Positions 1 to 64,000 of a stretch of DNA of 64,000 bases are shown here, one piece after another. The position numbers were made by a program, and so were the translations under genes. This DNA comes from Sedimentisphaerales bacterium (GTDB taxonomy: Bacteria; Planctomycetota; Phycisphaerae; Sedimentisphaerales; Anaerobacaceae). Numbering within the stretch: position 1 is the first letter of the stretch; every line of letters begins with the position of its first letter. The notes under the pieces were generated by a model. It was not told where the DNA came from. It saw only the letters and a program-made list of their open reading frames with translations, and ran no database searches. The DNA lies in NCBI GenBank assembly GCA_016930645.1, contig JAFGGH010000046.1, positions 1 to 64,000 of the forward strand, written 5' to 3'.

Positions 1-92
1 AGGACACAGAGCTTATTGCAGAATAAAAACATTAGATATATCCTTTTTTCTTTGCGGACTCGGCGGTCTCCGCGGTTAATGAAAAATCCGGG

Positions 93-2930
93 CTAATGGT
101 ACCAGCCTGTTTTCCAGAACCACTGCTCGGCTAAAAGTGCGAAATCATGAAAATCGATGAACTGGTCTTCGTAAAAATCGGTCTCTAATCCGGGGCCGCT
201 TTGCAGCCATTCTGTTGTGAGGGAGTTCAGCTCATTAAAATCCACGATGCCGTCCCAGTTGAGGTCGTAAGGATTAGTGATAATTTCATCGGCGCCCATA
301 TCCACGTTCTCCTCGAATATGCGCTGCTCATAATCGATGTCAAGGGTTGCGTAAGGAGGCAACGAGTTGTTATCGCCGGCGTTTTGGCAGGCTGAACCCG
401 GCAGCAAATGGTAGTTGCCGAGAGAATACGCATCGTTGAGGTCGTTGGGTGTGGTGATGAAATCCCACCAGCCGGCATCGACGAAGTTCGGCTCGGCGTC
501 GATATTTCCAGGCCCCCAGTTCAGTGTGCAGCCTGCGTCGATAGTAGCATCGTCGTATCCGCCTTCGACGTCGCTGTATTTTACGAACATTTGTGTACCT
601 ATGCTCCACGGCCAGACTCGTATAGTGTTTATCAGGGCAAGCTGGTTGCCGTCCGGGGCGATATTGTCGCGGACGATACAGTTAATAACCTGCGGATTAG
701 CCTCTCTGAATGAGCCGATGCCGCCGCCTTCGAGGGCGTTATTGCCGATGACGGTGCAGTTGATATAAGTCGGATTGCACCAGTAAGAATAAAGCCCGCC
801 GCCGCGGTGGCCTGCCGAGTTGCCCGCTATAATGCAGTTTGTAACGACCGGGTCGCTTGAGCCGTCCTGGTCGCCCCAGGAGCATATACCGCCGCCGTGC
901 CTGCCGTGTCCAACGGCGGAATTGTTCATCATTATACAGTTTGTAATAGTCGGGCTGCTGTGATAGAGGTATATAGCACCGCCGTAGCCGACCGTGGTAA
1001 AGGTATTATCTGTTATGATGCAGTCGATAATGAGTGGATTGCTGCCGTAGCCGCAGTAGAAACCGCCGCCGTGGTCGTGCATCGAGTTATTTCGGACGAT
1101 GCATTTTCTTATAGTCGGGCTGCTGTCGAAAATGCAGTAAATCGCACCCCATAAGCTTCCGCCTGCGTTTGTTACGGTCAGGCCTTCGACGATTGAGTTT
1201 GGCTCTTCGCCGCTGTGGAAATTAAAGCCCCGGTGTGCGTCGGCTGGGCTGCCTTGGCAGTCGATTATCGTTGAAGCTGTTATTGATGAATTATTCGGGT
1301 CGATGCTTCTTACAGTTGCAGCTTTTCCGTGAAAATCTATGTCCCTGTTGCCGTTGCCGGTATATCTGCCAATGGTGAGGACTATAACGTCACCGTTATT
1401 TGCGTTGTCTATCGCGCCCTGAATGGTATTGAACTGGCTGCTGTCCGTGATATTCCAGACTGTGTTTGCTTCGCAGGCCCCTATGTCTGTAAACTCACCG
1501 AGGATTCTGGATTTGCCGTCGTAATCAGTTTGATTGAAGTCTGCAAAATTCGGGTCTCCGGTGTTTATACAGGGGCTGTTGTAGTTTATGTGAAAATCAT
1601 CATTGTCCGGATTGGTGAAACACGGGTCTTTGGAGATATTGCCGTTAATGCCTGTCTGGTCGCCTATAACGGAGTTATAATTACCGTTGCCATTGCCCCA
1701 GACATTGTTATATCTTATTAACGGTGCCGGCATACCATCGATATTGTAAATGCCGAAAGCGTTTTGATGTAAAGCTATTATGTTGTTTTCGATGACAGGT
1801 ATCGAATCGGTTAGGCATTCTATTCCGCCGCCGTTGATTGGCGAAGGCTCGTTGCGGACTATTGTGTTGTGGGTAATAATTGGTATTGAGCCGCCTTTGA
1901 TTATTATTCCTGCGCCTTTGATATTGTCGGCTATGATATTGTTTCGGATTATTGGTTCACTTTCCCAGTAAGTTCCGATGCCTGCGCCGTTTGTGGATTC
2001 GTTTTGTATTATCAGATTTCTTTCGACAATCGGATATGATAAATAATAGATATAAATGCCGCCTCCGCCGAGGCTGGTAGCGTAGTTGTCTTTGATAAGG
2101 TTTTCCCTGACTGTCGGAGCGGATGTGTAAGTGATATGAATACCGCCGCCGAGCTTTGCGTTGTTATCTATAACCTGATTATCTTCAACCAGGCCGTCGG
2201 ACCACTGGCGGAGATGAATGCCGCCGCCATAGTAGTCGGCGCTGTTATTTTCAATCAGGTTATTTGTGATTGTGGCATCGCAGTATTGAAAACCCACGAT
2301 AGCACCGCCGTCGCCGTGGTCATAGATATTCACATCTTCGGGGTCGGGGTCCTCGAAACCATGGTCTTTGACAGCGTGGTTATTTATAAATGTGTTACTG
2401 GATACCAAAGGGTTGCTGTGGTCATAGAAATATATTCCGCCTCCCTGACCTGCGATATTGCCTGTAAATACATTTTTGGTGACAGTTGGAGATGAGCTGT
2501 TATAGCAAAGGACACCTCCGCCGCAACGGTTCCATAGATAACCTTTGAATTCCCAGTAAATTTGCAGCCATGAACCTGTGCCCCCTGTTATTGTAAAGCC
2601 GGTCAACACCGAATCATTACCCTCGCCGGAATTAAAAGTTACTACTGAGCCATAGTTTGAATCGGCTGGCAATGAGCCATCTATAATAGTAGCGGCGACA
2701 ATGTTGGGTTCGTTGGGATTTGTGCTGGTAAGAGTAATGGCTTTGCCGAGAAAATTGATATTTTCATAATAAGTGCAGGGGTCTACTATGATTGTACTAC
2801 CGTTATTCGCGTCGTTGATTGCGGACTGGATATTATTATAGTCACCGGGGCGTACATATAATTCAGCGGCCAGGATGCCGCTGCAATATAAAAGAGGCAG
2901 AATTAGCGTGTATAATCTTTTCATCAACAC
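93..2930 (-). CDS. Secreted right-handed parallel beta-helix repeat protein with C-terminal dockerin-like (EF-hand type) domain
   Basis: 945-aa ORF; signal peptide-like N-terminus; repeated GGGI/NNI beta-helix coil pattern; C-terminus DLNWDGIVDFNELNSLTTEWL...DFYEDQFIDFHDFALLAEQWF. Confidence 0.85.
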   Translation of the reverse strand: MLMKRLYTLILPLLYCSGILAAELYVRPGDYNNIQSAINDANNGSTIIVDPCTYYENINFLGKAITLTSTNPNEPNIVAATIIDGSLPADSNYGSVVTFNSGEGNDSVLTGFTITGGTGSWLQIYWEFKGYLWNRCGGGVLCYNSSSPTVTKNVFTGNIAGQGGGIYFYDHSNPLVSSNTFINNHAVKDHGFEDPDPEDVNIYDHGDGGAIVGFQYCDATITNNLIENNSADYYGGGIHLRQWSDGLVEDNQVIDNNAKLGGGIHITYTSAPTVRENLIKDNYATSLGGGGIYIYYLSYPIVERNLIIQNESTNGAGIGTYWESEPIIRNNIIADNIKGAGIIIKGGSIPIITHNTIVRNEPSPINGGGIECLTDSIPVIENNIIALHQNAFGIYNIDGMPAPLIRYNNVWGNGNGNYNSVIGDQTGINGNISKDPCFTNPDNDDFHINYNSPCINTGDPNFADFNQTDYDGKSRILGEFTDIGACEANTVWNITDSSQFNTIQGAIDNANNGDVIVLTIGRYTGNGNRDIDFHGKAATVRSIDPNNSSITASTIIDCQGSPADAHRGFNFHSGEEPNSIVEGLTVTNAGGSLWGAIYCIFDSSPTIRKCIVRNNSMHDHGGGFYCGYGSNPLIIDCIITDNTFTTVGYGGAIYLYHSSPTITNCIMMNNSAVGHGRHGGGICSWGDQDGSSDPVVTNCIIAGNSAGHRGGGLYSYWCNPTYINCTVIGNNALEGGGIGSFREANPQVINCIVRDNIAPDGNQLALINTIRVWPWSIGTQMFVKYSDVEGGYDDATIDAGCTLNWGPGNIDAEPNFVDAGWWDFITTPNDLNDAYSLGNYHLLPGSACQNAGDNNSLPPYATLDIDYEQRIFEENVDMGADEIITNPYDLNWDGIVDFNELNSLTTEWLQSGPGLETDFYEDQFIDFHDFALLAEQWFWKTGWYH

Positions 2931-3062
2931 TACTCTTCGATAAATTACTCGTCAGAGTCCTGTATTATATCAGAAAAGAATGTTTTTGTCCATACTAATA
3001 AATATAAGTCCTTATCTCATATGGACTTATTGAGAGTCATTCGCGGCGTTTTTTAAAAAAAG

Positions 3063-3118
3063 AAAACGATTACCGGACTTGTGAATCGGCGACAATTATA
3101 AAATCCGGTAATCGTTTT
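3063..3118 (-). terminator. Intrinsic terminator-like hairpin downstream of the GH106-like gene
   Basis: Perfect 15-bp inverted repeat AAAACGATTACCGGA (3063-3077) / TCCGGTAATCGTTTT (3104-3118); on the minus strand followed by a T-rich tract, immediately after the stop codon at 3122. Confidence 0.75.
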
Positions 3119-3121
3119 TTC

Positions 3122-6100
3122 TTACTTTTCAATCAGAATCTGGACAGACCCTAATAATCCGGACCCAAGCAGCTCCCATTCCCTGCGGATTACAATATTG
3201 GTTTTTGTGTAGCGTTTTTCATTCGGCAGGTCACGGTCGCCAACCAGACGGTTTCGCCAGGAATTGATAACATCAACTTCGAGCTGATTATCTCCGTTCT
3301 TTAGGGCAGCGGTGATTTCTGTGCGAAAAGGCTTTGTCCAGAGGACACCGATATCGTTTCCATTCAATCGAACAGCAGCGATTCCAATATCCTCAACGTC
3401 TCCCAGGTCAAGCCAATACCGCTTGTCTTTGGCAACTTGAGAAAACGCAAATGTCTTTTTATACATGGCTTTTCCGGAGTAATATTTAATTCCGGTATTG
3501 GGATGTTTTGCCCAGTCGGTCAGTTCCTCAAACTGGATAGATACAGGGCCGCCCCATTTAGAGTCAAAGGAGACCTGCCACGGCCCCTGAATGTCCTGTA
3601 CAGGATTCATATCCGGGAAATTGGATTTTGCCGTGCCCTGTTGGCTCGACGGGATTGACTCGCTAAAGACCACAAAATACGAACCATACGGGTCGAACTG
3701 TATCGGGACATCAGTTCGTTCAGAGCTTTGGCTAAATGCTTCTGCTTTACGTGTTTTTCCTGTTACGGCGTCCCATAGTTCCGGCTGTCTGCCGGAAATA
3801 CGAAATGAGCAGGTTACATTTTGGGAATCTTCCGTCTGATTACTTACGAAATAGACGTGCGCATCGTCAATGGTATAATGAATGTAATCCACCACGGCCT
3901 GAGGATTGTCTTTCACTTCAAAATCGGGCTTAATTTTCATATCCTGCAGGACTTCTCTGCCGGTTTTGCCCCAGAAAACGATTCCCTGTCCATGCTTCCT
4001 GCTACCTGTGGCTTCCGGCGTGTCGCCCCATATTTTATCAGCAAGCTCTTTAAACTGTAGTTGTGCCTGTTGACCTCCTGCTAAGCTAACAAGCCTTTCG
4101 GGTTTGGGGCCGACGACATTGGCTCCCTGGCCGAGCAGCTCATCGACCTTTTTCAGGGCTTCTAATGAAAGCACTTTGTGGTCAGGCAGGGCTAATAAAC
4201 GGTATCTGACGCCTCCAGGAACGAGGATTCTTCCGTCTTCGACTTTCACCTGTAGCAGAAGCTCTTCACTGGTCAAATCGTAATCGTATCCAGGCAGAAC
4301 CTTGGCGGGGTCGTCTTCTTTAAGACGTGCCACGTTGGGGACATGGTCGCCGTAATAGTATAGGACATCGGCAATGAAATTGCCCTGTTGAGTAATATAG
4401 TGACACCGGTTAATGTAGTCAATAAATGTGCCCGCATACTGCCACCAGGTTACCTGCGGATTGACATGCGTACCGGCAAAGTATTCCTGACCGGGGATTC
4501 CCATTTCTTTAGGAGAGCAGGTAAATGTATGGAAGAATATCATATTGAGACCGGAGCAGAATTCATGGTCCATACTGGACTTCAAAGATTTCCATAATAC
4601 ATCGTTCCAGTGGGGTCCAATAGAGGTAAACGATTCGGCAGCCACAAGTTTTTTGCCGTAAGTGTGAGCAACCGATGCAGCCTGCTTGATGTAAAAACGA
4701 TTGACCGGCTGGGGTCGATGCGGAGAAGGAATCCAGAACTCACCCATTATAATATCACTTCTGCCGAGGTTTTTAATCGCATCCAGCGGGCCTGCGTGGG
4801 GTCCGCCTGATTCAGGCTGAATTTCGAGATTGTGTTTGTGCGCGTACTCGGCAAAGACCTTGTAGTGGTTATCCGCAACACAGTCGCCGAGTGTTTTACG
4901 GAAGTCTGCAAGAAAAGCGTTACTGGCTTCTCGACTTTCGACAATTTTTCCTGCAATTACCGGTAAATATGGAATCGTGTCATATCCGCGATATTTCTTA
5001 AAGTCAGCGGCGAAGTCGGGGCTCCAGTTCATTCCGCCGCACTCCCAACTGTCGGTCTCGAGCTGTCTGAGCACTTTGCCGACCAAGGGCCCGGCATCGG
5101 CGAGCAGGGGCTCAACTATTTCATTCCAATATCGGTCGAAGGCGTCTTTGCTTAGATAATCAATTACACGTCCGTGCCAGTCGGCACTGGAGGTTGAAAC
5201 GTGGGCATCGGTAATAGTATAACCGATTCTCAGTACGGTCCAGCTGCCTTCGGGGACACTCCAGGTTAGTGTTCCATCCGGGGTCATCATTTCAGTAATG
5301 TTGCGAATTTCCGCGAGTCCCGTATCCTGCTCACCCGGTACGCTTGGCAGGCCGTTGAGCAGGTAACGGCAATCCGGGGCGGACATTCCAAGCTCTCTAT
5401 CGAGGGCTTTTAATCTCAGGTTTTCAATGGGTTTTGTTGTTGTTTCTTTCTTTTCGTCAATAATAGGATTGCCACTTTGGTCCAGCAAAGTTAACTGGAT
5501 AACCTGTACATTTCTCGGAGAATCCGGATGGTACGGGTCGTAGGCATCTTCAAAAACGATCTGAAAAATCTTACCCTGTATCGGGTCGAATTTGATTTCA
5601 TTGGCCTGCCCGTCCGCCAGGTTACAGGTTTTTGTTTTTTGGCCTTCTTGTGTTTTCAGATAACATGTCTTCGGGCCGTACCCTCTTCTGCCCCGGATAT
5701 TTATTCCGGTAACAGTAACAGGCTGACCGAAGGAAAATTGAAGCCATTCGGGCTTGTCGCGGGTTGGTCCCTGCCCGGGCTCAACGCCAGAGCTAACCCA
5801 GAATGTATTTTCATCCTTATCTACAGCATAAGTTGCGGGCTGGTTTTCCTGAGATGAGCCGGCTTGTACATTAAAAGCTGACGCTGTTCCATTTTGCTTT
5901 TTCTGAGGGTAAGCAAGAACGCAAATATCTTTATAATAATTCTCTCTGGAGTTGGGAACAGGGAGCTTTTCTTTATATTCGACCGGGCCTGCTATATCAA
6001 TCTCCGACCATGTTAATTGTTTGGCCGCAAAATCAGGCGTAACATTCGGGCCGCCCAGGTTCCAGCCGCTCTGTATGGAAAGGCCTAAAACCAGTCCGAG

Positions 6101-6436
6101 TCGTTCTGCTTCTTTTAGAGCGTGTTTATATAATTGTCGCCACTTGTCGCTGGCAAAGGTCGGGCCGGCAGGGACCTGGTTATTGCCCCATTGATTGGCT
6201 CCGCCGGCGTCAAAGAGCATCGCACCGCTGAAGCCCTTGGCCTTCATTTCTTCTAGGTCACGGGTAATGGCTTCTTTTGTTACGTTGCTGTTTAGCCACC
6301 ACCACCAGCAGCGGACGCCGTATTGGCGGGGGGGATTTGTAAAGCCTTTTTCCAGAGCTTGTGTTTTAATAGTTACGCAAGATGACTCGCAAAAACAAAT
6401 GATTAAAAACAAAATAAATGTTGTTGTCTTGCGCAT
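3122..6436 (-). CDS. GH106-like alpha-L-rhamnosidase, secreted
   Basis: 1104-aa ORF; signal peptide; RCWWWWLNSNVTKEAITRDLEEMKAKGFSGAMLFDAGG N-terminal catalytic pattern and C-terminal beta-sandwich (YSGKAMYKKTF..WLDLGDVEDIGIAAVRLNGNDIGVLWTKPF) typical of GH106-like proteins; adjacent to rhamnose catabolic genes. Confidence 0.85.
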   Translation of the reverse strand: MRKTTTFILFLIICFCESSCVTIKTQALEKGFTNPPRQYGVRCWWWWLNSNVTKEAITRDLEEMKAKGFSGAMLFDAGGANQWGNNQVPAGPTFASDKWRQLYKHALKEAERLGLVLGLSIQSGWNLGGPNVTPDFAAKQLTWSEIDIAGPVEYKEKLPVPNSRENYYKDICVLAYPQKKQNGTASAFNVQAGSSQENQPATYAVDKDENTFWVSSGVEPGQGPTRDKPEWLQFSFGQPVTVTGINIRGRRGYGPKTCYLKTQEGQKTKTCNLADGQANEIKFDPIQGKIFQIVFEDAYDPYHPDSPRNVQVIQLTLLDQSGNPIIDEKKETTTKPIENLRLKALDRELGMSAPDCRYLLNGLPSVPGEQDTGLAEIRNITEMMTPDGTLTWSVPEGSWTVLRIGYTITDAHVSTSSADWHGRVIDYLSKDAFDRYWNEIVEPLLADAGPLVGKVLRQLETDSWECGGMNWSPDFAADFKKYRGYDTIPYLPVIAGKIVESREASNAFLADFRKTLGDCVADNHYKVFAEYAHKHNLEIQPESGGPHAGPLDAIKNLGRSDIIMGEFWIPSPHRPQPVNRFYIKQAASVAHTYGKKLVAAESFTSIGPHWNDVLWKSLKSSMDHEFCSGLNMIFFHTFTCSPKEMGIPGQEYFAGTHVNPQVTWWQYAGTFIDYINRCHYITQQGNFIADVLYYYGDHVPNVARLKEDDPAKVLPGYDYDLTSEELLLQVKVEDGRILVPGGVRYRLLALPDHKVLSLEALKKVDELLGQGANVVGPKPERLVSLAGGQQAQLQFKELADKIWGDTPEATGSRKHGQGIVFWGKTGREVLQDMKIKPDFEVKDNPQAVVDYIHYTIDDAHVYFVSNQTEDSQNVTCSFRISGRQPELWDAVTGKTRKAEAFSQSSERTDVPIQFDPYGSYFVVFSESIPSSQQGTAKSNFPDMNPVQDIQGPWQVSFDSKWGGPVSIQFEELTDWAKHPNTGIKYYSGKAMYKKTFAFSQVAKDKRYWLDLGDVEDIGIAAVRLNGNDIGVLWTKPFRTEITAALKNGDNQLEVDVINSWRNRLVGDRDLPNEKRYTKTNIVIRREWELLGSGLLGSVQILIEK

Positions 6437-6451
6437 GTTCTATTTCTTTTT

Positions 6452-8059
6452 TTATTGTGAGTCGTTATTCTTCCACATCCAGAGAGAAGCTCCTACAAAC
6501 CACAAAATGCTCACTCCGAACAAAACTGTTTTAGTAACACCCAGTTCCCTGTCACCGAATAAAAACAATATCGGCATTCCAACCAGAACCGCAAGTGCAA
6601 GCCATGAAGCGGCTTGTGCTAATAACCTAAACCAGGTCATCGAGTAAACCTGCCGCTGGTATATTGCACTAAGCAAGATATATAAGAACGCGGCGAAGAA
6701 CCAGCCCGGCAGTGAGACAAAATAAATCTGGACTCTGTCTGTTTTTACGAGCCATAAACATATTCCTAATGTTAAAAACCATGCCAGGCCTGCGGCCCAG
6801 TTAAAGCTCTTTTTGCTGACTTCGGCGTAGCTGCTTTGCAGGCCTAATTTTTTAATCAGCCAGAAGTCAACGAATATTACGGCCCCCATAGGCATAAGCA
6901 GCAAGCCGTATAAAGCAACGAAACCGAGCAGCTTCATAGCAATTGCCGGGAACATACCGGCTGCGGTCGCGAGCATTCCGGTCGCGAAGGTAATCGCGAA
7001 TCTGGATTTTTTCGGCATTATGGCCTGAAAGGCGAGGCCGGCACGGTAAATTGTCGGATTAGCCGTAGTCCAGCCTGCGATGATAACACATATCAGGCCT
7101 GCGAGACCTGCCGCTCTATAGGCCAACGGGCCGGGCAGCACATCTGTATTAGTTGGGTCAAGATGCAACTGGTACGCGTAAAGGATAGAGGCGCTCAGCC
7201 AGGCCATAAAGTGGCCTACGTACATACCGGCTGCGGAAGCGATTGCGTACCAGCTCTTTTTTGCGTATCTGAAAACGGAAAGGTCGGACATTCCGATGTG
7301 CATAGCCATATTACAGAACCATGCGAAAAACGCGATGTGCCAAAACGTAAATTTTATTTGTCCCTCTTGCGGATCCCCGCCTTTCCACATATGAGTTTCA
7401 GCAAGATGCCAAACATCGCTGAGAGATTTAATTTCGACACCGGTAGAATCTATAAACTGTCGAAGCCCTATCAAGCCGAACGCTAAAAAGACAAGCACCA
7501 TCCAGGGAGATGCGATATTGGCGAATTTCGCGACAGTCTTATAGCCGTAAGCGGCAACAATTGCAATTAGAAAACCAACCACCAGAACAGCGATAACCCA
7601 GCCGACACTGTTCGGATAAAGGTCATTAAGACGGGGCATTGGAAATTTGAACCATACTCCGACAGCCGTAGCCGAGACAGTAATCATTGCTCCTGCTAAA
7701 AAGCAAAACATTACTCCATTTGCAAGGTTGTAAAGGGTAACGAGTTTTCTGCCGCAGATTTTCTCAAGCTGATAATAAAGAGTCAGCCGGGTGCGGGTCG
7801 CGATTGGAGCGCATAAAAACATCCAGCTAAGCACCGCTAAAGCGTTACCTACAATTAAACCTACTACGACGTCGAATGCACTAACACCGGCTGCAACAAA
7901 AAGAGGTCCAATCATCAGCTCCGTACCGGCGCAGTGTTCGCCGGCGTACATGCCGATAAAACTTTTGAAGCCCAATAAAGCGCTTTGCGGTACGGGTCTG
8001 CGTTCAAATTCATCATGCGTGTGTGTTTGCTGAGAATTTTGTTCGTTGTCCATAATCAA
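6452..8059 (-). CDS. NCS1-type (purine-cytosine permease-like) transporter; candidate L-rhamnose transporter by context
   Basis: 535-aa polytopic membrane protein; N-terminal ERRPVPQSALLGFKSFIGMYAGEHCAGTELMIGPLFVAAG resembles NCS1/cytosine permease family; lies between GH106 and rhaA. Confidence 0.7.
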   Translation of the reverse strand: MIMDNEQNSQQTHTHDEFERRPVPQSALLGFKSFIGMYAGEHCAGTELMIGPLFVAAGVSAFDVVVGLIVGNALAVLSWMFLCAPIATRTRLTLYYQLEKICGRKLVTLYNLANGVMFCFLAGAMITVSATAVGVWFKFPMPRLNDLYPNSVGWVIAVLVVGFLIAIVAAYGYKTVAKFANIASPWMVLVFLAFGLIGLRQFIDSTGVEIKSLSDVWHLAETHMWKGGDPQEGQIKFTFWHIAFFAWFCNMAMHIGMSDLSVFRYAKKSWYAIASAAGMYVGHFMAWLSASILYAYQLHLDPTNTDVLPGPLAYRAAGLAGLICVIIAGWTTANPTIYRAGLAFQAIMPKKSRFAITFATGMLATAAGMFPAIAMKLLGFVALYGLLLMPMGAVIFVDFWLIKKLGLQSSYAEVSKKSFNWAAGLAWFLTLGICLWLVKTDRVQIYFVSLPGWFFAAFLYILLSAIYQRQVYSMTWFRLLAQAASWLALAVLVGMPILFLFGDRELGVTKTVLFGVSILWFVGASLWMWKNNDSQ

Positions 8060-8069
8060 TTCCCTTCTC

Positions 8070-9356
8070 TTAGAGACGTTTGCTTAGAATATTATCCTCA
8101 TATTCCTTTACCTGCTCTATCCAGTCGGTACCGACGGGCACGTTGTTCTTTTTACAGTAGAAATCCCATACCGCAGAAAAAGGCATTGTTTTTAGTTCCT
8201 CAAGAAAGACGAGTCTTTGGGTATAGTCGCCGGCAAGCTCGATTTTTTTTAGTTTTTCAATCGGTTCAAGTAAAGCAATCAATAAAGCCTTAATCATCGA
8301 GCGTGTTCCAATTGTCCATGCAGCGATTCGGTTAATGCTGGCATCGAAGAAATCCAGGCCGATATGAATTTTGTCAAGCTTACCGCTGCGGATGATTTCC
8401 TGGGCGATTGCCAGCAGCTCGTCGTTCAGTATAACAACGTGGTCGCTGTCCCATCGAACCGGCCTGCTTACGTGAAGCAGAAGACCCGGTAAAAATTCAA
8501 TTACTGAAGAAATTTTATCAGATATGACTTCGGTTGGATGAAAATGGCCTGCGTCAAGACATAGCAGCTTTTGTCTCGATACAGCGTAGCCCATATAAAA
8601 TTCGTGCGAACCGACCGTGTAGCTTTCAGCACCGATGCCAAAAAGCTTTGATTCAACGGCATCAAGGTGAACTTTGGAGTCGATTTTTTCCGAGAAGATT
8701 TTGTCCAGCGAATTTGTGAGTCTTTCTCTTGGGTCTTTTCTGTCAACGGGGATGTCTTTATATCCGTCAGGCACCCATACGTTTGTGACCGTAGCAGAAC
8801 CTAACTGCTTGCCCATTTCAGCGCCGATTTTTCGGCAGGCTATGCCGTGTTCAATCCAGAAATTGCGAATACCCTTATCGGGGTGGCTTAGAGTAAATCC
8901 ATCTGCGGCTTTGGGATGAGAAAAATAAGTCGGATTAAAATCCATTCCCAAGCTGTTTTCTTTTGCCCAGTCAATCCAGCTTTGAAAATGTTCGATACCG
9001 ATTTCATTTCGGTCAACATGCTTGCCTCCGTTATCAAGGTAGCAGGCGTGCAGGTTCAGACGGTGTTTACCGGGTATAAGGCTTAACGTCTTTTCAATGT
9101 CCATTCTCAGCTCGTCAATAGTTCCTGCCTTGCCTGGATAATTACCCGTTGCCTGGATACCTCCGCCGGACAATTCGGCACCGACTTTTTCGAAGCCGCC
9201 AACATCGTCTCCCTGCCAACAGTGTATGGAAACGGGTATCTTTGAAAGCATGTCTGTAGCTTTTTTGGTATCTACGCCTAATGAAGAATAAGATTGTTTA
9301 GCTAAAGTGTATGCCTGTTCGATTTTATCATCTGCCACTTTCTCTATTCCTTTCAA
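8070..9356 (-). CDS. rhaA: L-rhamnose isomerase
   Basis: 428 aa; [63 protein letters not shown] are RhaA signatures. Confidence 0.95.
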
Positions 9357-9373
9357 TAAGCGAGGCTATGTAA

Positions 9374-9769
9374 TCAATCCGCAGGAAAAGCCATAGTTGA
9401 CAAAAACGCCATATTATTCTGGGTTGTATCCAATCTTGACATCTGTGCAACTATCGGGTCTGAGCTTTTAATCACCAAAGAATAAGGCGTCCCTTTAGGT
9501 ATGACTGGTTTGCCATCCTGTAAAAGCTCGTCTATCCTGAGATGGCTGCTTCTTTGAGCAGCGACTGTAATATCCTTTACAATCACGGGATTACTGTCTT
9601 CAAAATAAAAAATAAGCTCTACTGAAACATCTTTCTCTGAAGTGTTGAGCAAGCAGATACATTCGTGAGAGATATAATTGTTGATATTTTCGCTGTCTCT
9701 GTCAGTTGGAACAGGAATATAACCGTCAGGTACAACCCAGCATTTTTTGCCAATTGCCTGTTTATCCAT
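9374..9769 (-). CDS. Anabaena sensory rhodopsin transducer (ASRT)-family small protein
   Basis: 131 aa; GKKCWVVPDGYIPV...FISHE-like (YISHECICLLNTSEKDVSVELIFYFEDSNPV), SHLRIDELLQ, PYSLVIKSSDPIVAQMSRLDTTQNNMAFLSTMAFP match the ASRT fold family pattern. Confidence 0.8.
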   Translation of the reverse strand: MDKQAIGKKCWVVPDGYIPVPTDRDSENINNYISHECICLLNTSEKDVSVELIFYFEDSNPVIVKDITVAAQRSSHLRIDELLQDGKPVIPKGTPYSLVIKSSDPIVAQMSRLDTTQNNMAFLSTMAFPAD

Positions 9770-9801
9770 AACAAATCGCTGATTTTTTTACTTCTATAAA
9801 T

Positions 9802-10881
9802 TTATTCTAACTGCTTGCTTCGATACAACTCAGCTTCCCAGTTTTCAATAAACGCACATGCCCGGTCGGTCATATACTCAATGCCACCCCAGGCAGCGGC
9901 CAGTTGTTTAATCAGTGCCCCATCCCTCGCCAGCTCCAGCGCTAAAGTTGCCTGCTTCTGAGAAGCGGCTACACCAAAAACAGTGTCGGCAAAAACTATC
10001 ACCTGCGGCAGATAACCGTGCTTCTCTTTAAAATCTCCAATGGCTATGCGTGTTGGCTCACCGATGAATGGATATGGCTTAGAATAAACGATATGGTCAG
10101 GTGAAACGGGCCTATCGGCATAATTAAATTTTCCACATGCTTCAATAAAACAATCCTGCTCTTGTCCCCATGTGTTATGGATTTGTTCCTTGGCTTTTTT
10201 GAGTTGCGTTTCGTCCGGCAGGGGATCTTCAGGCAGTTCAAGTTTTATTCCGTTTTTTTTATATTCATCGAGTAACCTGCTGAAGATAAAATTATAAATC
10301 TGTTGTATCCGTTCCGGGGTGTCGGCGGCGACGAAAACACCGTGATTTTTCAAGAAAATTACCTCCGGTTCTTTTCCGTTTTTTTGGAGGTAGTTTTTGA
10401 TTTGTCTGCGTGCTTCCATGCAGAGCTTGTATCCGGGGTCAAAATAGTCAAGCCAGAGAGCCTCAGGAAACAATTGTTTACAGGCTTGTGCCGCGTCTTT
10501 CGAACAGGTCATCCCATTGATTAAAGCCGGGTGTGTGTGGACGACAAAACGAGCATTAAATGAATCGTGCAGGGGAGCTTCTACCGAAGCCCGCCCGTTA
10601 TTTTCATTTATTACCGCCTGGCGCATCACATCTTTTACCAAGGCTTCCCGTTGGAATGGTTCGTCGGGCGGTTTAATGTCATAAAGCCCTGAAAGCTTTT
10701 TTCGATTGATTGTTATAAAAGCATCGACATCCATTTTGGCCAAACAGGTGCCGGATGGTTTTATCCATAATTTATCTTCGCTTTTAACCGAAGTGTTACC
10801 ACCGCCGCCGAGAACATAATCACTAGTTCCAAACTCATTCGACAGCTCTGTTATTTGTTGAAGTAACAGTTCTTTATCCAT
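9802..10881 (-). CDS. Class II aldolase/adducin-family protein (rhamnulose-1-phosphate aldolase, RhaE-like)
   Basis: 359 aa; GGGGNTSVK, KPSGTCLAKM, FVVHTHPALINGMTCS, IFLKNHGVFVAAD class II aldolase motifs; between rhaA and rhaB. Confidence 0.85.
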   Translation of the reverse strand: MDKELLLQQITELSNEFGTSDYVLGGGGNTSVKSEDKLWIKPSGTCLAKMDVDAFITINRKKLSGLYDIKPPDEPFQREALVKDVMRQAVINENNGRASVEAPLHDSFNARFVVHTHPALINGMTCSKDAAQACKQLFPEALWLDYFDPGYKLCMEARRQIKNYLQKNGKEPEVIFLKNHGVFVAADTPERIQQIYNFIFSRLLDEYKKNGIKLELPEDPLPDETQLKKAKEQIHNTWGQEQDCFIEACGKFNYADRPVSPDHIVYSKPYPFIGEPTRIAIGDFKEKHGYLPQVIVFADTVFGVAASQKQATLALELARDGALIKQLAAAWGGIEYMTDRACAFIENWEAELYRSKQLE

Positions 10882-10900
10882 AGTTATTGATTAAATACTA

Positions 10901-12373
10901 TTAACTTTCTGTAATTTTCTGAATAAAGTGTTGCCATTTGCCGCGGTTTTGAGGTTGATATTTCTCCTGAGGGAATGATTCGGCGATGATTTTTCTTCCT
11001 TCCTTCAGGTTTTTTACGCTCCCGTCGGCGACAGCCTGGACGAGAACATTGCCGAGTACGGTGGCTTCTACAGGCCCTGCGATAACCTTCCTGGCTGTTG
11101 CGTCAGCGGTAAATTGGTTTAGAAGCCGGTTTTGTGAACCTCCTCCTACTATGTAAAGACAATCGCTATTCCTACCTGTCAATTTTTCAATCTTTCCAAG
11201 AGTTTGGCAGTATTTTATGGCAAGACTTTCGAGAATAACTCGAATAATCTGCCCCTTGTCTTCTATTATACCATTTCCAGTCGATTTAAGATAGGTGTTT
11301 ATTCTTTGGGGCATATTTCCCATAGAAAGGAATATTTCGGCGTCAATATCAATATAAGCCCTGAATGGTTCTGCGACAGCCGCCATTTCGGTCAATTTGG
11401 AATAATCAAGCTCACAGCCTTCTTTGAGCCATTGTGTGCGGCATTGTTGTACCGGCCATAATCCCATTATATTTTTAAGAAGGCGGATAGTATCGAACAC
11501 CCCGCCTTCATTAGTGAAACTGAATTCGAAAGTCTCGTCATTTATTATTGGCTTGTCAGATTCAATTCCCAAAAGGCTCCAGGTCCCGCTTGAAAGGTAC
11601 GCCCAGTTTTTATCGCCTGCTGCAGGGACCCCTGCGACTGCCGAGGCGGTATCGTGGCAGCCTACAGTTACTACGGGAATTTGCGTACAACCAAGTTCGG
11701 CGGCAAGGGCTTTTTTGAGCCGGCCAGCATTGGTGCCCGGCCGGGTAATTTCAGGAAAGATTTGTTTAGGCAGCCCAAAGGCATTTAATATAGTATCAGA
11801 CCAGTTGCCGGTCCTCATGTCCATAATCTGAGAAGTGCTTGCCATCGAATATTCAGCGGCAACCTGGCCGGTAAGGTGATACATTATTAAATTTGGCATT
11901 AACAGGAGTTTTGAAGCTTTTTCCAAAATCTGCGGTTTATATTCCTTGTAGGCAAGAAGCTGATAAAGACTGTTAAAAGGCAGAAGCTGAATACCGGTAT
12001 TAAAATATATGTCCTTTTTAGGCATAGTCCGGCATGCCTTTTCAATCATCCCGACATTTCTTTCGTCACGATAGTGATAGGGATTTTCGAGGAGGTTGCC
12101 TTCTTTGTCAATCAAGCCGAAATCCACGCCCCAGGTATCGACACCTATGCTGCGAACATCTTTTTTAATATCCAATGCCTTTGCGATGCCGGTTTTTATC
12201 TCTCTGATTAGACGCGGGAAATCCCATTTTAATGAGCCGTTCTCTTCAATCGGGCCGTTTGAAAAGCGGTATGCTTCGGTTAAAGTGATTTTGTTATTTT
12301 TCAAAGCGGCAAGCATAACTCTGCCGCTTTCGGCTCCCAAGTCAACAGCAATGTAATTTGAACAAGACATCAT
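10901..12373 (-). CDS. rhaB: Rhamnulokinase (FGGY family)
   Basis: 490 aa; IAVDLGAESGRVMLA, IGVDTWGVDFGLID, YLSSGTWSLLGIE, YIVGGGSQNRLLNQFTADAT. Confidence 0.95.
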   Translation of the reverse strand: MMSCSNYIAVDLGAESGRVMLAALKNNKITLTEAYRFSNGPIEENGSLKWDFPRLIREIKTGIAKALDIKKDVRSIGVDTWGVDFGLIDKEGNLLENPYHYRDERNVGMIEKACRTMPKKDIYFNTGIQLLPFNSLYQLLAYKEYKPQILEKASKLLLMPNLIMYHLTGQVAAEYSMASTSQIMDMRTGNWSDTILNAFGLPKQIFPEITRPGTNAGRLKKALAAELGCTQIPVVTVGCHDTASAVAGVPAAGDKNWAYLSSGTWSLLGIESDKPIINDETFEFSFTNEGGVFDTIRLLKNIMGLWPVQQCRTQWLKEGCELDYSKLTEMAAVAEPFRAYIDIDAEIFLSMGNMPQRINTYLKSTGNGIIEDKGQIIRVILESLAIKYCQTLGKIEKLTGRNSDCLYIVGGGSQNRLLNQFTADATARKVIAGPVEATVLGNVLVQAVADGSVKNLKEGRKIIAESFPQEKYQPQNRGKWQHFIQKITES

Positions 12374-12383
12374 TTTATCCCTG

Positions 12384-14102
12384 CTATTTTGCGATTTTTA
12401 ACAGTTCTTCTTCAGCCTCTTTTGTCCACAGGCCACTCTCAAGTTTATCAGCAATTGAAGGATAATAATCGCTTAATTTTGAAAGATTTATCAGCCCCAT
12501 TTTTTCAAGGGCGGGATAAACAATTATCTTGCCGGCTAAAGTCCTGTTTTCCACGGCTCTGATACCATCGATTGCGCCTGCCATACCGCTGACAGCATCG
12601 ACGGAAAGGTTTGTGTCGAGAGCCCCTGAAGTTACTTTTTCCAGGACTACCTTCATATCAATCAATCGTGAGCCGCTTGTGCCGAACATATAACATCTGT
12701 TTGAAATGTATGTATCCAGGTCAATTTCCTGAATTGTGCCGGCTGGTATCCCAGCGAAAATATTTATAAGATTGCCCGGCTGCGACGCGCTCCGCCGCGG
12801 CGAGCCCGGCAGAGAATTTTTTACAGCGCGAGCGACAAGTGAGCCGACCGGCGCCATTATCGCATGATAGCTGAACTTTCCTTCAACCGGTTCTTTGTGA
12901 GGATTGACAAGTTTAAGCTCGACATTATTCTTTCGGGCAAGGAATCGAGTCTTTTGTTCGAGAATATTTATTCTTTCATCATCAAAATCGGTTGCAGTTA
13001 TTGAAATATTTTCTTTTCTGCAGCAGAGCAGACGAATGACGTGCATTTGTCCCATTGGCCCGGCTGCGCCTATGATAATTATTTTGTCGCCATTACGAAC
13101 TTCACCAGATTGCGGTATGTTTTTATAACCGTCCGAGGCGTTATCAGTAACTGTTCCAATCCATCGGGTTTGCCCATAATGCACTCTGCCTACATCAATA
13201 GCAATATCAGTGCTGATTTTTCTTCCGGCAAGGACGATATTGATTATTCCCCCAGGAGACAATTTTGTATTCAGCGTCTCAATGACTTTTTTGTCAGAGC
13301 CGAAGTAAACAATGTCCTTGAATGACTCATCTACAAGCCCAACCAGGTTCTTTACTTTTTTCAAAGAAATGTCGAGGCCCTCTAAAGCTTTCAAATGCTC
13401 ATCATCTGAGCAATGATGATATATACAACAAGGCTTGCCTTTGGTAGAAAAACTCTCTTTCACACCTTTGATTTCGAATCCACTATCGGCTACGACTAAA
13501 AGCTCACCATCCGGCAAAATTCTGTTTCTGTCTTCAGTTATATATGCGTTTTCCACACATGCCCATGGCTCGACAAGAGCGATCGCTGAAGCGCTCAAAT
13601 CACTTTCAACCGGAATGAGAAAACTCTCACCGGTATCAGGGTCAACAATAATTCTTTCATCCATCAGGACGTATTGCTGCAAACCGCCTTCGAAATTATA
13701 TCCAAAGGCCGCGTTTGATTTTTCCGTTGTTAACCACCTGTAATCGGTTTCTATGAGAACTCTTTGGCCTACCTGGTGCCTTTTGGCTTTATCACCTGTT
13801 GCGACAATTTTGCAGCAGGCTTCGTGGCCGGGGACTGCTGGAAGCCGACCAGGTTTATATGACGGAATTTCTTTTAGAATATTACTGTCTATTCCGGAAA
13901 GAACCTCACTTTTTCGGGCGTGTTTATCGAACTGTTTTAACAGTTTCAAATCCGAGAAGCACAGGCCGACCGCCTCGACTTTCGCTAAAATCTGGTATGG
14001 CCCCGTCTGATAAACCTCTTTGGAATTGTTGAGTCTTAATTTGTCAGGTCCAATCAGTTCCAGAGCATATTGAGTTGTAGGAATCTTTTGTTTGCTTTCC
14101 AT
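12384..14102 (-). CDS. Zinc-type alcohol dehydrogenase-like protein with enlarged/duplicated Rossmann region
   Basis: 572 aa; AKVEAVGLCFSDLKLL, LPAVPGHEACCKIVATGDKAKRHQVGQRVLIE (GroES-like ADH), IIIIGAAGPMGQMHVIRLL Rossmann motif. Confidence 0.75.
   Translation of the reverse strand: MESKQKIPTTQYALELIGPDKLRLNNSKEVYQTGPYQILAKVEAVGLCFSDLKLLKQFDKHARKSEVLSGIDSNILKEIPSYKPGRLPAVPGHEACCKIVATGDKAKRHQVGQRVLIETDYRWLTTEKSNAAFGYNFEGGLQQYVLMDERIIVDPDTGESFLIPVESDLSASAIALVEPWACVENAYITEDRNRILPDGELLVVADSGFEIKGVKESFSTKGKPCCIYHHCSDDEHLKALEGLDISLKKVKNLVGLVDESFKDIVYFGSDKKVIETLNTKLSPGGIINIVLAGRKISTDIAIDVGRVHYGQTRWIGTVTDNASDGYKNIPQSGEVRNGDKIIIIGAAGPMGQMHVIRLLCCRKENISITATDFDDERINILEQKTRFLARKNNVELKLVNPHKEPVEGKFSYHAIMAPVGSLVARAVKNSLPGSPRRSASQPGNLINIFAGIPAGTIQEIDLDTYISNRCYMFGTSGSRLIDMKVVLEKVTSGALDTNLSVDAVSGMAGAIDGIRAVENRTLAGKIIVYPALEKMGLINLSKLSDYYPSIADKLESGLWTKEAEEELLKIAK
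12774..12810. repeat. GC-rich palindromic insertion flanked by 7-bp direct repeats inside the Zn-ADH-like gene
   Basis: GCCCGGC (12774-12780) TGCGACGCGCTCCGCCGCGGCGA GCCCGGC (12804-12810); 30-bp periodicity, in frame, encodes an extra SPRRSASQPG-type segment. Confidence 0.65.
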
Positions 14103-14105
14103 TTT

Positions 14106-15197
14106 TCAGTGCAACATAATCTGGCCGCCGGTAACAGGTAAAGCCTGGCCAGTCTCGTATTTTTGTTCAATCAGGTAATAAATCGCTTTGGTTACATCCG
14201 TAGTTTTACAGCCTCTGCCCATTGGAACTTTGGCTTCGTAGGCTTTTCGAACGTCGGCAATTGTTTTAGCCCCTTTTACTTTCCCTGCTCGTAGATACTG
14301 AGCAAACAGGCCGTTTTCAGGATCGGACCACAGAGGCCCGTCAAAAAAGTTACCCGGGCATATTGAATTTACTTTGATGCCGTCTTCTATCAGTTCAAGT
14401 GCAAATGATTGCGTTAGTCCAATACCGCCGAATTTGCTGCCGGCGTAGGCGAAGTTTTTGTTCGAGCCTTTCAGGCCTGACTTTGAATTTATCTGTATGA
14501 TGTCACCGGCATAAGAAGGATTTACCTTGTGCTGAAGGGCAAGAACCGGTGCTGCCTGCTGTACACAAAGAAAATATCCCTTATAATTAACTTTAGTTAC
14601 TAAATCAAAATCCTTCTCCGGCTGAGTCTTTACGCTTTGGGCCAATAAAATTCCCGCGTTTGAAATGAAAACATCGAAACCACCGAACAATTTAACAACC
14701 TCAGAGATGGCAGAGTGAATGGAATCCTTATTTGTTACATCCATACCAAGAGCAAACGACCTGTCCTGTCCGAGACTATCTTTTAAAACTTTTGCCTGCT
14801 GCTGTGCTTTTTCAAGGTTAACGTCAGCTAAAAATACATAAGCCCCCTCAGAGGCCATGTCCCGAGCAATTTCAAGACCGAATCCCTGTGCGGCGCCGGT
14901 GACAATCACGACCTTGCCGGTGACTTTACCTTGTAAATCATCCGCCGGTTTGATTACCCTAAAAACACCCAAGCCTTCAACATTTACAGCGTCTATAGGA
15001 CCTTTATGACTTTTAACAGCCTTTGTAAGTTGCTCTATTATCTGCTCCTGGCTGCTGTTTTCTTTTAGAGAGATATTTAATATGCCTTTATCGCCTTTAT
15101 TATTGTTTTCTTCGAAGCGGATGACTGGTAATCGTTCCCTATTAGCTAACAACATTCTCAAAACCGGAGCGACGTTTTCAATTGTGATATTATCCAT
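14106..15197 (-). CDS. SDR-family dehydrogenase with ~100-aa N-terminal extension (resembles the dehydrogenase half of RhaEW-type bifunctional proteins)
   Basis: 363 aa; GKVVIVTGAAQGFGLEIARDM, YAGSKFGGIGLTQSFA (YxxxK), NSICPGNFFDGPLW. Confidence 0.8.
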   Translation of the reverse strand: MDNITIENVAPVLRMLLANRERLPVIRFEENNNKGDKGILNISLKENSSQEQIIEQLTKAVKSHKGPIDAVNVEGLGVFRVIKPADDLQGKVTGKVVIVTGAAQGFGLEIARDMASEGAYVFLADVNLEKAQQQAKVLKDSLGQDRSFALGMDVTNKDSIHSAISEVVKLFGGFDVFISNAGILLAQSVKTQPEKDFDLVTKVNYKGYFLCVQQAAPVLALQHKVNPSYAGDIIQINSKSGLKGSNKNFAYAGSKFGGIGLTQSFALELIEDGIKVNSICPGNFFDGPLWSDPENGLFAQYLRAGKVKGAKTIADVRKAYEAKVPMGRGCKTTDVTKAIYYLIEQKYETGQALPVTGGQIMLH

Positions 15198-16494
15198 TAG
15201 TTAATATCTCCGCCTTATTATTACTGAAATATTTATGTAAAACAGCTTCGCCAATTTTCTTGAATGCCTTTATCCTTTCTTCTGCGTCTTCATAATCCGG
15301 GTTGGCAAGTCCATTTTCATCGACAAATCCGCATTTACCGTTGGCTGATAAATACTGATGAGCCGCAACTACCATTGCCCCTTCTGTGAATATCTCAATT
15401 ATATCCTTTGGTATCGCTTTTCCGTCCGAGCAGACCGGCTCAATAGTAAGCATATCAAGGGTATTATGTTCAGTCCCTGCAAGCACGGCTATGCCAGCAT
15501 CACGAATGGCTATCACATATTCTTTTAGCACTTCAGGGCTGTTGCGTACGGTAATAAACTCAACTATTGAATAATTGTTGTGTTTCAAGTTTTCGATTAA
15601 AATTTCGGGTGTTGCTTCGTACTCACATAAAGGATCTGTGCAATCAGCGACAACAGGGTAGCAGGGTATGCCGCCTAATTCGAGTATCAACTCTTTTGCC
15701 TGAGCTAGGCTGACAAAAGTTTCCGGTACATAACAGGGTTTGCCGGTCTTCATTAAGTTCGAACGTATTTCATTTTGAATTCCGATGGGATCGTCCGGTT
15801 TGGATTTTATTAGAGTATTAAGAATTTCGCTTAGTTTATTTTTTCTTTTTTCTAAGTCCACTTTTTTAAAAAACTTCTGTTGAAATGCCAGGGCAAGATG
15901 TCTTTCCTGTGGCACTACCGACTCCGGGCTGCACTTGTGGCGATTGATAATCAGTTCAATAATAGCTTTATCATCAAGGCCTGTTTCAATCCCGAAATCC
16001 GCGAAATGTTTTGCTAATTTTTCCGTCATTAGCCGCATTCTCTCAGAGTCATTTTTGCGGATAATGTCAAGTAGCCGCTTAGCTTTATCTGTTTGATTAA
16101 AAAATTTTGTAATACCCTTGCCGCATACATAGTATTTTCCCGGATTGCCCGGGTCGTTTACTCGAATCCCTTTTTCCTGCAAATCTTTTTCAAGAGCGAT
16201 TATCTCAGTGTTGAAAAGAGGGAATATTCCTTTTCCCAGAGCTGCTTGTGCGAAATTCCGATAGACGGAAAAATCATAATAATTACCCACACCGAGTATT
16301 TTTATACCCTGCTCAGCGGCAAGATTTACAGCCTGCTCGACGCTTTCAAAAGCCGAAAAATTCGGCGGTAAGTGAATATGTGTATTTATAAAAAGATTGT
16401 CGCCGTTTGGCAGAATATTGCCTGTCGATGCGCTGATATTTTTAATATCACCTAAGGACTTCAAGAAATCTAATGGAGCTTCGTTAGTTTTCAA
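15190..16494 (-). CDS. PHP-domain-like metal-dependent hydrolase, function unknown
   Basis: 434 aa; LFINTHIHLPPNFSAFESVEQAVNLAAEQGIKILGVGNYYD (HxH, PHP-like), LAGTEHNTLDM; overlaps SDR by 8 bp. Confidence 0.6.
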   Translation of the reverse strand: MKTNEAPLDFLKSLGDIKNISASTGNILPNGDNLFINTHIHLPPNFSAFESVEQAVNLAAEQGIKILGVGNYYDFSVYRNFAQAALGKGIFPLFNTEIIALEKDLQEKGIRVNDPGNPGKYYVCGKGITKFFNQTDKAKRLLDIIRKNDSERMRLMTEKLAKHFADFGIETGLDDKAIIELIINRHKCSPESVVPQERHLALAFQQKFFKKVDLEKRKNKLSEILNTLIKSKPDDPIGIQNEIRSNLMKTGKPCYVPETFVSLAQAKELILELGGIPCYPVVADCTDPLCEYEATPEILIENLKHNNYSIVEFITVRNSPEVLKEYVIAIRDAGIAVLAGTEHNTLDMLTIEPVCSDGKAIPKDIIEIFTEGAMVVAAHQYLSANGKCGFVDENGLANPDYEDAEERIKAFKKIGEAVLHKYFSNNKAEILTNG

Positions 16495-16505
16495 GATACA
16501 CCTAT

Positions 16506-17936
16506 TTATTTCATTTCTTCAGCTTCTGCGGTTATTTTTGTAATTTTACGAGGCGGGAGGTTCATAGCGCTGCCGAATGAATCTTCTGCCGCTTCCTTGA
16601 CCGCTTCCGAAAGTGTCGGATGGGCGAAAATCATTTCTGCCAGATCTTTAGTATCAGCTTTTGCCGACAGCATTGCGGTGGCACTTTCTATAATTTCAGT
16701 CGCATTATGGCCTATGATGTGAACGCCGAGAAGGGTGTTGTTTTCTCGGTGTCTTATAACCTTAACAAAACCAAATTCCTCAGCGACCGCCATAGCTTTT
16801 CCAAGATAGCCTGTTGGAAAGCGGCCGATACTGACCGGAATTTTTTGTTTCTGAGCCTGCTGTGTTGTTATACCGACCGATGCTATTTCAGGGAAAGTAT
16901 ATACTCCGTTTGGAACCGGCAAAGACTGCTCGGCGTTATCACCGAGAGCATTTTTGACCGCGACCATTCCCTGCGCGCTTGCAGCGTGGGCTAAAAGACA
17001 TCTGCCGTTGGCATCGCCTATGCAGTAATAATTCTTTACCGCCGTTTCCATTTTATCGTTGACTTTGATAAAACCTCTGTTGGTATCGAGTCCTATGCTT
17101 TCCAATCCGAGTTCCTGAGTGTTAGGTCTGCGTCCGGTCGCGACAAGAACTTTATCTATTTCGAGATTTTTACCGCCGGAGATTATGGCTTTTACATTAC
17201 CATTTTTGATTGATATTTCCTCAACCTTAACGCCGGTGTGTATATCGACGCCTCTCTTTGAGAAAACATCGGATAAAGACTGTCCAAGCGATAAATCCAT
17301 TTCCGGCAGCAGTTGTTCCATCATTTCAACGATTGTTACTTTGACGCCGTATTCATTCATCATGCAGGCGAACTCACAGCCTATAACTCCGCCACCTACA
17401 ATCAAAAACCTCTTCGGAAGTTCCTTCCAGTGCAGGGCTTCATCGGAAGTGCAGATATATTCAGGCTCATCAGGCCAGCCGCCAATTCGGGCAGGTACGG
17501 AACCTGGAGCGAGAATTACTTTTTCGGCGGTGATAATTTCTGAATTACCTTTTTCATCGGTTATTTGTATTTTGCCGGGGGCTTGAATTATTGCCTTGCC
17601 GTTGAATAATTCAACTTGCCGAGACGTAAATAATCCTTTAATTCCTCCTCTTAACTTCTTTAATATCAAGTCTTTACGGTTTTGAATCGCAGGCCAGTCG
17701 AAATTGACTTCTCCATCAACTTTTATGCCAAGCTGTTTAGAATTTTTGGTTTTATGCAGAAGCTCAGCCGAAGCAAGCAGTGCTTTTGAAGGGATGCAAC
17801 CGTAATTCAGGCAGGTTCCGCCGAGAAGGTGCTTTTCCACGACAGCGGTTTTAGCTCCCATTTGTGCGGCTTTTAATGCAGCTATATATCCGCCAGGGCC
17901 GGTTCCAATTACAGCTATTTTAAAATGTTTCGACAT
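16506..17936 (-). CDS. lpdA: Dihydrolipoyl dehydrogenase (E3)
   Basis: 476 aa; IAVIGTGPGGYIAALKAAQMG, GGTCLNYGCIPSKALL redox-active CxxxxC, HAHPTLSEAVKEA-type C-terminus (FAHPTLSEAVKEAAED). Confidence 0.95.
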   Translation of the reverse strand: MSKHFKIAVIGTGPGGYIAALKAAQMGAKTAVVEKHLLGGTCLNYGCIPSKALLASAELLHKTKNSKQLGIKVDGEVNFDWPAIQNRKDLILKKLRGGIKGLFTSRQVELFNGKAIIQAPGKIQITDEKGNSEIITAEKVILAPGSVPARIGGWPDEPEYICTSDEALHWKELPKRFLIVGGGVIGCEFACMMNEYGVKVTIVEMMEQLLPEMDLSLGQSLSDVFSKRGVDIHTGVKVEEISIKNGNVKAIISGGKNLEIDKVLVATGRRPNTQELGLESIGLDTNRGFIKVNDKMETAVKNYYCIGDANGRCLLAHAASAQGMVAVKNALGDNAEQSLPVPNGVYTFPEIASVGITTQQAQKQKIPVSIGRFPTGYLGKAMAVAEEFGFVKVIRHRENNTLLGVHIIGHNATEIIESATAMLSAKADTKDLAEMIFAHPTLSEAVKEAAEDSFGSAMNLPPRKITKITAEAEEMK

Positions 17937-17950
17937 TATTTATCCTTCTG

Positions 17951-19480
17951 TTATTGCAATAGCTGCTCTGGACTTTCGAGCATCTCTTTAAGACTTTGCA
18001 TAAACTGGGCAGCTACGACTCCGTCAATAACCCTATGGTCGCTGCTTAAAATCATAGTCATCAATTTGGTCGGTACGACTACTCCATCTTTAACGGTAAC
18101 ACCATCGCGAATAGCTCCTACGGAAAGCAGGGCTGATTCGGGCGGATTAATAATAGCCGAAAATTCTTCAATGCCAAACATTCCGAGATTTGTAACGGTA
18201 AAAATACCCTGACCGACATTTTCAAGCTTTCCATTCCTTGCGTTTTCGATGATTTGGCGGGCCTTTTCTGAAAGCTCTTTAAAGGACATTTGGTCGGCGT
18301 TTAATATTACCGGCACCATCAGTCCTTCTTCAGTGCCGACGGCAATACCGATATTAACCGAAGGATATTCTATAATCTCATCTTCCCTGTACTGACTTCT
18401 GAACGCCGGATAGCGGCGAATTGCTTTTGTGCAGGCAATCGTTATAAAGTCGTTGATGGTACATTTGAATTGTTCTTTGGTTTTGAGGTAAAACGCAAAA
18501 AGTTTTTCTGAATCTACCGTACATTTACTATAAAAGTGCGGGATATTCTGTTTTGAATAAAGCAAATTCTGTGCGATAGCCTTGCGCATTTTGCTAAGCT
18601 TGATACTTTTATAACCTGTTGTATCAGTACCGGCTGATTTCAAGTCGCTTGATATTATTCTGCCGCCCGGACCGGAACCTGCCTGAATCGTTGAAAGGTC
18701 GATTCCCTTTTCTTCTGCCAGCTTTCTTGCAGCCGGTGAAACCTTAATTTGACCGCTTTGGCTACGAGCCGGCGCTACCGCTTGTTGCAGGGCGTCAGAC
18801 TCTTTCTTTGCAGAGACCACTTTATCCTGTGTTGACTCCTTAACACCAGATGATTGCAAAGAAAGGTATGCATCAACATCTTCATCGTTTTCCGCAAGGT
18901 ATGCAATCGGCATTTTTACTTCGACGATGTCTCCTTCTTTTGCGACAATCTTGGCCACTCGGCCGGCGTCAACGGCTTCGACATCCATATTAGCCTTGTC
19001 TGTTTCGATTTCCATTATTACCTGACCGACTTCAATTCTGTCGCCTTTTTTGATTTTCCAGGCGATTATTGTTCCTTCTTCCATAGTCTGTCCTGCTTGA
19101 GGCATAAGGACTGGTATGACATTAACGGGTTTTGACGTTTCCATTATTCTTCTACCGCCAAGAATGTTATCTTTCTGGTGATTATCTGTTTGAGATATAT
19201 GTGTTTTTGCATTTATTTGTTCGGTTACCTGGGAAATATCCTCTTCTGTATTGCCGACAATCGCTACGGACTCAGAATGGTATATTATCTGCCCGGCTTC
19301 AGCAAGTATTTTCAGAACATTACCGCAAATGCTTGATTGAAGTACCAGATTTTCATGTGCCGATTCGAGCAGGCAGAGCTTTTGGCCGATTTTAACTTTT
19401 TCGCCTTGACCTACATACCATTCTGCAACAACCAGATCATCGTCAAATTTACGATTTTTAGGCAATTTTATAAGGTACAT
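17951..19480 (-). CDS. Dihydrolipoyl acyltransferase (E2), two lipoyl domains, peripheral subunit-binding domain and catalytic domain
   Basis: ORF extends to 19507; ATG at 19480 (MYLIKLPKNRKFDDD) is a likelier start. Second lipoyl domain has IMEIETDKANMDVEA; PSBD VSPAARKLAEEKGIDLSTIQAGSGPGGRIISSD; catalytic DHRVIDG. Confidence 0.9.
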   Translation of the reverse strand: MYLIKLPKNRKFDDDLVVAEWYVGQGEKVKIGQKLCLLESAHENLVLQSSICGNVLKILAEAGQIIYHSESVAIVGNTEEDISQVTEQINAKTHISQTDNHQKDNILGGRRIMETSKPVNVIPVLMPQAGQTMEEGTIIAWKIKKGDRIEVGQVIMEIETDKANMDVEAVDAGRVAKIVAKEGDIVEVKMPIAYLAENDEDVDAYLSLQSSGVKESTQDKVVSAKKESDALQQAVAPARSQSGQIKVSPAARKLAEEKGIDLSTIQAGSGPGGRIISSDLKSAGTDTTGYKSIKLSKMRKAIAQNLLYSKQNIPHFYSKCTVDSEKLFAFYLKTKEQFKCTINDFITIACTKAIRRYPAFRSQYREDEIIEYPSVNIGIAVGTEEGLMVPVILNADQMSFKELSEKARQIIENARNGKLENVGQGIFTVTNLGMFGIEEFSAIINPPESALLSVGAIRDGVTVKDGVVVPTKLMTMILSSDHRVIDGVVAAQFMQSLKEMLESPEQLLQ

Positions 19481-19542
19481 TGATAAAGCCACACAATAAC
19501 AAAGCAATATAATTCATAAATACTGCATTTATAGTTCATAAA

Positions 19543-19594
19543 TCAAGCATAAAACCGCAATAGAATGATAGAAAATATGATTTATTATGCTTTA
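19543..19594. promoter_or_regulatory. TATGCTTKA boxes near E2 start, opposite orientations (TCAAGCATA 19543-19551; TATGCTTTA 19586-19594)
   Basis: Same 9-mer appears twice more at 20206-20214 and 20216-20224 upstream of the DeoR-family gene. Confidence 0.45.
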
Positions 19595-19694
19595 GTTGTG
19601 CATTCTTACTACCGAAAAATGGTTATAATTAAGGGTAAACCGTACTAAACGCCCTAATATTCTGACTGAATCTATGAAAAGTAAATATATTTTG

Positions 19695-19709
19695 TTGTAA
19701 GCGTTCACG
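19695..19709 (+). promoter_or_regulatory. LacI/GalR-family (cre-like) operator candidate 1
   Basis: TTGTAAGCGTTCACG; fits WTGNAANCGNWNNCW except last base. Confidence 0.5.
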
Positions 19710-19820
19710 CAAAAGTGAGGTTTTTAGGCCAAAAACGCCGTTTTATTTCGGAATTTCAAAAAATGACGATTTTCGTGCCTTAAAATGCCCATTTTTGCGT
19801 CAAAAATAACGTTTTTTTCG

Positions 19821-19835
19821 TGTGAACGTTTACAT
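19821..19835 (-). promoter_or_regulatory. LacI/GalR-family (cre-like) operator candidate 2
   Basis: Minus-strand ATGTAAACGTTCACA; full match to WTGNAANCGNWNNCW. Confidence 0.55.
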
Positions 19836-20205
19836 TTTGTTTAATAAATTGATATGATTATGAACTATTAAGGAAGGATGATATAGGACCTCGGAAGTCT
19901 TGCATATCAGGGACTTTAGGCCTAAATGATGGCCAAACAGGTGTGATAGGAGATTCAAGTCAATAGATACTAAAGTGTAGAAAAGCAAAGAATTTTTAAT
20001 TATAATTAGGCATATAGGGGCATTTTGCTCATTTTAACCGATTAGATTTGTGTTTTATGGCATTTCATAAAAATAATTTTATAGCAAAATAAAACAAAAA
20101 CTTAGTTAATTAGTTCAAGATAAACATATAAATAGCAATAAAAGTCAAAATAATTACATTATACTTCAAAAATCGGGCTAATAATTGCAGTTATATGTTG
20201 CGAAA

Positions 20206-20224
20206 TATGCTTGAATATGCTTTA
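20206..20224 (+). promoter_or_regulatory. Tandem TATGCTTGA-N1-TATGCTTTA boxes, 10-bp period, immediately upstream of DeoR-family gene
   Basis: Direct reading: TATGCTTGA (20206-20214), TATGCTTTA (20216-20224). Confidence 0.5.
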
Positions 20225-20256
20225 ATTATGATGGTTTGATAATTAAGGTGTTTAAA

Positions 20257-21015
20257 ATGATGAAGACAATTGAGAAAAGGCGTGAGGATATCCTTGCAGA
20301 GGCCTATATAAACGGTCATGTTGCGGTTAGTGAACTATCTGGGGAGTTTCAGGTATCTGAAGCTACCATACGCAGAGACCTTCATGGTCTGGCATCGCAG
20401 GGCCTTTTGGAGCTGACTCACGGCGGAGCAAAGGTAGTCAGGAATTCGGATTACTCGTTCATTTCAAAATCAATGAGAAATGTCGAAGCTAAAAAGATAA
20501 TAGGCCAGCTCGCTTCTGAACTGGTATCCGATGGAGACCAGTTATTTCTTGATTCCGGAACTACCTGCTTTCAGATGACCGCGTACCTAAGAGCAAAACG
20601 CGGTCTGTCGGTAATTGCAAATTCCATACGAACCGCTCAGGAGTTACAGATTCCCGGAGTGAAAGTTCTGATAATCGGGGGCCAATACAGACCAGAGAGA
20701 ATGGATAATATTGGACCGATGGCCTTTAATAATCTCGAGAACCTTCGCGGATACAAAGCGTTTCTCGGTACGGATGGTATTAGCATGGAGTTTGGATTAA
20801 CTTCTGTGGATATTGAAAGCGCGCATATTTTGTGTCTTGCCGCGGGACACGCCAGGGAAAGTATCCTTCTTGCCGACAGCAGCAAGTTTGACCAGCCTGC
20901 ACTTCATAAAATCACCGACTTTAATGCAATCTCAACTGTGGTTACCGAAAAAATTCCTCCTGAGCGATGGATGGATTTCTTCGATGGCCATCAAATAAAA
21001 GTAATATGCCCATAA
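20257..21015 (+). CDS. DeoR-family transcriptional regulator
   Basis: ORF track begins at TTG 20236; ATG 20257/20260 is a likelier start. KRREDILAEAYINGHVAVSELSGEFQVSEATIRRDLHGLASQGLLELTHGGAKV; sugar-phosphate sensor domain LFLDSGTTCFQMTAYL, FLGTDGIS. Confidence 0.93.
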   Translation: MMKTIEKRREDILAEAYINGHVAVSELSGEFQVSEATIRRDLHGLASQGLLELTHGGAKVVRNSDYSFISKSMRNVEAKKIIGQLASELVSDGDQLFLDSGTTCFQMTAYLRAKRGLSVIANSIRTAQELQIPGVKVLIIGGQYRPERMDNIGPMAFNNLENLRGYKAFLGTDGISMEFGLTSVDIESAHILCLAAGHARESILLADSSKFDQPALHKITDFNAISTVVTEKIPPERWMDFFDGHQIKVICP

Positions 21016-21057
21016 GGCTTAAACGAAAAGAAGGTTAAAAGTATACGGAGCGGTGGA

Positions 21058-23529
21058 ATGCCAAAATCTTTGCCGATATGTCCGAAAGAGTCACGCAAAA
21101 GCACAACGATTGAATTTAAAGCGATACCTGTTAATCAATATAACCAAACAATTGAACAGGAATTAAAAAGATATTCAAAAGATGAACTGATTAGAATACA
21201 AAGAGATATGACTATCTGCAGGACTTTTGAGAATATGCTTAATGAGATTAAGCTGCGAGGTTCATACAATGGTATTGAATATTCACACAAAGGGCCTGCT
21301 CATTTATCCATCGGCCAGGAAGCCGCTGCGGTCGGCCAGGCATTTTACCTTGGTGTTGACGACCATATATACGGCAGCCATCGCAGCCACAGTGAAATTC
21401 TGGCAAAAGGACTTTCGGCTATTGAAAAATTAGACCAGGGCACGCTTTTGAACATAATGAAAGGTTACTTTAACGGTGAATGTCTTAAGGTCGTTGAAAA
21501 AGATGCTGATGGCAATGTCAAAAACCTTGCGGTTGATTTTTTAATATATGGCACACTTGCAGAGATATTCGGTCGGCAAGCCGGCTTTAATAAGGGGATG
21601 GGCGGCTCTATGCACGCCTTTTTTCCGCCATTCGGTATATACCCGAATAATGCTATTGTAGGCGGCTCGGGTGATATATCTGTCGGCGCCGCTCTATATA
21701 AAAAAATAAACCGCAAAGTCGGTATAGTTATTGGAAATATCGGAGACGCATCCTCTTCCTGCGGGCCTGTCTGGGAAGGAATCTGCTTTGCGACAATGGA
21801 CCAGTTCAAAAATCTGTGGGAAGAACCGTACAGAGGTGGGTTGCCTTTGATAATTAATTTCGTTAATAATTTTTACGGTATGGGCGGCCAGCCACAAGGC
21901 GAGACTATGGGCTTTGGAATGCTTGCACGACTCGGTGCCGGCATCAATCCTGAGCAAATGCACGCCGAACGAATAGACGGGTATAATCCCCTGGCTGTCG
22001 CCGACGCGATACTAAGAAAAAAAGAGATTATCGAAAAAGGCGACGGCCCGATACTGCTCGATACCGTTACATACAGATACAGTGGACATTCACCTTCCGA
22101 CCAGGGCAGTTATCGTGACAAAACAGAAGTAGAATCGTGGCAGCAGTATGACCCGATAGTCAACTTTGCAAAAAATCTTATAGAAACAAATGTCTGCAGG
22201 CAAAGTGATATTGACAACATATCTCAAAAGGTAAATGAACTGATTACAAAAGCCCTTAGAAAAGCCGTTGACCTTGAAATCTCACCGCGTGCCGATTTGA
22301 AAAAGGTAAGTTGTTTGCTTGAACAGACAATGTTTTCGAATCAGAAAATGGATTCAATGGATACGAGCCGTAAACCCGAAACCTTAATTTCCAAGGAGGA
22401 AAATCCGAGAGTTAAAAGCCTGGAAAGTCGAAGCCGTTCAGCTTTTGATGAAAACGGCCAGCGTCTCAAGGATAGCCGGTGTATTGGTATTCGTGATGCT
22501 CTCTTTGAAGCTATACTGGATTGTTTTTATACCGACCCGACTTTGGTGGCTTACGGAGAAGAAAACCGCGACTGGGGCGGTGCCTTTGCGGTTTATCGTG
22601 GTCTAACCGAAGCTTTGCCTTACCATCGGCTTTTTAATGCCCCCATATCCGAAGGAGCAATTGTCGGTTCGGCGGTTGGGTATGCCCTTGAAGGCGGCAG
22701 GGCACTTGTGGAATTGATGTACTGCGATTTTCTCGGCAGGGCAGGTGATGAAACTTTCAATCAGCTTTGTAAATGGCAATCAATGAGCGGCGGTCTTTTG
22801 AGGATGCCGGTTGTTGTCAGAGTTTCGGTTGGCAATAAATATGGAGCACAGCATAGCCAGGACTGGACTTCTTTATGCACCCATATCCCTGGTCTTAAGG
22901 TTGTTTTCCCAGCTACGCCTTATGATGCAAAGGGTCTGATGTATTCAGCATTGACTGGCACCGACCCTGTTATCTTTTTTGAAAGCCAGCGTATTTACGG
23001 TTATCCCGAGGAATTCCAGCCCGGCGGAGTACCGATGGAGCGATATGAAATTCCGTTTGGTGAACCTGCTGTAAGAAAAGAAGGTAAGGATCTGACCATA
23101 TTGACAATCGGTGCAACTCTGTATCGTGTAATTGAGGCTGCCAAACAGCTTGAAGAGAGTTATGGCCTAAGCTGCGAAATAATTGACGCTCGTACATTAG
23201 TGCCGTTCAATTATGAAAAAGTAATAGAATCTGTCAAAAAAACCCGCAAAATTTTATTGGCTTCCGACGCCTGCGAGCGGGGTTCGTACCTGTATACAAT
23301 GGCTTCGACTATTTCACAATTAGCCTTTGACGAGTTGGATGCTCCTCCGATTGTTGTCGGCGCCAGAAACTGGATTACGCCGCCGGATGAAATCGAGGAT
23401 GCCTTCTTCCCGTATCCTGATGATATTATTGATGCGGTTCACGAGCATATAGTTCCTCTAAAAGGGTATCAGAATAAAAGAGATTGTTCCGTAGCGGAAT
23501 TAATACGCAGAAACAAACTCGGGATATGA
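21058..23529 (+). CDS. 2-oxoacid (pyruvate-type) dehydrogenase E1, alpha and beta subunits fused
   Basis: 823 aa; alpha part [24 protein letters not shown]-like ([12 protein letters not shown]), [10 protein letters not shown]; beta part [52 protein letters not shown], transketolase C-terminal [13 protein letters not shown]. Confidence 0.92.
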
Positions 23530-23638
23530 AGATACCACGAAAAAAGTGACATGTTTTTCAGAGCAGACTTACAAAGTACATCTTACGACAAAATCAGGGC
23601 TAAAACAGCTCGACCCATTTGAAGGGATGAGCACAAAA

Positions 23639-23666
23639 AACCACGCGGCTGGGTAAAATAGTGGTT
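23639..23666 (-). terminator. Possible intrinsic terminator downstream of beta-helix/FnIII gene
   Basis: AACCAC (23639-23644) / GTGGTT (23661-23666) stem; on minus strand followed by T-run; short stem. Confidence 0.4.
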
Positions 23667-23697
23667 ATTAAAAGTAAAATTGCCTATGGATTTTGGT

Positions 23698-26037
23698 TTA
23701 TTCGTAGCCTCCTTCAGTTGGTAGAATTTCGGGTTGCTGCTCCACTAAAACATATTGAAAGCTATCTAATTGCTCATGCATTACCGAACTGAGATTTTCG
23801 TTTAAGATGCTTGGGTCCTGGAATTTACTTTTCACCAGCTCTTGTCTTTTTACTTTCATCCAGTCGTACATATTTTTTCTTTGCTGATTATACCATTCCA
23901 TATAACTTTTCTTCATAGTAGCTTTTATCTGATGCTCCAGCTTCCTTGTAGCTTCCACTTGTTCGATTTCCAAAGGGCTTTCTTCCACACTTTCCTCATA
24001 CAACCTGTTCATGACAAGATGCCATCTGTTTTGCTTACTCCAGGTACTTAAGTATTTCTGATTTTCGTGAAACCATTTTTTATACATTGCTTTAACTATT
24101 TTGGCTTGCTCGGCTGCCGAGATTGTGTTTGAAGATTGCTCATTATCAGAGTTATTATTCTGTGGAGGTGTTTCTTCTTCCGGAGCGCTTTCTGCAGGTG
24201 GTGTTTGTATTTGTACGCTTGCGGCAAAGCCTGATTCCAGGCCTTCCCTGCTGACAGCGCTTATCTTGTATTGATAATTAGTAGCTGGTGAGACATCATT
24301 ATCCGTATAGCCGGCGGTATTACATTTTGCGAGGTATGCGTCATTGCGGTATATATTATAGTAATCAATATTCAACTCATCTTCATTCGCCGGATGCCAG
24401 GATAAAGTTATTTCAGTTTTGCTTACGGATTCAACCACGAGGTTTGTCGGCGGTCCGGGAGGAATGGATTGTTGTGACTGAGAATTCTCCAGATATTCAT
24501 AACAGCCGGCTTCCGGCACACCGACTCGTGAATTATCGAGCAGGTCTTTTGAAGGGGCAAAAGCAGGGTCTGCGTACCCGATTGCCGCGGCATTTTCAAC
24601 AAGCTTGAATGCTTCGTTAAGATTAAGCCCATGACGTTCATCGAAAGTAAAATCTTCAGAACCCACAAAGAAGTTGCCTGAAACGCTGAAAATCTCCGGT
24701 CCGTAATAGTGCCCCTGACCGGTATTCGGGCGATAAACTATATTGTGCTCTTTAAGGTCCGCCGAGTTGACGCCGTAGTAGATTATATTATTACTGCATC
24801 TTGACCTGAAGTGTCTGGCGTTAAGTCTGCCCACGAAAATATTGTTGTAGATGTTTATTGTTGCCAGGTCGTATTTGACGTTAGGATTTGTATTCAGCAT
24901 CATCGCATAGTAGAAATAGCCGTCAACGCTTGAGTTGCTGAGATGTTTTCCTACGATTGTGTTATTTGCGATTGTTACGTTACTGCCGACATCAAGCAAC
25001 TCAACGTAATACTCCTGGTCGTAAATAAGGTTATTTTCGATGATTATATCCTGGTAGCCGGTGTCGGGTCTGCCTTTTTCGCCGTCAAATACGACCTGAT
25101 ATGTTCTTATTGACCTTGTTGACCAGCCGCTGTGTATGATATTGTTCTTTATATGTACATGGTGTCTTCTGATGGATATTCCGGAGTTATGGCTTTGCGA
25201 ACCGCTTTGCCAGTATTTACAGACAGATTTCCAAATATGATTATTTTCTATTGTTATCAGTCCGGTTGAGTTATAGTTTTTATTTATCTTTACTCCAGAC
25301 AGGTAGTGATTATAGGAATGGTTGCCTTTAATCAGGAATGATGTCCTCGTATTGCCGGATGTTGTCGCAGTATCGTCTATATTAACGAAAGTGCCTATAT
25401 TCTCAGCGTAACAGTCCTCAATAAGTATATCGTGAAAATCGCCATATCCAAATGTAAATGCTGAGCCTGTACTCTGGTTTATATACGTTGCGTGATAACC
25501 GAAGATATTGAGATTTTTACATTGGATATGATGCGCGCCGCCGCTACACCTGAACGGTGCAGTCTCTGCATCATCAGGGCCGGTATGCACGAAATCAATA
25601 TCTTCAAACCTTAGGTATTGTGCAGATGAGCCGATTGTTATCCCGTAAAAGACCGGTCGTTTGGAAGAACTTGATTTATTAAAAGTTTTTGACCACCAGT
25701 CAGCGGGCCTGATTTCGCTGATAGTATCAGGGTCGCCTTTATATGTTATATAACCTGTTACATTACCGGAGTCATCGCTGTCGAAAGTGACACTTCCATA
25801 ATTACCGGGGCGCAGATAAACGATGTCCCCAGCTTTGGCTTGTTCCTTAGCGTGAGAAATTGTTTTCCATGAACCCGAACCTGTGCCAGGATTGCCGTCA
25901 TTTCCATGTTCAGGGTCAACGTAATAAGTTACCGCTATGGCTGTACAATTTGCAATCACCCATATAAAGATGATAGTTACAGCTATTAGTCTTATCTTAA
26001 TTAAATTGTGTTTTTTGTTCGTTATAAAGTGAAACAT
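23698..26037 (-). CDS. Secreted right-handed beta-helix protein (pectate lyase/chondroitinase-like fold) with FnIII domain and duplicated Trp-rich helical C-terminal tail
   Basis: 779 aa; YYVDPEHGNDGNPGTGSGSWKTISHAKEQAKAGDIVYLRPGNY; FnIII PPGPPTNLVVESVSKTEITLSWHPANE...YNIYRNDAYLA; tail repeats KAMYKKWFHENQKYLSTWSKQNRWHLV and KKSYMEWYNQQRKNMYDWMKVKRQELV. Confidence 0.85.
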   Translation of the reverse strand: MFHFITNKKHNLIKIRLIAVTIIFIWVIANCTAIAVTYYVDPEHGNDGNPGTGSGSWKTISHAKEQAKAGDIVYLRPGNYGSVTFDSDDSGNVTGYITYKGDPDTISEIRPADWWSKTFNKSSSSKRPVFYGITIGSSAQYLRFEDIDFVHTGPDDAETAPFRCSGGAHHIQCKNLNIFGYHATYINQSTGSAFTFGYGDFHDILIEDCYAENIGTFVNIDDTATTSGNTRTSFLIKGNHSYNHYLSGVKINKNYNSTGLITIENNHIWKSVCKYWQSGSQSHNSGISIRRHHVHIKNNIIHSGWSTRSIRTYQVVFDGEKGRPDTGYQDIIIENNLIYDQEYYVELLDVGSNVTIANNTIVGKHLSNSSVDGYFYYAMMLNTNPNVKYDLATINIYNNIFVGRLNARHFRSRCSNNIIYYGVNSADLKEHNIVYRPNTGQGHYYGPEIFSVSGNFFVGSEDFTFDERHGLNLNEAFKLVENAAAIGYADPAFAPSKDLLDNSRVGVPEAGCYEYLENSQSQQSIPPGPPTNLVVESVSKTEITLSWHPANEDELNIDYYNIYRNDAYLAKCNTAGYTDNDVSPATNYQYKISAVSREGLESGFAASVQIQTPPAESAPEEETPPQNNNSDNEQSSNTISAAEQAKIVKAMYKKWFHENQKYLSTWSKQNRWHLVMNRLYEESVEESPLEIEQVEATRKLEHQIKATMKKSYMEWYNQQRKNMYDWMKVKRQELVKSKFQDPSILNENLSSVMHEQLDSFQYVLVEQQPEILPTEGGYE

Positions 26038-26463
26038 TTTGGCTCCTTTGGTTTGTATTCTTTTTTAATGCCTGTTCAAATTCAAATTCGCCGATTTGTA
26101 ATAGAATACCATCTCGAAACAAAAAATGTTTATTTTTTTGAAAAAGCAATCCGCAAGATACGCCTGATTGCTGACTTTGTTATATATTGATAAGCGAAAA
26201 TAGCCCTAAAAATCATTGCCGCGAGTAGGTTATTTTACGTTCTAATACATCGATCATCTCTTGCTAAAAATATACAAAACAAATTTTACTAAAACAAATC
26301 ACGTTATAAGTCAGAAAGGTAAAATTCATAAGTATCTGTTATATAAGCACATAGGGCTTGTGCGGCGATTTTTTTGATACGTATATGGCTTTTTTAAGCA
26401 TAATAAGCAGCATATTATCGGAATTTAATTTTCATATACATATTGCAAAAAGACAAAAAAATA

Positions 26464-26492
26464 TTGACTAAAAATGCATAATCGTATATAAC
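26464..26492 (+). promoter_or_regulatory. Sigma70-like promoter upstream of the polysaccharide cluster
   Basis: TTGACT (26464-26469), 17-bp spacer, TATAAC (26487-26492). Confidence 0.5.
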
Positions 26493-27037
26493 AGGTTAAG
26501 CCTTCCAGGGATAGGGAGGAAGGTTGAAATTCCCAACGGATTGTATTAGGTGTATGTCTGTTTTTAAGAAGAGTTGAATATTTCAAGGGAGTGCTAATCT
26601 CGAGAAGGAAAATAAAATAAACAAAGGCGATTTAGGGATGATTTAGGAATTTTTTTTGCGCGTTTTCTACCACTTTGGAGTATGTCCTTAGGCTAAATTT
26701 ATGGGTTTAAAATAAAAAAGTGTCCAAAGATTAAAGCAGTAGATTTTAGAAAAAATCATAATTGCTTGAAATCCAAAATGAGATGACATATCCGGTTTGA
26801 TTATTAAGCGAACTTATCTTTGAGAAGATGCTGTATCAAGGGATTAATCGGATATGGAAGATGGCAGCTCTGAATGGGAGAATCTACAGAGGGCTGTAAT
26901 TGTTAAGTATGTGTATTTTGTAAAGTTACACTTGCGCAGGCATTGTAACCGACGGGGACGGAGTACGAGTAGACTTGGCCATTTTTTCAGTTTAAGATTT
27001 GACGAAATCTTATCTTCAGGAACTTTTAGTTATTCAA

Positions 27038-28573
27038 ATGATAGCTGTTCAATCCCATAGAGAGAATTATTTTGGTACCTCTTTAGTGCGAGCGGATTTG
27101 AAAACTCTCGCTGTTCGGGGAGGATTATTAACAGTAATTTCGCAAATTGTGAACCGAATTATTCGGCTCGGTTCTACTATGGTCATGGCCCGGATTTTGA
27201 CACCGGGTGATTTTGGTTTGCTTGCGATGATATTTCCAATAACAGGATTTATCAACCTTTTTAAGGATCTTGGTTTGTCTCAGGCAACTGTTCAAAAAGA
27301 GGATGTTGATCATCAACAGGTTAGCAACCTTTTCTGGATAAATGTAGCATTGAGTTTGCTGTTGACTGGGATTGTTTGTTCATTGGCCCCAGTGATTGTA
27401 TATCTTTACAAGGATTCACGGCTGTTTTGGCCGACAGTCGTACTTTCGGCTGGTTTCATATTCAGGGGCATGTCAGCACAGCAATTTGCGATATTGAGGC
27501 GACAGATGCATTTCGGTAAAATCACCTGCTTGAATGTGGCAGAGATTTTTGTTGGATCTGTGGTCGGTGTGATATCTGCCATTGCAGGAGCGGGGATGTG
27601 GTCGCTTGTTTATATGACTCTTGCTTTTAGTGTTACCAGTTGCGTTGGTGCCTGGATGTTTTGTTCATGGCGGCCGTCATTGCCCATACATATATCGAAA
27701 GTTCGAAGTATGGTGGCTTTCGGCAGCAATCTTACAGCATACAACGCGATGAATTACTGGGCGCGGAACTTTGATTATATATTAATAGGTAAATTTTGGA
27801 ATCCTTTTTTATTGGGACTTTATTATAAAGCTTACGAACTTTTATTAATGCCGCTTCGTCAAATCACTTGGCCTGTATCGGCAGTTGCTATTCCCACACT
27901 TAGCCGGCTTCAGGATGAGCCGGAGCAATACAGGCTTTATTATTACAGGGCTGTTAATGCGATAGCCTTTGTGAGTATGCCTGTTATTATAGCAATGGCG
28001 GCTTTATCGAATGAGCTGATAAGAATTGCGTTGGGGAATCAATGGATCGATGCAGTTCTAATATTCAGGATATTGGCGTTTTCCGGTTTGCTACAACCGG
28101 TGCTAAGCACAACAGGCTGGGTATATATCTCACTCGGTTACACTAAACGAATGATGTATTGGGGTGCTATCAGCGTTCCAATTTTCATAGCGTCTTTTAT
28201 AGTTGGCTTGCCGTGGGGTCCTGTTGGCGTGGCCTTTTCTTATACGGTCTGCTTTATTTGTATTCTTGCGTTGCCGAGCCTGTTATTCGCATTTTGGCGT
28301 TCACCGGTGCGTATAAGCGAATTCTTTGACACGATATGGCGGCCTCTGACAATAAGTTTACTGATGTATCCGGCTATTGAACTGGTGAGAATTAATTTAT
28401 CTTCGTTTAATATAATCGGAAGGCTGTTTTTATCCGGAGCGGCAGGTTGTATGATGTTTCTTTTAATTGTAATTTGCTGGCCGAAAGCGAGAAGAGAGGC
28501 GCTAAACACAATTAAGATTTTGAAAATGCTTAGAAACAAGTGTTCAGAGAAGACCGGCAATTCAAAGCTTTGA
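27038..28573 (+). CDS. Polysaccharide flippase, MOP superfamily (Wzx/lipopolysaccharide exporter type)
   Basis: ORF from 26999; ATG at 27038 likelier. VSQIVNRIIRLGSTMVMARILTPGDFGLLAMIFPITGFINLFKDLGLSQATVQ typical. Confidence 0.9.
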   Translation: MIAVQSHRENYFGTSLVRADLKTLAVRGGLLTVISQIVNRIIRLGSTMVMARILTPGDFGLLAMIFPITGFINLFKDLGLSQATVQKEDVDHQQVSNLFWINVALSLLLTGIVCSLAPVIVYLYKDSRLFWPTVVLSAGFIFRGMSAQQFAILRRQMHFGKITCLNVAEIFVGSVVGVISAIAGAGMWSLVYMTLAFSVTSCVGAWMFCSWRPSLPIHISKVRSMVAFGSNLTAYNAMNYWARNFDYILIGKFWNPFLLGLYYKAYELLLMPLRQITWPVSAVAIPTLSRLQDEPEQYRLYYYRAVNAIAFVSMPVIIAMAALSNELIRIALGNQWIDAVLIFRILAFSGLLQPVLSTTGWVYISLGYTKRMMYWGAISVPIFIASFIVGLPWGPVGVAFSYTVCFICILALPSLLFAFWRSPVRISEFFDTIWRPLTISLLMYPAIELVRINLSSFNIIGRLFLSGAAGCMMFLLIVICWPKARREALNTIKILKMLRNKCSEKTGNSKL

Positions 28574-28619
28574 AACTTCACGGGCATAATTTATTAAAAT
28601 TGATCCTGAAAAATAAAAG

Positions 28620-29750
28620 ATGAAAATTTGTTTCATAGGCCCATCTTATCCTTTCAGAGGCGGTATAGCTCATTATATGACTTTGCTCAGCGAAGAGCTG
28701 AGGAAAAAACACGATGTTAAATTTTTCTCTTTTAAGAGACAATACCCATTGTGGTTATATCCCGGCACCAGCGACAGGGACACGAGCAGGCTTGCGGTCA
28801 GGGACGGCCAAGCCGAGGCGGTACTTGATTCACTGAATCCTTTAACGTGGATTGGTACATATTCGCGAATTAGAAAATTTGACCCTGATTTAGTAATAAT
28901 TCCGTGGTGGGTTGCGTTTTGGACGCCCCAGTTCTGGACAATATCGCGACTGATCAGGAGAAATCTTAAGGCTAAGCTGTTGTTTATATGTCATAATGTT
29001 GTCGAGCACGAGTCAAATTCCATAAAAAAGTTCTGCACTAAGCTTGTATTGAAAAACGGCACCCATTTCATTGTGCACTGTGAAGAAGATTTGAAGAATT
29101 TAAGAGACATCATACCACAAGCAAACGCAGTTAAATCATTTCATCCGATTTATGATGCTTTCAAGAATAAAATGGCAGATAAAAAACAGGCGCAGAAGCA
29201 ATTGAGCCTGTCTGGCAATGTGATACTTTTCTTTGGCTTTATACGGCCTTACAAAGGTCTTAAGTATCTCCTTGAGGCGATGCCGGATGTGCTTTCACAA
29301 ATTGATGTTACTCTATTGGTTGTTGGAGAATTCTGGAAGGACAAAAAACAATATATTGAGCAGATTGGCAGACTTGGTCTGAATGACAGGGTTGTGGTTG
29401 TAGATAAATATGTCCCCAACGAGGATGTTGGCCGATATTTTGCGGCTTGTGATGTTGTTGTCCTGCCTTATGTGTCGGCTACAGGAAGTGGTATTGCTCA
29501 ATTAGCTTATGGTTTTGAAAAACCGGTGATTAGCACAAGAACTGGTTCGTTAGGTGAGATAGTAATTGATGGAAAGACAGGTTTTCTGGCTGAACCGGGT
29601 GATTCGGAATCACTCGCAGCTTCAATAGTTGATTTTTACCAAAATGAGATGGAACGCGGATTCATAGATAATATCAAAAAGGAAAACAAGAGGTTTTCCT
29701 GGTCTGTTATGGCGGAAAAAATCGAACAATTATGCGGCTTAGAGCAATGA
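28620..29750 (+). CDS. Glycosyltransferase family 4
   Basis: 376 aa; KICFIGPSYPFRGGIAHYMTLL, VILFFGFIRPYKGLKYLLEAMP, VVLPYVSATGSGIAQLAYGFEKPVIST. Confidence 0.9.
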   Translation: MKICFIGPSYPFRGGIAHYMTLLSEELRKKHDVKFFSFKRQYPLWLYPGTSDRDTSRLAVRDGQAEAVLDSLNPLTWIGTYSRIRKFDPDLVIIPWWVAFWTPQFWTISRLIRRNLKAKLLFICHNVVEHESNSIKKFCTKLVLKNGTHFIVHCEEDLKNLRDIIPQANAVKSFHPIYDAFKNKMADKKQAQKQLSLSGNVILFFGFIRPYKGLKYLLEAMPDVLSQIDVTLLVVGEFWKDKKQYIEQIGRLGLNDRVVVVDKYVPNEDVGRYFAACDVVVLPYVSATGSGIAQLAYGFEKPVISTRTGSLGEIVIDGKTGFLAEPGDSESLAASIVDFYQNEMERGFIDNIKKENKRFSWSVMAEKIEQLCGLEQ

Positions 29751-30736
29751 AGGTATTGATTAAAAAACTAATAGGTTTTGCGAGAAGCACCCTTAGGTTT
29801 GCCGAAAATATTTGGGTTACGAGGGTATATCTTGCGTTGCTAACGCTCAGTATCGGGTATTGCCTTTACAAGTATTGGGGCGAACTTGATATTAAATCCC
29901 AGATGATACGTGGCGAGATGATTGCGGCGGTTTTCCTTCTGAGCTATATAGCATACTTTTTTTATGTTTATATTCACTATTCATCCTACCGCAAACTCGG
30001 AGTTGATATATCCTTTTGGCAGACTTTTCAGGTTGCATCGGTGTCGAGGCTTGGAGTATATGTTCCCGGGAAAATCTGGGCGGTGACTAATTATTATATT
30101 TTTTCACGTTGTTTCGGAATTCCCGCAGATACAATCGGCAAAAATTTCATAATCAACAACGCCTTGCTTCTTTTTACAGGCGCATTGATGAGTTTCCTCG
30201 TTATAACAAAGCTGAATACACTCACTCGTGAATTTCTTTTTGTTCTGCCTGCGTTAATGCTGATATTGATTCATCCGCGAGTGTTAAACAGTATTTTTTC
30301 TTTTTTGATACCGATATTACAGGGTAAGCTCGATAGTCAATCGGTAAACAAGCAGGATATCGAAACATTTAACTGGAGTTATTATACATATCTGCAGTTT
30401 ATCGCACTCTATCTGGTTTTATGGATGATTGGCGGAATAATTCTTTTTCTTTGTATCAAATCTTTTGGGGTAATTGGATTTTCAAGTATTCCTGTAATTT
30501 TAGCGGCTGGAGCGGTAAGTCTTGTTATTGCGCTTCTCGCGTTATTTGCGCCTGCAGGAGTTGGCATCAGAGAGGGAGTCGGCATTTTTATAGTTGCGCA
30601 GGTTGTCCCTATGAAAACAGCGATTCTTGCTTTTATATTGCTTCGGCTAAGTCAAATCATCGTTGATTTGTCTGTTGGTATAATCGGCGCGGTTCAATTT
30701 ATGCGGATTAGAAAAAAGGAATTAGCCGATGCCTGA
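29747..30736 (+). CDS. Polytopic membrane protein, lysylphosphatidylglycerol synthase TM-region (UPF0104-like) family
   Basis: ORF from 29732; ATG 29747 overlaps upstream stop. SVSRLGVYVPGKIWAVTNYYIFSRCFGI, FAPAGVGIREGVGIFI. Confidence 0.75.
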   Translation: MKVLIKKLIGFARSTLRFAENIWVTRVYLALLTLSIGYCLYKYWGELDIKSQMIRGEMIAAVFLLSYIAYFFYVYIHYSSYRKLGVDISFWQTFQVASVSRLGVYVPGKIWAVTNYYIFSRCFGIPADTIGKNFIINNALLLFTGALMSFLVITKLNTLTREFLFVLPALMLILIHPRVLNSIFSFLIPILQGKLDSQSVNKQDIETFNWSYYTYLQFIALYLVLWMIGGIILFLCIKSFGVIGFSSIPVILAAGAVSLVIALLALFAPAGVGIREGVGIFIVAQVVPMKTAILAFILLRLSQIIVDLSVGIIGAVQFMRIRKKELADA

Positions 30737-31505
30737 GGTTGAAGTATTCGGTGTTGATTATGAACGCTACGCCTTGAGCAGGCTTTTGCAGGGCTTTGCC
30801 GGAAAGTATAACATCAAAACCGTGCTTGAAGTTCCGGCGCACGGGGCAAAAGCAATGCCGTCACTCTACTCGCTGGGTTTTGGTTTGTCCGGCTGTAAAG
30901 TGACCTTAATAAACGGAGACGAAAGAAAAAGGACTATATGGAATTATCTTGGTATTGATGGCAACGTAACATTTGATAAATGTGCCGATATTGAGAATAT
31001 GAATTTCGCCGACAATTCTTTTGATTTTGTCTGGAATTTTGCGTTTATACCGACTTACCCGAATCCTAAGGCTTTGCTTGCTGAGATGACAAGAGTTTCC
31101 AAAAAATATGTCGCGGTATTTTCCGTTAATGGATTGAATGTGGGCTTTCCCATACACAGAGCTGTTCACAGAATGATGAAAATACCCTGGACTCATGGTG
31201 ATGTCCGATTCAATTATCCAGGAGAAGGAAAACGCTTCTTTAAAGAAAGTGGTCTCAATCATGTAAAAGTGGGAGTGGTTGACTGTCCTGTCTGGCCTGA
31301 TTCGCTGGGATTCAGGGATGTCCGTCTGCACCGCAGCAATAAGGATATGACCCAGATTGAATGGGATTCAAAGCTGATTAAGCAAATAAAGACGAATACT
31401 ATTCCAAAGTGGATAAAAGCTGTGTATGCCTGGGAGAGGGTCCCTGTCCCCTTGTTTATAAAATATCTCTATTCGCATATTTTCTTTGTGTTAGGGGAAA
31501 AGTAA
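30729..31505 (+). CDS. SAM-dependent methyltransferase (class I)
   Basis: 258 aa; KTVLEVPAHGAKAMPSLYSLGF..VTLINGDE..FADNSFDFVWNFAFI..LLAEMTRVSKKYVAVFS. Confidence 0.75.
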   Translation: MPEVEVFGVDYERYALSRLLQGFAGKYNIKTVLEVPAHGAKAMPSLYSLGFGLSGCKVTLINGDERKRTIWNYLGIDGNVTFDKCADIENMNFADNSFDFVWNFAFIPTYPNPKALLAEMTRVSKKYVAVFSVNGLNVGFPIHRAVHRMMKIPWTHGDVRFNYPGEGKRFFKESGLNHVKVGVVDCPVWPDSLGFRDVRLHRSNKDMTQIEWDSKLIKQIKTNTIPKWIKAVYAWERVPVPLFIKYLYSHIFFVLGEK

Positions 31506-31521
31506 GACGGTGAAGTATTAG

Positions 31522-32643
31522 ATGGAACGGATTAAATGTCTTTATTTTACTGAAATTAAAAACTACGAGACGTTAAGTCTTAAGGTAATCGAAAATGAGC
31601 TTTTGCCGAAGCTTGCACAGTTGGGAGTATCTGTTAAATCGTTTTGTATTACTCATTCCGATATTTTTAAGAAACATAAAAATCTTGACTTTGTTCTTTC
31701 AGCAATGGACAGGCATATTCGATACCCAATTGCCGCAAACAGAAAGCTGAGAGGTGATTTTGATATTTATCATATTTTGCATAGTATTAACAGTACGATG
31801 CTGTTTGCAAAACCAAATCAATCCAAAGCGATTGTTACGTGCCATGATATACATTCGGCTTTGCCGTATAATAAAATGGAATTTACTTTGCGTAAAGGGG
31901 GCAGAATCCGTAATGCTTTCAAGAGGATAGCCAATAAAGCTTTTAAGAAAGCCGACCATATAATTGCAGTATCCAAAAATACTAAACGGGATTTAGTGAA
32001 TATTATGAAGATTCCTGAAGAGAAGATTACCGTTGTCTATAACGGCGTGAATCACTCAGTGTTCTATCGGCGCGACAAAAAAGAAGTACGCAAAAAATTA
32101 AAAATCTCTTCGGATGAAAAAGTTATACTTAATGTATCGTCAGATGAACCTCGAAAAAATGTCGAGACTATACTTGCAGCTGTGGCAGTTCTTAAAGAAA
32201 AAATGGATATGGTTAAATTTGTCCATATCGGTGAGCTTTCCGCTAAAAGTCGCGAAATAATACGGAAGAATAATCTCACCAGCCTTGTTTACAATACGCC
32301 TTATGTTCCTCAAAAGCAACTTGTCGAATGGTACAACGCGGCGGATGTTTTTGTATTTCCCTCTTTTTATGAAGGATTTGGTATGCCGGTATTGGAAGCG
32401 ATGGCCTGTGGATGCCCTGTTATAACGACCAATCGCTCATCACTTCCTGAAGTGGCTGGGGAAGCGGCAATGGTAACTGAACCGGCTGATGTTTCAGGAT
32501 TCGTCAAAAACATCGAAAAAATACTGGCAATTAAAAAAATTTATAATGCGATGAGAAAAAAAAGCCTTGAGCAGGCGAAAAAATTTTCCTGGCAAAGATG
32601 CGCAAAGGAAACGGTTGATGTTTATCACTGTTTAATAACTTAA
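31522..32643 (+). CDS. Glycosyltransferase family 4
   Basis: 373 aa; [72 protein letters not shown]. Confidence 0.93.
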
Positions 32644-32667
32644 TAGATTGTTTGGCGAGAAGGGCAG

Positions 32668-33798
32668 ATGATTAAAATCCTTTTTATTACAAATAGTTTC
32701 AAAGATCATGCTCCTGTATTTGAATTGTTCGACCTTGTAAAGGGGATGGATAAGGAAAGATTCGAAATTCATGTCTGCTGCCTGTGGAAGGGCGGACCGA
32801 ATATGGAAAAATTCAGGAACATCGGTGTTAAGGTTCACAACTTTGCTATAAAAAGGAAGACTTATTTTCGAGTGATCCGTGAGATACGGCGATATATGAT
32901 TGAAAATGAAATAGATATCTTGCAGACGACCTTGTTTCCATCCAATTTTTACGGACGTATAGCCGCGCTACAGGCGAAAGTGCCAGGCATTATTTCAAGA
33001 TATATCAGCATTGGTGAGCACAAAGGTAAATTATTGTATTGGGTGTATGTTATAGCGCAAAGCATTCTTGATTGGAAATCAAGCAAAATAGTCGCGCTAT
33101 CCAATGCCGTTAAAGAGTATTTGATAAAGAGGCATTGGCTGAGTGAGGATAAAATTGTAGTAATTCACAATGGTGTTGACCCTGAAAAATTTGATGTCAG
33201 TGTGGACAGGCGTCAGTATCGACTGAAACTTGGTTTAAACCCTGATATACTTACCATCTGCTGTGTAGCAAGGCTTGAACCGATAAAAGGTATTAATTAC
33301 CTTGTCGAAGCAGCGAAAAAAGTAATTGACCGGGGACATAACGTTCAGTTTTTGCTTGTTGGCGGAGGATCGATGCGGAATAGTCTTCAGCAATTAGCCC
33401 AACAAATGGGAATTGATGATAAGGTGATTTTTGCCGGGTTCCGCGCGGATATTCCTGAAATTCTTAATGTATCCGATGTATTTGTTATGCCGTCACTGAG
33501 CGAGGGTTTATGCTTTGCGATTATCGAAGCAATGGCGGCGAGTAAACCTGTAATTGCCACAAGAGTCGGCGGGATCCCGGATGTTATCAGCAATGAAGAG
33601 GTAGGTATGCTCGTCCATCCTAAAAATTCTGATGCGATAGCTTCAGCCCTGGAACGTATGCTGCCTGATGAGAAACTGCGGCGGGAAATGGGTGAAAAGG
33701 CGAGAATGCATATACGTGATAATTTTTCCAATGAGGCTATGGTATTGAAATATCAGCATTTGTACGAACAATTTTGCGATAAGAAAAATAGCAAGTAA
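32668..33798 (+). CDS. Glycosyltransferase family 4
   Basis: 376 aa; VIHNGVDPEKFD, CVARLEPIKGINYLVEAAKKV, VFVMPSLSEGLCFAIIEAMAASKPVIATRVGGIPDVI. Confidence 0.93.
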   Translation: MIKILFITNSFKDHAPVFELFDLVKGMDKERFEIHVCCLWKGGPNMEKFRNIGVKVHNFAIKRKTYFRVIREIRRYMIENEIDILQTTLFPSNFYGRIAALQAKVPGIISRYISIGEHKGKLLYWVYVIAQSILDWKSSKIVALSNAVKEYLIKRHWLSEDKIVVIHNGVDPEKFDVSVDRRQYRLKLGLNPDILTICCVARLEPIKGINYLVEAAKKVIDRGHNVQFLLVGGGSMRNSLQQLAQQMGIDDKVIFAGFRADIPEILNVSDVFVMPSLSEGLCFAIIEAMAASKPVIATRVGGIPDVISNEEVGMLVHPKNSDAIASALERMLPDEKLRREMGEKARMHIRDNFSNEAMVLKYQHLYEQFCDKKNSK

Positions 33799-33866
33799 AA
33801 GTCTTACCCAATAACAAATGGTTCTTAAATAATAACCTTTTCTAAGAAGAAACATTTGGAGTTAAA

Positions 33867-34844
33867 ATGAAAGTGCTTGTAACAGGAGCGACCGGTTTTA
33901 TCGGCAGGCATCTTGTATGTGCGGCCTTAGGAAAGGGCTGGCTTGTCAGAGCGGCAGCGTTTAGAAGCAAAGATACCGCTGAATTTGAACGTATGGGAGC
34001 TGAAATTTTCCGATGTGATTTAACCAGGAAAGAAGAGCTTAAAGGAATTCTTAAGGATGTTGATATAGTTTTTCATTTAGCCGCACAATTGGGAAGAAAA
34101 GATATTAGTTCTAAAAGGATATATACAGTCAATATTGAAGGCACGAGGAATCTGTTAAATGAGTGCGTTAATTCGAGTATCAAGGCTTTTATTCATGGCA
34201 GCGCCTCCGGAGTGATAGGTGTACGGAATTATGTCGGTGCTGATGAAACGGCATCCTATGCGCCAAAGACATCTTACGAAGTGTCGAAGTGTAAGTCCGA
34301 GAAGCTCGTTTTAGAGTATTTTAATAAATACGAACTGCCTGTAACTATTATCCGGCCTCAAATGGCATACGGCCCCGGCGACCTGCATAAGCTGAAACTG
34401 TTTCGAGCGATAAACAACAGGAGATTTTACCTGGTTGGAAACGGCGAGGCACTTTGGCACCCGAGTTATATCGATGATGTTGTTGAAAGCTTTATTTTAG
34501 CCGCTGGAAAAGAACCGGCAGGTGAGATATTTAATATAGCAGGGCCCCGGTATATAAGTGTGAAAGAATTTACCGAGACGATTGCGGAATGTCTCGGTAA
34601 AAAGCTGCCTCGGTTAAGGATACCTACAGCGATTGCATATACAGGAGCGTTTTGTCTGGAAACGGTGTTACGTATTTTGAAAAAAGAGCCGGTAATTTCA
34701 ATTTCAAAAGTGCGTTTTCTTACCACTAACTTTACGTTGAATATTTCAAAAGCGAAAAGTCTATTGGGATATAAACCTCAGGTTGACCCTGTTGATGGTA
34801 TCAAAAAGACGGTAAAGTGGTATAAAGATAACGGTTACTTATAG
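33867..34844 (+). CDS. NAD-dependent epimerase/dehydratase (extended SDR)
   Basis: 325 aa; VLVTGATGFIGRHLVCAAL, YEVSKCKSE (YxxxK), TIIRPQMAYGPGD. Confidence 0.93.
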   Translation: MKVLVTGATGFIGRHLVCAALGKGWLVRAAAFRSKDTAEFERMGAEIFRCDLTRKEELKGILKDVDIVFHLAAQLGRKDISSKRIYTVNIEGTRNLLNECVNSSIKAFIHGSASGVIGVRNYVGADETASYAPKTSYEVSKCKSEKLVLEYFNKYELPVTIIRPQMAYGPGDLHKLKLFRAINNRRFYLVGNGEALWHPSYIDDVVESFILAAGKEPAGEIFNIAGPRYISVKEFTETIAECLGKKLPRLRIPTAIAYTGAFCLETVLRILKKEPVISISKVRFLTTNFTLNISKAKSLLGYKPQVDPVDGIKKTVKWYKDNGYL

Positions 34845-34848
34845 TATT

Positions 34849-35988
34849 GTGGAATCACAGAATAACAATAAAACTAAGGTCGCTTATATCAAAGGTGAAT
34901 CTGATAGTGTTCAGGTCAAGGTTAAAAAAGCTTTGGAGCTTCTCGGCGGTATCGAAAGATTCGTAAGAGCCGGAAAGAAAGTGCTGCTTAAGCCTAATTT
35001 CGTGGCACCATTTAAAAAGGCGACAACCAGCTTTGAGCTGATTAAAGCGGTTGTTGAAGAAGTAAGAAGATGTAACGCCGAAGCGGTAATTGCCGAATCA
35101 TCGGGATATGAGTTCGATACCGAATTGACCTTTAAGACTCTTGGTGTTTATGAACTGGGCAAAGAATTAAATGTTGAAGTGTTGAACCTCGACAAGTTGC
35201 CTTATAAAAAAGTCGCTGTAAAAAATGGTTTAATTAAAGAGTATCTTATATCAGATATTGTTTTTAAGTCGGATGTCATAATTAACCTTCCTCGGATGAA
35301 GAGACATTCCTTAACCGATATTACTTTAGGTGTAAAAAATCTTTTTGGTTTTCTCAGCCGTCAAAGCCGCAGACTGATACATTCGGTAAATTTAAACCGG
35401 GGTATCGCTCAATTATGCTCGATGATTAAGACTGATTTGACAATTGTAGACGCCTCGTCGATATTAGAAACCGCAGTTTATGGAAATGAAAGCAGACTGG
35501 GAAGTATTATCGCAAGCGAGGATATTTTAGCGGCAGATAGATTTTGCTGCGAACTTTTGGATATTGACCCGGATAGTATAGCTCATATCAAAATGGCTGG
35601 TGATATTGGAATCGGCAGGGGGGATTATGAAATTGTTGGTGAACAACTTGAAACTGCAGGGGCTTCTGAAAAAAGTAAAAGCTTCAAGAAAATGCTTCGC
35701 CGTCTTGCTTACAAGCTGATGTTTATACTGGAGACATCATCAAGGGTATTTGTTAGACGCAAATCGATATTACCTTATTTTCACTATTATTTTGGTATCA
35801 GGCCTGTAATAGATAAGCGATTATGTAATAGTTGTGGTGCCTGTCGGGATGTTTGTCCGGTTGGCGCGATTGATATCAAAAAAAAGACAATAAACAATAA
35901 GTGTATGCACCTTAGATGTCTGAAGTGCGTTGATGTTTGTCCGGTCAATGCTATTAAAACAAAAGGATTCAAAGGTAAATCGAACTGA
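34849..35988 (+). CDS. DUF362-family protein with C-terminal 2x[4Fe-4S] ferredoxin domain
   Basis: 379 aa, GTG start; VLLKPNFVAP, DVIINLPRMKRHSLTDITLGVKNLFGF; CNSCGACRDVCPVGAI..CMHLRCLKCVDVCPVNAI. Confidence 0.85.
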   Translation: MESQNNNKTKVAYIKGESDSVQVKVKKALELLGGIERFVRAGKKVLLKPNFVAPFKKATTSFELIKAVVEEVRRCNAEAVIAESSGYEFDTELTFKTLGVYELGKELNVEVLNLDKLPYKKVAVKNGLIKEYLISDIVFKSDVIINLPRMKRHSLTDITLGVKNLFGFLSRQSRRLIHSVNLNRGIAQLCSMIKTDLTIVDASSILETAVYGNESRLGSIIASEDILAADRFCCELLDIDPDSIAHIKMAGDIGIGRGDYEIVGEQLETAGASEKSKSFKKMLRRLAYKLMFILETSSRVFVRRKSILPYFHYYFGIRPVIDKRLCNSCGACRDVCPVGAIDIKKKTINNKCMHLRCLKCVDVCPVNAIKTKGFKGKSN

Positions 35989-36013
35989 TTAAAGGATAAG
36001 TTTAGAGGCTTTT

Positions 36014-37066
36014 ATGCGAACAGGGATTATAGGCTGCGGTATTGCGATGCCTCATCATATTTTAGGCATACGTGAGGTTAAAAATGTTGACCTTGTTGCG
36101 TTGTGTGATATTGATAAAGACAAACTGCACAAAAAAGCACAGCAATTAGAGGTTAAAAATACCTATACAGATTTTTCCAGGATGATTTCGTCTGAAAAAT
36201 TAGATGCGGTTCACATTTTAACGCCGCCTAAAACGCATTCCCAAGTTACTGTAAAGGTGATGGAGCAGGGCTGTAATGTGCTGCTGGAAAAGCCTATGGC
36301 GATAACCACCATCGAGTGTGATGAAATTATCACTGCAGCAAAACGAAACAAAGTTAAGCTCTGTATAATGCACAATCATATGTTCGACCCACCGATATTA
36401 AAGGCCAGGCAATTATTGCAAAAAGGTACAGTCGGTAATCTGCTCGGTTTTGATTGTACATTTTTCGTTGACAGGAAGAAATTGGTCAAGGAAGGGTCTT
36501 TTGACGCCGGCCACTGGATACATAATTTGCCTCTTGGTATGTTTGGAGAGCACGCGATACCCCACGTGTTATACTTGGTGCTGTCTTTTCTCGGCGATGC
36601 AAAGGTGGTAAGGGCCAATCTGCTTTGCAATAACTCTGCCGACAAATACAAACAGGTCAACAGGCTTAATGTGTTATTAAGCAGCGAGGAAAGAATCTGT
36701 AACCTGCTTATACTTGATAATACCGATTATCCGAATTTTACAATAAGACTTTTCGGTGACAAAGCCGCATTGCATATAAACCTGTTTGCGTTGACTATGG
36801 TTCTCGAGAAACATCGTAATTTGCCGCGAGGGGCGGCGCAATTGATGCAGGCGGCGGAACAGGGAATAAAGTCGATTTGCAGCTCGGGCTGCAATGCTTC
36901 GAAGATACTATTCGGAAGGTTGAAAAGAAGGCCCGGCCATAGGATGCTTATAAGGAAGTTTTATGAGAGCCTTGCAAATAATACCGAACCTCCGGTATCG
37001 GGTGAGCAGGGTCGAGAGGTTGTAAGAGTGATGGAAAAAATAAAAGACCGGTTGGATAATAACTAA
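36014..37066 (+). CDS. Gfo/Idh/MocA-family oxidoreductase
   Basis: 350 aa; RTGIIGCGIAMPHHILGIREVKNVDLVALCDID, VLLEKPMAIT. Confidence 0.9.
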   Translation: MRTGIIGCGIAMPHHILGIREVKNVDLVALCDIDKDKLHKKAQQLEVKNTYTDFSRMISSEKLDAVHILTPPKTHSQVTVKVMEQGCNVLLEKPMAITTIECDEIITAAKRNKVKLCIMHNHMFDPPILKARQLLQKGTVGNLLGFDCTFFVDRKKLVKEGSFDAGHWIHNLPLGMFGEHAIPHVLYLVLSFLGDAKVVRANLLCNNSADKYKQVNRLNVLLSSEERICNLLILDNTDYPNFTIRLFGDKAALHINLFALTMVLEKHRNLPRGAAQLMQAAEQGIKSICSSGCNASKILFGRLKRRPGHRMLIRKFYESLANNTEPPVSGEQGREVVRVMEKIKDRLDNN

Positions 37067-37095
37067 TTACTTAACCAGTTCTGAAGCGAGCAAGG

Positions 37096-38583
37096 ATGAA
37101 TCGGATAAATAATGGTGTGACGGGTATTTCAAATGAGCGAACGCAAATAAAAGAGCATGTTTTTCTGATAATGACAGCCAAGGCTGTGTGGGTTCTCAGC
37201 AACTTCGTTATTCATGTCGGCGTCGGCAGGCTGTTAGGGCCTGTACAATATGGTGAATTTGGTGTGATTCTTTCGATATTGTCCATTGGTTTTCTGGTTC
37301 TTGGAAACGGCCTCAGGCAGGCGATAGTAAAATATGTTGCTGAGTCACCTGAATCCAATGGTGCAATGGCAAGGACGGGACTTGTTATGCAGCTTATATT
37401 CTCTTTGATTATAACGGCAGGCATAATAGTTTTTGCAGAACTAATTGCTACAGCCCTGCATGATAAGTCAATTACCAATCTTATCCGCCTGTCTGCTTTG
37501 ACTTTGCCTTTTATCGGGTTGATTTATACGTATGTTGCCGAGCTTGAAGGTAAAAGGCGGTTTGGTAAAACAGCGTTGGTTACAATTACGTATTCAGTCA
37601 GCAAAGTCGTACTTGTTTTTATATTAGTAGGTTACGGATTTAAACTATACGGCGCCATCACCGGCTATGTGCTGGCTACTATATTGTCAGCGCTTGTAGC
37701 GATATACTTTTGTCCACGGCATAGAAAGACAGGTAAATCGGGAATAATAAAATTACTGAAATTCGGTTTTCCTACATTATTATTTTTCGTTGGTATGGCT
37801 TTGTTGATGAATATTGACATTATGTTTGTCAAATCAATGCTTGTTGACGGTGACAAGACAGGCTTTTATTCCTCAGCGCGTGCGTTGTCGAGGGTTGTTT
37901 ATTTTGTTTTTCAGGCTTTTGCTATTGTCTTGCTCCCTACAATATCGAAGTCCTTTAAGAACAATGATATGAAACTGGTCAGGCAGCATATTTGTGAATC
38001 TTTCAGGTATATACTGGTTTTCCTGGTTCCGATAGCTGCAATAGTGTGTGCAAGCTCAAAGGAGATTATATCTCTGTTCTATGGTAATGATTATAGCCCC
38101 GGGGCGGCATCTTTGAGTGTTCTGATTTTTGGAATGTCTTTTCTTGCGTTAGCACTTGTTTTAGCTGCAATAATCCAGGGTTACGGCAAGCCTGCTGTTC
38201 CGATGTATGTTCTGCTTTCCCTGATACCTGTGGTTATTTGCTTAAATATTATTTTGATACCGAGGTATGAGCTTGTTGGAGCTGCTTTGGCTACCAGTAT
38301 AACCTGCTTCTTAGGTTTTGCAGCTATGGCAATTTATGTTATCAAGGAATTTTCTGTCTTAATTAGTATTCTCTCGCTTTTAAGAGTAGTTGCTGCATCT
38401 GTTGTTATTTACTTTATCACAGTACAGTTTCTGCTGAGCGGCTATTTATTGCCTGTTTACCTGGCCGGGGTCTTTTGTGTTTATTTCTTTATGCTTTTTG
38501 TTTTAGGGGAGCTGACCGCTCAGGACCTTGCTTTTATTAAAGAAATCAGATTTAGACTCGGTCCGGAAAAGGCGGATTTATGA
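37096..38583 (+). CDS. Flippase, MOP superfamily (second in cluster)
   Basis: 495 aa polytopic; VGRLLGPVQYGEFGVILSILSIGFLVLGNGLRQAIVKYVAE. Confidence 0.88.
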   Translation: MNRINNGVTGISNERTQIKEHVFLIMTAKAVWVLSNFVIHVGVGRLLGPVQYGEFGVILSILSIGFLVLGNGLRQAIVKYVAESPESNGAMARTGLVMQLIFSLIITAGIIVFAELIATALHDKSITNLIRLSALTLPFIGLIYTYVAELEGKRRFGKTALVTITYSVSKVVLVFILVGYGFKLYGAITGYVLATILSALVAIYFCPRHRKTGKSGIIKLLKFGFPTLLFFVGMALLMNIDIMFVKSMLVDGDKTGFYSSARALSRVVYFVFQAFAIVLLPTISKSFKNNDMKLVRQHICESFRYILVFLVPIAAIVCASSKEIISLFYGNDYSPGAASLSVLIFGMSFLALALVLAAIIQGYGKPAVPMYVLLSLIPVVICLNIILIPRYELVGAALATSITCFLGFAAMAIYVIKEFSVLISILSLLRVVAASVVIYFITVQFLLSGYLLPVYLAGVFCVYFFMLFVLGELTAQDLAFIKEIRFRLGPEKADL

Positions 38584-39752
38584 ATTTGAAAGCTTACACA
38601 AAGGAACTATTGCCTAAAATCATAAACTATAGATTGGCACGGCTTGGCCTGGTTAAGGTTACTAATCCTATTACACTGACTTTTTCAGTAACAAATGTAT
38701 GCCAGTCACGCTGCAAAACCTGCAAGATATGGCAGCTTTACCTTGATAATCCCGAAAAGAGAAAAGAAGAGCTGACGCTCGATGAGATTAAAAAAGTTTT
38801 TAAGAGCTTGGGACATATTTACTTTTTGAATATCAGCGGCGGTGAGCCGTTTTTGCGAAAGGATTTGCCTGAAATTATTGAGCTGGCTATGAGGTACTTA
38901 AAGCCCGGCATTGTGCATATCCCAACCAATGCCATAGCCTCGGAGGCTGTCGAGCGACAAACCAGAAAGATACTTGAAATTATTACAAAATATAATTCAA
39001 AGGTGCCTCTTACCGTAAAACCTTCATTCGATGGAATCGGCGATGAGCACGACAGGATACGCGGAGTAAAAGGCAACTTTCAAAAGGTTCTTGATACCGT
39101 GTCACGTTTGAAAAAAATAAATGAAGAATATCCTTTATTACATATTGAGCTTGGTACTGTGGTTTCAAATGAGAATGTTGACCATTTAGATGAGATAGCC
39201 GACTATGCCCATTCACTTGGAATCGAAAGCTATCGAAATGAGATAGCAGAGCAAAGGGCGGAATTTTTCAATAAACAGGACCCTATTACACCGACCGGGC
39301 AGGAATATGAAAAGCTGATGAAGGATTTTTCAGAAAAGATTAGAAAAAACATCGCAAAAAAACGCAGGCTAACCCGACTGACCGAATCGTTAAGACTTGT
39401 TTATTACCAAATCGCCGCAAGAATAATGCAGGAGCAGAGACAGGTTATACCCTGTTACGGCGGCATTTCAAATGTTCATATAAGCCCTTATGGTGATGTC
39501 TGGCCTTGCTGTGTGCTGGGTTATGATAAATCGATGGGTAATCTTAAAGATGTTGATTATGACTTCAAAAAAATCTGGCACAGCGAAAAAGCAAAGGAGA
39601 TAAGGCAATCCATCAAGCGCGGTGAATGCTGGTGTCCCCTGGCAAACCAGGCTTATTCGAATATTCTGATAAGCCCGAAGACAAATCTTATGATATTTAA
39701 GAATATAGTCAAATATATGCTTTTGAGGAAAAATAATGAAAAAAACTGTTAG
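38580..39752 (+). CDS. Radical SAM protein with SPASM-like C-terminal cysteines
   Basis: 390 aa; TNVCQSRCKTCKIW (CxxxCxxC), YFLNISGGEPFLRKDL; CYGGISNVHISPYGDVWPCCVLGYDKSMGNLKDV; overlaps upstream gene (ATGA). Confidence 0.88.
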   Translation: MNLKAYTKELLPKIINYRLARLGLVKVTNPITLTFSVTNVCQSRCKTCKIWQLYLDNPEKRKEELTLDEIKKVFKSLGHIYFLNISGGEPFLRKDLPEIIELAMRYLKPGIVHIPTNAIASEAVERQTRKILEIITKYNSKVPLTVKPSFDGIGDEHDRIRGVKGNFQKVLDTVSRLKKINEEYPLLHIELGTVVSNENVDHLDEIADYAHSLGIESYRNEIAEQRAEFFNKQDPITPTGQEYEKLMKDFSEKIRKNIAKKRRLTRLTESLRLVYYQIAARIMQEQRQVIPCYGGISNVHISPYGDVWPCCVLGYDKSMGNLKDVDYDFKKIWHSEKAKEIRQSIKRGECWCPLANQAYSNILISPKTNLMIFKNIVKYMLLRKNNEKNC

Positions 39753-42471
39753 TATTTTCTTAGGTTCATTGATAAGCGGTTTAAGCGGGGCGGCGTTGAT
39801 GGCGTTAATTGTTTTCCTGGTCGGCACGCCGTTTAATATAATACCTGCTCATCCCATCTTGGTAATGCTGTGGGGATTATTCATAAGTTTTGGTATCTCC
39901 TTTTGTCTGGAATATTTATCTAAGAAGAACAGTGGTATTTTGCTTAAGTTAGTCCTGGCAGCATTTGCGGGCGCCATAACAGGTTTAATCGCTAATTTTC
40001 TTTTAACAGATGGATTCGCAGGCGGAGCGATTGTGGGTTTATTATTCGGTATTTTTATCGCTATAGGTGTTCATATTGTTGATAAGCTTACAAAAGATGA
40101 GAGAAAATTCAGATATTTCGTTCTTCGGTTATTTGTAGCAGCAGTTGTTGGATTTTTATTTGGTTTAACTTCAGGCTTGATATGGGCTTTTATCGCTGGC
40201 GGTGCACATGCCGAAGGATTTGTTCTTCTTGTTATTGGTTCCATGTCTGCCTTAGGTATGGCTTGGTCTATCGGGATATTATCAGGAACACATGTTCTTA
40301 GTGAACATTTTTTAAGACCAAATTGTTTTGTTTGGGGATTATTGTTCGTTGTTTCGTGTATTGTTTTATTAAAAAGTGTTGATTTGGCTAATGACAAGTC
40401 CTGTGTGTATGAATTGACAGACCTGGGACATCACACAAAAGATGTTGTTGGTAATAAAAATTATGACAGAGCAGATATTTTTGATTTCGTAAAAAGCACA
40501 GAAACAGACAATGCAAGCAGGGATGTTGCTCTTTATCTTCTCAGCGATGATTTGGACTATGCTGTTAAAGCTAAAAACATTCTCTTAAAAGAGTGCCGCC
40601 AGCAGATGTTTACTTCACCGGCTAATAGTGTGAAATCGGTTCAGTTCGATGCTGCTCAAAGAGCATGGAGTTATCTGCAAATCAGGGATTTAGAGGGATT
40701 ATTTGGCGAGGCGGAGAATAAGGAGCTTGTTACCTGGTTTAATGATATAGTCTCAAGAGTGTTCAGCGTGGAGTGGGTTGACTGGTTATACGCGATAGCT
40801 TTTGGCAGAAAGCCGGTGGGTCCGTACGAAAACCAGGAAATCGGAGTCGCAGCATTATCGGTGCTTGCAGAATCGGTCGAACGGTATTATCCCGAAACCG
40901 CGAAAATATGCAGAGAGTATATAGATTCACATGCGGTTGTATGGAATGGAAATTTTAGAAATACCGACGACAGCGTATCTTATCATAGCTGGTGGATAAA
41001 TAGCTGCTATATGGTAGCGAAATACAGGCCCAGACCGGAACAATTAAATAATGATAACGCAAGAGAAGGCTTTGAATGGCTGTTAAAACAATGGCCTCCA
41101 AATGGTATTGCGTTAGGATATAATGATTTTCACACCGCTAATCTGGCAGACACGATGGCGATGGGGGCGTCTCTTTTTCATGACGGCAGATATAAATGGC
41201 TGGCAAATAAAATGCTATACCATGCAGATGCCGGACATGAGGAGTTTCCGGAATTCTATTTTGGTTTGGCCTTATGGGATGATTCACTGCAAGAGCAAAT
41301 TCCTTCAACAGGCTCTTGCTGTTTAAGCGGGCCTGGCCGGTTTCCTCATAATCCCGGCCCAAATATGCCGGACAAAATGGTTTTAAGAGACGGCTGGAGC
41401 GTGGATAGTCTCTATGCTCTTCTAAATCTTCGTTATTCCGGCTGGCATAAATATAAGGCAACGAACTGTGTTGTAACAGTTATCTATGGGCTTCCTTTTG
41501 TTGTTGAAGATTTGATTTCTAAAAGACACTGGTGGCTGCCTGCCGGCAGGGCGTTGTACCGAGATAAGGAAATCGACAGGATTCGTCTCAATGGTCTGCA
41601 ATTGGGTCTGGAAGGCTATGAGCTTATGATACACGACCTGTTAGATTTGGGTTCCCGGTGGCTTCAGGACCCGCCTCAATATGCGCAAATTGCTCTGTTT
41701 GAAACAACACCCGGTATTGATGTTGGCAAGACGGAGATATCAGATTGGCACAGATGGAAGCATTCAAGAGTGTCGGCTATTGTTAAGGGAGATAACAGGT
41801 ACCTTGTGATAATTGACAATGCGAAAGGGCAAAAAAAGAGAAATATAGGTTTGTCGTGGCATCTGAAAGGAAATCCGATTTTTGAAAAGGACCGTATCAG
41901 GCTGCAGCAGGGAGAATATAAATTAGATTTTGCTTATCCTCATTCCGAGTCCTGGTATCAAACAAAGATTACAGACAGTTTCGAATCAGACCCCCCGATA
42001 AGCTATATCAATGCACCGAATATAGATGTGCAAATGCTTTCAGTGGATGCTTCTCAAGCCGGATTTATCACATTTCTTTTACCTGTGATTAATGACAACA
42101 ATATGAAAATCAGCAATATTGACGTCAGAGACTTAAACGGGCAATCTGCATATCCTGAAGCAATGGGTGCAAAGATTGAGTTTTTGAGCAGCTATGAGAT
42201 ATTCGGCGCTAAATTTGAAACAGGAACATATAATTACGAAATTGCGGAAACGGATGCAGAGGTATTTCGTTTGAATATGAGAGGTCAACATGCAGAGGTC
42301 AATTATTTTAATGCTTCGAAGATAAAGTTTAGACAATTAGGTAAGCCGATTCATCTTATAGTAGATGATGTTGAGCTGACGGAAGGAACAGGCTGGAATA
42401 TCCAAGATGACGGTTTGATTGTTATATTACCTCAAAAAAACGGCAGACTTGAAGTTATATGGGCAAAGTAA
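39736..42471 (+). CDS. Fusion: N-terminal polytopic membrane region + heparinase II/III-like (alpha-toroid/beta-sandwich) region
   Basis: 911 aa; about 7 hydrophobic segments in the first ~215 aa; then VSYHSWWINSCYMVAKYRP..NDFHTANLADTMAMGASLFHDGRYKW..DKMVLRDGWSVDSLYALLNLRYSGWHKYKATNCVVTVIYGLPFVVE. Confidence 0.65.
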   Translation: MKKTVSIFLGSLISGLSGAALMALIVFLVGTPFNIIPAHPILVMLWGLFISFGISFCLEYLSKKNSGILLKLVLAAFAGAITGLIANFLLTDGFAGGAIVGLLFGIFIAIGVHIVDKLTKDERKFRYFVLRLFVAAVVGFLFGLTSGLIWAFIAGGAHAEGFVLLVIGSMSALGMAWSIGILSGTHVLSEHFLRPNCFVWGLLFVVSCIVLLKSVDLANDKSCVYELTDLGHHTKDVVGNKNYDRADIFDFVKSTETDNASRDVALYLLSDDLDYAVKAKNILLKECRQQMFTSPANSVKSVQFDAAQRAWSYLQIRDLEGLFGEAENKELVTWFNDIVSRVFSVEWVDWLYAIAFGRKPVGPYENQEIGVAALSVLAESVERYYPETAKICREYIDSHAVVWNGNFRNTDDSVSYHSWWINSCYMVAKYRPRPEQLNNDNAREGFEWLLKQWPPNGIALGYNDFHTANLADTMAMGASLFHDGRYKWLANKMLYHADAGHEEFPEFYFGLALWDDSLQEQIPSTGSCCLSGPGRFPHNPGPNMPDKMVLRDGWSVDSLYALLNLRYSGWHKYKATNCVVTVIYGLPFVVEDLISKRHWWLPAGRALYRDKEIDRIRLNGLQLGLEGYELMIHDLLDLGSRWLQDPPQYAQIALFETTPGIDVGKTEISDWHRWKHSRVSAIVKGDNRYLVIIDNAKGQKKRNIGLSWHLKGNPIFEKDRIRLQQGEYKLDFAYPHSESWYQTKITDSFESDPPISYINAPNIDVQMLSVDASQAGFITFLLPVINDNNMKISNIDVRDLNGQSAYPEAMGAKIEFLSSYEIFGAKFETGTYNYEIAETDAEVFRLNMRGQHAEVNYFNASKIKFRQLGKPIHLIVDDVELTEGTGWNIQDDGLIVILPQKNGRLEVIWAK

Positions 42472-42472
42472 T

Positions 42473-44065
42473 ATGAATTTAATGGAAACACATTCAGAAA
42501 ACCGGCATCGGACATACTGGTTATTGGCGGTAATTGTTTTAGTTTTTCTTGTTGTTACATCTTTAAATTATCCGCTTAACCAGTATGGCCACGATTACTG
42601 GGAACATTCTGCAAGCTTAAAAGAGCTGTCTGCACATCCTTTTACTCCCAGGAATCCGCATATTAACTCCGGTGTTCCGTCGCCCAGATATACTGTTTAT
42701 CTTTTGTTCTGGGCGATTGTACAGAATGTTTTCAATACGAATGTCTTCCAAACTATGGCACTTATGAGTATCGTAAATACTGTAATTCTTTTAACCGGTC
42801 TGTATTATTTCGTTAGGGAGTATTTCAGGGATAGTGCTCTTCCTTTATATGTTCTTGTTGTTATGCTTTTCTTTTGGGGTAAAGGTTTCAACTGGAGTAA
42901 TGAATACCAGTTAAGAAGTCTTATTTACAGTATCAGCTACCCTTCATCTTTCTCGTTTGCGTGTTTTTTCTGGGGCGCATACTTTATTGTCAAATATCAG
43001 CGTATCGGTGGTGCGGCTATGTACGTTCTTTCTGTTTTACTTGGCTGGGTTACGTTTCTGTGCCACCCTCCGACAGCGGCGCCATTGTTCCTGACTGCGG
43101 TAGTTTTAGCGGTTATTGAAAGGAATGTGTGTTTCAAACGACGGTTGTTTATTGCCGCGATGCCCTTTATATCTGTTTTACTAAGTCTTTTGTGGCCTTA
43201 TTTTTCTATGTACAATCTGTTTTTAGGAACAGCGCCATCTAATATTGTGAAGTCATCACTGGAAGTGGTTACAATACCTCTTGAAAGACATCCGCTTCAT
43301 TCAACAGCGCTTCTGAAAAGGCTGGGGCCGGCGCTTCTTGGGGTAATCTTTATTTGGAATTTTGCCGTTCGTAAAAAATACTGGTTAGTAAGCATTTGCT
43401 TTGTTGTGTGCGGATTTATCTATGCAGCTTCATGGTTCTATCCGGTTCCTATGGGACATCGATTCATATTTTTTACGGTTTTTTACATGCATTTAGCTAT
43501 CGCACTCGGACTGCGAGAATTAAAGCTTTTTACGGGCAGTTCAATAAAACAAGCCATGTTTGGTATAGGCGATGCGGCTGTAGTTAAACTTCTGTTTATA
43601 AGTTTAACAATATGTGCTGTTTTATATAACGTAAATCTGGTTCGTAAGAGTTACATTTATGATTTGCGACTTTCTAAGGGTACCGGTGTTTCTATGGATG
43701 ATTTTCAGTCTTTAGATATAGTTGAAAGATTTTCTTTTCTTGAGGAAATAATAGGCCCTTATGATGTTGTTATGGCAGATGAAAAAACATCCTGGGTCTT
43801 ACCGAGCTTTTGTGGAAAGGTAATTTCTGTACCGGAGCGTCATGAAAATCCTCTTATTGCTGATTCTATGCAGAGACGCAGGGACCATGCTGAATTTTTT
43901 GAACAAGGAACCACAACCGAACAAAGGGCAAATCTGCTGGATAAGTATGATGTGTCGTATATTCTTATCAATAATGATTTAGTTGACCCTCAAATTGCCG
44001 CCGAGATAGAGAAGTTAGGCACGGCTATAATAACTAAAAATAACCTGACACTTATTAAAATATGA
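42473..44065 (+). CDS. Polytopic membrane protein (GT-C/YfhO-like), unknown function
   Basis: ORF from 42419; ATG 42473 likelier. Many hydrophobic segments; N-terminal loop NYPLNQYGHDYWEHSASLKELSAHPFTPRNPHI and soluble C-terminus. Confidence 0.55.
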   Translation: MNLMETHSENRHRTYWLLAVIVLVFLVVTSLNYPLNQYGHDYWEHSASLKELSAHPFTPRNPHINSGVPSPRYTVYLLFWAIVQNVFNTNVFQTMALMSIVNTVILLTGLYYFVREYFRDSALPLYVLVVMLFFWGKGFNWSNEYQLRSLIYSISYPSSFSFACFFWGAYFIVKYQRIGGAAMYVLSVLLGWVTFLCHPPTAAPLFLTAVVLAVIERNVCFKRRLFIAAMPFISVLLSLLWPYFSMYNLFLGTAPSNIVKSSLEVVTIPLERHPLHSTALLKRLGPALLGVIFIWNFAVRKKYWLVSICFVVCGFIYAASWFYPVPMGHRFIFFTVFYMHLAIALGLRELKLFTGSSIKQAMFGIGDAAVVKLLFISLTICAVLYNVNLVRKSYIYDLRLSKGTGVSMDDFQSLDIVERFSFLEEIIGPYDVVMADEKTSWVLPSFCGKVISVPERHENPLIADSMQRRRDHAEFFEQGTTTEQRANLLDKYDVSYILINNDLVDPQIAAEIEKLGTAIITKNNLTLIKI

Positions 44066-45477
44066 CGGATATGAAAAAACAAACAATAAAAATCACGGCA
44101 CTTTGGATTCTTGGCATATGTTATTTTCTGGTGGTGATATTGTCCCTGGCCGGAGTATCAAGATACGCATACAAAAGGTATTTGAGAAAATCCTCGCTGT
44201 TAAAGTCATGGCATACGTGTGAAAAGATTATGGTTATCGAAGGCGACGACTGGGGGAGAAGCGGCTTGACAAAAAAACAGCTCGGTTCGCTTGCCAAACA
44301 GCTTGGAACCGATGAGTATATCCTGCCTTTAATTTATAATACGCACCAGCAGTGGCTTCGTGACTCGATGGAGACCGAAAACGACCTGGAGATGCTTTAT
44401 AAGGTACTTGAAAAATACAGGGATAAAAGGGGCAGGCATCCGGTTTTTACTGCCAATGTTATTGTATCAAATCCCAACCTTGAAGCGATTAAAAATAACG
44501 GATATACCGAATATATCGCAACGCCTGTCTCTGAAGCTGTTGTTGATAAATGGAAAGAAGGAATGTCTCGCCGTGTTTTTTATCCGCAGTATCATGGTTA
44601 TACCCATTTCAACCAGCACTGGTGGCTAAGGACTTTGCAGTATCCGAATTCTCTTTTGCGGAAGATTGTTGAGATGGGTATTGTCAGGCTTGACGGCATT
44701 ACCCACAGAACAAATGAAGTTGATTTTACCGGTGAATATGTTGATTGCAGTGTAACTCCCTCTGTAAGTTTTCCTCGGGAGTATCAGGAGGAAAACATAA
44801 AAACCGGGCTTGCTTTTTTTGAGAATATGCTGGGTTATAAATCGAAGTCAACAATCGCTCCTTTTTATATCTGGGATGACACTACTGAGGCTTTATGGAA
44901 TGAATATGGAATTAAATATATTCAGTGTAAAGGACAATACACGGGAAAAGATAAAGACGGTTTCTGGAACAAGGTTCAGCACATGACCGGCGAGAGAAAC
45001 AAAAACGGGCAGATATATTTAGTACGCAATTGTCACTTGGAAGTAATAGGAGAAAATCCTCCGAGATGGAAGGATACGGTTAAATGGATAGAATTTGCCT
45101 TATCCAAAAAACTCCCTGTAACTTTGGAGACACATCGCTTAAATTATGTCAGCGGAGTGGATCCTCACATGCAACAGATAGGCCTTGAAGCTATTGACTC
45201 ACTGCTTGAATATGTTACTAAACGTCATCCCGATATATTATTTTTGACATCACCGGAGCTGGGAGATCTGATAGAAACAGGACAGTTTAAAGATGTATTT
45301 ACCGGAGAGAACGTTCGGATTTCTTCTGGTTCCTGGAGTAGGTTAATGTGGTTTCTCCGCACCAGAAGTATGAAATTGATGATAGCAGGCTTATGTCTGT
45401 TCCTTTTACAAAACATCGCATTTATTTATGTATTTAAAACAGCTTTGAGCAGCCTCAGAAAAACCGAGAAAGATTAA
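44062..45477 (+). CDS. Membrane-anchored NodB/polysaccharide deacetylase-like protein, divergent
   Basis: 471 aa; N- and C-terminal TM segments; IMVIEGDDWGRSG..PVFTANVIVSNP..HGYTHFNQHWWL..STIAPFYIWDDTTEALWNEYGIKYIQ. Confidence 0.5.
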   Translation: MTDMKKQTIKITALWILGICYFLVVILSLAGVSRYAYKRYLRKSSLLKSWHTCEKIMVIEGDDWGRSGLTKKQLGSLAKQLGTDEYILPLIYNTHQQWLRDSMETENDLEMLYKVLEKYRDKRGRHPVFTANVIVSNPNLEAIKNNGYTEYIATPVSEAVVDKWKEGMSRRVFYPQYHGYTHFNQHWWLRTLQYPNSLLRKIVEMGIVRLDGITHRTNEVDFTGEYVDCSVTPSVSFPREYQEENIKTGLAFFENMLGYKSKSTIAPFYIWDDTTEALWNEYGIKYIQCKGQYTGKDKDGFWNKVQHMTGERNKNGQIYLVRNCHLEVIGENPPRWKDTVKWIEFALSKKLPVTLETHRLNYVSGVDPHMQQIGLEAIDSLLEYVTKRHPDILFLTSPELGDLIETGQFKDVFTGENVRISSGSWSRLMWFLRTRSMKLMIAGLCLFLLQNIAFIYVFKTALSSLRKTEKD

Positions 45478-45494
45478 AATAAGATAGGAAAAAA

Positions 45495-46715
45495 ATTAAA
45501 GTAGCTTTTATAGTAAATGTCTTCCCAAAACTGTCTGAGACCTTCATTCTCAACCAGATTACTGGTTTAATAGACAGAGGAAATGAAGTTGAGATTTTTT
45601 CTCATCAAAAAGGCGATACTACAAAAACACATCCTGATATAGAGAAATATAAACTTCTTGAAAAGACACATTACAGATTGCTTGTTCCTAGGAATATTAT
45701 TCTGCGGTATTTGAAAGGTTTTTGTTTATCATTCGTATTGTTATTTAGAAATCCGAATGTACTTTTTAAAAGTTTGGATTTCTTAAAATTCGGCAAAAAA
45801 GTTTTTACGCTTAGGCTGCTCTATGATGCCGTTTCGTATCTTGATTTAAAGAATTTTGACATAATCAAATGTCATTTTGGCCCTAATGGTGTCTTCGCTG
45901 CAAGGTTAAGCGAGCTTGGTATTATCAGGGGCAAGCTGGTAACTATGTTTCATGGTTATGATATAAGGCGGGGGATGGAAAGCAGCGGAAAGATTTACAA
46001 AGAGCTTTTTAATAAAGGTGATTGTTTTTTAGCAATTTCTGATTTCAGCTATCGAAGTCTGATAGATTTTGGTGCTGACGCCGGGAAAATAAAAGTCCAC
46101 CCCGTTGGAATAGATTTGGATAACTTTTCCTTTCGCTGGAACGGTTCAAAGGTTGATACTTCAAAGATTATTATCCTGACAGTTGCTCGATTAGTCGAAG
46201 AGAAAGGCTTAAAGTACGGCATCGAAGCATTAAGTATTCTGTTGAAAAGCAAGCCGGATTTGAAACTGGAGTATCGTATAATTGGTGACGGCCCGCTGCG
46301 AGGACAATTGGAGGAATTAGTCGGCGAGCTTGGATTATGTAATATTGTTTCTTTTCTTGGTTCAATGAATCGAAAAGAGGTAGCGGAACATTTGAATAAT
46401 GCGCATATTTTTCTGCTGCCGAGTGTTGCCGAAATCCTGCCGGTGTCACTGATAGAAGCCCAGGCAGCCGGTTTGCCTGCTGTAGCCACATCTATAGGTA
46501 GTGTCGGAGAAATTATCTCAGACGGCAAAACGGGTTTTATTGTTCCCGCAAGAGAACCGTATGCTGTTGCCGAAAAGCTCCTTTATCTGATTGAGCATAA
46601 AGAACTGTGGCCTGAAATGGGGCGCCTGGCGCGTCGGCATATCGAGTCAAAATACGACATAAATAAGCTGAATGACAGATTAGTTAATATTTACCAGGAA
46701 ATACTCACTAAATAA
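45495..46715 (+). CDS. Glycosyltransferase family 4 (WcaL-like), probable ATT start
   Basis: ORF track starts at 45678, but reading upstream in the same frame gives (I/M)KVAFIVNVFPKLSETFILNQITGLIDRGNEVEIFSHQKGDTTKTHPDIEKYKLLEKTHYRL, the conserved GT4 N-terminus; in-frame stop at 45480; AGGA 7 nt upstream of ATT. Confidence 0.75.
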   Translation: MKVAFIVNVFPKLSETFILNQITGLIDRGNEVEIFSHQKGDTTKTHPDIEKYKLLEKTHYRLLVPRNIILRYLKGFCLSFVLLFRNPNVLFKSLDFLKFGKKVFTLRLLYDAVSYLDLKNFDIIKCHFGPNGVFAARLSELGIIRGKLVTMFHGYDIRRGMESSGKIYKELFNKGDCFLAISDFSYRSLIDFGADAGKIKVHPVGIDLDNFSFRWNGSKVDTSKIIILTVARLVEEKGLKYGIEALSILLKSKPDLKLEYRIIGDGPLRGQLEELVGELGLCNIVSFLGSMNRKEVAEHLNNAHIFLLPSVAEILPVSLIEAQAAGLPAVATSIGSVGEIISDGKTGFIVPAREPYAVAEKLLYLIEHKELWPEMGRLARRHIESKYDINKLNDRLVNIYQEILTK

Positions 46716-46736
46716 ACCGTTTATCAAAGGTAAAAA

Positions 46737-47720
46737 ATGCCTACCAGACGTAATGACCTTGATATTTCTGTTCTTATTTCCACATACAACAGAGCCGAAA
46801 GTCTCCATAGAACACTCGAAAGCTTCATGGGTTTGAACATAAATGGTTTCTCGGCTGAGTTTGTTGTAGTTGATAACAACGGTGCTGATAACACCAGGCA
46901 GGTGGTTGAGTATTACAGCGACAAATTGCCCATACATTATATATTTGAAGCAAATCCCGGAAAGAATTGTGCATTAAACACAGCCATTAAAAGCATTCCC
47001 CTTGGCAGGATAATTGTTTTTACCGATGATGATGTCGAACCTCAGCAGGACTGGTTGGATTCGGTAGTTCGTATTACGGATAGATACTCTGATTATAGTT
47101 TGTTTGGAGGAAAGGTTTATAATATCTGGCCGTCTCGAGATATTCCCGAATGGGTGCAAAAAGTGGCAGAGCTGGGCATTGCTATTTTTCCAATTCTTGA
47201 TTTAGGCAAAAGAGAGAAACCTTTCCCACCCCGAAGATTCCCGGCAGGCCCTAACTTCTGGATGCGCTATGAAATATTTGAAAATGGTCGAAGCTTTGAT
47301 GAGCACTTCGGACCGCGTCCAAAGAGTAGAATATTTGGCAGTGAAACATCGTTCGCAAAGAAAATATTGGAAGAAGGTCACCGAATTTTATATTCACCTG
47401 ACTCGGTTGTAGGGCATCGGATTCAGCCTGAAGTTATAACTTACAAGGGTTTGAAAGAAAGGGCCTGTAGAGCCGGACGCACAATTCCGAATATGTGGGG
47501 TCTAAAGCCAAAAAAGCTCTATGAAAATCACAGACTCATCTGGTGGCTCTGGAGATTAACAGCTCTTGTAAAACGATATTGTGCTTATGTGGCAGCTCAT
47601 TTGAGACTGTCAAAGGAAGACAGGCGCATACGTACCCTGATAGCACTGAAAGGCATTGCTTATAACATCGAGTCTATGAAGATAGCCAGCAGAAATACGA
47701 GGAAAAAGCAAACGGGATGA
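46737..47720 (+). CDS. Glycosyltransferase family 2
   Basis: 327 aa; DISVLISTYNRAESLHRTLESF..VVVDNNGADNTRQVV..IIVFTDDDVEPQQDWL. Confidence 0.92.
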   Translation: MPTRRNDLDISVLISTYNRAESLHRTLESFMGLNINGFSAEFVVVDNNGADNTRQVVEYYSDKLPIHYIFEANPGKNCALNTAIKSIPLGRIIVFTDDDVEPQQDWLDSVVRITDRYSDYSLFGGKVYNIWPSRDIPEWVQKVAELGIAIFPILDLGKREKPFPPRRFPAGPNFWMRYEIFENGRSFDEHFGPRPKSRIFGSETSFAKKILEEGHRILYSPDSVVGHRIQPEVITYKGLKERACRAGRTIPNMWGLKPKKLYENHRLIWWLWRLTALVKRYCAYVAAHLRLSKEDRRIRTLIALKGIAYNIESMKIASRNTRKKQTG

Positions 47721-50413
47721 AAATACTGATTGCCATAGCCAACCACGGCACCAAGAATCAAAAGTATGTTGAAAAGGTGATTGCCGAATACAGGTCATTG
47801 CCTTATCAAACCGATATTATTGTAATATCTAATATCCAGAAAAACTTTGGCCCGGATATTAAGGTCGAAGTTCAGCAACCGCCGAAAGGCCTCTGGTCTT
47901 TGCCTTTTCTTCACAGAAAAATTTTGGCTGACAATCTGAATAATTATGATTTGTTCATTTACTCCGAAGACGACACGCTGATAGAAAAGAAGAATATTGA
48001 CGCTTTTCTGAAGATTTCAGAAGTTCTGCCGAAAGATAAAATCGCCGGTTTTTTAAGATATGAATGTGATGACCAGGGGAATAAATATTGTTGTACGATT
48101 CATTCGCATTTTCACTGGATTGCCGGTTCGGTATGCAGCTATGACCGATACAAATTTGCAAAGCTGACCAATGCACACTCCGCCGCTTATATGCTAACCA
48201 GAGAACAGTTGGCAAAGGCTATAGAGTCAGGTGGTTATCTTGTAGAGCCTCACGAAGGGCGCTATGATATGCTTTGTTCGGCAGCAACCGACCCATATAC
48301 GCAATGTGGTTTTGAAAAAGTAATCTGTATATCCGATATTGATGATTTTATGCTGCATCATCTGCCTAATCATTATATAGGTAACCTCGGACTTGATTAC
48401 AAAGAATTACAGGTACAACTGAAAGCTCTGTTTTGTGATAACAGTGTAAAAAATAAAAATTCAGAATTATTTCCGACTGTTACTAAACTCAATAAACAGT
48501 GGTGGGATAAGCTTTATTACAGCAAATGCAGAGGCGACTTGTTTGATTTGATTCCGTCAGCCTGTAAAAGTGTTTTATCTGTCGGTTGCGGCTGGGGTTT
48601 GACGGAGGCAGAACTTATTAAAAGAGGATTTAACGCTGCCGCAATCCCGCTTGATGCCGTTGTTGCAGAATCAGCTAAGATGAGGGGGATTGAGGTTTTA
48701 AGCCCTGATTTTGAAGATGCTAAAAAAGAATTAGGCCAAAGAAAATTTGATTGTATTTTATTGACGGATGTCTTGGCTCATCTGCCCGAGCCGGGTAGAT
48801 TCCTCGAAGAATATTCGGGTTTTTTATCCGACGATGGATGTATGTTAATCACTTCGCCTAATTTTAAATTTTTAAGATACAATCGTGAGATTAATAACAG
48901 AACGGCAGATAAATCATTTGATAAAACAAGCATACATCTAACCACTAAACAAATAATAATGGAATGGGTTAAAAAAGGCGGATTAAACCTTACAGAAATG
49001 AGATATAACTTCAACAGACGTTTTAACAAGATTTCAAAATTGTCTTTTGGGCTGATGAATCAGTATTTGGGACGTGAGATTATCCTTTTAGCCAAAAGCC
49101 GACAGAAGCAAATAAAAGTATGCATGCTTGGAGCTTCTTTTGAAACGGGCAATCTGGGCGTAAGCGCATTAGCCGAATCGAGTATAAAATGTATTCTGAA
49201 CCGCTGGCCTGATGCTCAAATTACTCTGCTGGAAGGGGCGACTGATTCTAATAGTTTTTCGCTTAGCATTTCCGGCGGAGATATTAAAATGAACGTTTTT
49301 ACTATCAGGTTTTGCAAAAATATTTTTGTCCGGCACCATTTTTTAAAATTAGCCTTTTACGCATTGCTGGCAAAATTGAGCCTGTCCAAGAAATTCAGAG
49401 AAAAAATTATTTCAAAAGACCAATGTCTTAAACATATATCTGAATCGGATTATGTTATTGATATAAATGCCGGAGACAGCTTCAGTGATTTATACGGTAA
49501 ACGAAGGTTTCTTCTTGGATTTCTGCGAAAGTGGCTTGTCCTGATAATGGGCAAAAAGCTGGTATTTCTGCCGCAGACCTATGGACCTTTCAGAAGTGCG
49601 ATTACCGCTTTTTTGGCTAAATGGCTGGTAAAACATTCTGCCGCCGCATACGCCAGGGACAAGGCCGGTTTTAATTATCTGACGGAACTTTTGGGCGCAA
49701 ATGAAAACGGCCATAAAGTTCGGCTGCTACCTGATATAGCTTTTATCTTAGATGCCCATAGACCTGATAATCTCGAAAGAGATTTTCCTGCTCTATTAAA
49801 AACAGACAATCGGCCGGTTGTCGGACTTAATATAAGCGGATTGCTTTATCGCGGCGGATATAATGAATCAAATATGTTCGGCCTTAGGGCAGATTATAAG
49901 AAACTCGTTGAAGGAATAATTAAATTATTGGTGGAAGATTGCCGGGCACAGATTATTTTGGTTCCGCACGTATTTCCGCCTCCCCGATTTGAGATTGAAA
50001 GCGACCTTTCGGCGTGTATGGATTTATGCAGGTCGATTGATAAAAAGTATTTAAAGAATATCTTTCTCGTAAGAAAGCGATACAGTCATAATGAAATGAA
50101 GTACATAATCGGTCGGTGTGACTTTTTTGTCGGTGCAAGAATGCATTCCTGTATTGCTGCTATATCCCAAAGCATTCCGACGATCGGCCTTGCGTATAGT
50201 GACAAATTTTCAGGTATTTTTGAGAACGTTGGATTAGAAGAGAATGTTATTGAAATGCGAAGTGCCGCAAATGATGAGATACTTCGGAAAATAAAAGAGG
50301 GATTCAATTCGCGCGATGAAATCAGTGAAAAACTTAAGGTAACAATTCCGAAAATTAAGAAAGATGTATTAAGTCTGGACTTTAATGCTTGCTCAAACGT
50401 TATGGTTTTCTGA
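47717..50413 (+). CDS. Three-region fusion: GT-like N-terminus + SAM methyltransferase + polysaccharide pyruvyl transferase-like C-terminus
   Basis: 898 aa; IYSEDDTLIEKKNIDAFL; VLSVGCGWGLTEAELIKRGF..FDCILLTDVLAHLPEPGRFLEEYSGFLSDDGCMLITSPNF; DYVIDINAGDSFSDLYG..KKLVFLPQTYGPF..RCDFFVGARMHSCIAAISQSIPTIGLAYSDKFSGIFENVG. Confidence 0.8.
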   Translation: MKILIAIANHGTKNQKYVEKVIAEYRSLPYQTDIIVISNIQKNFGPDIKVEVQQPPKGLWSLPFLHRKILADNLNNYDLFIYSEDDTLIEKKNIDAFLKISEVLPKDKIAGFLRYECDDQGNKYCCTIHSHFHWIAGSVCSYDRYKFAKLTNAHSAAYMLTREQLAKAIESGGYLVEPHEGRYDMLCSAATDPYTQCGFEKVICISDIDDFMLHHLPNHYIGNLGLDYKELQVQLKALFCDNSVKNKNSELFPTVTKLNKQWWDKLYYSKCRGDLFDLIPSACKSVLSVGCGWGLTEAELIKRGFNAAAIPLDAVVAESAKMRGIEVLSPDFEDAKKELGQRKFDCILLTDVLAHLPEPGRFLEEYSGFLSDDGCMLITSPNFKFLRYNREINNRTADKSFDKTSIHLTTKQIIMEWVKKGGLNLTEMRYNFNRRFNKISKLSFGLMNQYLGREIILLAKSRQKQIKVCMLGASFETGNLGVSALAESSIKCILNRWPDAQITLLEGATDSNSFSLSISGGDIKMNVFTIRFCKNIFVRHHFLKLAFYALLAKLSLSKKFREKIISKDQCLKHISESDYVIDINAGDSFSDLYGKRRFLLGFLRKWLVLIMGKKLVFLPQTYGPFRSAITAFLAKWLVKHSAAAYARDKAGFNYLTELLGANENGHKVRLLPDIAFILDAHRPDNLERDFPALLKTDNRPVVGLNISGLLYRGGYNESNMFGLRADYKKLVEGIIKLLVEDCRAQIILVPHVFPPPRFEIESDLSACMDLCRSIDKKYLKNIFLVRKRYSHNEMKYIIGRCDFFVGARMHSCIAAISQSIPTIGLAYSDKFSGIFENVGLEENVIEMRSAANDEILRKIKEGFNSRDEISEKLKVTIPKIKKDVLSLDFNACSNVMVF

Positions 50414-51573
50414 TATATTTTTTGCTAAGGAAAGATTCAATTAAAACAATTAATGTGCTTATTCCCGATGGAGGTGATTGGGAAACGGTCAAGATACTAC
50501 GTTGCCTTAACCGCGGGCCTGTCAAAGCTCATATCCTGTCACAGAGCAGAGCAGCATTTGCCAGGTTTTCACGTTTGTGTATAAGCTGCCATTGTTATAA
50601 AAGCGATGATGAGAATCAGCGGCTTCAAACATTGATAAAAATTGTCAGAGATTTGGCTATTGATGTTGTTTTGCCGGTGACTGAGAAGGGAACAGAATTT
50701 GTTGTACGTAATCATTCTGCAGTTTCTGAAGTTACCAATCTGCCTTTGCTTCCCCGATATGATAAGCTGAATCTGGCAGGCGAGAAATGGGAATTCTACT
50801 GCTATATAAAAAAGCTGGACCTGCCTGTTGCTTCAACAGTGCTTATTTCTAAGCTTGGAAAATCTTCGGAACTTGATATCCTGAAATATCCGGCTTTGTT
50901 AAAGCCCACCAAATCCAGTGGTGGACACGGTATTATAAAAATGAATAGTTGTGCTGATATTGATAAATGGTTTGACCGTTGGACGGCTTCAACAAATTCA
51001 AAAAAGTACATCCTTCAAGACTATATTCCTGGCATTGATTATTGTCTGAGTGTTATCTGCAAAAAAGGTGAAATTCTTGCATATACCTTGCAAAAGGACC
51101 TTGAATCGGTATCTGGTTATTTTGGTCCGCAGAGAGTGATGGAATTTGTGCAAGATGAAAAGATTCTTGCTTTAGGCGGCAGGCTTATGTCAGCAATGGA
51201 GTGGGAGGGAATTGCCTGTATCGATTTTCGTATTGATGAGCGTGACAATGAGCCTAAACTTATCGAGGTAAATCCGCGATTCGGACAGGCTGTGCTCGGT
51301 TCTTTGCTGGCGGGAGTGAATTTCCCTCTGATTGCTTGTCTTGATGCCGTTGGCGAAAGCTGTCCGACAACGGAATATCGAAACATAAAGTATGCTCATC
51401 CTCAGGCATATATGAAGACGCTTATCAGGCGTGTTTGCGGGAGAAATCCCTGTGTGCCTGTTCACTATAAGCAAAGCGGATTATACTTTGCCCTGGGTGA
51501 TCCGCTTCCGGAAATGGTCGATATATTTAGAAAGTTCAAAAGCAGGTTTGGGGGGAAAAACGCTAAAACTTAA
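50389..51573 (+). CDS. ATP-grasp domain protein (carboxylate-amine/thiol ligase-like)
   Basis: 394 aa; LLKPTKSSGGHGIIKMNSCADID..YILQDYIPGIDYCLSVICKKGEILAYTLQK..GIACIDFRIDERDNEPKLIEVNPRFGQ. Confidence 0.85.
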   Translation: MLKRYGFLIYFLLRKDSIKTINVLIPDGGDWETVKILRCLNRGPVKAHILSQSRAAFARFSRLCISCHCYKSDDENQRLQTLIKIVRDLAIDVVLPVTEKGTEFVVRNHSAVSEVTNLPLLPRYDKLNLAGEKWEFYCYIKKLDLPVASTVLISKLGKSSELDILKYPALLKPTKSSGGHGIIKMNSCADIDKWFDRWTASTNSKKYILQDYIPGIDYCLSVICKKGEILAYTLQKDLESVSGYFGPQRVMEFVQDEKILALGGRLMSAMEWEGIACIDFRIDERDNEPKLIEVNPRFGQAVLGSLLAGVNFPLIACLDAVGESCPTTEYRNIKYAHPQAYMKTLIRRVCGRNPCVPVHYKQSGLYFALGDPLPEMVDIFRKFKSRFGGKNAKT

Positions 51574-52219
51574 TTCTAACAGCTTTGTTGAGATACCGCA
51601 TTTACTTGGCAGACTGATACTTCGGCGGGCTGTTGAGAATGATATAGAATCACTTATTGGAATATGCCGAACAAGTTTTCCAGATGTTCTGAAACGGCGT
51701 AAGAGAGCATGGTGGGAATATATTATCAAAGTTGATTTTTGTGAGGTATGGGTTTGTGAACTGGATTCGAAATTGATTGGTGTTGCGCAGTTAATCACAG
51801 ATCAGAATCTGGAAAATGATAAAAATCAGAAAATATGTTTTTCAAGAACTTCGTATTTACAGCATTTTATATGTCACCCAAAAATTCTTGTTGAAAAAAT
51901 TTATGAGAAACTCTCTGCTGTGTTAGTCAAAGATACTTTTTACAAAGAGCGGGATGAGTTACAAGCGATGGGAAAAAAGCCTTTATGGATTAAAGCTGTG
52001 GCTTTGCTGCCGAATATGCGCAGCAATGGTATTGGCACCGCCATATTGGGTTTCTGCCAACAAAGGGCGTTAGAACTTAGATGCGATTGTATCAAATTGA
52101 TAGTAAAAAAGAGTAACAAACGGGGCCTGTGCCTTTATGAAAGACTCGGTTTTATAAAAACAAGCAGTGATGCGAATTATTATACGTACACCAAATCCCT
52201 GAAAAATGAAGTTTGTTAA
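51548..52219 (+). CDS. GNAT-family N-acetyltransferase
   Basis: ORF open from 51431; start uncertain (TTG 51548 proposed). LILRRAVENDIESLIGICRTSF..IKAVALLPNMRSNGIGTAILGFCQQRALELRCDCIKLIVKKSNKRGLCLYERLGF. Confidence 0.75.
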   Translation: MGGKTLKLNSNSFVEIPHLLGRLILRRAVENDIESLIGICRTSFPDVLKRRKRAWWEYIIKVDFCEVWVCELDSKLIGVAQLITDQNLENDKNQKICFSRTSYLQHFICHPKILVEKIYEKLSAVLVKDTFYKERDELQAMGKKPLWIKAVALLPNMRSNGIGTAILGFCQQRALELRCDCIKLIVKKSNKRGLCLYERLGFIKTSSDANYYTYTKSLKNEVC

Positions 52220-53429
52220 TATTGACAATATTGTTAAGTCCGGACTTTGCGTTGGTTGTGGTGCTTGCGCGGCTGTATGTCCTTTAAGAGCAATCGTGCT
52301 TAGGGAAAAGGCGAATGCCGGGATACAACCGTCAATTGACTTTGGTGTATGTAACAATTGCCGATTATGCGTGGAAGTTTGTCCCGGTGTTGGCGCATCG
52401 CATAATCATTCAAATAATGGGTATATTCCGGAGCTGATAAAATCCTGGGGGCCAGTCATTGAAGTTTGGCAAGGCTTCGCAAAGGATGACGAAATACGTT
52501 TTGCTGGCTCGTCAGGAGGTGTAGTAACGGCATTGGCTTTATTTGCTCTTAAAGAACAGAATATAAGTGGAGTTTTGCATACCGCTGCAAGTTGTGATTC
52601 TCCGCTTAAAAATGTACCGGTATTCAGCAGAACAAGGGAAGAATTATTGTTGGCATCCGGTTCGCGATATTCACCAGCAGCACCTTGTGAAAAAATTGGA
52701 TTGATTCAGGAGGCTGACAGCGGTTGTGTCTTTATTGGTAAGTCCTGTGATATTCAGGCGGTTGAAAAACTAAAAGCCGTGAGAAAAGGTTTATCGGATA
52801 AAATTAAACTATCTATTGGAATCTTTTGCGCTGGAACGCCGACAACAAGGGGCACAATAGAGTTGCTCAACAATATGGAAGTACAGGCCGAAGATGTAAG
52901 CAGTATCAGATATCGTGGTAACGGCTGGCCTGGAAAAACCACCGTTAAAATAAATAGCGAAAAAAATACAGTTAAGCAGCTTGACTATAAAAAGGCTTGG
53001 GGCTCTGTTCTTGCAAACCATATTCAATCAAGATGCCTTTTGTGCCCCGACACAACGGCGGAGTTCGCCGATATTTCCTGCGGTGACGCCTGGCATGTGA
53101 AAAGAGATTCACAAAATCCAGGGTGTTCGTTGATACTGGTCAGAACAGAAGCAGGATGTCATTTTCTTCATCAGGCTGTTAAAGCCGGTTATCTTGAGGT
53201 TACAAAAGTTGAACCTTCTGTTTTAGCCCAGTCACAAAAACCGCTGCTCATTAAAAGAGCGACAATATGGGGCCGGCTGTCAGCGCTGATTTTGCTGGGT
53301 AAGCCCGCACCACGATATTCAGGATTTCATTTATTTGCAAACTGGATTAAGCTCCCTGTTACAAAAAAGATAAAAACGTTTTTAGCAATGATACGCCGAC
53401 AAGTATCCACCAAAAGGAATAATAAGTGA
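52206..53429 (+). CDS. Coenzyme F420 hydrogenase/dehydrogenase beta subunit (FrhB)-like iron-sulfur protein
   Basis: 407 aa; CVGCGACAAVCPLRAI..CNNCRLCVEVCPG..FAGSSGGVVTALALFAL..IGKSCDIQAVEKLKAVRKG..SRCLLCPDTTAEFADISCGDAW. Confidence 0.9.
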   Translation: MKFVNIDNIVKSGLCVGCGACAAVCPLRAIVLREKANAGIQPSIDFGVCNNCRLCVEVCPGVGASHNHSNNGYIPELIKSWGPVIEVWQGFAKDDEIRFAGSSGGVVTALALFALKEQNISGVLHTAASCDSPLKNVPVFSRTREELLLASGSRYSPAAPCEKIGLIQEADSGCVFIGKSCDIQAVEKLKAVRKGLSDKIKLSIGIFCAGTPTTRGTIELLNNMEVQAEDVSSIRYRGNGWPGKTTVKINSEKNTVKQLDYKKAWGSVLANHIQSRCLLCPDTTAEFADISCGDAWHVKRDSQNPGCSLILVRTEAGCHFLHQAVKAGYLEVTKVEPSVLAQSQKPLLIKRATIWGRLSALILLGKPAPRYSGFHLFANWIKLPVTKKIKTFLAMIRRQVSTKRNNK

Positions 53430-54736
53430 CAATTACAACACCAACCCTTATAGTAACATTGGTACTGGTGGTCCTGACTTTTGTGCTGCCACGCAAGCAT
53501 ATTATAAGCACTTTCGCTGTCGCGGCGGTTTTTATTCCGGTTGACCAGCGGATACTGGTAGGTGGTCTGGATTTCCCTGTTTTGAGAATTCTGATTCTCG
53601 TGGCCTTTTTACGGATTCTCGCAAGCGGTGAAAAACTCTCTATCAGTTGGAACAGACTTGATAAGGTTCTGGCGGCCTGGGCCTTATGCGGAGCGATAGT
53701 ATATATAATCAAATGGAGAAACAGCGCTGCGGTGATTAATAGACTCGGTTTCCTCTATGAAGTATTGGGTTTCTACTGGATTTGCAGACATAGTATCCGT
53801 TCATTCGAGGATATTAAGGCTGTTATAAAAGGCTTTGCCCTGTGTTCACTTATTCTTGTGCCGTTTGTTTTTGTGGAGTGGACTACCGGTAAAAATGCCT
53901 TTGTGATTTTCGGCAGGACCTGGACAAGCTTCCGCGAAGGGGCTTACAGGTGCCAGGCGGCTTTTCCACATTCGATCATGTTTGGAGTCTTCTGGGCTAC
54001 GTTGAATCCGATGTTTATTGCCCTTGCGATAGCAGAAAAGAATAAATCTCTGCCTGTTGCTGCGGTTATAGCTTCGGCCTTTATGGTATGGGCTTCTTCG
54101 TCAAGCACTCCTGTCGGTGCACTTTTGGCTATCTTGCTTTTATTTTTCTTCTTTCAGTTAAGGCAATATGGCAGATACGCGGCGCTGGGATTACTGGGGC
54201 TGGCGACCGCATTGCATTTAATGATGGAAGCTCCTGTCTGGCACTTATTGGCCAGAATCCGGCTTATTGGCGGTTCGACCGGTTATCACAGGTTCAAGCT
54301 CATCGACGAAACAATTAAGAACTTCAATGATTGGTGGCTGGTAGGAGCAGGTGACACTAATGCATGGTCACGCGCACACCATTTATTTGATATTACCAAC
54401 CAGTATTGCCTCGAAGCTATCCGAGGTGGATTATGGACTTTGATATTGTTTGTGCTTTTGTTGATTATGACGGTAAGAACTGTTGCCGGGTATTCAATGC
54501 AGAATATTAGCCGCGGCCATCAGTGGATTGCATGGGGGATTTGCGCCGCTATCATAGGCCATTGTATTTCATTTATCGGCGTTTCCTATTTTGGTCAGAT
54601 GCGGGTTATCCTGTTTTTAACGTTTGCTCTGACAGGCACTATATACGATATGTCAAAAGCTCCTGCACCGGTTATCAAAATTGTCCGAAAAAGAAAAATC
54701 CCAAGCCGAATGCTTAGTGTGAATCAAGCTAAATAA
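53426..54736 (+). CDS. O-antigen ligase/polymerase-like membrane protein
   Basis: 436 aa, GTG start; polytopic; large loop GSTGYHRFKLIDETIKNFNDWWLVGAGDTNAWSRAHHLFDITNQYCLEAIRGG typical of Wzy/WaaL-like proteins. Confidence 0.8.
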   Translation: MTITTPTLIVTLVLVVLTFVLPRKHIISTFAVAAVFIPVDQRILVGGLDFPVLRILILVAFLRILASGEKLSISWNRLDKVLAAWALCGAIVYIIKWRNSAAVINRLGFLYEVLGFYWICRHSIRSFEDIKAVIKGFALCSLILVPFVFVEWTTGKNAFVIFGRTWTSFREGAYRCQAAFPHSIMFGVFWATLNPMFIALAIAEKNKSLPVAAVIASAFMVWASSSSTPVGALLAILLLFFFFQLRQYGRYAALGLLGLATALHLMMEAPVWHLLARIRLIGGSTGYHRFKLIDETIKNFNDWWLVGAGDTNAWSRAHHLFDITNQYCLEAIRGGLWTLILFVLLLIMTVRTVAGYSMQNISRGHQWIAWGICAAIIGHCISFIGVSYFGQMRVILFLTFALTGTIYDMSKAPAPVIKIVRKRKIPSRMLSVNQAK

Positions 54737-55959
54737 TGAAAAGCTGTAACACAGAAATTCGTAACGACTATCAGGTGACTGTTTGCCAAACTATGGATGA
54801 GATTGAAGGTCTTCGTTTGGTTTGGCAAGAGATGCAGAGTCAGCAGAGTAGACTTGTTATAAACGCCGATATTGACAGATATATATCTGTTATTGAATCT
54901 ATGCAGAAGGATGTAAAGCCTTATGTATTATTGCTGAGACGGTGCGATGAGCCTGTTGCTATGGTGATTGGCCGACTTGAAAAGGCACCAATTAAATGCA
55001 GGTTTGGGTACAAAACTGTATTAAAACCTAATATGCGTTGTCTGAATATTGTTTACGGCGGCATATTAGGCAGGGTGAATGAAGAGACGGCTTCAATATT
55101 ATATAATGAATTGATTAACACAACTCGTCGCGGCCGGGCCGACGTTATTGCGATAAATCATTTAAGAAATGACTCTGTTCTTTACAGGCGGTTGAGAGAA
55201 AAACCTAATATTTGGTGCCGTGGACATTTTCCTAAAACCGAGCACCACTGGTGTATGTCTGTACCCAAAAGCATTGACCTGTTTTATGCTGCACGTTCCA
55301 ATAAGCACAGGAATCATCTAAAGAAATACATGAAAAGACTGGAGAAGGATTTCCTTGAACGGGTAAAGTTAAGTGTATACACAAGTGATGATGCAATTGA
55401 GTATCTGCTTGAGGACGCTGCTAAAATATCGGCAAAAACCTATCAGTATGCCTTAGGTTGTGGTTTCCTGGACAATAACAGGAAGTACTTGCTGCTCCAA
55501 GGTGCTGCAAAGAAAGGGTGGTTGTTGGCTTACGTAATAAAAGTGGACGAACAGCCTGTTGCCTTCCAGGTTGGGATGAAATATGCGGGTGCATACTTCG
55601 TCGAGGAGATTGGCCACGATCCCGAATGGAAGAAATATAACATCGGTACAATCCTATTTCTAAAAATATTGGACCATTTATGCAAAGATGACCAGGTGGA
55701 TACGATAGATTTTGGATTTGGTGATGCTGAATATAAGCAGAGATATGGTAATAATTCGTGGGATGAAACAACGCTTTACATATTTGCCCCAAGGCTTTTT
55801 CCTGTAACAATAAATATTGTACATGGATTTTTGGCAGGGATGTCAAATTTCGGAACATATATTCTGAAAAAATTTAATTCGGTCAATTCGCTTAAAAGGA
55901 AATGGAGAGACAGGCTTAGAAATAGAGATACAGGATTAAGCGAGAACAGCAATTTTTGA
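54736..55959 (+). CDS. GNAT/FemAB-like (CelD/BioF2-like) acyltransferase
   Basis: 407 aa; NKHRNHLKKYMKRLEKDF..GWLLAYVIKVDEQPVAFQVGMKYAGAYFVEEIGHDPEWKKYNIGTILFLKILDHL..IDFGFGDAEYKQRYGN. Confidence 0.8.
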   Translation: MKSCNTEIRNDYQVTVCQTMDEIEGLRLVWQEMQSQQSRLVINADIDRYISVIESMQKDVKPYVLLLRRCDEPVAMVIGRLEKAPIKCRFGYKTVLKPNMRCLNIVYGGILGRVNEETASILYNELINTTRRGRADVIAINHLRNDSVLYRRLREKPNIWCRGHFPKTEHHWCMSVPKSIDLFYAARSNKHRNHLKKYMKRLEKDFLERVKLSVYTSDDAIEYLLEDAAKISAKTYQYALGCGFLDNNRKYLLLQGAAKKGWLLAYVIKVDEQPVAFQVGMKYAGAYFVEEIGHDPEWKKYNIGTILFLKILDHLCKDDQVDTIDFGFGDAEYKQRYGNNSWDETTLYIFAPRLFPVTINIVHGFLAGMSNFGTYILKKFNSVNSLKRKWRDRLRNRDTGLSENSNF

Positions 55960-55962
55960 CCT

Positions 55963-56658
55963 ATGAAAATAATTATCCTGATTAGTGTTGTTGTGTTAAT
56001 TTTCCTTTATCTGCCGGTACCGTGGATTTATTCGAAAATTCTGGTGATGTCACTGCGGCGAAAACTGGCACAGAAACCATCGCTTGTTTTGACATTTGAT
56101 GACGGTCCCGGTGATACGTTGACACTTTCAATACTTGATATTTTGAAAAAGCATAACGCCAAAGCTACATTTTTCCTGTTGGGTAAAAATATCGAAGGCC
56201 GTGAAGAAGTAGTTAAACAGATCGCTGAGCAAGGCCATGAAATCGGCACTCATGGCTTTGACCATCTGAATTACTGGAGAGTAAATCCACTAAAATCCAT
56301 TAGTGATATTAACAAAGGAATACAGGAAATAAACAAGGCTTTAGATAAAAAGAACAAAACTTATCCTTTCAGGCCTCCTTTTGGCAAACTCAACTTTATA
56401 TCTTTGCTCAACCTCTGTCTGCGGAAGTTTCCAATTATCTACTGGACTTGTGATATTGGTGATACGCATAAAAATATTCAAACAAATAATAAGATAGAAA
56501 TCAGCAGTTCGGTTGTATTGGCTCACGACTATGAGCGTAAAAATCAAAACACAGCCAGGATGGTTTTAGGCACAATCGATAAGCTTCTAAGAGAGGCCAA
56601 ACAAAAAGATTTACCAGTATTGACGGTATCTCAATTTATAAGAGGGAGCGGCAGTTGA
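55963..56658 (+). CDS. Polysaccharide deacetylase (NodB domain)
   Basis: 231 aa; LVLTFDDGPGDTLTLSILDILKKHNAKATFFLLGKNIEGREEVVKQIAEQGHEIGTHGFDH, FRPPFGKLN. Confidence 0.95.
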   Translation: MKIIILISVVVLIFLYLPVPWIYSKILVMSLRRKLAQKPSLVLTFDDGPGDTLTLSILDILKKHNAKATFFLLGKNIEGREEVVKQIAEQGHEIGTHGFDHLNYWRVNPLKSISDINKGIQEINKALDKKNKTYPFRPPFGKLNFISLLNLCLRKFPIIYWTCDIGDTHKNIQTNNKIEISSSVVLAHDYERKNQNTARMVLGTIDKLLREAKQKDLPVLTVSQFIRGSGS

Positions 56659-57611
56659 ATCAGTTAGATGTTTCAATAATTATCCCTAACTATAATACTC
56701 GCGATATTCTTCGTGATTGTCTTGCTTCTTTGTACAAATATCCCATGACGGTCTCATCTGAAATCATAGTTGTGGATAATGCCTCAAATGATGGCTCTGC
56801 TGAAATGGTTAAAAAGGAGTTTGGGCAGATTATCCTGATAGAAAACAAAGTCAACAGCGGGTACGCAGGTGCCTGCAACCTGGGAATAAAGAAGTCAAAG
56901 GGCAGATATTTGTTAATTCTAAACAGTGATACTTTGGCTCTTGAAGGTACTATTGACAAGATTATTCGTTTCGCCGATGAAAATCCAAAGGCTGCAATTA
57001 TCGGCTGCCGTGCCCTTAATCCGGATATGACACTTCAGCCGACGTGCTTTATGTACCCTTCAATACTTAATATGCTTTTGGCCAGTACCTATTTTTACAA
57101 GCTTTTTCCGAACAATAAATTCTTTGGCCGCCAGGCAATGTCCTGGTGGGACAGAGACGATACAAGAGAAGTAGATGTAGTTACAGGCTGTTGTATGCTG
57201 GTTAGAAAAGAAGCTATTGATAATGTCGGTATGATGGATGAAAGCTTCTTTATGTATGCCGAAGAAACAGACTGGTGCTACAGATTCAAAAAAGCCGGAT
57301 GGAAAGTGATGTACACGCCAGCCGCTGAAATTATCCATATTGGCGGCCGAAGTACCAGACATATTCGCGGTGATATGCTCGTCAGGGAAAAGCTCAGTGT
57401 CCTGGAATTTATACGGAAACATCATGGTTGGCTTTATCACAAAGTCGTGTGTTTTTTTGTGATTCTGTTTTTTGTTCTGCGTCTTCCCATTTGGTTCATT
57501 GCCTCTTTACTAACGAGCAGGGAAGAAGCTAAAGTTAAGCTCAAAGCATATCTTAAGGGCATTAAACAGGTTTTTGTTGCCGCTGGGAAATTGCCCCAGA
57601 CAGAAAATTAA
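56655..57611 (+). CDS. Glycosyltransferase family 2 (rhamnosyltransferase-like)
   Basis: 318 aa, TTG start; VSIIIPNYNTRDILRDCLASL..VVDNASNDGSAEMVKKEF..YLLILNSDTLALEGTI..EETDWCYRFKKAGWKVMYTPAAEIIHIGGRST. Confidence 0.92.
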   Translation: MNQLDVSIIIPNYNTRDILRDCLASLYKYPMTVSSEIIVVDNASNDGSAEMVKKEFGQIILIENKVNSGYAGACNLGIKKSKGRYLLILNSDTLALEGTIDKIIRFADENPKAAIIGCRALNPDMTLQPTCFMYPSILNMLLASTYFYKLFPNNKFFGRQAMSWWDRDDTREVDVVTGCCMLVRKEAIDNVGMMDESFFMYAEETDWCYRFKKAGWKVMYTPAAEIIHIGGRSTRHIRGDMLVREKLSVLEFIRKHHGWLYHKVVCFFVILFFVLRLPIWFIASLLTSREEAKVKLKAYLKGIKQVFVAAGKLPQTEN

Positions 57612-57613
57612 TA

Positions 57614-58954
57614 GTGAATACAAAAATATTATATCAGGGTATGTCTCAGTTTGTCGCAAAGCGGCTTTTGGGGCCGTTTTTGATTCGTAGAAGGCAGCTT
57701 GAAGAAACTCAGTGGCTTGATAAAGATAAACTGCGCGAATTACAATTAAAGCTTCTTAAAAGAATCATTTCTCACAGCTATGACACTGTTGAGTTCTACA
57801 GAAATTTAATGCAAAAGCAAGGGCTTACAAAAGATTTCCTGAAAACACTTGATGATATTAAATACTTACCAGTTACCACCAAACAAGATGTGCTTGCAGC
57901 TGATGATTCTATGATTTCCGACAAATACCCCAGGCGGACCTTGCGAAAAGCACGGACTGGAGGAAGTACGGGTACACCTTTGATAATTTACCGGAACTGG
58001 GCTTCGATTGGAAACGAGCATGCTTTTGTCAATAGGCAGTGGAATTGGGCAGGCATAGAGTTTTGTGACAGGCGGGCTTACCTTATGAGCCGTGTAGTTG
58101 CTGAACCAGACTGTGAAGAAGGCAAGCTTTATGCTTACGATGCGATAATGAAGGATTTGATTTTATCCACTCACCATCTTTCCGCACAAACAGCCGAACA
58201 ATACGCTTCGCTCTTAAAAAAGTATGAAATCAAAGCTCTTATAGGATACCCATCGGCAATTAGCTTTCTTGCAAAGTTATGCCTTCAGAAAGGTATAAAG
58301 CTTAAGTTAAAGGCGGTACTGACAACAAGTGAGCTTCTTGCCGAACCCATGCGTAAAACCATCGAAGAGGCATCCGGCTGTCAAGTCTTTGACTTTTACG
58401 GAGGTGCCGAACGTGTCTGTTATATCCATACCTGCGGGCACGGCAGCTATCATGTTATACCGGAATATGGATTTACAGAACTTATTCCCGTATCCGATTC
58501 CGAACCGAATCGTTGCAGGGTTGTTTCAACCGGCTTCTGGAACAAGGCTATGCCGCTGATTAGATACGACATAGGTGACATAGTAATAAAATCGGATAAA
58601 ACCTGTCCCTGCGGCAGACAGTTCCAGGTCATTGAATCCATCTGCGGCAGGGAAGGGGACATAATCAAAACTCCATCAGGCCGCCAGTTTGGTGTAACGT
58701 TGGTTATGCAGCTACTCTACGTAATATGCGGGATTAACGGGATTGCTGAAAGCCAGGTTGTCCAGGACGCTATTGACCACATTACCATCAAATATGTTCC
58801 GGTTCAAAAAATTGACGAACAGCAGTTGCGTAACTTTGAACACATTATCGGTAAGTATTTACCAGGAGAGTTGAAATTTGATTTCGAGCAGGTTTCTGCT
58901 GTTGAGAAGACAGAAGCCGGCAAAGTCAGACCCCTGGTATCACTATTAGATTAG
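57614..58954 (+). CDS. CapK/phenylacetate-CoA ligase-like (AMP-binding superfamily) protein
   Basis: 446 aa, GTG start; RKARTGGSTGTPLIIYRN..DFYGGAERVCYIHTCGHGSYHVIPEYG..PLIRYDIGDIVIKSDKTCPCGRQFQVIESICGREGDII. Confidence 0.9.
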   Translation: MNTKILYQGMSQFVAKRLLGPFLIRRRQLEETQWLDKDKLRELQLKLLKRIISHSYDTVEFYRNLMQKQGLTKDFLKTLDDIKYLPVTTKQDVLAADDSMISDKYPRRTLRKARTGGSTGTPLIIYRNWASIGNEHAFVNRQWNWAGIEFCDRRAYLMSRVVAEPDCEEGKLYAYDAIMKDLILSTHHLSAQTAEQYASLLKKYEIKALIGYPSAISFLAKLCLQKGIKLKLKAVLTTSELLAEPMRKTIEEASGCQVFDFYGGAERVCYIHTCGHGSYHVIPEYGFTELIPVSDSEPNRCRVVSTGFWNKAMPLIRYDIGDIVIKSDKTCPCGRQFQVIESICGREGDIIKTPSGRQFGVTLVMQLLYVICGINGIAESQVVQDAIDHITIKYVPVQKIDEQQLRNFEHIIGKYLPGELKFDFEQVSAVEKTEAGKVRPLVSLLD

Positions 58955-58960
58955 AAAACT

Positions 58961-60154
58961 ATGATTAGTAATTACGATATTGTATGTTTTTCTCCGTCCG
59001 ACTGGTGGGGACAAAATCCGAGCTGCTGTACGCACATAATGCAGCGGCTTGCCGCCTGTAACAGGGTTATCTGGATAAATCCTGTCAGTTCGGACCTCCT
59101 CGCCGTTCGTAGTCGCAGAGGCCTGCTGACCAGAATGAAAAGGAAGATTAAAAGCCTGTTCAGGTTTGTAAAAAAAAAGAATAAAAATTTGTTTATTCTC
59201 AGCCCGTTCTTTGTTCCGATTCAGGGAAACATCTTTTTCGATTTTATTAATAATGCTTTGCTTAAACTCCAGCTTGGTACGCTGATGCTGTTTCTTAAAG
59301 TGAAAAATCCGTTGCTTTGGATTGAAAATGTTAGAGCTGCCGATTTTCTGGAAAGCTTCAACTGGCGGTTGGTTATTTATCACGTCTCAGATAATTTCCA
59401 GTACTGTCCTTATACGCATAATAAAGATAAGCTTAGAAAAAGAGAAAAAGCAGTTTCGCAGCGAAGTGATTTAACCATTTGTGTCTCTAAGGAGTTGTAT
59501 AACCTTAAAAAAGCAGGCAGGAATAATGTTTATTATCTCCCGCATGGAGTTGACTTTGACTACTTCAGAAGGTCTGCAGAAAGTAAACAGCAGTACGTTC
59601 GGATTTCTGATACACCTAAACCTGTTGTCGGCTATTTCGGCACCTTAACCGCTATGAATGATATCGAATTGCTTGAATATTGTGCTGAACAATTACCCGA
59701 TGTTTCATTTGTTATAGCAGGCGTGGTAACATCTGGTGATTACACTCGATTAAATCAAATGCCTAATGTTCATATGATTGGTAAAATTCCCTATAGTGAC
59801 ATTGCGAGTTTATGCGGCAGTTTCGATGTGTGCCTGCTTCCATGGAAAATAAATGAGTGGATTAAAAGCTGTAATCCACTCAAGTTTTTTGAATATATGG
59901 CTTCAGGCAAGCCAATAGTGTCGGTGCCGATTAGGGAGGTTGCCGAAAACTATGCTGACATTTTAAGTGTTGCGCATACTAAAGAGCAATTCTGCCAAGC
60001 TATACTTTGGGAACTTGAAAATGACGGCAACCAGCGGAAGGAGCGTAGAATGTCAGCCGCAAAAAACCATTCTTGGGACAGACATATTCAGTCATTGGCT
60101 GAATTAATCAATAGTAGGTTAAATCAGTTACAAGCTGAACCTGAAAGCAAATGA
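58961..60154 (+). CDS. Glycosyltransferase family 4-like
   Basis: 397 aa; RSDLTICVSKELYNLKKAG..YYLPHGVDFDYFRR..PVVGYFGTLTAMNDIELLEYCAE..DVCLLPWKINEWIKSCNPLKFFEYMASGKPIVS. Confidence 0.9.
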   Translation: MISNYDIVCFSPSDWWGQNPSCCTHIMQRLAACNRVIWINPVSSDLLAVRSRRGLLTRMKRKIKSLFRFVKKKNKNLFILSPFFVPIQGNIFFDFINNALLKLQLGTLMLFLKVKNPLLWIENVRAADFLESFNWRLVIYHVSDNFQYCPYTHNKDKLRKREKAVSQRSDLTICVSKELYNLKKAGRNNVYYLPHGVDFDYFRRSAESKQQYVRISDTPKPVVGYFGTLTAMNDIELLEYCAEQLPDVSFVIAGVVTSGDYTRLNQMPNVHMIGKIPYSDIASLCGSFDVCLLPWKINEWIKSCNPLKFFEYMASGKPIVSVPIREVAENYADILSVAHTKEQFCQAILWELENDGNQRKERRMSAAKNHSWDRHIQSLAELINSRLNQLQAEPESK

Positions 60155-60627
60155 AAAAAACGAATCAAAATAATAAGCTTAAAATCTGTCTGGTTGCGTC
60201 GGCAGGCGGCCATATGAGCCAGCTCCTCAAGCTCAGGAAAAGCTGGAGTAATTATGAAACAATTTGTGTTACTACCAGCGATATGGTTTCAAAGGAATTG
60301 TCTGAATCACAAAAAATATATGCTGTGGGTGAGTGCAATCGTGAAAATCTCTTACGTGTAGTTGTTGTTTTCTTTCGTTGTCTGAAAATTATACTGCGGG
60401 AAAGACCCGATGTGCTAATCAGCACCGGCGCCGCCGTAGGCTGCATTTGCTGCTGGTTGGCAAAATTTATCGGTGCAAAAATAATTTGGATTGACAGTAT
60501 AACAAATGTTGACCGGCTTTCTCTTTCCGGCAGACTGGTTCATAAAATAGCAGACTTGCTTTTAGTTCAATGGCCGGAGCTTGCTGCCTGCTACAGAAAA
60601 GCAGAATACTTGGGGACCTTGATATGA
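60151..60627 (+). CDS. PssD/Alg14-like glycosyltransferase subunit
   Basis: 158 aa; KICLVASAGGHMSQLLKLRKSW..DVLISTGAAVGCICCWLAKFIGAKIIWIDSITNVDRLSLSGRLVHKIADLLLVQWPEL. Confidence 0.9.
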   Translation: MKKTNQNNKLKICLVASAGGHMSQLLKLRKSWSNYETICVTTSDMVSKELSESQKIYAVGECNRENLLRVVVVFFRCLKIILRERPDVLISTGAAVGCICCWLAKFIGAKIIWIDSITNVDRLSLSGRLVHKIADLLLVQWPELAACYRKAEYLGTLI

Positions 60628-61118
60628 TTTTTGTGACGGTTGGTTCACAGTTCCCGTTTGACCGTTTGATAAAAGCTGTTGATTTTCTGAAAGACGAGGG
60701 TCTGATTGTTCAGGAAATATTCGCCCAAACAGGAAACAGCCAATACAAGCCTCGTAACTTTGAGTATGTGAACTTTCTTGAGAAACATTTGTTTGACAAA
60801 TACGTTCATGATGCGTCAGCGGTTATCAGCCATGCCGGTATTGGAATAATATCAAAATCGCTGGAATACGAAAAGACTCTGCTGGCAATGCCAAGGCTTG
60901 CTAAAAACGCCGAAGTCGTAAACGACCATCAGCTTGCTATTGCAAACAAGTTTGAACGGCTCGGGCACATACTTGTTGCATATTCGCAGGAAGAGTTACC
61001 CGATAAGATTAGAGAACTTGATACCTTTGTTCCTGTTAAACGGCAGAAGCAGCCGGAAAAATTAGCAGAAAAGATTCAATTATTCCTGGACGATATTTAC
61101 GCTCAAAAGAAACTATAG
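60624..61118 (+). CDS. PssE/Alg13-like glycosyltransferase catalytic subunit
   Basis: ORF from 60570; ATG 60624 overlaps upstream stop (ATGA). MIFVTVGSQFPFDRLIKAVDFL..DASAVISHAGIGIISKSLEYEKTLLAMPRL. Confidence 0.9.
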   Translation: MIFVTVGSQFPFDRLIKAVDFLKDEGLIVQEIFAQTGNSQYKPRNFEYVNFLEKHLFDKYVHDASAVISHAGIGIISKSLEYEKTLLAMPRLAKNAEVVNDHQLAIANKFERLGHILVAYSQEELPDKIRELDTFVPVKRQKQPEKLAEKIQLFLDDIYAQKKL

Positions 61119-61150
61119 TAAGCGTTATATTTTATAGCTGTCATATCGTA

Positions 61151-62182
61151 ATGGATAAATTAAAAACAAAAGACGTAACAGCAGTAGTTCTTGCCGGTTC
61201 AAGGGATTTCGGCAGATGCCCTATAGCTTCTCGTTTGCCGTTGGCCCTATGGCCCATCACCGGTACGCCGGCTATTGAAATTTTATTGAAATCCCTCTCT
61301 GAACAGGGCATAAAGAAAATTATAATTTGTACAAACGATGATGTTTTGTTATTGAAAAATAATATTAATCTTCCTGATTCGATTAACGTGAAATTTCTGG
61401 AGGAAAAGCTTCCGGTCGGCACCGCAGGATGCATACGAGACGCTGTTAATAAGCAGACAAAATCACTTCTTCTTATATTACCTGCGGCAATTGTTACCCC
61501 GCCTGACTTCGAGAATATCTTAAATATTCCTATTGTTAACGGATCAAAATTGACAGTTGTGCTCCAGCCTTCAACGAATTATATGGGCAACAGCAGTATA
61601 TCTAATATATTTATCTGTGAGCCTGAGGTTCTTGAGCATATACCGCCAGAGGGATATTGTGATATTAAAGAAGGTTTAATTCCCGCCCTCGTACAAGCAG
61701 GCAAAACGGCGAGAACTGTTATGGTTAAACGGACCATTGGTAATTTTAGAAACATCGCAGAATATCTGCAAACGATCGCTAAGTGTCTTGAGTGTCCTGA
61801 AGATTCTTGTCTTAATCTGCCGTTAAATTCGGACAATCCAAAAGGCATCTGGATATCAAAAAACGCAAAGATAAGACCTTCTGTTAAGATATACGGTCCG
61901 GTGATAATTCTTGATAATGTACAAATTGATGAAAACGCTGTTATTTTTGGCCCAACTATCATCGAGTCAGGAGTTAAAATAGGAAGCAGCACGTTGGTGG
62001 AAAGCAGCGTCGTTTGGGAAAACGCACTTATAAATAATAACTGTGAAATTAGAAATTGTGTTATCGATTATGATGCAATATTACCATCAGGCATAAAGCT
62101 TCAGGGACAGGCTGTTACCGGTAAGCTTGAAAATGATTTTCAAATTAAAAATAATAAAACTCAAATACTCTCACTCTTTTGA
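61151..62182 (+). CDS. Nucleotidyltransferase-like protein with C-terminal left-handed beta-helix; catalytic signature degenerate
   Basis: 343 aa; VTAVVLAGSRDFGRCPIASRLPLALWPITGTPAIEILLKSLSEQGIKKIIICTND; hexapeptide-like IRPSVKIYGPVIILDNVQIDENAVIFGPTIIESGVKIGSSTLVESSVVW. Confidence 0.75.
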   Translation: MDKLKTKDVTAVVLAGSRDFGRCPIASRLPLALWPITGTPAIEILLKSLSEQGIKKIIICTNDDVLLLKNNINLPDSINVKFLEEKLPVGTAGCIRDAVNKQTKSLLLILPAAIVTPPDFENILNIPIVNGSKLTVVLQPSTNYMGNSSISNIFICEPEVLEHIPPEGYCDIKEGLIPALVQAGKTARTVMVKRTIGNFRNIAEYLQTIAKCLECPEDSCLNLPLNSDNPKGIWISKNAKIRPSVKIYGPVIILDNVQIDENAVIFGPTIIESGVKIGSSTLVESSVVWENALINNNCEIRNCVIDYDAILPSGIKLQGQAVTGKLENDFQIKNNKTQILSLF

Positions 62183-62251
62183 AAATATGTATCCAACAGA
62201 ATAATAATGGTGTTTGAAAAAACTAAAATTAATTTATAAGAAAGGTAAGAA

Positions 62252-64000
62252 ATGGAAAATCTAATCAAGTATGATGAAAACGAACATTCTCAGGAAATTA
62301 TTTATCAAGGTCAGCCTTTAGGCTCTCCGCCTCAATCGTCCTCAAATCTTTTTAATTCTATACGGCGATACTGGCGTATAACGCTTGTGGTTTTTATTGT
62401 CGCCTGTGCTGTTGGTCTGCCGGTTATCTGGCTGGGAATCGGTCCTCAGTATGAAGCTATCGCAAGAATTAGTGTCGAATCCAATATCCCTTCGGTTATT
62501 TACGGCAATGACAGTTCAATGCCGGTAAAAGCCTATGAAAGTTTCAAAAATGACCAGGTAAGAATTATTATGGAGGATAAACGCGTTTGGCAAAGAGCTG
62601 CAGACCTGTTGGCGGACAAAGATTTAAGTTTCTTCAAAAATAATACCGGCTTGTTTGGCGGTGCCGACAGCGACCCAGTGGATATTCTTCGAAAAGCAGT
62701 CATTGATGAAAAAATCGAAATATATTCTCTTTCGGCAAGTTCATTCATAGATATAAAGATGACTGGAAGCGACCGGCAGGAATGTCTTCAGATTGTGGAC
62801 GCTGTCAATAAAGCCTATATGGCTGTAGCAGGTTCCGAATCAGCAAGTGAAAATGATAAAGAACTCAATGAGCTGGAAGATATGCGTAAACAATATGAGC
62901 AAAAAAGAAAGCAGCAAAGAGAGGCATTGTATGAACTTGCTGGTGAATATGGGACGGTAAAATTAAATCCTCGGCAGGAAATGATGCTTACAAGAGTTGC
63001 TGTCCTGCAGGATTTAGTTACTAAAATCGAATCGGAAAAAATTCTTTTGGAAACGAAAATAGCTGTGCTGGACAAAACAAAAGACCAGAATATTTTGCCG
63101 CAAGGCTTGGTTGAAAGGCGTCAGGAGTTTGTTCAGAATGACCTTGTTACTCGAACCCTTTCGCAGCGGATAGCTGAACTTGAAGAAGAGCTTATTTCAG
63201 CGCAGCAGGTGGTAAAAGAGGGTAACCCTGTATTACAACGGCGACAACAGCTTTTGGAATCCTTCAAAAACAACCTTGAAAAACATAAGCAACGACTTGG
63301 TGAAAAGTTTGACAACAGTATAACAGATGAAATGCAGAGAAACAGAGAATATGAATTGCGGGAAGCGCAGGCAAATCTGCAGACTTTAATTGCGAGAAAG
63401 CAGATACTCGAAGAAAGAATGAAACAGGAGGACATTGATACTATTGAGCTCGGGCGTAAACAACTAGAGATTGAAAATGCGCAGGAAGACCTTGCTTTCA
63501 CAGATGAGGTTTACAACGACATACGTGCTCGTATTAATCAACGTGAGGTAGAGACCAAGAGGCCGGCCCGTATTTCAATACCTTATGAAGCTACAGTTGT
63601 CCCTGCACCTGACATCCGAATACAGATAACCGCGGTGGTTTTGTTTGTCGCACTGGCCTGCGGAGCAGGTCTTGCCATAATACGCGACAAAGTTGACTCA
63701 AGCGTTTATACTCCGAATGACCTTACAAAGCGTATTGGTGTCAGAATAATCGGCACTACTACAAAACCACGCGGCGTGAAAAGATCGCTTTTACCGCAAA
63801 AAGTTGCTGAAGATTACCAAGCTATTCTCGCTAACCTGGGATTGATAGGCGTCTCGGGAATTCCCAAAAAGCTGGTAGTTACAAGCCCGGGAATCCGGGA
63901 CGGAAAAACAACATTTGTAATTAACCTGGCGAGTAGCCTTGCAAAAGCTGGTAAAAATGTATTGCTTATTGACGGCGACTTAAGAGAACCTGATATACAC
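62252..64000 (+). CDS. Wzz/chain-length determinant - BY-kinase (Wzc-like) fusion, truncated by window end
   Basis: Open frame from ATG 62252 (MENLIKYDENEHSQEIIYQGQPLG..), absent from ORF track because no stop in window; Wzz N-terminus, long coiled-coil, second TM (ITAVVLFVALACGAGLAIIRDKVDSSVYT), then KLVVTSPGIRDGKTTFVINLASSLAKAGKNVLLIDGDLREPDIH Walker motifs. Confidence 0.9.
   Translation, partial: MENLIKYDENEHSQEIIYQGQPLGSPPQSSSNLFNSIRRYWRITLVVFIVACAVGLPVIWLGIGPQYEAIARISVESNIPSVIYGNDSSMPVKAYESFKNDQVRIIMEDKRVWQRAADLLADKDLSFFKNNTGLFGGADSDPVDILRKAVIDEKIEIYSLSASSFIDIKMTGSDRQECLQIVDAVNKAYMAVAGSESASENDKELNELEDMRKQYEQKRKQQREALYELAGEYGTVKLNPRQEMMLTRVAVLQDLVTKIESEKILLETKIAVLDKTKDQNILPQGLVERRQEFVQNDLVTRTLSQRIAELEEELISAQQVVKEGNPVLQRRQQLLESFKNNLEKHKQRLGEKFDNSITDEMQRNREYELREAQANLQTLIARKQILEERMKQEDIDTIELGRKQLEIENAQEDLAFTDEVYNDIRARINQREVETKRPARISIPYEATVVPAPDIRIQITAVVLFVALACGAGLAIIRDKVDSSVYTPNDLTKRIGVRIIGTTTKPRGVKRSLLPQKVAEDYQAILANLGLIGVSGIPKKLVVTSPGIRDGKTTFVINLASSLAKAGKNVLLIDGDLREPDIH

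Follow-up and report, generated by a model that had tools for sequence, protein, structure and literature searches.

A GC-rich palindromic unit of 30 bp is inserted in frame in an ADH-like dehydrogenase gene of the analysed stretch of DNA (the window, 64,000 nucleotides), and very probably it belongs to a family of non-autonomous palindromic mini-elements, of REP/RPE type, whose copies are dispersed in a Planctomycetota genome. Carrying this reading are the dispersal of the unit, the covariation in its hairpin, an exact 30-bp insert, and the existence of empty sites both for three host genes and for an unrelated palindrome (Table 1). An earlier, sequence-only reading had taken the sequence at 12774-12810, which is present as it was given, for an inserted palindromic mini-element that had kept the reading frame; further genomic copies and orthologues devoid of the ten-residue segment bear this out, and the analogy that it drew with Rickettsia palindromic elements (RPEs) is apt for a dispersed palindrome that makes in-frame inserts in genes.

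Table 1. The inserted unit, its host gene and parts in window coordinates, and further gene copies of the source genome by locus.
Feature	Position or locus	Strand	Evidence or remark
30-bp inserted unit CCCGGCTGCGACGCGCTCCGCCGCGGCGAG	12775..12804	+ (element orientation, antisense to host gene)	own-genome copies, orthologues, empty and filled sites in genome G060
Hairpin in the unit	12779..12805	+	covariation in nine copies, R1 alignment
Host gene, ADH-like dehydrogenase, 572 aa, intact ORF	12384..14102	-	ADH_N domain, orthologues
Left GCCCGGC: flanking G plus element 5′ end	12774..12780	.	CCCGG start conserved in other copies
Right GCCCGGC: element's last G plus host Pro-Gly codons	12804..12810	.	
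Polysaccharide-export/SLBB protein	L057		copy between domains
Two glycosyltransferases	L058, L066		copy near protein ends
RNB-domain ribonuclease	L062		copy at protein end
Thi4-family protein	L071		60-bp copy at end
127-aa ORF in flagellar gene cluster (our reading)	L067		copy near end

The window holds a single copy of the unit (covariance model R1, alignment 55.9 bits), whose boundary is ambiguous by one base, placement at 12776-12805 being equivalent. In the minus-strand ADH-like ORF it encodes, in frame, the decapeptide SPRRSASQPG in the context N-S-L-P-G-SPRRSASQPG-N-L-I-N-I-F-A-G, and taking out the 30 bp leaves the protein sequence NSLPGNLINIFAG, which is ADH-like as the earlier reading had proposed. 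The orthologue comparison that it called for gave a uniform answer: all 29 orthologues (same family and order, 48-62% identical) are shorter by exactly these ten residues, so that, judged from the alignments, the insertion into the ADH gene is apparent at the protein level. In the structure modelled for the ADH (mean pLDDT 89), residues 434-443, which form the insert, are predicted to lie in coil between a helix (420-428) and a strand (444-449), and a pLDDT of 63 for block 431-440 marks this coil as one of low confidence. Near-identical in-frame copies were found in a glycogen debranching enzyme (L055) and in a 748-aa protein (L060), and for either protein 0 of 29 orthologues have residues opposite the insert; 26 of the 29 differ by exactly ten residues in the case of L060, and 18 of 29 in that of L055, where the neighbouring loop is itself length-variable. 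In-frame inserts faced by orthologues without them, the mark of an RPE, were thus seen in three host genes with 29 orthologues each, the comparison having covered ADH, L055 and L060. The ADH-like gene adjoins a rhamnulokinase-like gene (10901-12373) and belongs to a same-strand run at 9802-16494 (-) of aldolase-like, rhamnulokinase-like kinase, ADH-like and sorbitol-6-phosphate-dehydrogenase-like SDR genes, apparently a deoxysugar catabolism operon.

The source genome is a 2.18-Mb metagenome-type draft of 103 contigs, 78% complete, in which copies were counted by search. The core 16-mer occurred at six places with at most one mismatch, a degenerate 29-mer at nine places with at most three mismatches, and a looser pattern with a variable middle at 17 places, each against 0 for the reversed-sequence control; the genome search that had been suggested from the window alone has therefore yielded several further copies. 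Model R1, built from nine copies, returned 28 places at E≤1, of which 11 scored above 40 bits, and matches weaker than about 25 bits (among them L077 and L078) were not counted as members by themselves. Copies lie both inside genes and in intergenic DNA, with variants of 32, 33, 41 and 60 bp alongside the 30-bp length, and the unit is thereby, like REPs in general, a multi-copy dispersed palindrome of 20-40 bp. Five intergenic copies of 30, 32 or 60 bp (L063, L065, L068, L069, L074) have a common outer context, ..GACGA[unit]NACGAGC/GCGAGCAGCGCAACCG.., and so seem to be nested in a second, larger dispersed repeat.

Inside genes, the lengths of all nine own-genome copies are multiples of three (30 or 60 bp), as against those of seven of 15 intergenic ones (Fisher p 0.009, with gene and intergenic labels assigned by our judgement and subfamily confounding length), and six of the nine read SPRRSxSQPG or close to it. 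Moreover, the nine (L055-L058, L060, L062, L066, L067, L071) are without exception antisense to the element's + orientation (binomial p 0.004), possibly because of the replication strand or because the peptide is under selection. This orientation bias is no general rule, since four gene copies of relatives (L083, L084, L089, L093) have the opposite orientation.

The unit starts with CCCGG and ends with CGAG; it forms an imperfect hairpin whose arms pair GCT-CG-(C/A)CGCG with CGCG-G-CG-AGC around a 6-nt loop, with one bulged base and one mismatch in the window copy. The near-palindrome recognised earlier is accordingly real, but the hairpin exceeds the 17-bp core that was quoted for it. Compensatory changes were observed at model columns 15/26 (G-C in five copies, A-U in three, U-A in one), and the covariation score of 0.239 compares with a shuffle mean of 0.132, 0 of 500 shuffles reaching it, and with at most 0.092 in slid controls; coming from nine related copies, this covariation is supporting evidence for the hairpin rather than proof. 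RNA folding of the window copy alone was not clearly above shuffles (z -0.2 to -1.6) and is uninformative because any such GC-rich sequence folds, so that the hairpin is argued from covariation. No stop codon occurs in any of the six frames of the unit, a property of 79% of same-composition shuffles but of 3% of random 30-mers at 42% GC, and since its length is a multiple of three and all six frames are stop-free, the frame is kept wherever the unit enters a gene.

The search of relatives covered 60 genomes, the own one among them, and gave matches at E≤0.001 in eight; across bacterial and archaeal species genomes a further scan returned 53 stretches, the great majority from Planctomycetota MAGs. 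Intragenic copies elsewhere include one each in L083 (Memo-family protein) and L149 (VWA domain). Viral contigs, scanned with an exact pattern, contained no copy, the matches in plasmid and phage collections were only marginal (E 0.01-0.07), and Rfam had no match in the window. The exact 30-mer of the window recurs in CSMAG_1709 (G060, locus L102), a genome with several copies at the apex of ATTCCCGC palindromes. There, a filled site minus the unit is the uninterrupted palindrome CTGGATTCCCGCCTT^CGCGGGAATGACA, which is abundant in G060 in identical context (49 uninterrupted palindromes found, contexts seen for 15), and this comparison of filled and empty palindromes therefore defines, at the DNA level, an insert of exactly 30 bp with a duplication of at most one ambiguous base. 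In G060 the unit also lies in outer palindromes that have different arms (ATTCCTGC.., ATTCCAGC..), a variety that suggests more than one insertion event, an amplified composite being possible for some. In the source genome, the copies L059 and L064 lie between the inverted arms CACGGGCTG and GAAGCCCGTG; unlike in G060, no uninterrupted version of the CACGGGCT..AGCCCGTG palindrome that holds them was found there with the searched arms.

The GCCCGGC pair at the two ends of the insert, which the sequence-only reading had interpreted as a 7-bp target duplication, is real, and a repeat search gives a 12-nt match around it. That interpretation was rejected: copies elsewhere start with CCCGG, hence the left GCCCGGC consists of one flanking G followed by the element's own 5′ end, the 7-bp flanking repeat was found at no other copy among the own-genome junctions, and the empty sites of G060 show a clean 30-bp insert. 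Neither do the own-genome junctions and G060 empty sites, with at most one ambiguous base, show the target-site duplication of a MITE. CCCGGC is common to the ADH target and the element's 5′ end, and some ADH orthologues have SRPG at the place of the insert; the pair either matches by chance or reflects homology of the target, and is not a duplication.

As to how the unit spreads, we propose that the 30-bp GC-rich hairpin would insert as a whole, without evident target duplication, and that copies landing in surface loops, linkers or protein ends would survive, each adding ten residues (here usually SPRRSxSQPG) that we infer to be near-neutral for the host protein. Since the element encodes nothing, it would be mobilised in trans. 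The most plausible route, to which we give about an even chance, is a folded single-stranded intermediate handled by a putative HUH/Y1-type enzyme; a hairpin that leaves no duplication and enters palindromes at their apices fits single-strand chemistry of this type, and folded single-stranded REPs are processed in vitro by TnpA-REP enzymes (PMC8266576). The nine Y1_Tnp genes of the source genome, the hairpin and the clean junctions would also agree with a canonical REP/RAYT system, in which a cognate Y1 transposase, encoded in the same genome next to copies of the unit, would mobilise these as REPs. We consider that version unlikely, however, as none of 31 Y1_Tnp genes in six carrier genomes (nine own and 22 in five other carriers), all of them drafts, has a unit within about 1.5 kb, the cognate gene possibly being absent from the 78% complete own assembly; besides, several own Y1 genes bear different flanking hairpins, and the unit has no GTAG foot. 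Template switching or recombination between palindromes in replication or repair, with no transposase involved, is a live alternative, if a rather improbable one: copies at the apex of other palindromes, the lack of an encoded enzyme or linked transposase, and the CCCGGC in common between ADH target and element all speak for it, yet uniform 30-bp boundaries and the non-palindromic gene sites of L055 and L060 would be unexpected from template switching alone. It is also doubtful that the unit represents an undescribed frame-neutral class of mobile hairpins in Planctomycetota, moved by an enzyme or process not yet tied to REPs; such a class would combine a fixed 30-bp unit, free of stops in all six frames, with no REP tag, no linked Y1 transposase, entry into palindrome apices and repeated writing of the same decapeptide, a combination for which the prospects are similarly slight.

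Two further explanations concern whether the segment is mobile DNA at all. Were the ten residues an old, selected functional peptide motif, with the DNA likeness due to selection, the same reading frame in six of nine own intragenic copies and the one orientation in nine of nine would be natural, but the segment is missing from every orthologue examined, which refutes old age, the DNA sequence is found again in other frames, in the opposite orientation and in intergenic DNA, and the identity holds at the DNA level, silent positions included; we hold this explanation to be very improbable. A metagenome-type draft of 103 contigs could in principle contain a shared 30-base contaminant joined into contigs during assembly or library preparation. 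Variants with compensatory stem changes, copies in MAGs of other studies and a frame kept in every judged gene argue against such an artefact, and its probability is close to negligible.

The mini-element reading invites comparison with known palindromic repeats. REPs inside genes are documented in many species, some of them in frame, and RPE-4 and RPE-6 are classed as CGTC REPs (PMC3733652); REP insertions in Y1 genes can likewise keep the frame (PMC6006769). Like RPEs, especially RPE-4 and RPE-6, the unit is a dispersed palindrome that occurs in frame in functional genes and in intergenic DNA, with inserts in tolerated protein parts (PMC3733652, PMC3767692), whereas RPEs in ORFs are 100-150 bp long (PMC3767692) as against 30 bp here and come from another phylum, the two being compared by description; RPE-4 and RPE-6 are in addition CGTC-tagged (PMC3733652), and the planctomycete unit lacks such an unpaired tag. 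Intragenic GTAG/CGTC REPs (e.g. in Opitutus terrae) are also palindromes of 20-40 bp in many unrelated genes and form the intragenic subset of mostly intergenic repeats (PMC3733652), but the unit has no unpaired GTAG/CGTC foot and occurs mostly as single units, not as head-to-head dimers. Where a GTAG REP has an unpaired GTAG/GTGG foot and a flanking cognate RAYT (Y1_Tnp), the aligned copies end in CCGG and CGAG, and no such linkage was found at the 31 loci in draft genomes. A CGTC REP is defined by an unpaired CGTC (or TGTC/CCTC) tag, an 8-9 bp stem from A-T pairs and a 4-5 nt loop; here the CTCG/CTCGTC end (CTCGCC in the window copy) is paired in the modelled stem, and the loop has 6 nt. Class 3 of TnpA-REP, represented in Planctomycetes among others, likewise has atypical hairpins in genomes with Y1 transposases, but their foot is CnGA and they flank the transposase gene (PMC6006769), in contrast to the unit with its CCGG and CGAG ends and no linkage found. 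Because these defining tags and the transposase linkage were tested and found wanting, we do not file the family as GTAG REP, CGTC REP or RPE, the RPE comparison being one by description.

No paper on this 30-bp hairpin family turned up in the literature searched, a result short of proof that none exists. Very small mobile hairpins for which no transposase is known are reportedly represented by the small dispersed repeats (SDR) of Nostoc (Elhai et al. 2008, cited in PMC3116915); those are cyanobacterial and the unit is planctomycete, the two being likened by description, not by sequence. The unit extends to Planctomycetota the in-frame palindromic passengers best known from Rickettsia, and it is a very clean one, in that one length predominates, its empty sites are clear, and its copies occur within as well as between genes. 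It offers a simple system for asking by what route REP-like hairpins move when they have neither tags nor linked transposases, whether other hairpins are their targets, and how frequently selfish DNA contributes short peptides to enzymes; in practice, it counsels caution in reading indels in planctomycete proteins. Separately from the unit, the Y1_Tnp genes L047, L049, L050, L051 and L054 of the source genome (150-185 aa) have their own distinct hairpins on both sides, e.g. AGTCGCCGTATCCGGCGACT around L049, and several different small hairpin-bounded Y1 units thus coexist in one planctomycete genome.
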